DNA of 32,648 bases from Oscillospiraceae bacterium. GTDB lineage: Bacteria; Bacillota; Clostridia; Oscillospirales; Oscillospiraceae. The translations under genes and the position numbers were made by a program. Shown piece by piece: positions 1 to 32,648 of the stretch. Below the pieces are notes generated by a model. That model worked only from the letters and a program-made list of their open reading frames with translations, did not search any database and had not been told where the DNA came from. Location of the stretch: contig CAJTEA010000027.1 in NCBI GenBank assembly GCA_910575265.1, positions 1 through 32,648 on the forward strand, read 5' to 3'. The stretch's first letter is position 1. Each line of letters starts with the position of its first letter.

Positions 1-98
1 TCAAGCGTTTTCGCCGTATTTTTACCCGCTATGACAAGCTTGATGTTATCTTTTTGACTTTTGTCTATTTTGCACTTATTGTTGATGCCCTTATGTGA
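1..98 (+). pseudogene. IS5-family transposase, C-terminal end (cut by window edge)
   Basis: Frame 3 reads RRIFTRYDKLDVIFLTFVYF and continues to a TGA at 96-98. This is the conserved C-terminal tail of clostridial IS5-family DDE transposases. Only about 31 residues are visible because the window begins inside the gene, so the rest may be intact. The bases after the stop (about 98-106, GAACACTACC) probably form the terminal inverted repeat of the element. The neighbouring Rpn gene on the other strand ends inside this boundary, which suggests that this IS inserted into it. The family call is recognition of the tail motif; the exact IS end is inferred. Confidence 0.75.
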
Positions 99-101
99 AC
101 A

Positions 102-608
102 CTACCTAGCATTACCCTCCGTATAACGACTATTTAGAAAAAATACGTGAGAGCCATCCTCATAGGGAATATTTGTTCCTTTTAGAAAACTGATTCGTTC
201 ACCCACCGCTTTTCCAGTTTGAAAATAGTCAAAATCACAAACGAAAATTACATAACTCTCAGAAAGGCCTGTGTAGTCTGCTCCTTTTGTGAGTTGGTTG
301 CGATCAATAGCGCTCTGATAAAATCCGGCTCGTCTAGTAAATCCTTTTTTGCGGTCGACCTGCATTTCTACATTGAAGACCGTACCTTTTTCATCCTTCA
401 AATACACATCCAACCGTATGCCATGATACTCATAACTATCAGACAGATCCTTTTGCTGGTCAATAAATTTAATATGTTGGATCGTTATACCCAACAGTTC
501 CTCCAAAAACAACTTGCAAATTTCCGTTGATCGCATAACTTGACCAAACATGAAGTCGCTATGTAAAGGTAATTCACTTAGTGGAGTAATATTGTATCTT
601 GTAGGCAC
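102..608 (-). pseudogene. Rpn-family PD-(D/E)XK nuclease (recombination-promoting nuclease / putative transposase), 3'-truncated
   Basis: I choose the GTG at 608, which has GGAG eight bases upstream; the open frame reaches 890 but lacks a ribosome site there. The 168-residue product opens with the family's N-terminal signature (PLSELPLHSDFMFGQVMR) and carries a PD-(D/E)XK-like core: RLDVYLKDEKGTVFNVEMQ, where D and the E-x-Q are the probable metal ligands. The pattern SYVIFVCDFDYF then GSHVFFLNSRYTEGN follows, as in Rpn/PDDEXK_2 proteins. Full-length relatives are usually near 300 residues, so about 40% is missing. The reading frame stops at a TAG that lies at the presumed IS5 end. Rpn proteins promote RecA-independent recombination, and some act in defence. 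Activity of this truncated form is doubtful, although the catalytic part is retained. Confidence 0.8.
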
Positions 609-747
609 TAAAACCACTCCAATTCTCTTATTTTTATTAGTATTATAGCATAAAAAAATAAAGTTAGTCAATTTTTTGAGAAGAAATTTGCAACAATAAT
701 ATACGACCCACCCAACATAAAAAATTTGACAGTTTCTCAAATTCATG

Positions 748-776
748 TAGAAAGCTATGCCAAGTGGTGCTATAAT
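748..776 (+). promoter_or_regulatory. Extended -10 promoter facing the invertible segment
   Basis: A perfect extended -10 (TGc then TATAAT at 771-776) has a weak -35 (TAGAAA, 748-753) 17 bases upstream. The start site would fall near 783, inside the left inverted repeat (781-804). The promoter therefore lies outside the segment bounded by the repeats and points into it. In the orientation shown it transcribes the pentapeptide-repeat gene. Confidence 0.7.
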
Positions 777-780
777 ATAA

Positions 781-804
781 ATGGTAGATAATCTGCAATT
801 ATCG
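781..804 (+). repeat. Left inverted repeat of putative DNA inversion switch
   Basis: This 24-bp sequence recurs in opposite orientation at 4532-4555 with one mismatch (base 5, T versus C). The shared run is ATGG, one variable base, then AGATAATCTGCAATTATCG. It contains a perfect dyad, GATAAT-CTGCA-ATTATC (787-803), as expected of a tyrosine recombinase core site with two half-sites. It also encodes a ten-codon micro-ORF (MVDNLQLSTE) with no ribosome site, which I take as incidental. Confidence 0.7.
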
Positions 805-879
805 ACTGAATGATGTTGGATACGGCTTTGTCCTGTTAAAAGAAGAAGGGGCATAGCGCAAAAACAAGAGGTGTAATAC

Positions 880-2361
880 ATGGAATACATAAAGAGAGAT
901 CACTTGACACTTGTGCAAGAGCAGTTTCAAGGTAAAACATTCCAAAACATCACATTTGAACGCAGTGACATCGACAATTGCAAAATCGAAAACTGCCGAT
1001 TTTTAAACTGTAGTTTTGACCGATGTAGTATCACCTGTGTCCGCGCAAAGGACTGCGTATTTGAAGGATGCAAATTTCGAAACGCTGATATATTGAGTAA
1101 TGAGATGGCAAATTGCCGGTTTCAGGAATGCGATTTTTCTTTGGTAACCTTTTGTGATAATACTTCTTTTCAAGATCAGTTTGCTCAACCCAATTTTTTA
1201 AGCGCCAATATTAAGGGAAATGAGTTTCTGTTTTCCACCTTTGTGCATGCATCTTTCCGCGGCAGCATGATCAGCCTGAATATTTTCCGGCAGGCCACAA
1301 TAAAAGACAGTGAATTCGGAAATTGCACCGTAGATTATAATATTTCAGAATATTGCGTTTTCCAGCGTTCTTGGCTCAACATTGAAATACTGGGAACCTT
1401 TTTTGGGCTTCGTTCTGATGATATGCTGGAGTGCAGATTCTTGCTCCTCGGTGAAGAGATCGTAGAATCAGACTGCGAGGCGTTGTATAACAGCGCTCAG
1501 CGGCAATTTGAGCAAGAAGGCCGCTATATGGAGCAGTTCCTTTTGGATATAAACCGGTCTTTTGACGAATTGCTCCCGGCGACGGAACGCTTGTGCATCA
1601 ATTTGAAGCAAAGAATGTTCAGTGGGGATCATGTCCCCTCTGACCAACTGCAATTTCTTTTTCATGTGTACAAAGAACTCTACCGTCAGAAGCATCTGGG
1701 ATTTCTTGCTCTCTACCAATTGGAGCGAAGCATCCTGGAAATACTCGACGGCATTTCTCCAACAAATAAATGCTATGAAAAAGTCCTTCTCCTGTACAAC
1801 GACCTAGGTCTTCTTCACCGGTCGATGACAGCGGATTTGGCAGCGCTTGCAGAAGAACGTGCTCTGGAAGATAACAGTCCAATGATCGTACGCTTCAAAT
1901 TTGAAAAAAAACCGCAGATAGCTATGGACGAAATATTAGAGATCTGCTACTACTATGTATTTGACTGTGCGCCAGCTGTGCGTCCCGCCATTTTAGCAGA
2001 GCAGAGCGGTTCTTATGTTGTATTTTTGACTATGACCGTTCAAACATTTGTAGCTTTTCGCATTTGTACGTATTTGTTGTCTGGAAGCATAAAAGAGCTG
2101 GTCAAGATTCGTGCAAACACAACTCTCTTGGTTCAGAAAAAACTTCCTAAAAAGTATTTCCTGGAAGTGACCAAACCGGAATCGACAGTAACTGTCCCCC
2201 AAGCGACTGCGGCCTTGCTGACGAAGCTTATCAAAAAAGTGCTGCCGGAGCCCTTAAAAAATATGCCTCTTAGCGATATAAGCGAGGACAACCTGAAAGA
2301 AGTACAAGAGGTCTCCCAGAAAGACGTTCCAACAAAGCATCACGACCTTTCCGCTAAGTGA
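880..2361 (+). CDS. Pentapeptide-repeat protein with long helical C-terminal region
   Basis: The start ATG follows AGAGGTG at the usual distance. Residues about 15-150 are runs of A/C(D/N)LXX-like pentapeptides (for example NITFERSDIDNCKIENCRFL), which would fold as a right-handed quadrilateral beta-helix. Residues 150-493 match nothing I recognise. They are mostly helical, with a hydrophobic stretch near 390-415 (YVVFLTMTVQTFVAF) that may be one membrane-interacting segment. Pentapeptide proteins include DNA mimics and scaffolds, so no specific function can be given. It is the only gene of its strand in the putative invertible segment and is placed to be transcribed from the fixed promoter at 748-776 in this orientation. 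Its last 22 bases overlap the 3' end of the convergent aminotransferase gene. Confidence 0.8.
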   Translation: MEYIKRDHLTLVQEQFQGKTFQNITFERSDIDNCKIENCRFLNCSFDRCSITCVRAKDCVFEGCKFRNADILSNEMANCRFQECDFSLVTFCDNTSFQDQFAQPNFLSANIKGNEFLFSTFVHASFRGSMISLNIFRQATIKDSEFGNCTVDYNISEYCVFQRSWLNIEILGTFFGLRSDDMLECRFLLLGEEIVESDCEALYNSAQRQFEQEGRYMEQFLLDINRSFDELLPATERLCINLKQRMFSGDHVPSDQLQFLFHVYKELYRQKHLGFLALYQLERSILEILDGISPTNKCYEKVLLLYNDLGLLHRSMTADLAALAEERALEDNSPMIVRFKFEKKPQIAMDEILEICYYYVFDCAPAVRPAILAEQSGSYVVFLTMTVQTFVAFRICTYLLSGSIKELVKIRANTTLLVQKKLPKKYFLEVTKPESTVTVPQATAALLTKLIKKVLPEPLKNMPLSDISEDNLKEVQEVSQKDVPTKHHDLSAK

Positions 2362-3500
2362 GACAGTACACGCTCAAGAGCTCTGGGGAAACGGATCGGG
2401 TCAAAACGCGCAAGGTTGATTCGAAAGGAAAAACCACATAGATCAGGAAAATGAAAACGAGTCCCCGGGATAATGCTCGTACCAGTATTCGCCTGAAACG
2501 CACAAAAATCTGCAATTTCATTCAGATAGTCGGCTTTCAATTTTGGTATGCAGCACATCATCATATGTCCATCCGCACAACGATCCAGATCGGCCTCTCC
2601 AATTTTTGAAACGATGGTTTTTACCTGCTCCTGGATCGTTCGGTTTGCCTGCTGAATCGACGGCCGCAGAAGATCCGATTCCTGAGAAATAAAATAAGTC
2701 ATGGCCTGCACGGTCGAGCTTGTCAAACTCCCGCACACCACATCCGACCATTGCTCTATCACATTTTGCAGTTCGGCAGGATAGATAATGGCGGAAAATT
2801 TCAACCCATTGATCAGAAATTGCTTCATTGGATCATAGATGCCGATAAAGTGTGACTGGCCCCCGAATTTCCGTGAGAGCTCCCTTCCCTGTTGGCAAAA
2901 GCATTCGTCTGCGATGAGGTATTTGTCAGGCAACACATATCTGCTCAGAAACTTTTGATCGTCCTCATCCAAATAGACGCCAGTATTGTAAACTGGGTTG
3001 GTGATCCAGAGGACGTCTATTTCATTTATCACACGGAGGATTTCCTCCTGCGGCAGCCGGTATCCATTTTGCCTGCGCAACATGTGGAACTCTTTTAATT
3101 CAAAGCCCATTTGTCGACTGCTGTACAAAACGGAGAAATACGTTGGACTGATGACCAAGATGCGTTTGTACTTCAGTGCAGACAGAACCGCGATCATCAA
3201 GGTGATAGATGCCGTTCCTGAGTTTGTGATCGTGATCGGCATATCCTCCAAACCGGTTAGACGACGGCAACAGGATCTTAACAGCTGGGGATCCAGTTCG
3301 TACGAATAAATATAATCTATAGGGTTGGTATATTGCGGCAATTTGACTTTATTAAAAAGATATGTATTTCGATAATAATCAGAAGGATCCCAGGTCGAAA
3401 GGGAAAACGGTATATGGCCATAAATGCTTTTGTACTGCTTTTCAGCCGACTCGATCTCATCCAGCATCAACAGTTCTTGGATCATGCTCATGTCAGACAT
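2340..3500 (-). CDS. Fold-type I PLP-dependent aminotransferase (class I/II)
   Basis: The 386-residue protein shows the aminotransferase I/II landmarks in order: NSGTASITL near residue 93 (phosphate loop), NPVYNTG at 168-174 (the family NPxNPTG site), ADECF with Asp198 (pyridine-nitrogen ligand), MKQFLINGLK with Lys226 as the expected Schiff-base lysine, and a C-terminal RINLARF arginine for substrate carboxylate. The length is normal. The ATG at 3500 has AAAGGAG eight bases upstream and overlaps the end of the ATP-grasp gene by 13 bases, so the two are probably translationally coupled. The substrate cannot be read from sequence. Pairing with a D-Ala-D-Ala-ligase-like enzyme suggests that it makes or modifies an amino acid which the ligase then joins to another molecule. 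Confidence 0.85.
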   Translation of the reverse strand: MSDMSMIQELLMLDEIESAEKQYKSIYGHIPFSLSTWDPSDYYRNTYLFNKVKLPQYTNPIDYIYSYELDPQLLRSCCRRLTGLEDMPITITNSGTASITLMIAVLSALKYKRILVISPTYFSVLYSSRQMGFELKEFHMLRRQNGYRLPQEEILRVINEIDVLWITNPVYNTGVYLDEDDQKFLSRYVLPDKYLIADECFCQQGRELSRKFGGQSHFIGIYDPMKQFLINGLKFSAIIYPAELQNVIEQWSDVVCGSLTSSTVQAMTYFISQESDLLRPSIQQANRTIQEQVKTIVSKIGEADLDRCADGHMMMCCIPKLKADYLNEIADFCAFQANTGTSIIPGTRFHFPDLCGFSFRINLARFDPIRFPRALERVLSHLAERS

Positions 3501-4495
3501 CTGCCAGGCTCCTTTCTATAATGCAAATATGCTGATCGGACGATCTCGAGAATAATTTCTTCAAACGACCCTTCCCCGCCATACGAGATTGGATCAAAAG
3601 CTCCTTCATATCCTAAACTGGGGATACAGTTAGCCTCCAAAAAATAGACGTCTCCTGTCTCCGTAATGCGCAGATCAATACGGCACATATCCCGCAACTT
3701 AAGATGACGATATAGTCTTAAACAATCTTGTAGTGTGCGCTGTGTGAGCGGATCATCATGCGGGAAAGAGACGAGTTCCACCAGGTCATCCAGGTCAGTT
3801 TTCCATTTCCGGTCATAAAGGCGTAACGGGCTTCTATCAGGTGCTGTATACTGAACCAATGCTAATGCACGGGCAGAATGGCCTGTGCCAACGATAGGAA
3901 CGGCAGCTTCCATACCAGGTATATATTCCTGACATACAACTGAGCTTTCCTCTTCTGCCAGCGCAAGCCTTTTAGCCTCAGCCGTCAGTGTGGCAAGATC
4001 TTCTGCAATAGTAACGCCATAACTCATCGTACCATAGCGATATTTCAAGACTATAGGAAAAGGAAGCTGGCTTTTTATAGCTTTTTTCTGTATATCAAAA
4101 TCTGTGTCACAGGCAGTTACCTCAAATCCTTGTGGACACTTCAACCCAAGTCCACAGCAAATATTCTGAAACAGGATTTTGTCAGCGGTCAGTGTAAGGC
4201 CATAAGCATCACTTCCGATATACGCGATCCCGAGCAACTCCCACAACGAGTGTAGTAGTCCGGGACTGTTGCGCTCAAAACAGTTTTCGATTAGTGAAAA
4301 TACCAGCTCATCTGTTACGTCTCGTGTCTCTCTGCTGTCTAGATATGCTCTCACCGAATCCCATGTGGATACGGGGATATTGTTTTTCTCAAGGATATGT
4401 TTTATCTGCTGGAGATGTTGTTTATCGCTTCCATACAGTTCCATATGCCGCCGCCAGCGCACTTCCCTATCCTGCGAAACGATCGCTATTTGCAT
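3488..4495 (-). CDS. ATP-grasp ligase of the D-Ala-D-Ala ligase family
   Basis: I start at the ATG at 4495 because it has a strong GGGAGGGG site five bases upstream. The frame is open back to the ATG at 4555, inside the right inverted repeat, without a ribosome site. The 335-residue product follows the D-alanine ligase layout: an N-terminal pre-ATP-grasp domain (MQIAIVSQD), then VFSLIENCFERNSPG, YIGSDAYGLTLTADK, the ATP-binding lysine in FPIVLKYRYGTMSYGV, EYIPGMEAAVPIVG, and the Mg-binding RIDLRI plus EANCIPSLG end. It probably forms a peptide or amide bond through an acyl phosphate. It need not make D-Ala-D-Ala, because it sits in an accessory island with an aminotransferase. I see no promoter between the upstream hairpin and the gene in this orientation, so it may be silent here. 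Confidence 0.82.
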   Translation of the reverse strand: MQIAIVSQDREVRWRRHMELYGSDKQHLQQIKHILEKNNIPVSTWDSVRAYLDSRETRDVTDELVFSLIENCFERNSPGLLHSLWELLGIAYIGSDAYGLTLTADKILFQNICCGLGLKCPQGFEVTACDTDFDIQKKAIKSQLPFPIVLKYRYGTMSYGVTIAEDLATLTAEAKRLALAEEESSVVCQEYIPGMEAAVPIVGTGHSARALALVQYTAPDRSPLRLYDRKWKTDLDDLVELVSFPHDDPLTQRTLQDCLRLYRHLKLRDMCRIDLRITETGDVYFLEANCIPSLGYEGAFDPISYGGEGSFEEIILEIVRSAYLHYRKEPGRCLT

Positions 4496-4531
4496 ACTAT
4501 CCCCTCCCCAATCTACATCCATCTGCGCGAC

Positions 4532-4555
4532 CGATAATTGCAGATTATCTGCCAT
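4532..4555 (-). repeat. Right inverted repeat of putative DNA inversion switch
   Basis: This is the reverse complement of 781-804, 23 of 24 bases identical. Flanking bases outside and inside do not match beyond that length, so the repeat is discrete. It lies 36 bases upstream of the ligase start codon and carries the same internal dyad, GATAAT-CTGCA-ATTATC. Confidence 0.7.
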
Positions 4556-4564
4556 ACAGAGCAG

Positions 4565-4590
4565 CAGGCCGCCGGGTGATCGGCGGCCTG
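4565..4590 (-). terminator. GC-rich hairpin between recombinase and right repeat
   Basis: CAGGCCGCC (4565-4573) pairs perfectly with GGCGGCCTG (4582-4590) around an 8-base loop. It follows the recombinase stop codon on the minus strand but has no U-tract, so termination may be weak or factor-assisted. Its position would stop recombinase transcripts from reading into the ligase operon. Confidence 0.5.
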
Positions 4591-4595
4591 TGTGA

Positions 4596-5504
4596 TTAAA
4601 GCGAAAATGTCATTTTTCCTCTAGGGTGCTTTTCAGCCAGAAGCATGGTCTGTTGTGCTGTTGCGACATGCGTGTATATTTGTGTTGTAGAAATAGAACT
4701 ATGACCTAGTAAAGCCTGTATGTATCGGATATCCATCCCAGCTTCCAAAAGAGACGTTGCAAACGTGTGCCGGAACATATGGGGTGTAATGGGGTAATTT
4801 ACCCTAATCTGCTTCAAGTATTTTTGAATGATTCTTCGAACTGACTGAGGAGAAAGGGGATTTTTCCTTTTATTGAGCAAGATAAAGCCATGCGCTTGTA
4901 TTTCTTCCTGAAACTCACCAAAGTAAGTTTTTGCAAGTTGAACCAGCTCTGGCGTTGTGATTTGCAGCACACGTTCTTTGTTTCCTTTTCCACGTACTAG
5001 CAGGCAGAGTTTGTGATTCTCCAAAAGAAAGGTATCCTTGGTCAGTGCGCACAATTCCGACACGCGAAGGCCAGTGCTAAACAATAGCTCCAGCACCATG
5101 ATGTCCCGTAAGATATCTCGGCGGTTAGGGTCGTAGGCATCATACGCACCCTGCAACAGGCTTTGGACAATTTGGCCCGGGATAATTCTTGGAAGCTGCT
5201 TAGGGGATTGGATACGGATATGTAGCTTTTCAAACGGATTTTCTTTCAATACACCATTCAACATGAGTTCGTGGAAAAAAGCCCGAATGCTTGCAAGTTT
5301 CCGCTTTACAGAGCGAGGAGCAAAGTTCTGATTCAAGTGCTTGATGTACTCGCTTAAGATATCCCGGTCGGGCCACATATCGCCTGTAAACTCGGAAAAT
5401 TGCCTCAAGTCAATTCGATATGCCTTGAGGGTATTTGCTGCAAGCTTTCGTTCGTATTCGCCCACTTCAAGGTAGTCAGTAATAGCTTTAGACAATGATT
5501 TCAT
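4596..5504 (-). CDS. XerC/XerD-type tyrosine recombinase, candidate invertase
   Basis: The 302-residue protein has an N-terminal SAM-like core-binding domain (about 1-90) and a complete catalytic domain. All expected catalytic residues are visible: Arg147 (TGLRVSEL), Lys173 (RGKGNKER), His242 and Arg245 (HMFRHTFAT), His268 (LGHSS) and the nucleophile Tyr277 (IYTHV). The length is that of stand-alone Xer and invertase enzymes; there is no Arm-binding domain as in phage integrases. The ATG has GGAGGA six bases upstream. It sits 41 bases outside the right inverted repeat and is transcribed away from SIR2. The most economical role is inversion of the 805-4531 segment. It could instead be a passenger Xer-like enzyme. 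Confidence 0.88.
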   Translation of the reverse strand: MKSLSKAITDYLEVGEYERKLAANTLKAYRIDLRQFSEFTGDMWPDRDILSEYIKHLNQNFAPRSVKRKLASIRAFFHELMLNGVLKENPFEKLHIRIQSPKQLPRIIPGQIVQSLLQGAYDAYDPNRRDILRDIMVLELLFSTGLRVSELCALTKDTFLLENHKLCLLVRGKGNKERVLQITTPELVQLAKTYFGEFQEEIQAHGFILLNKRKNPLSPQSVRRIIQKYLKQIRVNYPITPHMFRHTFATSLLEAGMDIRYIQALLGHSSISTTQIYTHVATAQQTMLLAEKHPRGKMTFSL

Positions 5505-5537
5505 AAATTGTCCTCCATTTCTGCTTAGAATGTCTCT

Positions 5538-5566
5538 ATTATGGAGATTTTGTCATATATTGTCCA
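5538..5566 (-). promoter_or_regulatory. Promoter of the tyrosine recombinase
   Basis: On the minus strand, TGGACA (5561-5566) and CATAAT (5538-5543) are separated by 17 bases, each one base off consensus. It lies 34 bases upstream of the recombinase start codon and outside the putative invertible segment, so recombinase expression would not depend on orientation. Confidence 0.6.
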
Positions 5567-5603
5567 TTATTTGTTTGATAGTTTAAAATTATTGAAGAGC
5601 GGG

Positions 5604-5632
5604 TTGAGTTTGTCCTCAAAATAGCTTATACT
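5604..5632 (+). promoter_or_regulatory. Promoter of the SIR2-HerA operon
   Basis: TTGAGT (5604-5609) and TATACT (5627-5632) are spaced by 17 bases. Transcription would start near 5639, which rules out the in-frame ATG at 5637 and supports translation from 5673. Confidence 0.6.
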
Positions 5633-5672
5633 TTACATGTCGAAAGTTGTTCTTTTGAGGAGTTGTGAACAC

Positions 5673-6659
5673 ATGGAACGAGACGATATTTTTCGAGCTA
5701 TTCAAGTTGCAGTTGAAGATACACCTCTTTTGATGATTGGAAGCGGAAGCTCTGCACCGTATGGACTCCCAGGTATGCAGGAATTAGGGGAACATCTCTT
5801 AAAGCAGTTGGATTCCAAATACTCTGGTGAAAAATGTTGGAACACTTTCCGCGAAAATCTTCAGGCTGGCCAAGATTTGGAAAGTGCGCTTTCCGATATT
5901 ACATTTCCCTCTGATATACTCAATGATGTTAAATGGGAAACATGGTCATTGATTTCTTCGCGGGATTTTGATTTGTTTGGCCGTATCCTTTTTGGACATC
6001 AGGAGTTGGCGTTATCAAAATTGTTGAAGAAGCTTTATCAAGCCACTCCGCAGAAAATAGATATTATAACGACAAACTATGACCGGGTCGTCGAGTACGC
6101 TTGTGATTTAGCGCAGATACCAGTTGCAAATGGATTTTATGGCTGTTACCATAAACATTTTGACAAAGATTTTCCTTTGAAAAAAAGTGTAAATTTGGTC
6201 AAAGTACATGGTTCTTTGGATGTATTTTGTGATACCCACGATGTTGCTGTTTCAGTTCCAATGTTAAAAGATCGGGTACCAGGATTAATTCCTGAAATAA
6301 TTACGCCAGGTGCTTCAAAGTATGCGGCTGTTTTAACAGGTACTCCACGCCAACTTCTGAGTGCAGCAGACGAGCGGATAGGACAAGCCAGAAGCTTTTT
6401 ATGTATTGGGTATGGATTTAATGATGCTCAGATACAAGAAAATATTTTGACCAAAGCTCGGGTCGGTGTACCTGTTGTTGTATTAACAAAGGAAGTATCG
6501 GATCATGCGGCACATTTATTGGCAAATAACGCAAAAAACTACATCTCCATTCAAGAAGGCAAAAAGAAAAACACCACTGAAATTTGCATTAATAAAGAAA
6601 TTGAGATACTGGACGGGACATTTTGGACCATAGATGGTTTTATGGACATTATTTCTTAG
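5673..6659 (+). CDS. SIR2-domain NADase effector of a SIR2-HerA defence system
   Basis: I start at the ATG at 5673, which has GAGGAG ten bases upstream; the longer reading from 5637 begins at or before the predicted transcript start. The 328-residue protein carries SIR2 signatures: MIGSGSSAPYGLPG near residues 21-34 for NAD binding, TTNYD at 133-137, the catalytic-type histidine in VHGSLD (His179) and FLCIGYGFND late in the domain. SIR2 proteins encoded beside HerA ATPases form large complexes that hydrolyse NAD+ or cut DNA on phage infection and cause abortive infection. The stop is nine bases before the HerA start, so the pair is one operon. Family and pairing are clear; phage specificity cannot be inferred. 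Confidence 0.88.
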   Translation: MERDDIFRAIQVAVEDTPLLMIGSGSSAPYGLPGMQELGEHLLKQLDSKYSGEKCWNTFRENLQAGQDLESALSDITFPSDILNDVKWETWSLISSRDFDLFGRILFGHQELALSKLLKKLYQATPQKIDIITTNYDRVVEYACDLAQIPVANGFYGCYHKHFDKDFPLKKSVNLVKVHGSLDVFCDTHDVAVSVPMLKDRVPGLIPEIITPGASKYAAVLTGTPRQLLSAADERIGQARSFLCIGYGFNDAQIQENILTKARVGVPVVVLTKEVSDHAAHLLANNAKNYISIQEGKKKNTTEICINKEIEILDGTFWTIDGFMDIIS

Positions 6660-6668
6660 GAGGTCTCT

Positions 6669-8369
6669 ATGAGCGTATTTAATTTTGATACAATGAATAC
6701 ATTTGGACGGGTTCAAAGTGTTGACACTGCTACGATTGTTGTACAGGTAGAGGATGCCGCTCAACTATCCAAACTCCAGGTCAATCATTTGATTGCCATT
6801 CGTGCCTCTAAAGTTGGCCAGACCTTGATTGGAATGGTTAATAAAATCATGCGCAAATTTGGTAATGAGTTTGGTGTAGAAGACTCGGAAGAAATTATTT
6901 CTACCGATATTGTAAAAGTCACTCTAATCGGTACACTTCTTGACAGAGACGGTGAACGAAGAAACGTATTCAAACGGACATTAGAATCTGTCCCCGAAAT
7001 TGATTCGGAATGCTTCATTATGACAGATGATACGCTTACTGCATTTATGAGTGTGATTTCTGGGGCTGATTCTGGAATGGAGCATCCCTTACGGATTGGT
7101 AAGTACACAATCAACAATGGAGCACCCGCATGGCTGGATGGCAACAAACTATTCCAACGCCATGCCGTTATTGTTGGAAGTACCGGCTCTGGAAAATCTT
7201 TTACAGTTGCTACGCTATTAGAAAAAATTGCAGAATTAAAATCCTGCAACGCAATTCTCTTTGATATTCACGGAGAATACTCGCCTATTACAGGGGCTGG
7301 TATCCAACATTACAAGATTGCAGGCCCTTCTGATGTGCCCTCTGAACAAATTATGTTTCTTCCCTACTGGCTGTTGAGTTATGAAGAGATGCTTGCTCTG
7401 ATGCTGGATCGTTCCGATTCTAATGCACCCAATCAGGCAATGATATTCAGCCAAGCAGTGATGAAAGAAAAAATCTCCGTGCTGGAAGGAACTGGGCACA
7501 ATGAACTGGCCAGTGAAATCACTTTGGATAGTCCTGTGCCTTATCGCATTACCCAGGTCCTTGACTTTTTAGATGCAAAAAATGTAGAAATGGTACCTGG
7601 ATCAGGGACCCGGGAAAAGCAGGGAGATTTTCACGGGAAACTACCTCGTTTTATCCAACGTCTCAATGCCAAAATGATAGACAAACGTCTGAATTTCATG
7701 TTTTCTGATTCGGAAGAACTGCTGGATGTTTCCTATATGGAAACACTTTGCAAACAACTTATGGCTCCAGCCAGTCAGGGTGGCGGCATTAAAATATTGG
7801 ATTTTTCTGAGGTGCCCTCAGACATCCTCCCGTTGATCGTATCCCTTCTGGCACGTATCGTTTTTTCTGTACAGCAATGGATGGACAGAACGAAGTTGAA
7901 TCCGTTGGCGATTTTCTGTGATGAAGCACATTTGTATATTCCAGCTAATGCTCAGCAGGGGGTTGAATTATCGAGTTTACAGAGTTTTGAGCGGATTGCA
8001 AAAGAAGGCCGTAAATATGGGATTGGTCTGGTAATTGTAAGCCAGCGCCCTTCCGAAGTGAATCGTACAGTGCTCAGTCAGAGCAGCAACTTTATTGCTA
8101 TGCGTCTAACTAATGCGGACGACCAAGCTGTAATCAAAAAACTTCTTCCAGACAGTATTGGTAATTTTGCCGACCTGCTTCCGATCTTGGATATTGGAGA
8201 AGCGATTGCTGTAGGTGACGCATCCTTATTGCCCAGCCGTATTATAATTGATATTCCCAGACAAAAGCCTAACAGTGCAACAGTGAAATTCTGGGACGAA
8301 TGGAGTAAAGAAAGTGTCTCCGATGACATTGCCGCTGCTGTGCAGGCTATGAGGCGTCAAGGACGGTAA
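6669..8369 (+). CDS. herA: HerA-family hexameric ATPase of the SIR2-HerA defence system
   Basis: The start has TAGGAGG directly upstream. The 566-residue protein has an N-terminal HAS-barrel-like region (about 1-100, GRVQSVDTATIVVQV), a Walker A motif GSTGSGKS at 170-177, an FDIHGEYSP element after it, a Walker B LAIFCDEAH near residue 415, and the HerA arginine-finger region VIVSQRPSEVNRTVLSQ with the sensor stretch MRLTNADDQ. These are diagnostic of HerA/FtsK-superfamily DNA-pumping ATPases. In this two-gene arrangement HerA assembles with SIR2 as a supramolecular anti-phage complex. No nurA gene is nearby, which argues against a DNA-end-resection role. The length is ordinary and the gene is intact. 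Confidence 0.9.
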   Translation: MSVFNFDTMNTFGRVQSVDTATIVVQVEDAAQLSKLQVNHLIAIRASKVGQTLIGMVNKIMRKFGNEFGVEDSEEIISTDIVKVTLIGTLLDRDGERRNVFKRTLESVPEIDSECFIMTDDTLTAFMSVISGADSGMEHPLRIGKYTINNGAPAWLDGNKLFQRHAVIVGSTGSGKSFTVATLLEKIAELKSCNAILFDIHGEYSPITGAGIQHYKIAGPSDVPSEQIMFLPYWLLSYEEMLALMLDRSDSNAPNQAMIFSQAVMKEKISVLEGTGHNELASEITLDSPVPYRITQVLDFLDAKNVEMVPGSGTREKQGDFHGKLPRFIQRLNAKMIDKRLNFMFSDSEELLDVSYMETLCKQLMAPASQGGGIKILDFSEVPSDILPLIVSLLARIVFSVQQWMDRTKLNPLAIFCDEAHLYIPANAQQGVELSSLQSFERIAKEGRKYGIGLVIVSQRPSEVNRTVLSQSSNFIAMRLTNADDQAVIKKLLPDSIGNFADLLPILDIGEAIAVGDASLLPSRIIIDIPRQKPNSATVKFWDEWSKESVSDDIAAAVQAMRRQGR

Positions 8370-8413
8370 TTTTTGGTTCAGTGTCTCTAGCTTTGGTTTA
8401 TACTTACATGATA

Positions 8414-8456
8414 AAATACCTCCTGTTGCGTTAAATCAGAACAACAGGAGGTATTT
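8414..8456 (+). promoter_or_regulatory. Perfect 15-bp hairpin sequestering the IS3 first-ORF ribosome site
   Basis: AAATACCTCCTGTTG (8414-8428) is the exact reverse complement of CAACAGGAGGTATTT (8442-8456), with a 13-base loop. The right arm contains the AGGAGG that serves the ATG at 8459. A long transcript reading in from SIR2-HerA would fold and hide the site. A transcript starting inside the loop would not. This resembles the known protection of transposases against read-through activation. Confidence 0.7.
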
Positions 8457-8458
8457 AT

Positions 8459-9106
8459 ATGGGGTATTCAAAAGGTATTCAGCAAGAAGTTTTTATAAAA
8501 TACGTGTGCGGATACACGCCAAAAGAAATTGCAGAAGAATCTGGAATCCATTTTGTCACAATCTATCGCTGGATTAATGACTGGAAAAAAGATTTGAATG
8601 GTCACCCACTGACTGATCTCCCGATTCAAGATATCGGAGCAATTCTTACTTATACTGAAAAACTGAAGCAAAGACTGGAAGAAGCAGAACGCTCCTTATC
8701 AATTATCCATACAAGCGGAATCCTCCAAACAATTCCGTTGAGACAGAGAATCAGCATGGCACTACCACTTTTAAATTCATATCCAGCCAGGTTTCTTGCC
8801 CAAACTTTTGAAGTGTCTCTCTCATCCATTTATTATCATAAACGGCAGGGACAAGGGAAGACAAAGCGTCAAAAGCTGGACGATTATATCAGTTCAAAAG
8901 TCCAAGAAATCTTTATAGAAAGCGATGGCCGTATTGGTGCGGAACGAATTCGTATCCAACTGCATAATCAAGGTATAGTCACCAGCAAAAAGAAAATCAT
9001 CAAGCTTATGAAGCAAATGGGGCTTGTCAGTAACTGTCGTTCAGATACTTATTACCCCTCTGAATCTCAGGAAGCGGAGGGGGATAATGTCCAGATTCTA
9101 CAGTGA
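8459..9106 (+). CDS. IS3-type helper protein: HTH plus HTH_21 region without DDE domain
   Basis: The 215-residue product begins with a helix-turn-helix (YVCGYTPKEIAEESGIHFVTIYRWI), then a coiled segment (YTEKLKQRLEEAERSL). A region typical of the IS3 OrfB N-terminus follows (SSIYYHKR, DGRIGAERIRIQLHNQGI, KIIKLMKQMGL). It ends before any rve/DDE catalytic core. The same architecture is repeated at the start of the next gene, so this looks like a duplicated DNA-binding half that became a separate protein. It could be a regulator or accessory DNA-binding subunit of the transposase. It overlaps the next gene by 20 bases. Its Shine-Dalgarno site is buried in the hairpin just upstream. Confidence 0.75.
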   Translation: MGYSKGIQQEVFIKYVCGYTPKEIAEESGIHFVTIYRWINDWKKDLNGHPLTDLPIQDIGAILTYTEKLKQRLEEAERSLSIIHTSGILQTIPLRQRISMALPLLNSYPARFLAQTFEVSLSSIYYHKRQGQGKTKRQKLDDYISSKVQEIFIESDGRIGAERIRIQLHNQGIVTSKKKIIKLMKQMGLVSNCRSDTYYPSESQEAEGDNVQILQ

Positions 9107-10259
9107 TGCGTATAAATGGTCGCTATACGAAAAATACAGAAATGGATTTACACTGACAGAACTGTGCGAAATATCTGGAGTAACCGACAAACCTCTGCGA
9201 GAGTGGTTTAGACAAATTGATTCTCAATATGCTCAAAGTGCTCAGCTAAGTGTAAAATCTGTACAGCATGAAAATGCACATCTGAAGCTAGTAATTCAGC
9301 AAAGGCAGAACGAATTAACACTTTTGAATAAGGTCGTAGCAGATATCCCCGAAATCCAGCGTATTTCCTATGCCTATCCGTTACTTGAGATTTATGGTCC
9401 CAATCAAGTTTGCCGTTCATTGTGCATTCGAAAATCCAATTTATACTACCGTACTTTCCGCAGACCAGAGGTCACTGTTTACGAAAAGCACAACCAAGAA
9501 CTTCTCCCTGTAATTCAGGAAATCTGTGAAAGAAGCATTCAACGACCTGGTTCGGAAAATATTCGCCAACAGTTAATGGGTCAAGGCTTTACAGTCAGCA
9601 AACATAAAGTTTTAGAGCTGCTCCGCGAGATTGCCCCGCAGCCGCCCAGCAAAAGGGAATGCACGAACACAAATTGGCAAAGTAGCGATGCCAATCTGTT
9701 GGCCCGGCATTTTTCACCGCGAGCACCTAACATGGCATGGGTCAGTGACATCACAGAGTTTAAGACAGATATTGGAACTTGCTACCTGTGTGCGATATTA
9801 GACCTGTTTGCCAGAAGAGTCATAGGAGCGAGGCTATCGCTCCATAAGGATACATCGCTGGTACTTTCAACATTCCGAGACGCATTTGAGGTGAGGGGCC
9901 ATCCCGCCAGCCTGCTTTTTCATAGCGACAGAGGTTCTCAATATACAGCCCACAAATTCAGAGGACTGCTTCTCAAGTATGGAATAAAGCAATCTTTTTC
10001 CGCTCCAGGCGTTCCCTATGACAACGCTCCAATGGAATCCTTTTTTGCCAGCCTGAAAGTGGAGGAAACCCATCGTTATCGCTATGCAAACATAAGTGAC
10101 CTGACCGCTTCGCTCCGGGATTACATCTCTTTTTACAATGAAAAGCGCCCACACTCCAGTATCGGGAATTTGGCTCCAATTCAAGCGGAAAACAACTATT
10201 ACAAAGAACAAAGCACAGCCAATCATATCGGCTGCGCTCATTTCGTGTGCAAAAAATAA
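9087..10259 (+). CDS. IS3-family transposase (DDE)
   Basis: I start at the ATG at 9087, which follows GGAGGGGG, not at the upstream in-frame codon at 9024. The 390-residue protein has an N-terminal HTH (FTLTELCEISGVTDKPLREWF), the HTH_21-like region (SNLYYRTFRRP ... NIRQQLMGQGFTVSKHKV) and a complete rve integrase core. The catalytic triad is visible: Asp221 (WVSDITEF), Asp281 (FHSDRGSQY) and Glu317 (NAPMESFFASLK), with the DD(35)E spacing of IS3. The C-terminal FYNEKRPHSSIG motif is also typical. Unlike canonical IS3 elements it needs no frameshift, because HTH and DDE parts are in one frame. The element's terminal inverted repeats are not obvious to me. Confidence 0.88.
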   Translation: MSRFYSDAYKWSLYEKYRNGFTLTELCEISGVTDKPLREWFRQIDSQYAQSAQLSVKSVQHENAHLKLVIQQRQNELTLLNKVVADIPEIQRISYAYPLLEIYGPNQVCRSLCIRKSNLYYRTFRRPEVTVYEKHNQELLPVIQEICERSIQRPGSENIRQQLMGQGFTVSKHKVLELLREIAPQPPSKRECTNTNWQSSDANLLARHFSPRAPNMAWVSDITEFKTDIGTCYLCAILDLFARRVIGARLSLHKDTSLVLSTFRDAFEVRGHPASLLFHSDRGSQYTAHKFRGLLLKYGIKQSFSAPGVPYDNAPMESFFASLKVEETHRYRYANISDLTASLRDYISFYNEKRPHSSIGNLAPIQAENNYYKEQSTANHIGCAHFVCKK

Positions 10260-10260
10260 G

Positions 10261-10313
10261 TGTGTGGCCGTCTTTTGGAATGCAAACAAAAATTCCAAAA
10301 AATCGACCACACA
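10261..10313 (-). terminator. Long terminator hairpin of the tRNA transcript
   Basis: The arms 10261-10281 and 10292-10313 pair over about 20 bases with small imperfections. On the minus strand the stem is followed by ACTTATTTTTTG, a good U-tract, so it terminates the tRNA-Leu/tRNA-fMet transcript. The U-tract lies inside the last codons of the IS3 transposase gene. Confidence 0.65.
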
Positions 10314-10318
10314 TCATC

Positions 10319-10394
<76 letters not shown>

Positions 10395-10397
10395 ATA

Positions 10398-10484
10398 TGG
10401 TGCCGGAGACCGGGGTCGAACCGGCACGGGATCGCTCCCACGGGATTTTAAGTCCCGGGCGTCTGCCAATTCCGCCACTCCGGC
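10398..10484 (-). tRNA. tRNA-Leu (TAA)
   Basis: An 87-nt class II tRNA with GCCGGAG/CTCCGGC acceptor, anticodon loop CTTAAAA (anticodon TAA), the long variable arm expected of leucine tRNA (TGGGAGCGATCCCG), GGTTCGACC T arm and encoded CCA. It is separated from tRNA-fMet by three bases and is the first gene of the pair. Confidence 0.95.
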
Positions 10485-10515
10485 ATGGGTGGCTCCCGAT
10501 CTTAGATGCTTGATT

Positions 10516-10544
10516 AGGATAGCACAAATCAAAACATATGTCAA
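10516..10544 (-). promoter_or_regulatory. Promoter of the tRNA-Leu/tRNA-fMet operon
   Basis: On the minus strand a perfect TTGACA (10539-10544) and TATCCT (10516-10521) are spaced by 17 bases, about 30 bases upstream of tRNA-Leu. It is divergent from the ATPase promoter. Confidence 0.8.
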
Positions 10545-10594
10545 GAAAAATTTTTCTTCTTTTTATCCCGCTTATAAATCAGCAGAAAAAGGCC

Positions 10595-10644
10595 TTGATT
10601 TTTTGTAGGGTTTTTACTACAATAAGGAGGTAGCAAATACCTCC
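10595..10644 (+). promoter_or_regulatory. ATPase operon promoter with 5'-leader stem-loop
   Basis: TTGATT (10595-10600) and TACAAT (10618-10623) are 17 bases apart. The transcript would start near 10630, at the base of a small hairpin: GGAGGTA (10626-10632) pairs with TACCTCC (10638-10644), followed by ATTTTTG. The hairpin may protect the 5' end or act as a weak attenuator, or GGAGGTA may be a decoy ribosome site. Confidence 0.6.
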
Positions 10645-10675
10645 ATTTTTGTATCCAAGAAAAGGTGGTGAAAAC

Positions 10676-10990
10676 ATGGCATTGGAAGCGATTCAGACGG
10701 TCACTCAGGCGGAGGCGAAGGCGAAAGCGGACCGGGAGGCCGCCGCCGCCCAGGCGAAACAGCGGCTGGCTGAAGCTCAGCGGGAGGCGAAGCAGAGCAT
10801 AGAGCAGGCCCGGCAGCGGGCCCGCGAGGAGGCACGGCAGATGATGGCGGAGGCGGAGAGCAAAGCCGCTCAGCTGACTCAGGCGGAACTTGAGCGGGCA
10901 AAGCAGGACTGTGAGACGCTGAAGCAAAATGCCCGGGGCCGGCTGAATGAGGCCGCGCAGCTCATTGTTGGAAGGGTCGTGGAACGGTAA
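10676..10990 (+). CDS. ntpF: V/A-type ATPase peripheral-stalk subunit G/H
   Basis: I start at the ATG at 10676 after AAAGGTGGTG. The 104-residue protein is almost entirely one charged Ala/Glu/Lys-rich coiled coil (EAKAKADREAAAAQAKQRLA and onward) with a short C-terminal helix (AAQLIVGRVVER). It is the right length and position for the small stalk subunit that pairs with subunit E to hold the A3B3 head to subunit I. Coiled coils diverge fast, so the identification rests partly on being first in a canonical V-ATPase operon. The stop overlaps the subunit I start by one base (TAATG). Confidence 0.85.
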   Translation: MALEAIQTVTQAEAKAKADREAAAAQAKQRLAEAQREAKQSIEQARQRAREEARQMMAEAESKAAQLTQAELERAKQDCETLKQNARGRLNEAAQLIVGRVVER

Positions 10991-12936
10991 TGGCCATAGA
11001 AAAAATGAAACGCCTGCGCATGGTGGCCATGGTCAGCGACCGGGAGGAACTGCTCCGCAAGCTCCAACACATGGGCTGTGTGGAGATTGTTCAGCCTGAG
11101 GAGGACCCGGACAACCCTGTGTGGGAATCCCTCACTCAACCGGAGGGGGCCGGACTGGCCGCCGCCCACGAGGAAAAGAACGGGGCCGAGCGGGCCCTGG
11201 AGGTCCTCAAGCGGTACGCTCCCGCCAAGAGCGGGATGCTGGCCCCAAAGCCGGATGTGCGGGAGGGAGACCTTCTGGACGAGAACCGGGCGGAACAGGC
11301 CCGGCAGGCCGCGAAGGAGGTCAACGATCTGGACCGGCGTCTGGCCGCCATCCGGGCGGAGGAGAACAAACTGGAAACCCAAAAGGCGGTGCTGCTCCCC
11401 TGGCTGAACCTGGACCTGCCGCTGGAGACCGGTTCCGCCGGTCAGGTGGTCATCCAGCTGGGCACCCTGCCCGCCAATGTCCCCATGAACCAGGCGGCGG
11501 GAGAGCTCCAGGCCGCGAGTCAGCTGGCCGAGCTGACGGAGATGTCCGCCGACCGGGACTCCCGCTACTGCATGCTGGTGTGCCATGCCAGCGAGTCAGA
11601 GGTGGTTCTGGAGGCCCTGAAGGCTCTGGGGTGGTCCCGGGCCAACCTGCGGGACTGGACAGGCACCGCGTCAGAAAACCTGAGCCGCCTGGGCCAGGAA
11701 ACCAAGGCTCTGAAGGAGGAGGCCGCCTCGATTGAGGAAAAGCTGTCCGGCATGGGCGGGTACAACGCCCCCCTGCGGCAGCTGTCCGATCTGGCCGGCG
11801 TCAACGCCAGCCGGGAGGAGGCCCGCGCCCGTCTGGTGGACACCGGGCAGACCTTCCTACTGGAGGGTTGGGTGCCGGCGGACAAATGGCCCGCTCTGGA
11901 ACAGGAGCTGGCCGCCTATCCCTGCGCCCGCGAGGCCAGCGATCCGGCCCCGGAGGACTACCCCCAGGTGCCGGTCAAGCTGAAAAACAACTGGTTCACC
12001 AAGCCGCTGAATATGGTGACAGATATGTATTCCCTGCCGGCCTACGGCTCGCTGGACCCCAACCCCCTGATGGCTCCCTTCTTCATCCTGTTCTACGGAA
12101 TGATGATGGCGGACATGGGCTACGGTCTGATTATGATGATCGCGTCCGTTGTGGTCATCAAAAAGGCCAAGCCCGACGGGGCGACCATGCGGTATATGAT
12201 GCCCCTGCTGGGGCTGTGCGGGGTGAGCACCTTCCTGTGGGGCGCCGCCACCGGCGGCTTCTTCGGGGATCTGATCCCCCAGCTGCTGGCCATTGTCAAC
12301 AACGCGCCCGCGGAAAACTACGCTCTGCCCAAGCTGTTCGACCCCCTGGATAAGGCGGTCAATGTACTGGTGGGCGCGCTGGTGCTGGGTGTGGTGCAGA
12401 TTTTCACGGGTATGGCCGTCAGCATGTACAAGCAGATCAGGGCGGGCGAGACCATGGCCGCCCTGTGCGGCGAAGGCGCGTGGTTCCTGGTGTTCATTCT
12501 GGCCGGCGTGGCCGCGGTGAGCGGACAGACTACCCCCTGCGTAATCGCTATTCTGGTGGTCCTGATTCTGACCCAGGGCTACGGCAAAAAAGGGATTGTG
12601 GGCAAGCTCATGGGCGTGGCCGGCTCCCTGTACAACAATGTCACCGGCTATTTCAGCGACATCCTGTCCTATTCCCGCCTGATGGCCCTGATGCTGGCCG
12701 GGGCGGTGACGGCGCAGGTGTTCAACACCCTGGGCGCTATGACCGGCAACGTGGTTTTGTTCTTCATCATCGCCCTGGTGGGCAACGCGCTGAACTTCGC
12801 CCTGAACATTCTGGGCTGCTTTGTCCATGACATGCGTCTGCAATGCCTGGAATACTTCGGACGGTTCTATGAGGACGGCGGAAAGCCCTTCCGTCCCCTG
12901 GACCTTGATACCAAATACTACAAGGTAGTAAAATAA
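10990..12936 (+). CDS. ntpI: V/A-type ATPase membrane subunit I (stator, subunit a homologue)
   Basis: The 648-residue protein has a long soluble N-terminal half with coiled coils (about 1-330, MAIEKMKRLRMVAMVSDREE) and a membrane half with about seven helices starting near MAPFFILFYGMMMADMGYGL, the conserved V-ATPase I-subunit signature. The conserved arginine that faces the rotor is expected in SYSRLMALMLAGAV. It forms the ion half-channels against the K ring and anchors the peripheral stalks. The TAATG junction with the gene before suggests translational coupling. The short gap to subunit K contains AGAGGAGG. Confidence 0.95.
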   Translation: MAIEKMKRLRMVAMVSDREELLRKLQHMGCVEIVQPEEDPDNPVWESLTQPEGAGLAAAHEEKNGAERALEVLKRYAPAKSGMLAPKPDVREGDLLDENRAEQARQAAKEVNDLDRRLAAIRAEENKLETQKAVLLPWLNLDLPLETGSAGQVVIQLGTLPANVPMNQAAGELQAASQLAELTEMSADRDSRYCMLVCHASESEVVLEALKALGWSRANLRDWTGTASENLSRLGQETKALKEEAASIEEKLSGMGGYNAPLRQLSDLAGVNASREEARARLVDTGQTFLLEGWVPADKWPALEQELAAYPCAREASDPAPEDYPQVPVKLKNNWFTKPLNMVTDMYSLPAYGSLDPNPLMAPFFILFYGMMMADMGYGLIMMIASVVVIKKAKPDGATMRYMMPLLGLCGVSTFLWGAATGGFFGDLIPQLLAIVNNAPAENYALPKLFDPLDKAVNVLVGALVLGVVQIFTGMAVSMYKQIRAGETMAALCGEGAWFLVFILAGVAAVSGQTTPCVIAILVVLILTQGYGKKGIVGKLMGVAGSLYNNVTGYFSDILSYSRLMALMLAGAVTAQVFNTLGAMTGNVVLFFIIALVGNALNFALNILGCFVHDMRLQCLEYFGRFYEDGGKPFRPLDLDTKYYKVVK

Positions 12937-13485
<549 letters not shown>

Positions 13486-13508
13486 TCCCGCGGGAAGGGG
13501 ATTTAACT

Positions 13509-14195
13509 ATGGAAGGAATCGAAAAAATCACCGCCAAGATCGCTCAGGACGCCCAGGCCGAGATCGAGAAACTGACCGCGGAGACCGATGAAAAGGTCAA
13601 GTCCATCTTGGACAGCGCCCAGGCTCAGGCCCGGGAAGAAGCCGGCGATATCGTAGAGAAGGGCCGGGCCGCCGCCGGCGAGCGTCTGGAGCGGCTGAGC
13701 TCCGCGGCGCAGATGGAACGGCGCAAGCTGGAGCTGGCCGCCAAGCAGGAGGTGCTGGGCGAGGCCTTTGACCTGGCCCTGGAGAAGCTGTGCACCCTGC
13801 CGGAAAAGGAATACATCGACCTGCTGACCAAGCTGGCCCTGGAGGCCAGCGCCAGCGGGAAGGAGCGGCTTATCTTCTCCCAGAAGGACCGGGCCCGGGT
13901 GGGCAAGCAGGTGGTCATGGCCGCCAACGACGCCCTCATTAAGGATCGGGCTCCCGGCCTGCCGGAAGAGGTCACCAAGTCCAAGATGGGCAGCCTGATG
14001 GATAAGCTGATCCACAACACCACCGCCATCGTCACCGGCGCGGGGCTCACCCTGTCGGAGCAGACCCGGGACATCAAGGGCGGCTTCATCATGGTAGACG
14101 GCGACGTGGAGATCAACTGCGCCTTTGAGACCCTGGTTCGCCTCCAGCGGGAGCGGATGGAGAAGAAGGTCGCCGAAGCACTGTTTCAATCGTAA
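13509..14195 (+). CDS. ntpE: V/A-type ATPase peripheral-stalk subunit E
   Basis: I start at the ATG at 13509 after AAGGGG; the frame open from 13416 overlaps the K gene and has no ribosome site. The 228-residue protein has a long N-terminal coiled coil (about 1-85, rich in Ala, Glu and Arg). A globular C-terminal domain follows, ending in GAGLTLSEQTRDIKGGFIMV and DGDVEINCAFETLVRL, the typical subunit E finish. It heterodimerises with the G/H subunit to form the stator stalks. Confidence 0.92.
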   Translation: MEGIEKITAKIAQDAQAEIEKLTAETDEKVKSILDSAQAQAREEAGDIVEKGRAAAGERLERLSSAAQMERRKLELAAKQEVLGEAFDLALEKLCTLPEKEYIDLLTKLALEASASGKERLIFSQKDRARVGKQVVMAANDALIKDRAPGLPEEVTKSKMGSLMDKLIHNTTAIVTGAGLTLSEQTRDIKGGFIMVDGDVEINCAFETLVRLQRERMEKKVAEALFQS

Positions 14196-14212
14196 GGAAG
14201 GGGGCATTACTT

Positions 14213-15199
14213 TTGTCCCAACGCAAAAAAGATACTGATTATCTGTCCATCTCCGCCCGGATCCGGGCTATGGAGAACAGGCTTCTCACCCGGGAGCGGA
14301 TGGATCGGATGATTGAGGCCCGGGACGACGCGGAGGCCATGAAGCTGCTGGCCGAGTGCGGCTATAACGACGCTGCCGGCCTGGACGAAGCCCTGGCTCA
14401 GGCCCGCGCCGAGGTCTTTAAGGACATGGAGCAGGGCGCTCCGGATCCCCGGCTGGTGGAGGTTTTTCAGATCAAGTATGACTACCACAACGCCAAGACC
14501 ATCCTGAAGGCCCAGGCCATGGGTTCCGATCCGGAGCGTCTGCTGCTGGCCGGAGGCCGTTATGACCCCCTTCAGCTGTGGGACAGCTGGCAGCGGGAGG
14601 CCCTCAGCGGCACCAGCGAGGTGTTCCGCAAGGCCATGGAGCAGGCAAAGGCGGCCCTGGCCGAGGAGGGCGACCCCCAGCGGGCCGATCTGATTCTGGA
14701 CCGGGCCTGCTACAGCGAGATGGCCCAGCTGGCCAAGGAGCTGCGCAGTCCTTTCCTCCAGGGCTATGTCCGGCTGTCGGTGGATGTGGCAAATCTGCGC
14801 ACCGCCGTCCGCGTGGCCCGCATGGGCCGGGAGGGCGAGTTCCTGCGTCAGGTGCTGCTGCCCGGCGGGAATGTATCCGAACAGGCGATTGCCGCCGCTC
14901 GGGGGGACGCCCTGGGCGAGGTGTTCCGGTCCGGACCGCTGGCTCAGGCCGCCGGCCTGGGGTCCAAGCTGGCCCAGCCGGGAGGGGAGTCCCTCACCGC
15001 CTTTGAGCGGGAGTGCGACAACGCTCTCACCGCCTATCTGGCCGCCGCCCGCCGCGTTCCCTTTGGGGAGGAAGCGGTCATCGGCTATCTGTACGCCAAA
15101 GAGCTGGAGTTCACCGCCATCCGGGCCATCTTCGCCGGACGGGCGGCGGGGCTGGATGGGGATACCATCCGCTCCCGGCTCCGGGAAACCTATGTGTAA
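14213..15199 (+). CDS. ntpC: V/A-type ATPase subunit C (central-stalk socket, d-type)
   Basis: It probably begins at the TTG at 14213, which has GGAAGGGGG upstream; no ATG fits. The 328-residue protein shows the three-fold helical pattern of the d/C subunit (SISARIRAMENRLLTRERMD ... IKYDYHNAKTILKA ... YLYAKELEFTAIRAIFAG). It connects the DF rotor shaft to the K ring. The length is typical. It lies between E and F, as in ntpFIKECGABD. Confidence 0.92.
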   Translation: MSQRKKDTDYLSISARIRAMENRLLTRERMDRMIEARDDAEAMKLLAECGYNDAAGLDEALAQARAEVFKDMEQGAPDPRLVEVFQIKYDYHNAKTILKAQAMGSDPERLLLAGGRYDPLQLWDSWQREALSGTSEVFRKAMEQAKAALAEEGDPQRADLILDRACYSEMAQLAKELRSPFLQGYVRLSVDVANLRTAVRVARMGREGEFLRQVLLPGGNVSEQAIAAARGDALGEVFRSGPLAQAAGLGSKLAQPGGESLTAFERECDNALTAYLAAARRVPFGEEAVIGYLYAKELEFTAIRAIFAGRAAGLDGDTIRSRLRETYV

Positions 15200-15211
15200 G
15201 GGGGTGGGCGG

Positions 15212-15520
15212 ATGTATAAAATTGCCGTAATGGGCGACAAGGACAGCGTCCTGGGCTTTAAGGCCCTGGGGCTGGAGGTCTGTCCCGTGGACAACCCCGA
15301 CCAGGGCCGGGAGGCCCTCCACCGCATGGCGAAGGAGAACTACGCCATCGTCTATATGACTGAGCAGCTGGCCGCCCAGCTCCCCCAGGAGATCGCCCGG
15401 TATAAGGACGCGCTTACTCCGGCTATCATTTTGATTCCCGGCAAAGAGGGCTCCCTGGGCATTGGCATGGCCAACGTCAAGACCGCCGTGGAACGGGCGG
15501 TCGGAGCGGATATACTCTAA
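15212..15520 (+). CDS. ntpG: V/A-type ATPase subunit F
   Basis: The 102-residue protein has the Rossmann-like subunit F fold: [20 protein letters not shown], a GLEVCPVD strand, then [11 protein letters not shown] and [17 protein letters not shown]. It binds subunit D in the rotor shaft and can regulate ATPase activity. The ATG follows GGGGGTGGGCGG. The following gene begins 31 bases after its stop. Confidence 0.93.
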
Positions 15521-15551
15521 AACTACCCAGAAAGAAGGTTCGAGAAAGCCT

Positions 15552-17327
15552 ATGGGAAAAATCGTTAAGGTCTCCGGCCCGCTGGTGGTGGCCACCGGCA
15601 TGGAGGAGGCCAACATGGCCGACGTGGTCCGTGTGGGCGAGCAGCGTCTGATCGGCGAGATCCTCACCATGACCGGCGGCTCCGCCTCTATCCAGGTCTA
15701 TGAGGAGACCTCTGGCCTGGGCCCTGGCGCCGATGTGGTCACTACCGGCGCCCCCCTTTCTGTGGAGCTGGGCCCCGGCCTGATCGAGAACATCTACGAC
15801 GGCATCCAGCGCCCGCTGGAGGTCATCATGCGGAAGGTCAAAGGGAACAACCTGCCCCGCGGTGTGGAGGTTCCCGCCCTGGACCGGGATAAGAAATGGG
15901 ATTTTAACGCCACTGTCAAGGCCGGCGACAAGGTGATCGGCGGCGACATCATCGGCACCGTTCAGGAGACCAACTCCATCCTCCACAAGATTATGATCCC
16001 GCCCAAAATGAGCGGTACCATTGAGTCCATTCAGTCCGGCGCCTACACCGTGTTGGACAAGATCGCCGTCCTGGTGGACGAAAAGGGCGAGAAGCATGAG
16101 CTGACCATGATGCAGAAATGGCCTGTCCGTGTGGGCCGTCCCTATAAGCACAAGTATCCCCCGGTGATCCCCCTCCAGTCCGGCCAGCGGATCGTGGACT
16201 CCTTCTTCCCCGTGGCGAAAGGCGGCACCGCCGCCATCCCCGGCCCCTTCGGTTCGGGCAAGACGGTGATGCAGCACGCCCTGGCCAAGTTCTCCGACGT
16301 GGACGTGGTCATCTATATCGGCTGCGGCGAGCGGGGCAATGAGATGACCGACGTGCTCCGGGAGTTCCCCGAGCTGATCGACCCCCGTACCGGCGAGACC
16401 CTGATGAAGCGGACGGTGCTGATTGCCAACACCTCCGATATGCCGGTGGCCGCCCGTGAGGCGTCCATCTACACGGGTATCACCATCGCTGAGTACTTCC
16501 GCGACATGGGCTACGCCGTGGCTGTCATCGCCGACTCCACCTCCCGCTGGGCCGAGGCCCTGCGCGAGATGTCCGGCCGTCTGGAGGAGATGCCCGGTGA
16601 GGAGGGTTACCCCGCCTATCTGTCCTCCCGTCTGGCCCAGTTCTACGAGCGGGCCGGCTCCGTCTCCTGCCTGGGCTCCGACGAGGACCGCCGGGGCAGC
16701 CTGACCGCCGTGGGCGCGGTTTCCCCTCCGGGCGGCGACCTGTCCGAGCCCGTTTCCCAGGCCACCATGCGGATCGTCAAGGTGTTCTGGGCGCTGGACG
16801 CCTCCCTGGCCTACCGCCGCCACTTCCCCGCCATTAACTGGCTGAATTCCTACTCCCTGTATCTGGATTCTCTCAAGCCCTGGTACGATGAGAACCTGGG
16901 TCCCGAGTTCCTGTCCAACCGGGAGTGGGCCATGGCCGTCCTCCAGGAGGAGGAGAGCCTGAACGAGATTGTCCAGCTGGTCGGTAAGGACTCCCTGTCC
17001 GCCAAGGATCAGATCACTCTGGAGACCGCCAAGGTCATCCGGGAGGACTTCCTCCAGCAGAACTCCTTCGTGGACATCGACTCCTACTCCGAGTACGACC
17101 GTCAGGCCCGTATGCTGGCTTTGATCCGGGACTACGACGCCCAGTGCCGCGCCGCCGCCGAGAAGGGCGGCTCCCTCACCGAGCTGTTTGAGATTCCCTC
17201 CCGCGAGGGTATTGGCCGTGCCAAGTCCGTTCCCGCCGCGGAGTATAAGGACGTCTATGCCGCCCTCCAGGCTCAGATGGAGAAGGAGATCGCCGAAATT
17301 GGGGAGAAAGGAGCGGATGCGCTGTGA
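15552..17327 (+). CDS. ntpA: V/A-type ATPase catalytic subunit A
   Basis: I start at the ATG at 15552 ([14 protein letters not shown]), not at the upstream codon at 15462 that lies within subunit F. The 591-residue product has the beta-barrel N-domain, the subunit A-specific bulge region (about 115-190), and the Walker A loop GPFGSGKT at 231-238. The GCGERGNEM segment supplies the catalytic glutamate, and [15 protein letters not shown] gives Walker B and ATP contacts. It hydrolyses or makes ATP in the A3B3 head. Its stop overlaps the GTG start of subunit B (GTGA). Confidence 0.97.
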
Positions 17328-18712
17328 TTCGCGAGTATAAGACAATCCAGGAAATCTCCGGCCCCCTGATGGTGGTCAACCGGGTCCAGGGCGTCACCTA
17401 TGACGAGCTGGCCGAGATTGAATTGAGCGACGGCTCCGTCCGCCGCTGTAAGGTGCTGGAGGTCAACGGCGATTCCGCCGTGGTCCAGCTGTTCGAGGCC
17501 TCCGCCGGCATCAATCTGGCGGAATCCAAGATCCGCTTTCTGGGCCACCCGCTCCAGCTGGCCGTGTCCGGCGATATGCTGGGCCGGGTATTCAACGGTA
17601 TGGGCCAGCCCATCGACGGCGGCCCCGCCATCCTGGCCGACGAGTACCGGGACATCAACGGCCTGGCCATGAACCCCGCCGCCCGGGACTACCCCAACGA
17701 GTTTATCCAGACGGGCATCTCCGCCATTGACGGCCTGAACACTCTGGTCCGCGGCCAGAAGCTGCCCATCTTCTCCGGTTCCGGCCTGCCCCACGCCAAC
17801 CTGGCGGCCCAGATCGCCCGTCAGGCCAAGGTGCTGGACGGCGCCTCCAACTTCGCCGTGGTATTCGCCGCTATCGGCATCACCTTCGAGGAGTCCAACT
17901 TCTTCGTGGAAGAGTTCCGCCGCACCGGCGCTATTGACCGTACGGTGCTGTTCACCAACCTGGCCAACGACCCCGCCGTCGAGCGTATCGCCACCCCCCG
18001 TATGGCCCTCACCGCCGCGGAGTACCTGGCCTTTGAGAAGGGGATGCACGTCCTGGTCATCCTCACCGACATCACCAACTACGCCGAGGCTCTGCGTGAG
18101 GTCTCCGCCGCCAAAAAGGAGGTCCCGGGCCGCCGCGGCTACCCCGGCTACCTGTACACCGACTTGGCCACCATGTACGAGCGGGCCGGCCGTCAGCTGG
18201 GCAAGGAGGGCTCCATCACCATGATTCCCATCCTGACCATGCCCGAGGACGACAAGACCCACCCCATCCCCGACCTGACCGGCTATATCACCGAGGGCCA
18301 GATCATCCTGTCCCGTGAGCTGTACCGCAAGGGCATCATCCCGCCCATCGACGTGTCGCCCTCCCTGTCCCGTCTGAAGGATAAGGGTGTCGGCCCCGGC
18401 AAGACCCGTGAGGACCACGCCAACACCATGAACCAGCTCTTTGCCGCCTACTCCACCGGTAAAGAGAACAAAGAGCTGATGTCCATCCTGGGCGAGGCTG
18501 CCCTGTCCCCCACCGACCTGCTGTACGCCAAGTTCGCCGACGAGTTTGAGAAGCGCTACGTGGCCCAGGGCCCGGAGGAAAACCGCTCCATCCAGGAGAC
18601 TCTGGACCTGGGCTGGGACCTGCTGTCCATCCTGCCCCGGGGCGAGCTGAAGCGAATTAAACCCGAGTTTATTGAGAAGTATATGCCCAAGAAGGATCAA
18701 GGGGGGGTATAA
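17324..18712 (+). CDS. ntpB: V/A-type ATPase regulatory subunit B
   Basis: It starts at the GTG at 17324 with AAGGAG upstream, overlapping the end of subunit A by four bases. The 462-residue protein is the non-catalytic partner. The P-loop position reads [19 protein letters not shown], with no Walker A lysine, and the downstream [33 protein letters not shown] block is the signature of B subunits. The ends and length are normal. Confidence 0.97.
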
Positions 18713-19426
18713 ATGCCTTCCGCGACAATTAACCCTACCCGGCAGGAGTTGAACCGGCTGAAAACCCGTCTGCGTACCTCCATACGGGGCCACAAGCTTC
18801 TGAAGGATAAGCGGGACGAGTTGATGAAGCAGTTTATGGACGTGGTGCGGGAGAACCGCGCCCTCCGCAAACGGGTGGAGGAGGGCCTGATGCGCGCCCA
18901 CGGCGCCTTTACCGTGGCCGCCGCCCTTATGTCCCCCGAGATGCTGGAGCAGTCCCTGCTCTACCCCAAGCAGTCGGTGGAGCTGGATATGACCTTCCAG
19001 AACATTATGTCGGTGGATGTGCCCCAGTACCAGTTCCGTACCAGCAGCCAGGACCCCGGCGAGGTCTACCCCTACGGCTTCGCCCAGACCAGCGGCGAGC
19101 TGGACGACGCGGTGGATGCCCTGTCCCGGGTGCTGTCCGACATGCTCCGGCTGGCGGAGATCGAAAAGACCTCCCAGCTGCTGGCGGAGGAGATCGAAAA
19201 GACCCGCCGCCGGGTCAATGCCCTGGAGTATGTGAAAATCCCCGAGATGCAGGCCAATATCAAGTATATCACCATGAAGCTGGACGAAAACGAGCGCTCC
19301 AATACCATCCGGCTGATGAAGGTGAAGGATATGATCCTGAAGGAAGCCATTGAGGAACGGCAGGCGCAGGACGCTAGAGCTGTAAGGGCTTTCGGGTCTG
19401 ACGGAGAGAGTCCGGCAGAGGTTTAA
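18713..19426 (+). CDS. ntpD: V/A-type ATPase central-shaft subunit D
   Basis: The ATG follows immediately after the subunit B stop, with GGGGGGG upstream. The 237-residue protein has the two long antiparallel shaft helices of subunit D: PTRQELNRLKTRLRTSIRGH near the N-terminus and RRRVNALEYVKIPEMQANIK near the C-terminus. It rotates inside the A3B3 head with subunit F. It is the last gene of the operon and is followed by a strong terminator. Confidence 0.95.
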   Translation: MPSATINPTRQELNRLKTRLRTSIRGHKLLKDKRDELMKQFMDVVRENRALRKRVEEGLMRAHGAFTVAAALMSPEMLEQSLLYPKQSVELDMTFQNIMSVDVPQYQFRTSSQDPGEVYPYGFAQTSGELDDAVDALSRVLSDMLRLAEIEKTSQLLAEEIEKTRRRVNALEYVKIPEMQANIKYITMKLDENERSNTIRLMKVKDMILKEAIEERQAQDARAVRAFGSDGESPAEV

Positions 19427-19481
19427 GGGGAGCCGTACCGTAATTTTACCGCTTCTACGATAGGCCTAAAAAGTGAAAGAT

Positions 19482-19523
19482 GGTACTGCCTGGGAGGAAT
19501 CCCGGGCAGTACCTCTTTTTTTG
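19482..19523 (+). terminator. Rho-independent terminator of the ATPase operon
   Basis: The arm GGTACTGCCTGGGA (19482-19495) pairs with TCCCGGGCAGTACC (19500-19513), one G-U pair, then TCTTTTTTTG. The same stem recurs in the next terminator at 20116-20156. Confidence 0.9.
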
Positions 19524-19609
19524 TCAGCAAGGTTGAAAAGCTGGAAACTGTTGGGGTGTCAGTGTTAGTGCCTGTTCATGGACTGTAATAATAAAAGAGT
19601 GTAGATTTT

Positions 19610-19633
19610 AAATTTAAGTTTTGACTTAAGTTT
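19610..19633. promoter_or_regulatory. Palindrome upstream of the HNH gene
   Basis: AAATTTAAGT-TTTG-ACTTAAGTTT: ten-base arms with nine matches around four bases, 32 bases before the HNH start codon. Dimeric-repressor operators look like this. The regulator is unknown. Confidence 0.4.
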
Positions 19634-19665
19634 AGGTCTAACAAAATTTATAGGAGGCAGGCAAA

Positions 19666-20100
19666 ATGAGATTTTTAAAGCAAGATAGGAACCGGAGACA
19701 GTCAAAGTTTAGCAGATTGAGGATTGACCCCAACATATTAAATAAGCAGTTTGACAAACTGGATAACGGTGCACCAAACGAAGCATACATAATAAAGGGA
19801 TATGGGAATATAGTTTTCATGCGCTATCAAGAGAACGGAGAGAACTTTATAACCATATTAGACAGGGCTGATTATGAAAATATTAAAGATTCTCTTTGGG
19901 AGGGTTTTAATGAGTATATAGTCAAGAAGGAGGATCACAAGATTTATTTGCACCGTGTTTTATGTCATGGAGATATAACAGGTATGATTGTCCATCATAA
20001 GGGAAGTCGATTTGATAATAGGGCGGATATGTTGGAACCAGTGACACCCAAGGAGCATGACCGACACAGAACTTATTTTGATGATTTAATTATTGTGTAA
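19666..20100 (+). CDS. HNH-type endonuclease-like protein
   Basis: The ATG has AGGAGG at a good distance. The 144-residue protein ends in an HNH_3-like zinc-finger nuclease pattern: IYLHRVLC, then MIVHHKGSRFDNRADMLEPV and TPKEHDRHR, matching the family form in which histidine and DNR..NL residues build the active site. The N-terminal half (RNRRQSKFSRLRIDPNILN) is basic and unassigned. HNH proteins of this size are often free-standing homing or mobile nucleases. The gene is much more AT-rich than the ATPase operon. It lies between two terminators with almost the same stem sequence, which suggests later insertion next to the operon. Cleavage activity is inferred only from the motif. Confidence 0.65.
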   Translation: MRFLKQDRNRRQSKFSRLRIDPNILNKQFDKLDNGAPNEAYIIKGYGNIVFMRYQENGENFITILDRADYENIKDSLWEGFNEYIVKKEDHKIYLHRVLCHGDITGMIVHHKGSRFDNRADMLEPVTPKEHDRHRTYFDDLIIV

Positions 20101-20115
20101 CTAAGAAATTGAAAA

Positions 20116-20156
20116 GGGTACTGCTCGGGGTAAAATCCGGGCAGTACCCCTTTTTT
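20116..20156 (+). terminator. Terminator of the HNH gene
   Basis: GGGTACTGCTCGG (20116-20128) pairs with CCGGGCAGTACCC (20137-20149), followed by six T. Its stem nearly repeats that of the ATPase terminator. Confidence 0.88.
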
Positions 20157-20408
20157 ATGCGTCTGTTTCAAATGTTACAACTTTTTTAGGACGTGCTTTA
20201 TTGCTCTAAAAATAAGGTTTTGTATAAAATGAAATGTACCAAAAGGGTGCGCGAAAAACAGAAATTGAGTTTTCGGGACACGTCCAGAGGGGGAAGAGGG
20301 GGAAAGGCCGGGACGATCTGAAAGGTATAGCTTTCCGGGCGCAACTCTTTCGGGACGGTTTTGGTGTTCAGTTTCATTTATAAATCTAGTTGAGAGGAGC
20401 AAAAGAAA

Positions 20409-20982
20409 ATGAAAGTTGGTTATGTACGGCATTAGCACCAAGGAGCAAAACACAGCGAGACAGGATTTACTTATGGAGTCATTGGAGGTGGAAAGGGTTT
20501 ATACTGATAAAATGAGCGGCAAGTCACAGGAAAGGCCCGAATTGCATAGAATGATAGATTTTGTGCGGGAGGGTGACAGTCTGACAGTGGAAAGTATTTC
20601 ACGCTTTGCGAGAAATACCCGTGACTTGCTCGACCTAACTGCAACACTGGATGCAAAAGGTGTGCAGTTCATAAGCAGGAAAGAAAACATTGATACCAGC
20701 ACAGCGGCAGGAAAATTCATGCTGGCGGTCTTTGGCGCTTTGGCTGAACTCGAACGGGATAACATATTGGAACGTCAAGCCGAGGGAATTGCCATAGCCA
20801 AGGCAGAAGGCCGCATGACTGGCAGACCCAAGAAAGCGGTTGATACTTTCGAGGGTGTTTATCTCAACGTGAAGGAGGGGAGGCTGTCAGCCAGCGCAGG
20901 AGCGAAACAGTTGGGAATTTCACGCTCGACATGGTATCGAAAAGTGCGTGAATATGAGGATGACCCGTTTGTTGATTTGTAA
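20409..20982 (+). pseudogene. Resolvase/invertase-type serine recombinase with 5' frameshift
   Basis: The natural start is the ATG at 20409 after GAGGAG, giving MKVGYVR, the usual resolvase opening. One extra base near 20427-20431 then puts a TAG at 20433. The remaining frame (readable from 20416, 188 residues) continues ISTKEQNTARQ with the nucleophilic serine, then RPELHRMIDFVREGDSLTVE, SRFARNTRDLLDL, ERDNILERQAEGIAIAK and a C-terminal HTH (SASAGAKQLGISRSTWYRK). If translated only in the second frame, the conserved Arg before the serine motif is replaced by Gly, so catalysis would probably fail. This could be a recent inactivation, a sequencing error or a recoding site. Confidence 0.75.
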
Positions 20983-21000
20983 GGAAACATAGAGGAAAAA

Positions 21001-21032
21001 AGCTGGTAGCAGTACAGCTACCAGCTTTTTTT
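21001..21032 (+). terminator. Terminator of the serine recombinase
   Basis: AGCTGGTAGC (21001-21010) pairs exactly with GCTACCAGCT (21017-21026), followed by six T. Confidence 0.88.
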
Positions 21033-21451
21033 GCCTTTCTGAATCCTTTGTGATGAAAAAGCGAGAAGGGCAGATTTGCTTCCGACAATCAAAAAAATGA
21101 CGGGTACATAAGGCTTTTTTGATGGTATACACGGTGAAATTTTTAGGGAAGCATTGGGGTCAAAACGACATGGTTTTCTAAAAGTGAAAAATTTTGTAGG
21201 CTGCTGGTGCATGGATAAACAAAGGGAACATAGGAGTTTAAGAAATAGCTTTAGATACTGGAATGACCTGTGTTCCCGAATAGCAAAGGTAAGCGAAGGC
21301 CTGCAATTCGGCGTAAAGCACACAATAAATTACCAAAAGGTGGTCTTATGATATGAGTGGGTGCAACAATAGGCCAACATTTTGAAAAGATATTTAGAAA
21401 CTTGGCTCTGGATATTTTAACTCCCAGGGAACTTTAATTGGAATAGAGGGC
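21033..21451. other. No supported gene (about 420 bp)
   Basis: Only short frames occur here, none with a convincing start and ribosome site. The region is AT-rich and looks like decayed or spacer DNA between the recombinase terminator and the lipoprotein promoter. Confidence 0.5.
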
Positions 21452-21480
21452 TTGACGAAAAGTAGGCCCTGCGGTAGAAT
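21452..21480 (+). promoter_or_regulatory. Promoter upstream of structured leader
   Basis: TTGACG (21452-21457) and TAGAAT (21475-21480) are separated by 17 bases, each one base off consensus. The predicted start is near 21487, over 300 bases before the lipoprotein ATG. Confidence 0.65.
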
Positions 21481-21486
21481 AAAAGA

Positions 21487-21765
21487 TACAAGAATAACGA
21501 TTGCAGGCACCTGGGGGAGGGATTAGGCCCCCTCCCCCAGGCTGTACGGGTATCTACGCTACCCAGCACAGCAGACTTACATCTGCACCAGCTTCATTAT
21601 ACCTGTCTGAAACAGATTTAGCAATAGGGCAGGCAAAATAGCTGTGTTTGCTCTGATGAAAAATCAGGCAGTGTGATGGGTTTACATAAATCCGTCGCAT
21701 TGCTTTTGTTGTTCTTGGCAGGGAAAGCATGGACTGTCCCTGACAGCCAGTCAGGGCGGTTCATG
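21487..21765 (+). ncRNA. Structured leader or small RNA of unknown class
   Basis: Several hairpins follow each other. CCTGGGGGAGGG/CCCTCCCCCAGG (21510-21521/21530-21541) is followed by a nested pair GCTGT/ACAGC and GGGTA/TACCC (21541-21572). Then come GCAGA/TCTGC (21571-21586) and a long imperfect stem at 21728-21765 around CCCTGAC/GTCAGGG. No long frame covers the region. It may be a 5' leader of the lipoprotein gene, a free small RNA, or both. I recognise no known riboswitch core. Confidence 0.45.
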
Positions 21766-21802
21766 CGGAACCTGTTAAGAATACAGTTTGGAGGAAAGGA
21801 AC

Positions 21803-22570
21803 ATGAAAACAAGATCTTTAGCAGTTGCTCTTTCCCTTGCGCTTGTGCTAGGGATGGCGGGTTGCGGGGGACAGCAGGCCCAGCAGGAGCCGCAGGACCC
21901 AGATCAAGGGAAAGTCCAACAGAGCGAACCCGCCAGCACTACGCCCCCAGTTGAATCAATGGAGGTAAACAATGAAAACGACACTGCCATGCCTTTAGCG
22001 GACTTGGAGGACATAGAACCGGATGAAGCGGACGGGGCTGGTATATTTGAAGGCTCTGGGAGTGTCGAAGTTGAACTATTTACCGAGGTCAACGAGACAG
22101 TCTATGCAACAGGCACTGTTAATATCAGGGCGAGTTATACGGCAGACAGTGACAAGCTGGGAAGTTTATCGGTAGGTCAGTCGGTAACTCGCACAGGTAC
22201 TAGCATAGCAGGCACCGAAGTAGAAGGATGGAGCCGGGTAGAACTAAGTGATGGAACCACGGCATATATAAGCAATAAATATTTATCCACAACGAAGCCA
22301 GTCACACAGCAACCAAGTGGAGGTAGCACTCAAGGTAAGCCATCAGGTCAAACCCAGCAACAGCAGCCAACCCAGCAACAAACCCAACAGCAACCTTCTA
22401 GCGGTCAATCAGATACAGACATAGATATAGAGGCATGGGCAGCCAGACGCCAACAAATGGCTGTAGAGCAAGGCTATATAGGTACAGACCCATCCGAGCG
22501 CATGGATGTAAATGATCCTAATTATGAAGATTGGGTATCAGGCTTAGTTGGGGAATTAAATGGCAATTAA
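21803..22570 (+). CDS. Secreted lipoprotein with bacterial SH3 (SH3b) domain
   Basis: I start at the ATG at 21803 after GGAAAGGA. The 255-residue product has a lipoprotein signal (MKTRSLAVALSLALVLGMAGC) with the lipid-attached Cys near residue 21, then a long acidic, Pro/Gln-rich linker. An SH3_3 domain follows near residues 105-165 (TGTVNIRASYTADSDKLGSL ... VELSDGTTAYISNKYL). After it come a Gln/Pro/Thr low-complexity stretch and a C-terminal segment (EAWAARRQQMAVEQGYIG). SH3b domains generally bind cell-wall peptide, so it is probably displayed on the membrane surface facing peptidoglycan. The repetitive linker resembles a wall-spanning tether. No enzymatic domain is visible. Confidence 0.8.
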   Translation: MKTRSLAVALSLALVLGMAGCGGQQAQQEPQDPDQGKVQQSEPASTTPPVESMEVNNENDTAMPLADLEDIEPDEADGAGIFEGSGSVEVELFTEVNETVYATGTVNIRASYTADSDKLGSLSVGQSVTRTGTSIAGTEVEGWSRVELSDGTTAYISNKYLSTTKPVTQQPSGGSTQGKPSGQTQQQQPTQQQTQQQPSSGQSDTDIDIEAWAARRQQMAVEQGYIGTDPSERMDVNDPNYEDWVSGLVGELNGN

Positions 22571-22617
22571 GTAATTAACTTGAATAAAGTGGGTGCATGG
22601 TTTAGTTGGAGAATTAA
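22548..22617 (+). repeat. Partial duplication of the lipoprotein gene's 3' tail
   Basis: GGCTTAGTTGGGGAATTAAA (22541-22560, continuing ATGGCAATTAA) is nearly repeated by GGTTTAGTTGGAGAATTAAA and ATGGCGACTAA about 50 bases later, outside the coding frame. It looks like a small tandem duplication left after strand slippage. Confidence 0.5.
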
Positions 22618-22666
22618 ATGGCGACTAACACATTTAATTAACATAGGAGGCTATTGCTCCGTTGAT

Positions 22667-22706
22667 AATAACAGGGTGTTCCAAACTGGGGCACCCTGTT
22701 ATTTTA
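22667..22706 (+). terminator. Terminator of the SH3 lipoprotein gene
   Basis: AATAACAGGGTG (22667-22678) pairs exactly with CACCCTGTTATT (22692-22703), followed by a short T-rich run. Confidence 0.82.
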
Positions 22707-22779
22707 TACATTTTTGAAAATCTGTTTATAGAGCACATCTCTCAAATAAAATTACATTTATTTGAAAGGTGGAATTGTC

Positions 22780-23028
22780 ATGGCAGAAGCGATAATAAAC
22801 AATGTCAAAGTCACTCTGATTCGCAGATACAACCAAAGAGGGCCTTGGAGGAATGAGTATTATTTTCGAGGCAATTGGGGGCTGGGAACTTCATATACTC
22901 AAAATCTTATGGGAATTATACTGCCATATCATATTTTGCTTAGTAAAGGGCAACTGGAATACATTACAAAAATGCTGAGCAACATATACGGGTTGAACCG
23001 AGCAAAGAAGGGTAGGAAATCAAAATAA
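22780..23028 (+). CDS. Small protein of unknown function
   Basis: I start at the ATG at 22780 after GAAAGGTGG, not at the ATG 18 bases upstream, which overlaps that ribosome site. The 82-residue product (MAEAIINNVKVTLIRRYNQR) is basic and aromatic-rich, with one hydrophobic stretch (NLMGIILPYHILL) and a lysine-rich end (AKKGRKSK). I do not recognise the family. It has its own terminator and lies between other single-gene cargo units. Confidence 0.6.
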   Translation: MAEAIINNVKVTLIRRYNQRGPWRNEYYFRGNWGLGTSYTQNLMGIILPYHILLSKGQLEYITKMLSNIYGLNRAKKGRKSK

Positions 23029-23036
23029 TGAAGGGA

Positions 23037-23070
23037 GAGCGTCAAGTAATTTGTTGCTTGACGCTCCTTT
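23037..23070 (+). terminator. Terminator of the 82-residue protein gene
   Basis: GAGCGTCAAG (23037-23046) pairs exactly with CTTGACGCTC (23057-23066), followed by CTTTTAT. Confidence 0.82.
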
Positions 23071-23572
23071 TATGCTTTTTTGAAAATCGTAAAGGAATCA
23101 GAAAATGCGTGGAGTTTGACAAATGTAAGTTTGTCGGATTCTACTTCATAGGACAATTTTTGGAAAGTGCTCAAAATTTCAAGGAGATTTAGATTTAAGT
23201 TTCAGAGTGGCTTTTTCAAAGATTTAGAAGGGTTGAGAGGGTGGAAATGGGTGATTTTCCAGGAGAGGAAGGCAGGAGAAGGAAAGTTGAATCAGAACAG
23301 GGTTCGACATGATTTAGGCTAGTTGCGATGGTGTTTCAAATGTTGCAAATTGAAATTATGACAAATGTGGGAAGCATGAAAAAGCTGAAATGTTTACCAG
23401 AATAGAGCGGTTAGAAGATACAACCTGTTTGACTTCTACAAACTCCCCAATTTTGGGGATTCAGACCCATACAAAATCACGTCTTGCACGTCAATGAACC
23501 CAGCGTTAAGATGATATTGTTGAAAGGGAAAAGAACTTTCAGAAAAATAAAATTTGAAGGAGATTGACAATT
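23071..23572. other. No supported gene (about 500 bp)
   Basis: There is no frame with start and ribosome site. I see a small inverted repeat, GACAAA/TTTGTC (23118-23135), a CCCCAATTTTGGGG palindrome near 23446-23459, and a 17-base sequence (23332-23348) that also occurs at 20164-20180. A 223-residue minus-strand frame crossing into the next gene is rejected as its shadow. Confidence 0.5.
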
Positions 23573-24076
23573 ATGTGTAAGGCTACTGTTATCTTTGAGG
23601 AAAAGCTGGGCAAGCGGCGTGAGGGCTGGGCGGTTTATCTGAATCAGAGCCGGGACTTTACTTGGTACTCTGACAAACAGGTCAAAGCCAAGATTGCGGC
23701 GGGTGAGCGGATCAACGGTGTGACTGTGACCGAGGGCGGCGAGGTTGTGATGGACGAGACTTTCACCACTGGTTTGCTGGCAAAGACGGGGCTGGCGACC
23801 TTCATGCCTATCAAGGAGGACGAGGACAGCGGCGTTTCCAAGTATTTCGCAGTCACCAGAGTTATCAAAGGCGGCAAGGCTGGTGACCGTTACGAGTTGG
23901 TCAGCAATCGGTTCAAGCTGGAGGTTGTAGACGCTGACAGGCTGAAGGCCCTGTTGTCCCTGATTAGTGTAGGGGGTGCCAGACTGGACGAGAAGGGCCG
24001 GGTGGTAATCCATGAGGGGGTGGAGACGAGCGAGGCCCCAGAGGGTTCCACAGGGGCCAGAGAGGGGGCGGTCTAA
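23573..24076 (+). CDS. Conserved-looking hypothetical protein of a mobile region
   Basis: I choose the ATG at 23573, ten bases after AAGGAG; a TTG at 23564 is too close to that site. The 167-residue product (MCKATVIFEEKLGKRREGWA) is mixed alpha/beta, with GERINGVTVTEGGEVVMDET and KYFAVTRVIKGGKAGDRYEL segments and an acidic tail. I recognise no family. Its GC content is higher than its neighbours', pointing to a separate origin. It is followed without a gap by a 47-residue membrane peptide gene (TAAATG), so the two are likely one operon. Confidence 0.6.
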   Translation: MCKATVIFEEKLGKRREGWAVYLNQSRDFTWYSDKQVKAKIAAGERINGVTVTEGGEVVMDETFTTGLLAKTGLATFMPIKEDEDSGVSKYFAVTRVIKGGKAGDRYELVSNRFKLEVVDADRLKALLSLISVGGARLDEKGRVVIHEGVETSEAPEGSTGAREGAV

Positions 24077-24220
24077 ATGACCGTCTCCTTTGAATTTCTG
24101 GCAGGCTTCACTTGTTGCAGTATGGTGGTGTTTCTGTATCTGCTCCATGAGTTGGTGGAAGTAGGGAAGGCGTTAGTGTTACTGCTCCGAGAGAGTTTAG
24201 AGGAGTTGGGGGAGGAGTGA
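24077..24220 (+). CDS. Small single-helix membrane protein (47 residues)
   Basis: The ATG follows the previous stop codon directly. The product is MTVSFEFLAGFTCCSMVVFL followed by YLLHELVEVGKALVLLLRES and an acidic end LEELGEE. The first 23 residues form a good membrane helix and the rest an amphipathic helix. The upstream AGAGGGGGCGG can act as ribosome site. It ends just before a terminator. No family is recognised, but the placement makes it a plausible real gene. Confidence 0.5.
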   Translation: MTVSFEFLAGFTCCSMVVFLYLLHELVEVGKALVLLLRESLEELGEE

Positions 24221-24227
24221 AAGCAAT

Positions 24228-24262
24228 ACCCGGTCTAAAGGGTTAGGCCGGGTGTCTTTTTT
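24228..24262 (+). terminator. Terminator of the 167/47-residue gene pair
   Basis: ACCCGGTCTAA (24228-24238) pairs with TTAGGCCGGGT (24243-24253), one G-U pair, then GTCTTTTTTG. Confidence 0.85.
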
Positions 24263-24303
24263 GAAATTACCACATTACCAAAAATTCCGCAAATTTGAAT
24301 AGG

Positions 24304-24339
24304 TTGCCAAGCTGTCCCAAATCAGCTATACTATATAAT
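24304..24339 (+). promoter_or_regulatory. Promoter of the 236-residue protein gene
   Basis: TTGCCA (24304-24309) and TATACT (24327-24332) are spaced by 17 bases; a second TATAAT lies at 24334-24339. Confidence 0.55.
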
Positions 24340-24363
24340 ATATAGTTGTCGGGGGTGGCAGAG

Positions 24364-25071
24364 TTGTCAGAACAGGAAAAACAGACAGGGCAACCGATAT
24401 TATCAGACGAGGAAAAGAAGTTTAACAGGCAAGTCAATTATTTCATCATGCGGTATATGTGGCAAGTACTTTGTGAAAGGAATCCAGAAGATACAATATA
24501 TAAGGCTTTTCATACAAGTCGGGAGCGGTACACCCGTATTATTAACACAGGTGTTGTCCGATATGGAAAAGGGGAGCTGGATAGTCTGTCACAGATAACA
24601 GGCATAAGGAAAGAAATTTTTCTGGGTGAAGTTCATTTCAGCTGTCCTTACGAATTAGAGAAGCAAGATACAGCGGGAAAGAAGAGCATAGAAAAGGGAG
24701 AGATTACAGACGAAGATTGGAGAAGGCTGTTTCAGTGGCGTAAGGTGAGAAGCGGAGCAAAAGGAACAAAGTCACCCCAGGATGAAATATGCGCGCTGTT
24801 GCGAAGTGTGAAGCGGTCAAACGTAGAGAACTGGGACTTTTACCGTTTATGTTATTTTTTGAAAGAGCGTAAGCCAGCGCCGCTTAAAGTCACAGCGGAA
24901 CAGTTTCGGGATATCGTGAAAGCTGTCCGAGGATTGTCATTCTCAATACTTGATAAGTGTGAGGTAGCACAGTTGCGGGGATTGCAAAAGCTGTTGCAGG
25001 AGAAAAACAGGCTTGTTACTGGAATCATTACATACAAAGAGGCGAAAGCCGGGGAGAAGAAAGAAAAATAA
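24364..25071 (+). CDS. Hypothetical protein, possibly DNA-binding
   Basis: I choose the TTG at 24364 because GGGGG lies eight bases upstream; the frame is open from 24346. The product is about 236 residues. The part near residues 45-85 (FHTSRERYTRIINTGVVRYG then LDSLSQITGIRKEIFLGE) resembles a divergent helix-turn-helix of the phage repressor kind. The rest (WRRLFQWRKVRSGAKGTKSP, LRGLQKLLQEKNRLVTGIIT) is basic and helical. No family is recognised with certainty. It is a stand-alone gene with its own promoter and terminator. A regulator role is only a guess. Confidence 0.6.
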   Translation: MSEQEKQTGQPILSDEEKKFNRQVNYFIMRYMWQVLCERNPEDTIYKAFHTSRERYTRIINTGVVRYGKGELDSLSQITGIRKEIFLGEVHFSCPYELEKQDTAGKKSIEKGEITDEDWRRLFQWRKVRSGAKGTKSPQDEICALLRSVKRSNVENWDFYRLCYFLKERKPAPLKVTAEQFRDIVKAVRGLSFSILDKCEVAQLRGLQKLLQEKNRLVTGIITYKEAKAGEKKEK

Positions 25072-25083
25072 AAAAATCCTTGG

Positions 25084-25120
25084 ACACATGCGGGAACCGT
25101 CCCGCATGTGTTTCTTTTTG
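25084..25120 (+). terminator. Terminator of the 236-residue protein gene
   Basis: ACACATGCGGGA (25084-25095) pairs exactly with TCCCGCATGTGT (25100-25111), then TTCTTTTTG. Confidence 0.9.
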
Positions 25121-25122
25121 CA

Positions 25123-25499
25123 AAACAAGGCATATCTTTTTGGGGGAGATAAGCATTACACAAAATAGAATATAACATTACATAAATAGAAATGATTCAA
25201 ATAAATAGAAGCACGAATTACACAGAACAATGAAATATTTAATATAAAAGTATCGCCTGATATAATGAAAAATGTAAAGAGGACAGGGGGCCAACCCAAA
25301 GGAAAGACGTGTACCTTGATAAGTTCATACTATGCCTAAAATCAGGAAACAGGCAAATTTATAGGAGTAGTGCGCCTCTTTACAGTACTGCCAATACAAT
25401 CGTATTGTCTTTCCCGCACTACATAGAAGGGGGTAGTATATACTTTTACAAAAATTAACATAAGGTCAGCTTATCAATATTGAAGATGGAGGTAACTCT
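25123..25499. other. Long AT-rich leader region of the ICE-like module
   Basis: About 375 bases without a gene. It contains short direct A/T repeats (ATTACACA, ATTACATA, AAATAGAA) between 25152 and 25220 and the nested hairpin described separately. Such AT-rich repeats next to an excisionase gene are often recombinase arm sites, but I cannot show that here. Confidence 0.45.
25367..25422 (+). promoter_or_regulatory. Nested hairpin upstream of the excisionase gene
   Basis: An outer stem GTAGTGCG (25367-25374)/CGCACTAC (25415-25422) encloses an inner CAATAC/GTATTG hairpin (25392-25407). It is 78 bases before the excisionase start and may be a leader RNA structure or a protein-binding site. Confidence 0.5.
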
Positions 25500-25709
25500 A
25501 TGAAAAAGAAATTTGAGCGTGTGACAAATCCAGAGAGTTTATCCATGGTACTCACACCTTTAGATATAGCGGCTGTTTTGGGTATTTCCAGAAATACGGC
25601 GTATGAACTGGTACACAGCAAGGATTTTCCTGCCTTCCGTGTTGGAAAGCAGTACAGGGTCAGCAAGACGAGGTTTCTTGTGTGGCTGGACGGGGAAAAT
25701 GCGGCTTGA
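25500..25709 (+). CDS. xis: Excisionase-family helix-turn-helix protein
   Basis: The ATG follows GGAGGT. The 69-residue product has the excisionase/MerR-like winged HTH: VLTPLDIAAVLGISRNTAYE followed by VHSKDFPAFRVGKQYRVSKT and LVWLDGEN. These small proteins bend DNA to direct excision by an element's integrase, or regulate element genes. It is the first gene of a unit that ends, three genes later, in a tyrosine integrase fragment, the classic xis-int neighbourhood of clostridial ICEs. Confidence 0.85.
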   Translation: MKKKFERVTNPESLSMVLTPLDIAAVLGISRNTAYELVHSKDFPAFRVGKQYRVSKTRFLVWLDGENAA

Positions 25710-25740
25710 ATGATATATAGAGATTATAGGAGGTTTACTT

Positions 25741-26364
25741 ATGCAGGAAAATATGATTACACGGCTTTTCAGTAATGATGATTCACTTATGAAAGAGATT
25801 TACAAGACCGAAAACGGGTCTGTGGTGGTAGGGGCATGGAGCCGGGATGTTGGAACAAGGGAGTGCAGACTAAAATTAGCGATTGTTTATCCGGATGGGG
25901 AGGTAAGCCCCATCCGGGAATATCCAAAAAGGAAACTGGCGGATAAAAAATCTCTGTATGACTTGGCCGATATGGATGGAATAGCAGTTAAGGAAATAGA
26001 GGACATTTATAAAGCGGTTGTTGAGAAAGCGCCGCAGTTGAAGATACAGGCGGACAGTGAGGGCAAATCATCTCTATGTGAGGTATACCGGGCATTATGC
26101 GAGTATGTAGGGCAGTACGAGGAGCCGGGGCGGGTGTTTGTCAGGGGCGATTACGGGAATATTCTTGCCAGTTACTTGCAGACAGTACTTGATAAGCTGG
26201 AACTGGGATATACCCGGCTGGAACTGCAAAAAAATTTCAAGGCATGGGGATTGCTCCGTACCAATCAGGGGACAGGCCATGTGTATTCTTATAAAATCAA
26301 TACAGGAAGTGCAAATGATTGGTATTTTTCATTCAAGATGCAAAAGGGGAGCGAGGCGGCATGA
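25741..26364 (+). CDS. Hypothetical protein of ICE/phage-type module
   Basis: The ATG has ATAGGAGG upstream. The 207-residue product (MQENMITRLFSNDDSLMKEI) shows a beta-rich first half (TENGSVVVGAWSRDVGTREC) and a helical second half with LGYTRLELQKNFKAWGLLRT. This resembles helix-turn-helix or primase-like accessory proteins but matches nothing I can name. It overlaps the methylase start by four bases (ATGA), so its translation is probably coupled to Dam and its role linked to that enzyme. Confidence 0.65.
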   Translation: MQENMITRLFSNDDSLMKEIYKTENGSVVVGAWSRDVGTRECRLKLAIVYPDGEVSPIREYPKRKLADKKSLYDLADMDGIAVKEIEDIYKAVVEKAPQLKIQADSEGKSSLCEVYRALCEYVGQYEEPGRVFVRGDYGNILASYLQTVLDKLELGYTRLELQKNFKAWGLLRTNQGTGHVYSYKINTGSANDWYFSFKMQKGSEAA

Positions 26365-27287
26365 GCATGGAAGCGACCTTGCATGTATTGAAATACATTG
26401 GAGGAAAGGGCCGCATGGCGGGAGTTCTCTCCCGCCTTATCCCCAGCACTTGCAAGGTATACGCTGAAATGTACTGCGGAAGTGCGGCGCTGGCTCTCAA
26501 CAGCGGGAAGTTTGACGTGAAGATTTTGAATGACTTCAACCCCCATATCGCAAACTTTTGGAAGGTTGCGACAGCGCCAGAGACACAAGGGTTACTGTTG
26601 GAGCGGTTACAGCAGACCTGTTACAGTTGGAGCTTGTTTCAAGCGGCGAAGGAACGGCATGAAGCATATGGAGCAAAGCAGAGCGACCCCATACAGTGGG
26701 CGGCTGATACATACATCATAATCAATCAATCCTTTAATGCGGATGGTCGGGCATGGGTTTACAATGATGGGACAGCGTATACTAAAAAGATGACGGGGCC
26801 GCTTGGATTGCCGCTTACATTCAAAAGCATGAGCGGACAACCTTTCAAGGTCTTTAACACGGACGCTGTAACATGTATGAAAGAGAACCAGCTTCTGGAA
26901 AGCCCGGAAGTGTTCATCTACCTTGACCCGCCATATTTAGAAGGGCTTCGCTGTGATGGCAGGCTGTACCAAGTGGACATGCCTGATGTTCGGGATCACA
27001 TCACCCTCTTAAAAGCAATTCAACAGGCAAAAGCTAAAATTGTCTTGTCCGGGTATTGGTCAGGCCGTGACGATGGAAGTGATTTATACGACTGGTACTT
27101 GATTCCACATGGTTGGCATCGCCACTTATTGGGCGAGTATGTAAAAGGCTGTGATGTAAGTGAAGGCAAGTCAAAGGGCGTAGAATGGATATGGTGCAAT
27201 TATGATTTGGAGAAAGAGGCGCCGGGGGCCATTGGATTTTTAGAAAGCTACTGTGACGATAAAAAAATCCTTGCATTTCAGCGATAG
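26361..27287 (+). CDS. D12-class DNA N6-adenine methyltransferase (Dam-like)
   Basis: I start at the ATG at 26361, which overlaps the previous stop (ATGA) and has GGGGAG upstream. The 308-residue protein begins with the D12-class motif X/I region: LKYIGGKGRMAGVLSRLIP, then VYAEMYCGSAALALNS, where FxGxG is replaced by MYCGSAA. The catalytic motif IV is DPPY at 189-192. Sections such as FNADGRAWVYNDGTAY are shared with phage orphan methylases. It transfers methyl groups from S-adenosylmethionine to adenine in a short target. No matching restriction enzyme is nearby, so it is probably an orphan methylase that protects the element or marks its DNA. Confidence 0.88.
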   Translation: MSMEATLHVLKYIGGKGRMAGVLSRLIPSTCKVYAEMYCGSAALALNSGKFDVKILNDFNPHIANFWKVATAPETQGLLLERLQQTCYSWSLFQAAKERHEAYGAKQSDPIQWAADTYIIINQSFNADGRAWVYNDGTAYTKKMTGPLGLPLTFKSMSGQPFKVFNTDAVTCMKENQLLESPEVFIYLDPPYLEGLRCDGRLYQVDMPDVRDHITLLKAIQQAKAKIVLSGYWSGRDDGSDLYDWYLIPHGWHRHLLGEYVKGCDVSEGKSKGVEWIWCNYDLEKEAPGAIGFLESYCDDKKILAFQR

Positions 27288-27312
27288 AGGCGTTACAATC
27301 GCCATCCACAAG

Positions 27313-27343
27313 GGGCGGGGCATTGAGTTTCAATGCCCCGCCC
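27313..27343 (+). terminator. GC-rich hairpin after the methylase gene
   Basis: GGGCGGGGCATTG (27313-27325) pairs exactly with CAATGCCCCGCCC (27331-27343). There is no clear U-tract, so it may terminate weakly or stabilise the 3' end. Confidence 0.6.
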
Positions 27344-27388
27344 TTCAAAGAAGATTACCAGATTACCAAAATAGAGGAGGTTTTGAGT

Positions 27389-27706
27389 ATGAGCAAGAGA
27401 GCAAACGGTGAGGGCAGTATCCGAAAGCGCACAGACGGCAGATGGCTGGTGACTTTTCCAACGGGTCTGTATAAAGAAAATGGCAAGCGGGAATATGTTT
27501 ACCGCTACGCCGATACGCAGGCGGAGGCGGCGGAGATTCTGCACAAACTCCAGGCGGAAAAAGGTGTGGGAATCAGTCACGGCAAGGCGGCGATGAAAAC
27601 AGGTGATTGGGTTGAGACTTGGATTGAAAAGCACAAGGCTCCAAGGCTGGCTCCGTCAACGCTGACGAGTTACAGGACTAATTTTAAAGTCAATATAACC
27701 GTCTGA
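27389..27706 (+). pseudogene. int: Tyrosine integrase of ICE type, N-terminal fragment
   Basis: The ATG at 27389 follows GAGGAGG. The 105-residue product is the Arm-DNA-binding domain (MSKRANGEGSIRKRTDGRWL, VYRYADTQAEAAEILHKLQA) plus the beginning of the core-binding domain (TWIEKHKAPRLAPSTLTSYR). It then runs into foreign sequence and stops at TGA. The whole catalytic domain is missing; a complete integrase of this type has about 380-400 residues. The break is at about 27685-27700, where the C-terminal part of a serine recombinase begins in another frame. Confidence 0.85.
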
Positions 27707-28917
27707 GCGGCTACCTCTATTGCGCCGACTGTGGCAGGCGTATGACCTTGCAGACCCATCACAGTAAGAAAGACGGCTCCATCCGGCACTCTTTCCGCTG
27801 CGGCGGGTACGCCAGCCAGATCAACACCTGTACGGCCCACTCCATCAGCGCCAACAATGTGGAAGCCCTGCTCCTGTCTGCGGTCAAACGGCTTTCCCGG
27901 TTTGTCCTGCAAGACGAGGAAGCGTTTGCGGCGGAACTTCAATCCCTGTGGGCCGACAAGCAGGAAGCGAAGCCCCAGCAGAGCAAGCAGGAATTGAAGC
28001 GGTTGCAGACCCGATATGACGAGCTTTCCAGACTTGTGCGGGGGCTGTATGAAAACCTCATGTCCGGTGTGCTCCCCGAAAGGCAGTACAAGCAGCTTTC
28101 GGTGCAGTATGACAGAGAACAGGCAGACCTTGAAGCCAAAATGGATAAGCTGAAAGCCGCCGTTGCGGAGGAAAGGTCAAAGCCCCTTGATATTGAGCAT
28201 TTCATTTCCCTGATACGCAAGTACAAAGACCCCGCCGAAGTGACCGATATGATGTTCGCCGAACTCGTTGACAAGATTGTTGTCTATGAAGCGGTGGGGA
28301 CGGGAAAGGCCCGGACACAAAAGGTTGATATATACTTCAACTATGTCGGGAAAGTCGATATTGCCTACACCGAACAGGAATTAGAGGAAATCAGGGCGCA
28401 GGAGGAACAGGCTGAAAAAGAGAGGTTAGCCCGTCAGCGGGCCAGAGAAAAGGCGTATCGGGAGAAGCGCAAGGCGGCGAAGATTGCGGCAAACGGCGGC
28501 GTGTCTGTCCCCCCGAAGGTTTGCCCCCATTGCGGCAAGGAGTTTACCCCGGCAAGCAACAGGCAGATATTCTGCTCCGACGAGTGCTGTTATCAGGCAA
28601 GGCAGGATAAGAAAAAGGCTGAACGGGAAGCGGAGCGTGGAGAGCATTATTACCGCCAGCGCAAATGCGCTGTGTGCGGCAAGCTGTTCTGGCCTACGCA
28701 TAGCCAGCAGACGCTTTGCTCCGATAAATGCCGCAAAGAGAAGCATAATCAAGTTACCTTGAAAGCCTATCACGATAAAAAAGCAAAGGAGAACGCACAA
28801 TGGAACGCTTCATCAAAGACGAAAGAACAGGTATCAGCTACGAGCTTATCGGGGACTATTATTACCCCTGCCTTACTTCCCCAGCCAGCCCGAACGTCGG
28901 CAGGTATGGCAGAATGA
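27688..28917 (+). pseudogene. Large serine recombinase (TnpX-like), C-terminal fragment
   Basis: The frame is open from 27688 without a start codon of its own. It begins RLSGYLYCADCGRRMTLQTH, the recombinase zinc-beta-ribbon, continues with a long coiled coil (SKQELKRLQTRYDELSRLVR) and the DUF4368-like part (IEHFISLIRKYKDPAEVTDM), then two Cys4-type fingers (CPHCGKEF...CSDECC and CAVCGKLF...CSDKCR). The catalytic serine domain and the recombinase domain are absent. The first ATG inside is at 27742. The last 118 bases overlap the TnpV gene. It is probably what is left of a Tn4451-family transposon. Confidence 0.8.
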
Positions 28918-29171
28918 GATGGAGGTATCTGAAAGAGCACAGGCAGGTGTTTTATTCTCAGCTTGTACTGTCTGATAAGCTGGCAAGCCACCTTGAGGAA
29001 ATCGACCAGTCCGCAAGCGAGATGATGGAACGGCTTATAAAGGACATGGCGGAGCGACAGGGCGTGACGGAACGGCTGAAAGCCGAAAATCAACTGCGCT
29101 GGGTGGGAATGATGAACAATATCCGCTCTGCCGCCGAGGAAGTGGTCTTGAATAATTTGATTTACGCATAA
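28800..29171 (+). CDS. tnpV: Transposon-encoded protein TnpV (first copy)
   Basis: The ATG has AAAGGAG upstream. The 123-residue product carries the TnpV pattern: ISYELIGDYYYPCLTSP, RYLKEHRQVFYSQL and a conserved end WVGMMNNIRSAAEEVVLNNL. TnpV is a small accessory protein of Tn4451/Tn4453-type elements; its biochemical role is not established. It overlaps the serine recombinase fragment by 118 bases in another frame, an unusually long overlap. Confidence 0.85.
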   Translation: MERFIKDERTGISYELIGDYYYPCLTSPASPNVGRYGRMRWRYLKEHRQVFYSQLVLSDKLASHLEEIDQSASEMMERLIKDMAERQGVTERLKAENQLRWVGMMNNIRSAAEEVVLNNLIYA

Positions 29172-29174
29172 GGC

Positions 29175-29214
29175 AAAAAGGAAGCTGTCATCGGGAGGTA
29201 GCAGCTTCCTTTTT
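29175..29214. terminator. Bidirectional terminator between TnpV and membrane-protein gene
   Basis: AAAAAGGAAGCTG (29175-29187) pairs exactly with CAGCTTCCTTTTT (29202-29214). The A-run on one side and T-run on the other let it stop transcripts from both convergent genes. Confidence 0.85.
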
Positions 29215-29298
29215 CATGAAGTAATCAAGAAGTCATTAAGTCCCCTGTGTAATGGAAGAAATCAAAATCAAGAGCGGCTCGATAAACTGGAATTAAAT

Positions 29299-29949
29299 TT
29301 ACCAAAAGAGAAACGGAACAACCGTTTCAATAATTGGCGCAAAAACAATGGAAATCCCCATCATACAAATTGTTTCCTTGACGGATTTTCGTAAAATTAG
29401 TATTCCAAGCAACAACATTAAAAGGTTCAGCCAAGAACGAATATCTATATAAAACATTCCATACGCAAAAGCAGTGTTCACCAAAACTGCCAAAATGCCT
29501 GCGGAAAGAATGAGGGCAACCCAGCCTTTCCCTTTCGCATACCAGCATAAAAAGCCAAGAAACGGAGAGACGATTGTATATGCAATCCAAATCATAGCAT
29601 AGCTTCTTGGAAAGAAACCCGCCACAAAATTACAGTACAGATAATAGCTTGCTACAAATCCTACAAAAAACAGGAAAACATTCATTGCGGCTCTAAAAGG
29701 CGCATGACTGTATACAGCTATACAGACTGCAATCACGATCCACGGTGCAAATCCACCTAAGAAATTGTGAAAATCCAAAGCATTATCAATCGCTTGTAAC
29801 AGGACCGGAAGATGCCCTTGCGTATAATCTAAGTATTTGGAAAATGTCCCCATACAGATTCCCAAAAGCAAGATACCTATTGTAAGAATAATTTGCCTTT
29901 TGGTAGAATCTGATTTTTGAGGTACACGTATTTTATCTAAAAAATCCAT
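29299..29949 (-). CDS. Multi-pass membrane protein of unknown function
   Basis: I start at the ATG at 29949 (MDFLDKIRVPQKSDSTKRQI), which has GGAGGG five bases upstream. The 216-residue product has about six membrane helices: IILTIGILLLGICMGTFS; APWIVIAVCIAVYS; MNVFLFFVGFVASYYLYC; WIAYTIVSPFLGFLCW; WVALILSAGILAVLVNTA; LLMLLLGILIL. It resembles the small membrane proteins called DUF6518, but I am not certain. Its start overlaps the stop of an upstream remnant (TAATG), so it was once part of a longer operon. It is now cargo between two TnpV genes. Confidence 0.7.
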   Translation of the reverse strand: MDFLDKIRVPQKSDSTKRQIILTIGILLLGICMGTFSKYLDYTQGHLPVLLQAIDNALDFHNFLGGFAPWIVIAVCIAVYSHAPFRAAMNVFLFFVGFVASYYLYCNFVAGFFPRSYAMIWIAYTIVSPFLGFLCWYAKGKGWVALILSAGILAVLVNTAFAYGMFYIDIRSWLNLLMLLLGILILRKSVKETICMMGISIVFAPIIETVVPFLFW

Positions 29950-30089
29950 TATTGCCCTCCAAATCCCGATTTGAACCACATGATTTCATAGCTATTCATT
30001 AGCCACTGTGGTTTTTTAATAAAGTCCTCCGAAAGCCTTGCAAATAAAGGATTTTTCGCATTGTCCTCGCCGTATCCCTTTATCTGATT
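29949..30089 (-). pseudogene. C-terminal remnant of an upstream operon gene
   Basis: On the minus strand a frame without a start codon runs from just after a TGA (30090-30092) to the TAA at 29949-29951. It encodes NQIKGYGEDNAKNPLFARLS followed by EDFIKKPQWLMNSYEIMWFK and SGFGGQ. Its stop overlaps the start of the membrane-protein gene by one base, the sort of junction selected in real operons, so I take it as the 3' end of a truncated gene. The family is unknown. The cut near 30090 may mark a transposon boundary. Confidence 0.45.
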
Positions 30090-30228
30090 TCACGCATTGT
30101 TGTCCTTAACTTGACCCCGCATAAGGGAAAAATCAAGGGAAGGAAAAGCTGGTAACAAACTATAAAACAGCGTGGCAATCGGGGAACTGTGACGTATGTG
30201 CGAATATATTATAGCGGAGGATTTCAAA

Positions 30229-30606
30229 ATGGACAAGTACATTTTTGACGAAAGCAACGGCCTGTGGTATGAGCTGATTGGCGACTACTACTTTCCCTGT
30301 CTGACTGTACCCGCTGAAGAAAAACAACCTGTCGGCATATGGGGCCAACGGCACCTGCGGTACATTAGGGAATACCGCAAGGCCCGCTATACCAGCTTGT
30401 TGCTCGGCGGCAGCCTGAACAGCTATCTTGCCGATATTGACCAGCAGGCGCAGGAGCGGTTGGACATCATCATCCGGCAGATGGCCCAAGCTCAAGGCAT
30501 TACCGAGACACTGAAAGTTACCGACCAAATGGCATGGGTTGGCAGGGTAAATAATATCCGGGCATCGGCAACCGAAATCGTGAACAAGGAAATCATATAC
30601 GCATAA
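30229..30606 (+). CDS. tnpV: Transposon-encoded protein TnpV (second copy)
   Basis: I start at the ATG at 30229 after GCGGAGG; the in-frame ATG at 30196 has no ribosome site. The 125-residue product aligns with the TnpV at 28800 through its length: LWYELIGDYYFPCLTVP, RYIREYRKARYTSLL and WVGRVNNIRASATEIVNKEI. The two copies are clearly divergent, so they came from different elements and are not a recent duplication. Confidence 0.85.
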   Translation: MDKYIFDESNGLWYELIGDYYFPCLTVPAEEKQPVGIWGQRHLRYIREYRKARYTSLLLGGSLNSYLADIDQQAQERLDIIIRQMAQAQGITETLKVTDQMAWVGRVNNIRASATEIVNKEIIYA

Positions 30607-30611
30607 GGCTA

Positions 30612-30645
30612 AATGGCGGCGGGGATATATCCTCGCCGCCATTGT
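30612..30645 (+). terminator. Hairpin after second TnpV
   Basis: AATGGCGGCGGGGA (30612-30625) pairs with TCCTCGCCGCCATT (30630-30643), one G-U pair. The U-tract is weak. Confidence 0.7.
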
Positions 30646-30804
30646 TACCTGTCAATCCGTGGGCTTGCCCTTATTGGCTGCGCCTGATACAATGGAGTTC
30701 AAATTGAAAACTAAATTTTTCCGAAAAATCTTGTAAGGTTTTCAGATATTTCCTGTCTTATAGGTTGAAGGAACCTTCAAAGCATGGGAAAGGGGGAGAT
30801 TGTA

Positions 30805-31362
30805 TTGGAGGACAGTCAAATTGTAGAGCTATATTGGCAAAAGAATGCGGACGCCATATCTGAAACCGCCAACAAGTACGGCCCATACTGTTTCACGATA
30901 GCCGACAACATCCTGCACTGTGCTGAGGATTCCGAGGAGTGCGTCAATGATACCTGGCTCCACACATGGAACGCCATACCGCCGCAAAAGCCCAATGTGT
31001 TTCGGATGTTTTTGGCAAAGATTACCCGCAACCTTTCGTTCAATCGCTTTAATGCAAGATGTGTTGACAAGCGGGGTGGCGGTGAAATTATTCTTGTTCT
31101 GGACGAACTGGGAGAATGTGTTGCTGGCGGGTCGGATGTTGAGACTGCGTATGAGGCTGCGGAATTGGAACAGTGTATTTGCCGCTTTGTTCGGACACTC
31201 CCGGAACGGGACAGAAATGTATTTGTGCGCCGCTATTTCTTTACCGAGCCAATACCCGCAATTGCAGAACGGTATGGTTTAACTGTAAACAATATCACAG
31301 TAATTCTTAGCCGGACACGGAAGAAACTTAAAGTTGAACTCACAAAGGAGGGGTATTTATGA
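30805..31362 (+). CDS. RNA polymerase ECF-like sigma-70 factor
   Basis: I prefer the TTG at 30805 because AAGGGGGAG lies just upstream and relatives begin MEDxQIV; an ATG at 30784 would put that site inside the gene. The 185-residue protein has sigma region 2 (IVELYWQKNADAISETANKY, DSEECVNDTWLHTWNAIPP) and region 4 (LPERDRNVFVRRYFFTEPIP, IAERYGLTVNNITVILSRTR). It redirects RNA polymerase to a small regulon. It overlaps the next gene by four bases (ATGA), so its partner is almost certainly the membrane protein that follows. Confidence 0.85.
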   Translation: MEDSQIVELYWQKNADAISETANKYGPYCFTIADNILHCAEDSEECVNDTWLHTWNAIPPQKPNVFRMFLAKITRNLSFNRFNARCVDKRGGGEIILVLDELGECVAGGSDVETAYEAAELEQCICRFVRTLPERDRNVFVRRYFFTEPIPAIAERYGLTVNNITVILSRTRKKLKVELTKEGYL

Positions 31363-32462
31363 ACAGTAAAGACCTATATAATGCGATTGGCAAAGTGGAT
31401 GATGACGTTTTAGAGCAAAGCGAAGTTGCCAAAAAGAAAATCGGCTGGTTAAAGTGGGGGGCTTTGGCGGCGTGCCTTTGCCTGACAGTGGGGGCACTTC
31501 TTTGGCCTAAAGGCCCACAGGTAGCGGTAAAGGAAATTGGAAGCCTGGAGGAAGCGGCGGCGTCTTACGGCGATCATCTGCTGGCCGAACGGCTGTCAGC
31601 CCCCGGCGTTCGAACCACTGGTATCCGCCTGAGCTATACGAAGGGCGGGGATGCCTCCGACCCTGCCGCTTGGGACACTCTGTCGGTCACAGGAGATTAC
31701 AACGGCCAGGACTTTATCATGGATTGCAATTTTAACGGTCAGGGGAAGCAAACAAGCTCCGCCGAAGCCTATGCGGTAACCCAATATGGCGATGTAGAGG
31801 TAACAATTTACCAGGAGGAAAGCGGCTGGAGCAATCGTAAGCCGTTCCTCTATCGGGCCGAGTTTACTTTGGACAACGTGGCCTACAATCTATCCATCCA
31901 TTCTGATAAACCGGAGGATATTTACACCTATCTGGACCTGGTTCTGGGTGAAGCTGAAATCGGCGGGAATCAGTCTGGAGCTACGCTGACCGATGTACTG
32001 GGCTTTGGCGTATGCCGCATTGAGATGGAGGAAATTGCCCCTTACCAGTACAGGTGGCACTACTACGTTAAGGTGGATGGCGAGGACGTATGTGTGGCGG
32101 AACAGTTTGGCTATGACGGGCCTGAAGCATGGAGCCGGGATTTGGATGGCGATGGTGTGCCTGAATTGATTTGCAATAGCACCTATGGAGACGGAGTTGA
32201 AAGTGTTATTGTCTATCGCAACAACAACGGCATTATTGAGGTCGGCAACGTCAGGAAGTCCTACTATGAGGAAAAGTTTGGCTGGACTCATGTTTTGGAA
32301 GGCGGTACATTCAGTCTCCCTGTTGAGCGATACGACCCGGAACAGGGTGTTTTTACTGCAACCGATTACTACACCCAAGGCTACGATGATCCGGTAACAG
32401 TGGAGTTCGATGATGGTTTGGAACCCTTTGAGTTCTTTCCATTCAAACATTTACCCGTATAA
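31359..32462 (+). CDS. Membrane-anchored sensor-like protein co-encoded with sigma factor
   Basis: The ATG overlaps the sigma factor stop (ATGA) and has AAAGGAGGGG upstream. The 367-residue protein has a short cytoplasmic N-terminus (MNSKDLYNAIGKVDDDVLEQ), one membrane helix near residues 31-48 (WGALAACLCLTVGALLW) and a large extracellular part. A DLDGDGVPELICNSTYGDG motif near residue 265 resembles a calcium-binding dockerin/EF-hand or FG-GAP loop. The topology is that of an anti-sigma or signal-receiving partner, but I see no known anti-sigma domain, so that role is inferred from the operon. Confidence 0.75.
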   Translation: MNSKDLYNAIGKVDDDVLEQSEVAKKKIGWLKWGALAACLCLTVGALLWPKGPQVAVKEIGSLEEAAASYGDHLLAERLSAPGVRTTGIRLSYTKGGDASDPAAWDTLSVTGDYNGQDFIMDCNFNGQGKQTSSAEAYAVTQYGDVEVTIYQEESGWSNRKPFLYRAEFTLDNVAYNLSIHSDKPEDIYTYLDLVLGEAEIGGNQSGATLTDVLGFGVCRIEMEEIAPYQYRWHYYVKVDGEDVCVAEQFGYDGPEAWSRDLDGDGVPELICNSTYGDGVESVIVYRNNNGIIEVGNVRKSYYEEKFGWTHVLEGGTFSLPVERYDPEQGVFTATDYYTQGYDDPVTVEFDDGLEPFEFFPFKHLPV

Positions 32463-32486
32463 TTTATAGCATTATAGTCAATGTAA

Positions 32487-32524
32487 GCACCGCACAGCGA
32501 ACTAAGCCGTGCGGTGCTTTTTTA
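32487..32524 (+). terminator. Terminator of the sigma-factor operon
   Basis: GCACCGCAC (32487-32495) pairs exactly with GTGCGGTGC (32509-32517), followed by seven T. Confidence 0.9.
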
Positions 32525-32633
32525 TCTGGAGACCCCATAAAAATCCGTGTAAACGACAAACTCTGACAGAATAAAAAGGATCGACTCAGTCAAGAATGGA
32601 AATAACAACCAATTCAAGAAGGAGTCGAAGAAA

Positions 32634-32648
32634 ATGAACGCAGCACCG
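32634..32648 (+). CDS. Start of a gene cut by the window edge, possibly an IS transposase
   Basis: An ATG at 32634 has AAGGAG ten bases upstream and reads MNAAP before the window ends. The preceding sequence (GAGACCCCATAAAAATCCGT at 32528-32547) has the look of an insertion-sequence left end, possibly IS256-type. Five residues cannot establish a family. Confidence 0.35.

Follow-up and report, generated by a model that had tools for sequence, protein, structure and literature searches.

The window, by which we mean the whole stretch of DNA analysed, comprises 32,648 nt from an Oscillospiraceae bacterium (GCA_910575265.1, contig CAJTEA010000027.1, positions 1-32,648), and the features of the locus under study are collected in Table 1. 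A 24-bp inverted repeat with one mismatch (23 of 24 nt matching) brackets two convergent transcription units, the facing 3' ends of which share 22 bp. An extended -10 promoter, TGcTATAAT at 768-776, stands just outside the left repeat, 10 bp from its core; a GC hairpin and a complete tyrosine recombinase gene lie outside the right repeat; and the ligase side is without a visible promoter, the best -10-like score in the ATP-grasp leader being 4. An earlier analysis of the letters alone, hereafter the sequence-only reading, had described all of these features, and each was recovered here. It had, however, opened the ATP-grasp gene at 4555, and this start had to be moved. The most likely start is 4495, which is preceded by GGAGGGG and is the position common to 18 aligned homologues (18 of the 21 listed besides the window's own, with P0034-P0036 left out). 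This places the right repeat 36 bp ahead of the gene rather than inside it. A functional N-terminal extension encoded by the repeat was considered and dropped.

Table 1. Features of the putative switch locus, in coordinates of the window
Feature	Position	Strand	Remarks
Predicted fixed promoter pointing into the segment	748..776	+	-35-like 748-753, TG 768-769, TATAAT 771-776
Left (distal) inverted repeat	781..804	+	core 787-803, GATAAT-CTGCA-ATTATC
Putative state 1 gene, 493-aa protein with N-terminal pentapeptide-repeat part	880..2361	+	
Putative state 2 gene, aminotransferase class I/II-like, 386 aa	2340..3500	-	
Putative state 2 gene, ATP-grasp, D-Ala-D-Ala ligase type, 335 aa	3488..4495	-	longer ORF opens at 4555
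Right (proximal) inverted repeat	4532..4555	-	core 4533-4549, spacer CTGCA as in the left core when read on the - strand
GC hairpin, proposed terminator or insulator	4565..4590	.	between recombinase stop and proximal repeat, z -4.0
XerC/D-like tyrosine recombinase, 302 aa, proposed invertase	4596..5504	-	complete ORF, PF00589

The longest exact stretch of the window's repeat is 19 nt; when positions 1-8000 were shuffled 200 times with dinucleotides preserved, the longest such exact stretch measured 11-16 nt. An 18-nt pattern, GATAATCTGCAATTATCG, searched with up to 3 mismatches through the whole 3.61-Mb genome, occurs at the two repeat sites only. Within the repeat lies a near-palindromic core, GATAAT-N5-ATTATC, 47 bp past the recombinase gene, and the two cores delimit a putatively invertible segment of 3.76 kb. 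Four of the five exact core matches in the window's own genome belong to two recombinase loci. The promoter outside the left repeat scores 8 of 8 at its -10 and matches the -35 consensus at 4 of 6 positions with 17-bp spacing. The leader of the pentapeptide gene holds a weak -10-like site of its own (score 6).

The assignment of the recombinase to the tyrosine class was borne out by a match to Phage_integrase (PF00589, E 2.3e-41). Tyrosine recombinases carry the residue motif R-K-HxxR-H-Y, and R147, K173, H242, R245, H268 and Y277, which we take to be the catalytic residues, are invariant in a 9-row alignment. The protein misses the curated cut-offs for chromosomal XerC (232.1 of 335.15 bits) and XerD (230.2 of 329.6 bits), and neither identity was retained. 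Presumably it is the window's own recombinase that acts on the cores.

The cargo proteins could be named only in part. Beyond its repeats, the C-terminal part of the pentapeptide protein belongs to no named family, and two identities were rejected for the protein: Qnr/MfpA, where the match covers the repeat region only (Qnr 31.6 of 240 bits, MfpA 29.2 of 360), and the Hailong effector HalA (30.8 of 250 bits, with a weak fold match at TM 0.11 and 0.15). The ATP-grasp protein holds a Dala_Dala_lig_C domain above cut-off; as a D-alanine--D-alanine ligase proper it scores 79.9 of 245.65 bits, under the curated cut-off. PADLOC models gave no match at E 0.001 to the proteins of the cassette or to the recombinase, and no Rfam family was found within 600-5700.

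The pentapeptide cassette was found at three loci, the window, L033 and L034, the latter two having been found with the pentapeptide alignment in a scan of genome contigs. L033 has a 73-bp perfect inverted repeat and a gene layout like that of the window, with a recombinase of its own next to it (46% identical); the L034 sequence breaks at a core. Among 64 genomes of the genus, 394 of the order and 300 of the family of L033's genome, the cassette was found once each time, in the starting genome itself. Searches for close relatives of the cassette gave no match in plasmids (DNA and protein), in phages or, by pattern-limited scans, in viral contigs. A search with the ATP-grasp protein matched 61 of 150 family genomes; the best match outside the window is 31% identical and was discarded, as it lies in an unrelated locus (L004). 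A scan of genome contigs with one ATP-grasp protein found nothing.

The recombinase leads to a wider family of loci. Of 30 loci examined, 22 have a core downstream of the recombinase; the distance is no more than 80 bp in 18 of them and 249-1,236 bp in the other four, with an intervening gene in L059 and L078. No core was found beside the recombinase in the remaining eight (L055, L057, L058, L061, L065, L073, L074 and L085). In all 13 complete segments the cores are inverted and share the same non-palindromic 5-nt spacer, which differs between most loci. Eleven of these segments have exactly two cores; L066 has three, one of them unmatched, and L033 has four, in two matching pairs. Converging genes with abutting or overlapping 3' ends are likewise found in all 13, gene calls outside the window being mechanical longest ORFs. 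L069 and L072 depart from this usual layout in having two outward-reading genes at one end.

Elsewhere in the family the cargo comprises AAA/STAND-like, SIR2 and TIR proteins, a carbamoyltransferase, ATP-grasps and glycosyltransferases. In L071, and there only, it resembles Thoeris: a ThsA-like SIR2-STALD protein (PADLOC E 7.8e-101) is encoded beside a TIR protein whose best ThsB model is weak (E 1e-10, 39.6 bits) and ranks behind another TIR-containing model. With ThsA-like and ThsB-like proteins encoded together, the pair agrees with Thoeris in gene content; it differs in that the partners converge inside an invertible segment, where one outside promoter would serve one at a time.

Outside the distal core, a -10 scoring at least 6 is present in 10 of 12 testable loci and is weaker in the other two (score 5 in L056, 4 in L078); on the proximal side it is present in one of 13 (L071, score 6). 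These counts rest on consensus matches, and L069, L071 and L072 share flanks. Of 18 testable loci, 17 have a hairpin (z -3.4 or below) between the recombinase and the near core. Of 21 leaders, taken from core to start codon, six reach a -10-like score of 6 or more, so that separate promoters may exist for some genes; two of the six belong to the second core of L033, and one, TGATAAAAT, lies ahead of the large L056 gene, within a leader of 131 bp.

The evidence for inversion comes from other members of the family. L069 and L072 lie in two related genomes; their 7,704-bp segments are 99.2% identical when one is inverted and 26.4% in direct alignment, and their flanks are collinear at 84-87% identity. 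Moreover, 7 of 22 loci have a contig end at most 8 bp from a core, where 0.039 would be expected within 10 bp. The opposite orientation of L069 and L072, together with the contig ends at cores, demonstrates inversion for the family. The sequence-only reading had proposed comparing orientations at the same locus. For the pentapeptide cassette (three loci) this gave no flip, the window and L033 having the same orientation, and the inverted pair carries other cargo. For the window's own segment, we infer that it inverts in living cells. Contig ends at cores could also reflect strains with different cassettes. In 9 of 37 protein rows, some of which may share a contig, the longest contig measures 3,696-3,845 bases, near the segment size; breaks in assembly at the two sites would produce contigs of this length, an observation to which we attach little weight.

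Taken together, we read the locus as a site-specific inversion switch with a fixed promoter, of the either/or type (probability roughly 0.86). The recombinase would recombine the two cores and thereby turn the segment round, and the promoter would stay in place. In the assembled state the pentapeptide gene would be transcribed, and because the units overlap tail to tail, transcription probably runs on into the aminotransferase and ATP-grasp genes in the antisense direction; the hairpin would shield the opposite end of the segment from recombinase transcription. After a flip, the fixed promoter would instead drive the ATP-grasp and aminotransferase genes. Expression of the two gene sets would thus be mutually exclusive. 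The switch put forward by the sequence-only reading largely stands; that reading saw a single locus, which proves to belong to a larger family whose cargo varies.

Other explanations of the same features were considered. The cores could be relics, in which case the family inverts or once did and the window is locked in the pentapeptide state. The shared orientation of the window and L033 would suit this, as would L055, where a recombinase 99% identical to that of the window survives with segment and core gone, indicating that the gene can persist there without a target. However, both cores of the window are intact and identical and its recombinase is intact, and the 99.2% identity remaining between the L069 and L072 segments indicates that inversion in the family is not ancient, so that we consider a locked window unlikely. 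We judge it just as unlikely that the segment inverts while promoters of its own drive both gene sets in both states, inversion then being neutral or serving cassette exchange. Thoeris is held to need both partners, and those of L071 lie on opposite strands; the scoring leaders inside the cores (6 of 21) and a TGcTATAAT seen by eye inside the L069/L072 segment point the same way. Against this stand the ATP-grasp leader of the window, 36 bp long with a best score of 4, and the recurrence of the outside -10 (10 of 12 loci) and the hairpin (17 of 18).

A still more remote explanation, which we hold to be very improbable, makes the recombinase the integrase of a mobile cassette, the cores its attachment sites and inversion a by-product. 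Cassettes do seem to move: the L069 and L072 segments are far more alike (99.2%) than their flanks (84-87%), and L071 shares the recombinase-side flank of L072 (93.8%) with different cargo. Homologous recombination in the flanks could explain such exchange, however. Integration at one site leaves direct repeats, whereas the cores of all 13 complete segments are inverted, with the recombinase encoded outside.

An either/or inversion switch has partial counterparts among known systems. In the G segment of Mu and the C segment of P1, the serine invertases Gin and Cin switch alternative versions of tail-fibre genes. As in the window, a two-state coding segment flips before an outside promoter with the invertase gene adjacent; the window differs in its tyrosine recombinase and its unrelated alternatives. 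At the Vpma locus of Mycoplasma agalactiae, inversion mediated by Xer1 links silent genes to one active promoter, and the Xer-type recombinase gene adjoins the locus as it does here; that locus, as described there, encodes several surface lipoproteins of one family (PMC2268961), whereas the window has two unrelated gene sets tail to tail, one site per end and cargo that varies between species. Likewise clostridial and under a site-specific recombinase, RecV, is cwpV of Clostridioides difficile, a phase-variable antiphage gene in which the described switch lies between the promoter and one gene and acts ON/OFF (PMC4737114); in the window the inverting unit would comprise entire gene sets, giving an either/or choice. 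In E. coli, inversion of a coding segment by PinQ (the e14 P segment) alters phage susceptibility; there, by the same source, the recombinase is of the serine type, the target segment lies in another prophage and the effect is on adsorption (PMC12529663). In an open-access library, no paper on the switch family came up, bioRxiv preprints and most subscription papers being outside the scope of the search.

More broadly, and with somewhat less than even confidence, we suggest that these loci are portable switches, in which recombinase, fixed promoter and core pair form a socket and cassettes holding two exclusive, tail-to-tail programmes are exchanged between species. One side would often be of immune type (AAA/STAND-like, SIR2, TIR, perhaps the pentapeptide protein), and the other would consist of enzymes with the potential to alter a small molecule or the surface of the cell, such as an ATP-grasp with an aminotransferase or glycosyltransferase, a carbamoyltransferase, or nucleotidyl- and glycosyltransferases. 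The immune part of this proposal is partly guesswork, since 4 of 10 cargo proteins scanned had no PADLOC match at E 0.01 and the cassette proteins of the window had none. If it is true, a clonal population would be a mosaic of two defence postures, some cells relying, for example, on an intracellular alarm and others on a changed surface or metabolite, and the Thoeris partners of L071 would be split between cell states.

Antiphage genes are often adjoined by recombinases of unknown function, according to the abstract of PMC12529663. The family, whose cargo includes recognised antiphage proteins, offers a concrete role for such recombinases, namely a choice between unrelated gene sets. If the choice is exclusive, a defence gene present in a genome need not be one used by a given cell, and the phage response would be divided within a clonal population. 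L071 raises the question of why Thoeris partners have an arrangement in which a single promoter would reach just one of the two. The short core provides a search handle for further cassettes, and experiments could start directly from the L069/L072 pair.

The anatomy on which the sequence-only reading had built a flip switch was confirmed at the window locus: a 24-bp inverted repeat with one mismatch, two convergent units between its copies, with tails that even overlap by 22 bp, and a complete tyrosine recombinase gene outside the right copy. The repeat matches exactly over up to 19 nt, against maxima of 11-16 nt for exact inverted repeats when window 1-8000 was put through 200 dinucleotide shuffles. 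Its 18-nt pattern, allowing up to three mismatches, occurs at these two places only in the own genome of 3,613,510 bases. The repeat contains the near-palindrome GATAAT-CTGCA-ATTATC. Tyrosine recombinase sites have paired binding arms around an asymmetric crossover spacer, and by this likeness the window repeat looks like a recombination site.

Features of the window locus and contents of related loci (handles beginning with L); "versus" separates the gene sets at the two ends of a segment
Locus	Feature	Position	Strand	Remark
Window	Inverted repeat	781-804 / 4532-4555		24 bp, one mismatch
Window	Pentapeptide-repeat protein	880-2361	+	493 aa
Window	Aminotransferase-like protein	2340-3500	-	
Window	ATP-grasp protein	start most likely 4495	-	D-Ala-D-Ala ligase type
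Window	Tyrosine recombinase	4596-5504		complete
Window, L033	Pentapeptide protein versus aminotransferase + ATP-grasp			
L034	Same three genes as in window/L033 cassette			last one cut by contig end
L047	1,084-aa AAA/NB-ARC-type protein versus NodU-like carbamoyltransferase	226-6280		own genome, contig C37
L056	1,388-aa protein with SIR2-like, STAND-like and TPR-like stretches versus glycosyltransferase + ATP-grasp			
L059	823-aa AAA protein versus ATP-grasp			
L066	Spermidine-synthase-like protein versus protein without assigned family			
L069/L072	Glycosyltransferase versus 1,036-aa KAP-type NTPase with TPR			plus outward pair
L071	ThsA-like SIR2-STALD versus TIR	119-2231		Thoeris partners, tail to tail
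L075	TIR versus AAA-type protein			
L076	1,033-aa protein without assigned family versus glycosyltransferase + nucleotidyltransferase			
L078	Two proteins without assigned family			
L079	803-aa protein without assigned family versus ATP-grasp			
L060, L062, L063, L068, L070, L080	Contig end at proximal (recombinase-side) core	within 8 bp		
L076	Contig end at distal (far-end) core	within 8 bp		

Relatives of the recombinase were searched, and the core GATAAT-N5-ATTATC was then sought near each. The own genome gave 8 matches at E 1e-10, the closest of which, besides the window's own, was taken further. Matches were found in 7 of 64 genomes of the genus (E 1e-60; 9 places, all taken further), in at least 22 of 400 of the family (E 1e-80; at least 23 places, those found all taken further) and in at least 1 of 398 of the phylum, this one being the own genome; the family and phylum counts are lower bounds, as at most five candidates were scored per genome. 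One further genus gave matches in 4 of 35 genomes, one of the four being new, and L033 was added from another search. Among the 30 loci examined (window, L033, L047, L055-L061, L062-L080 and L085), 22 carry an exact core downstream of the recombinase, at 47-79 bp in 18 and at 249-1,236 bp in L060, L068, L059 and L078; in the last two, another gene lies in between. Both ends are present in 13 loci (window, L033, L047, L056, L059, L066, L069, L071, L072, L075, L076, L078 and L079), and in all 13 the cores are inverted with an identical non-palindromic spacer per locus, in repeats spanning 18-73 bp. The remaining nine core-bearing loci are cut off by the end of their contig no more than 6.4 kb downstream. 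Exactly two cores are found in 11 of the 13; L033 has two matching pairs (four cores) and L066 one pair plus an unmatched third core near the distal end, and for these two we chose the pair among several cores. The 73-bp perfect repeat of L033 (2045-2117 and 5865-5937) holds two cores in each copy, 34 bp apart, with the spacers ACCTA and CTGGA. Four of the five exact cores in the own genome belong to two recombinase loci; a backward control pattern is absent from it. The lone core outside both flip loci (contig C10, 76980-76996) is a chance occurrence or an orphan site.

With the longest ORFs taken as gene calls, the gene sets meet tail to tail in 13/13 complete segments (overlap up to 47 bp or gap up to 11 bp), and in 11 of them point inwards from both cores. 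The exception is L069/L072, two versions of one segment, where one end has glycosyltransferase and UDP-glucose-dehydrogenase genes pointing outwards. In L072 (oriented 4763-7126), the longest glycosyltransferase ORF, adjoining the recombinase, extends through the core (at 4777), which in the present orientation may be translated as codons of that ORF. An inward -10-like site scoring at least 6 lies outside the distal core in 10 of the 12 loci with enough sequence (L056 scores 5, L078 scores 4) and outside the proximal core in 1/13 (L071); 8.2% of random 33-mers from the same loci, and 18.2% of AT-rich ones, reach 6. Leaders between core and start codon reach it in 6/21, including the window pentapeptide leader (weakly), both L033 ends, where the second core gives the match, and the large L056 gene with its long leader. 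The ATP-grasp leader of the window stays below 6. Where the core is no more than 110 bp from the recombinase (18 of 29 loci in this analysis), a hairpin with a z of -3.4 or lower separates recombinase stop and proximal core in 17, the exception being L077 (z -1.1).

L069 and L072 come from two genomes of one genus. Their flanks run in the same direction at 84-87% identity, whereas the segment runs in the opposite direction, 7,711 bp at 99.1%, with the alignment ending at the cores; core to core, each is 7,704 bp, with 99.2% identity inverted versus 26.4% uninverted. Inversion thus happens in this recombinase and core family, as seen at this one pair of loci; for the window's own locus we infer it. 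Contig ends lie within 8 bp of a core in 7 of the 22 core-bearing loci, where 0.039 would be expected within 10 bp, and L034 starts 5 bp before a core. Where a site is shorter than the usual assembly word, a mixed population makes the assembly fork, and strains with different cassettes would do likewise. Cassettes seem, by sequence comparison, to be exchanged. The identity of the L069/L072 segment is far above that of its flanks, and the recombinase-side flanks of L071 and L072 are 93.8% identical, yet the 2.2-kb cassette of L071 is a different one. L055 matches the window over 5.8 kb at 96.4%, including the recombinase, SIR2 and HerA genes, diverges at the hairpin and is without segment and core.

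In the most likely mechanism, the recombinase turns the segment round between the cores, and the outside promoter would transcribe whichever gene set faces it. Because the sets overlap tail to tail, the transcript would continue as antisense into the silent set. Judged from this anatomy, one gene set would be expressed to the exclusion of the other at all loci.

The cargo differs between loci. The own genome has another such flip locus, L047, with a core spacer unlike the window's. A pairing of immune-type protein versus enzyme is a tendency only, and partly our reading, because several matches fall below Pfam cut-offs (SIR2, STAND and TPR in L056, AAA/STAND in L075, AAA_16 and NB-ARC in L047) and PADLOC, at E 0.01 on 10 cargo proteins, gave no match for four (L047, L059, L076, L079) and a marginal one only for the L069 protein and the L075 AAA-type protein. 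The kind facing the promoter side varies: an AAA or TIR protein in L047, L059 and L075, enzymes in L056 and in L076, whose contig stops before any promoter. In L071, where Thoeris partners converge in an invertible segment, one outside promoter would serve just one of them. L067 carries an rve/HTH_38 gene after its first cargo gene.

The window family follows the logic of fixed-promoter flip segments such as Mu G and P1 C. This logic is also that of Vpma/Xer1 (PMC2268961). In a clostridium, cwpV/RecV provides phase-variable phage resistance (PMC4737114), and for PinQ phage resistance is linked to inversion (PMC12529663). A tyrosine-recombinase family in which unrelated alternatives, set tail to tail, are flipped, and whose cargo varies and includes antiphage genes, did not appear in the open-access literature searched.

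For the window's ATP-grasp gene, the start at 4495 is most likely because 18 aligned homologues, from 21 listed besides the window's own, begin there and a good ribosome-binding site lies upstream of it. The model of the pentapeptide protein (pLDDT 78.2) has short strands in a beta-solenoid manner as far as residue 194 or so; helices and a small alpha/beta part follow, with locally poor confidence. Pentapeptide or beta-solenoid proteins, including AlbG, Qnr and MfpA, predominate among the 50 Foldseek matches listed; its scores against Qnr, MfpA and HalA fall far short of the curated thresholds. At a guess, the protein might protect gyrase or be a regulated effector.

Divergent from the switch promoter lies an Rpn-type PD-(D/E)XK nuclease gene. 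Its ORF as listed (102-890) runs into the switch, yet the domain begins only at residue 112-114; a start near 606, judged by eye, looks likelier. Divergent from the recombinase are SIR2-like and HerA-like genes (5637-8369; PADLOC E 7.7e-102 and 3.6e-231), a known type of antiphage pair. Next to them lies an IS3-like transposase, made up of two ORFs (8459-10259) that overlap and carry HTH_21 and rve domains.
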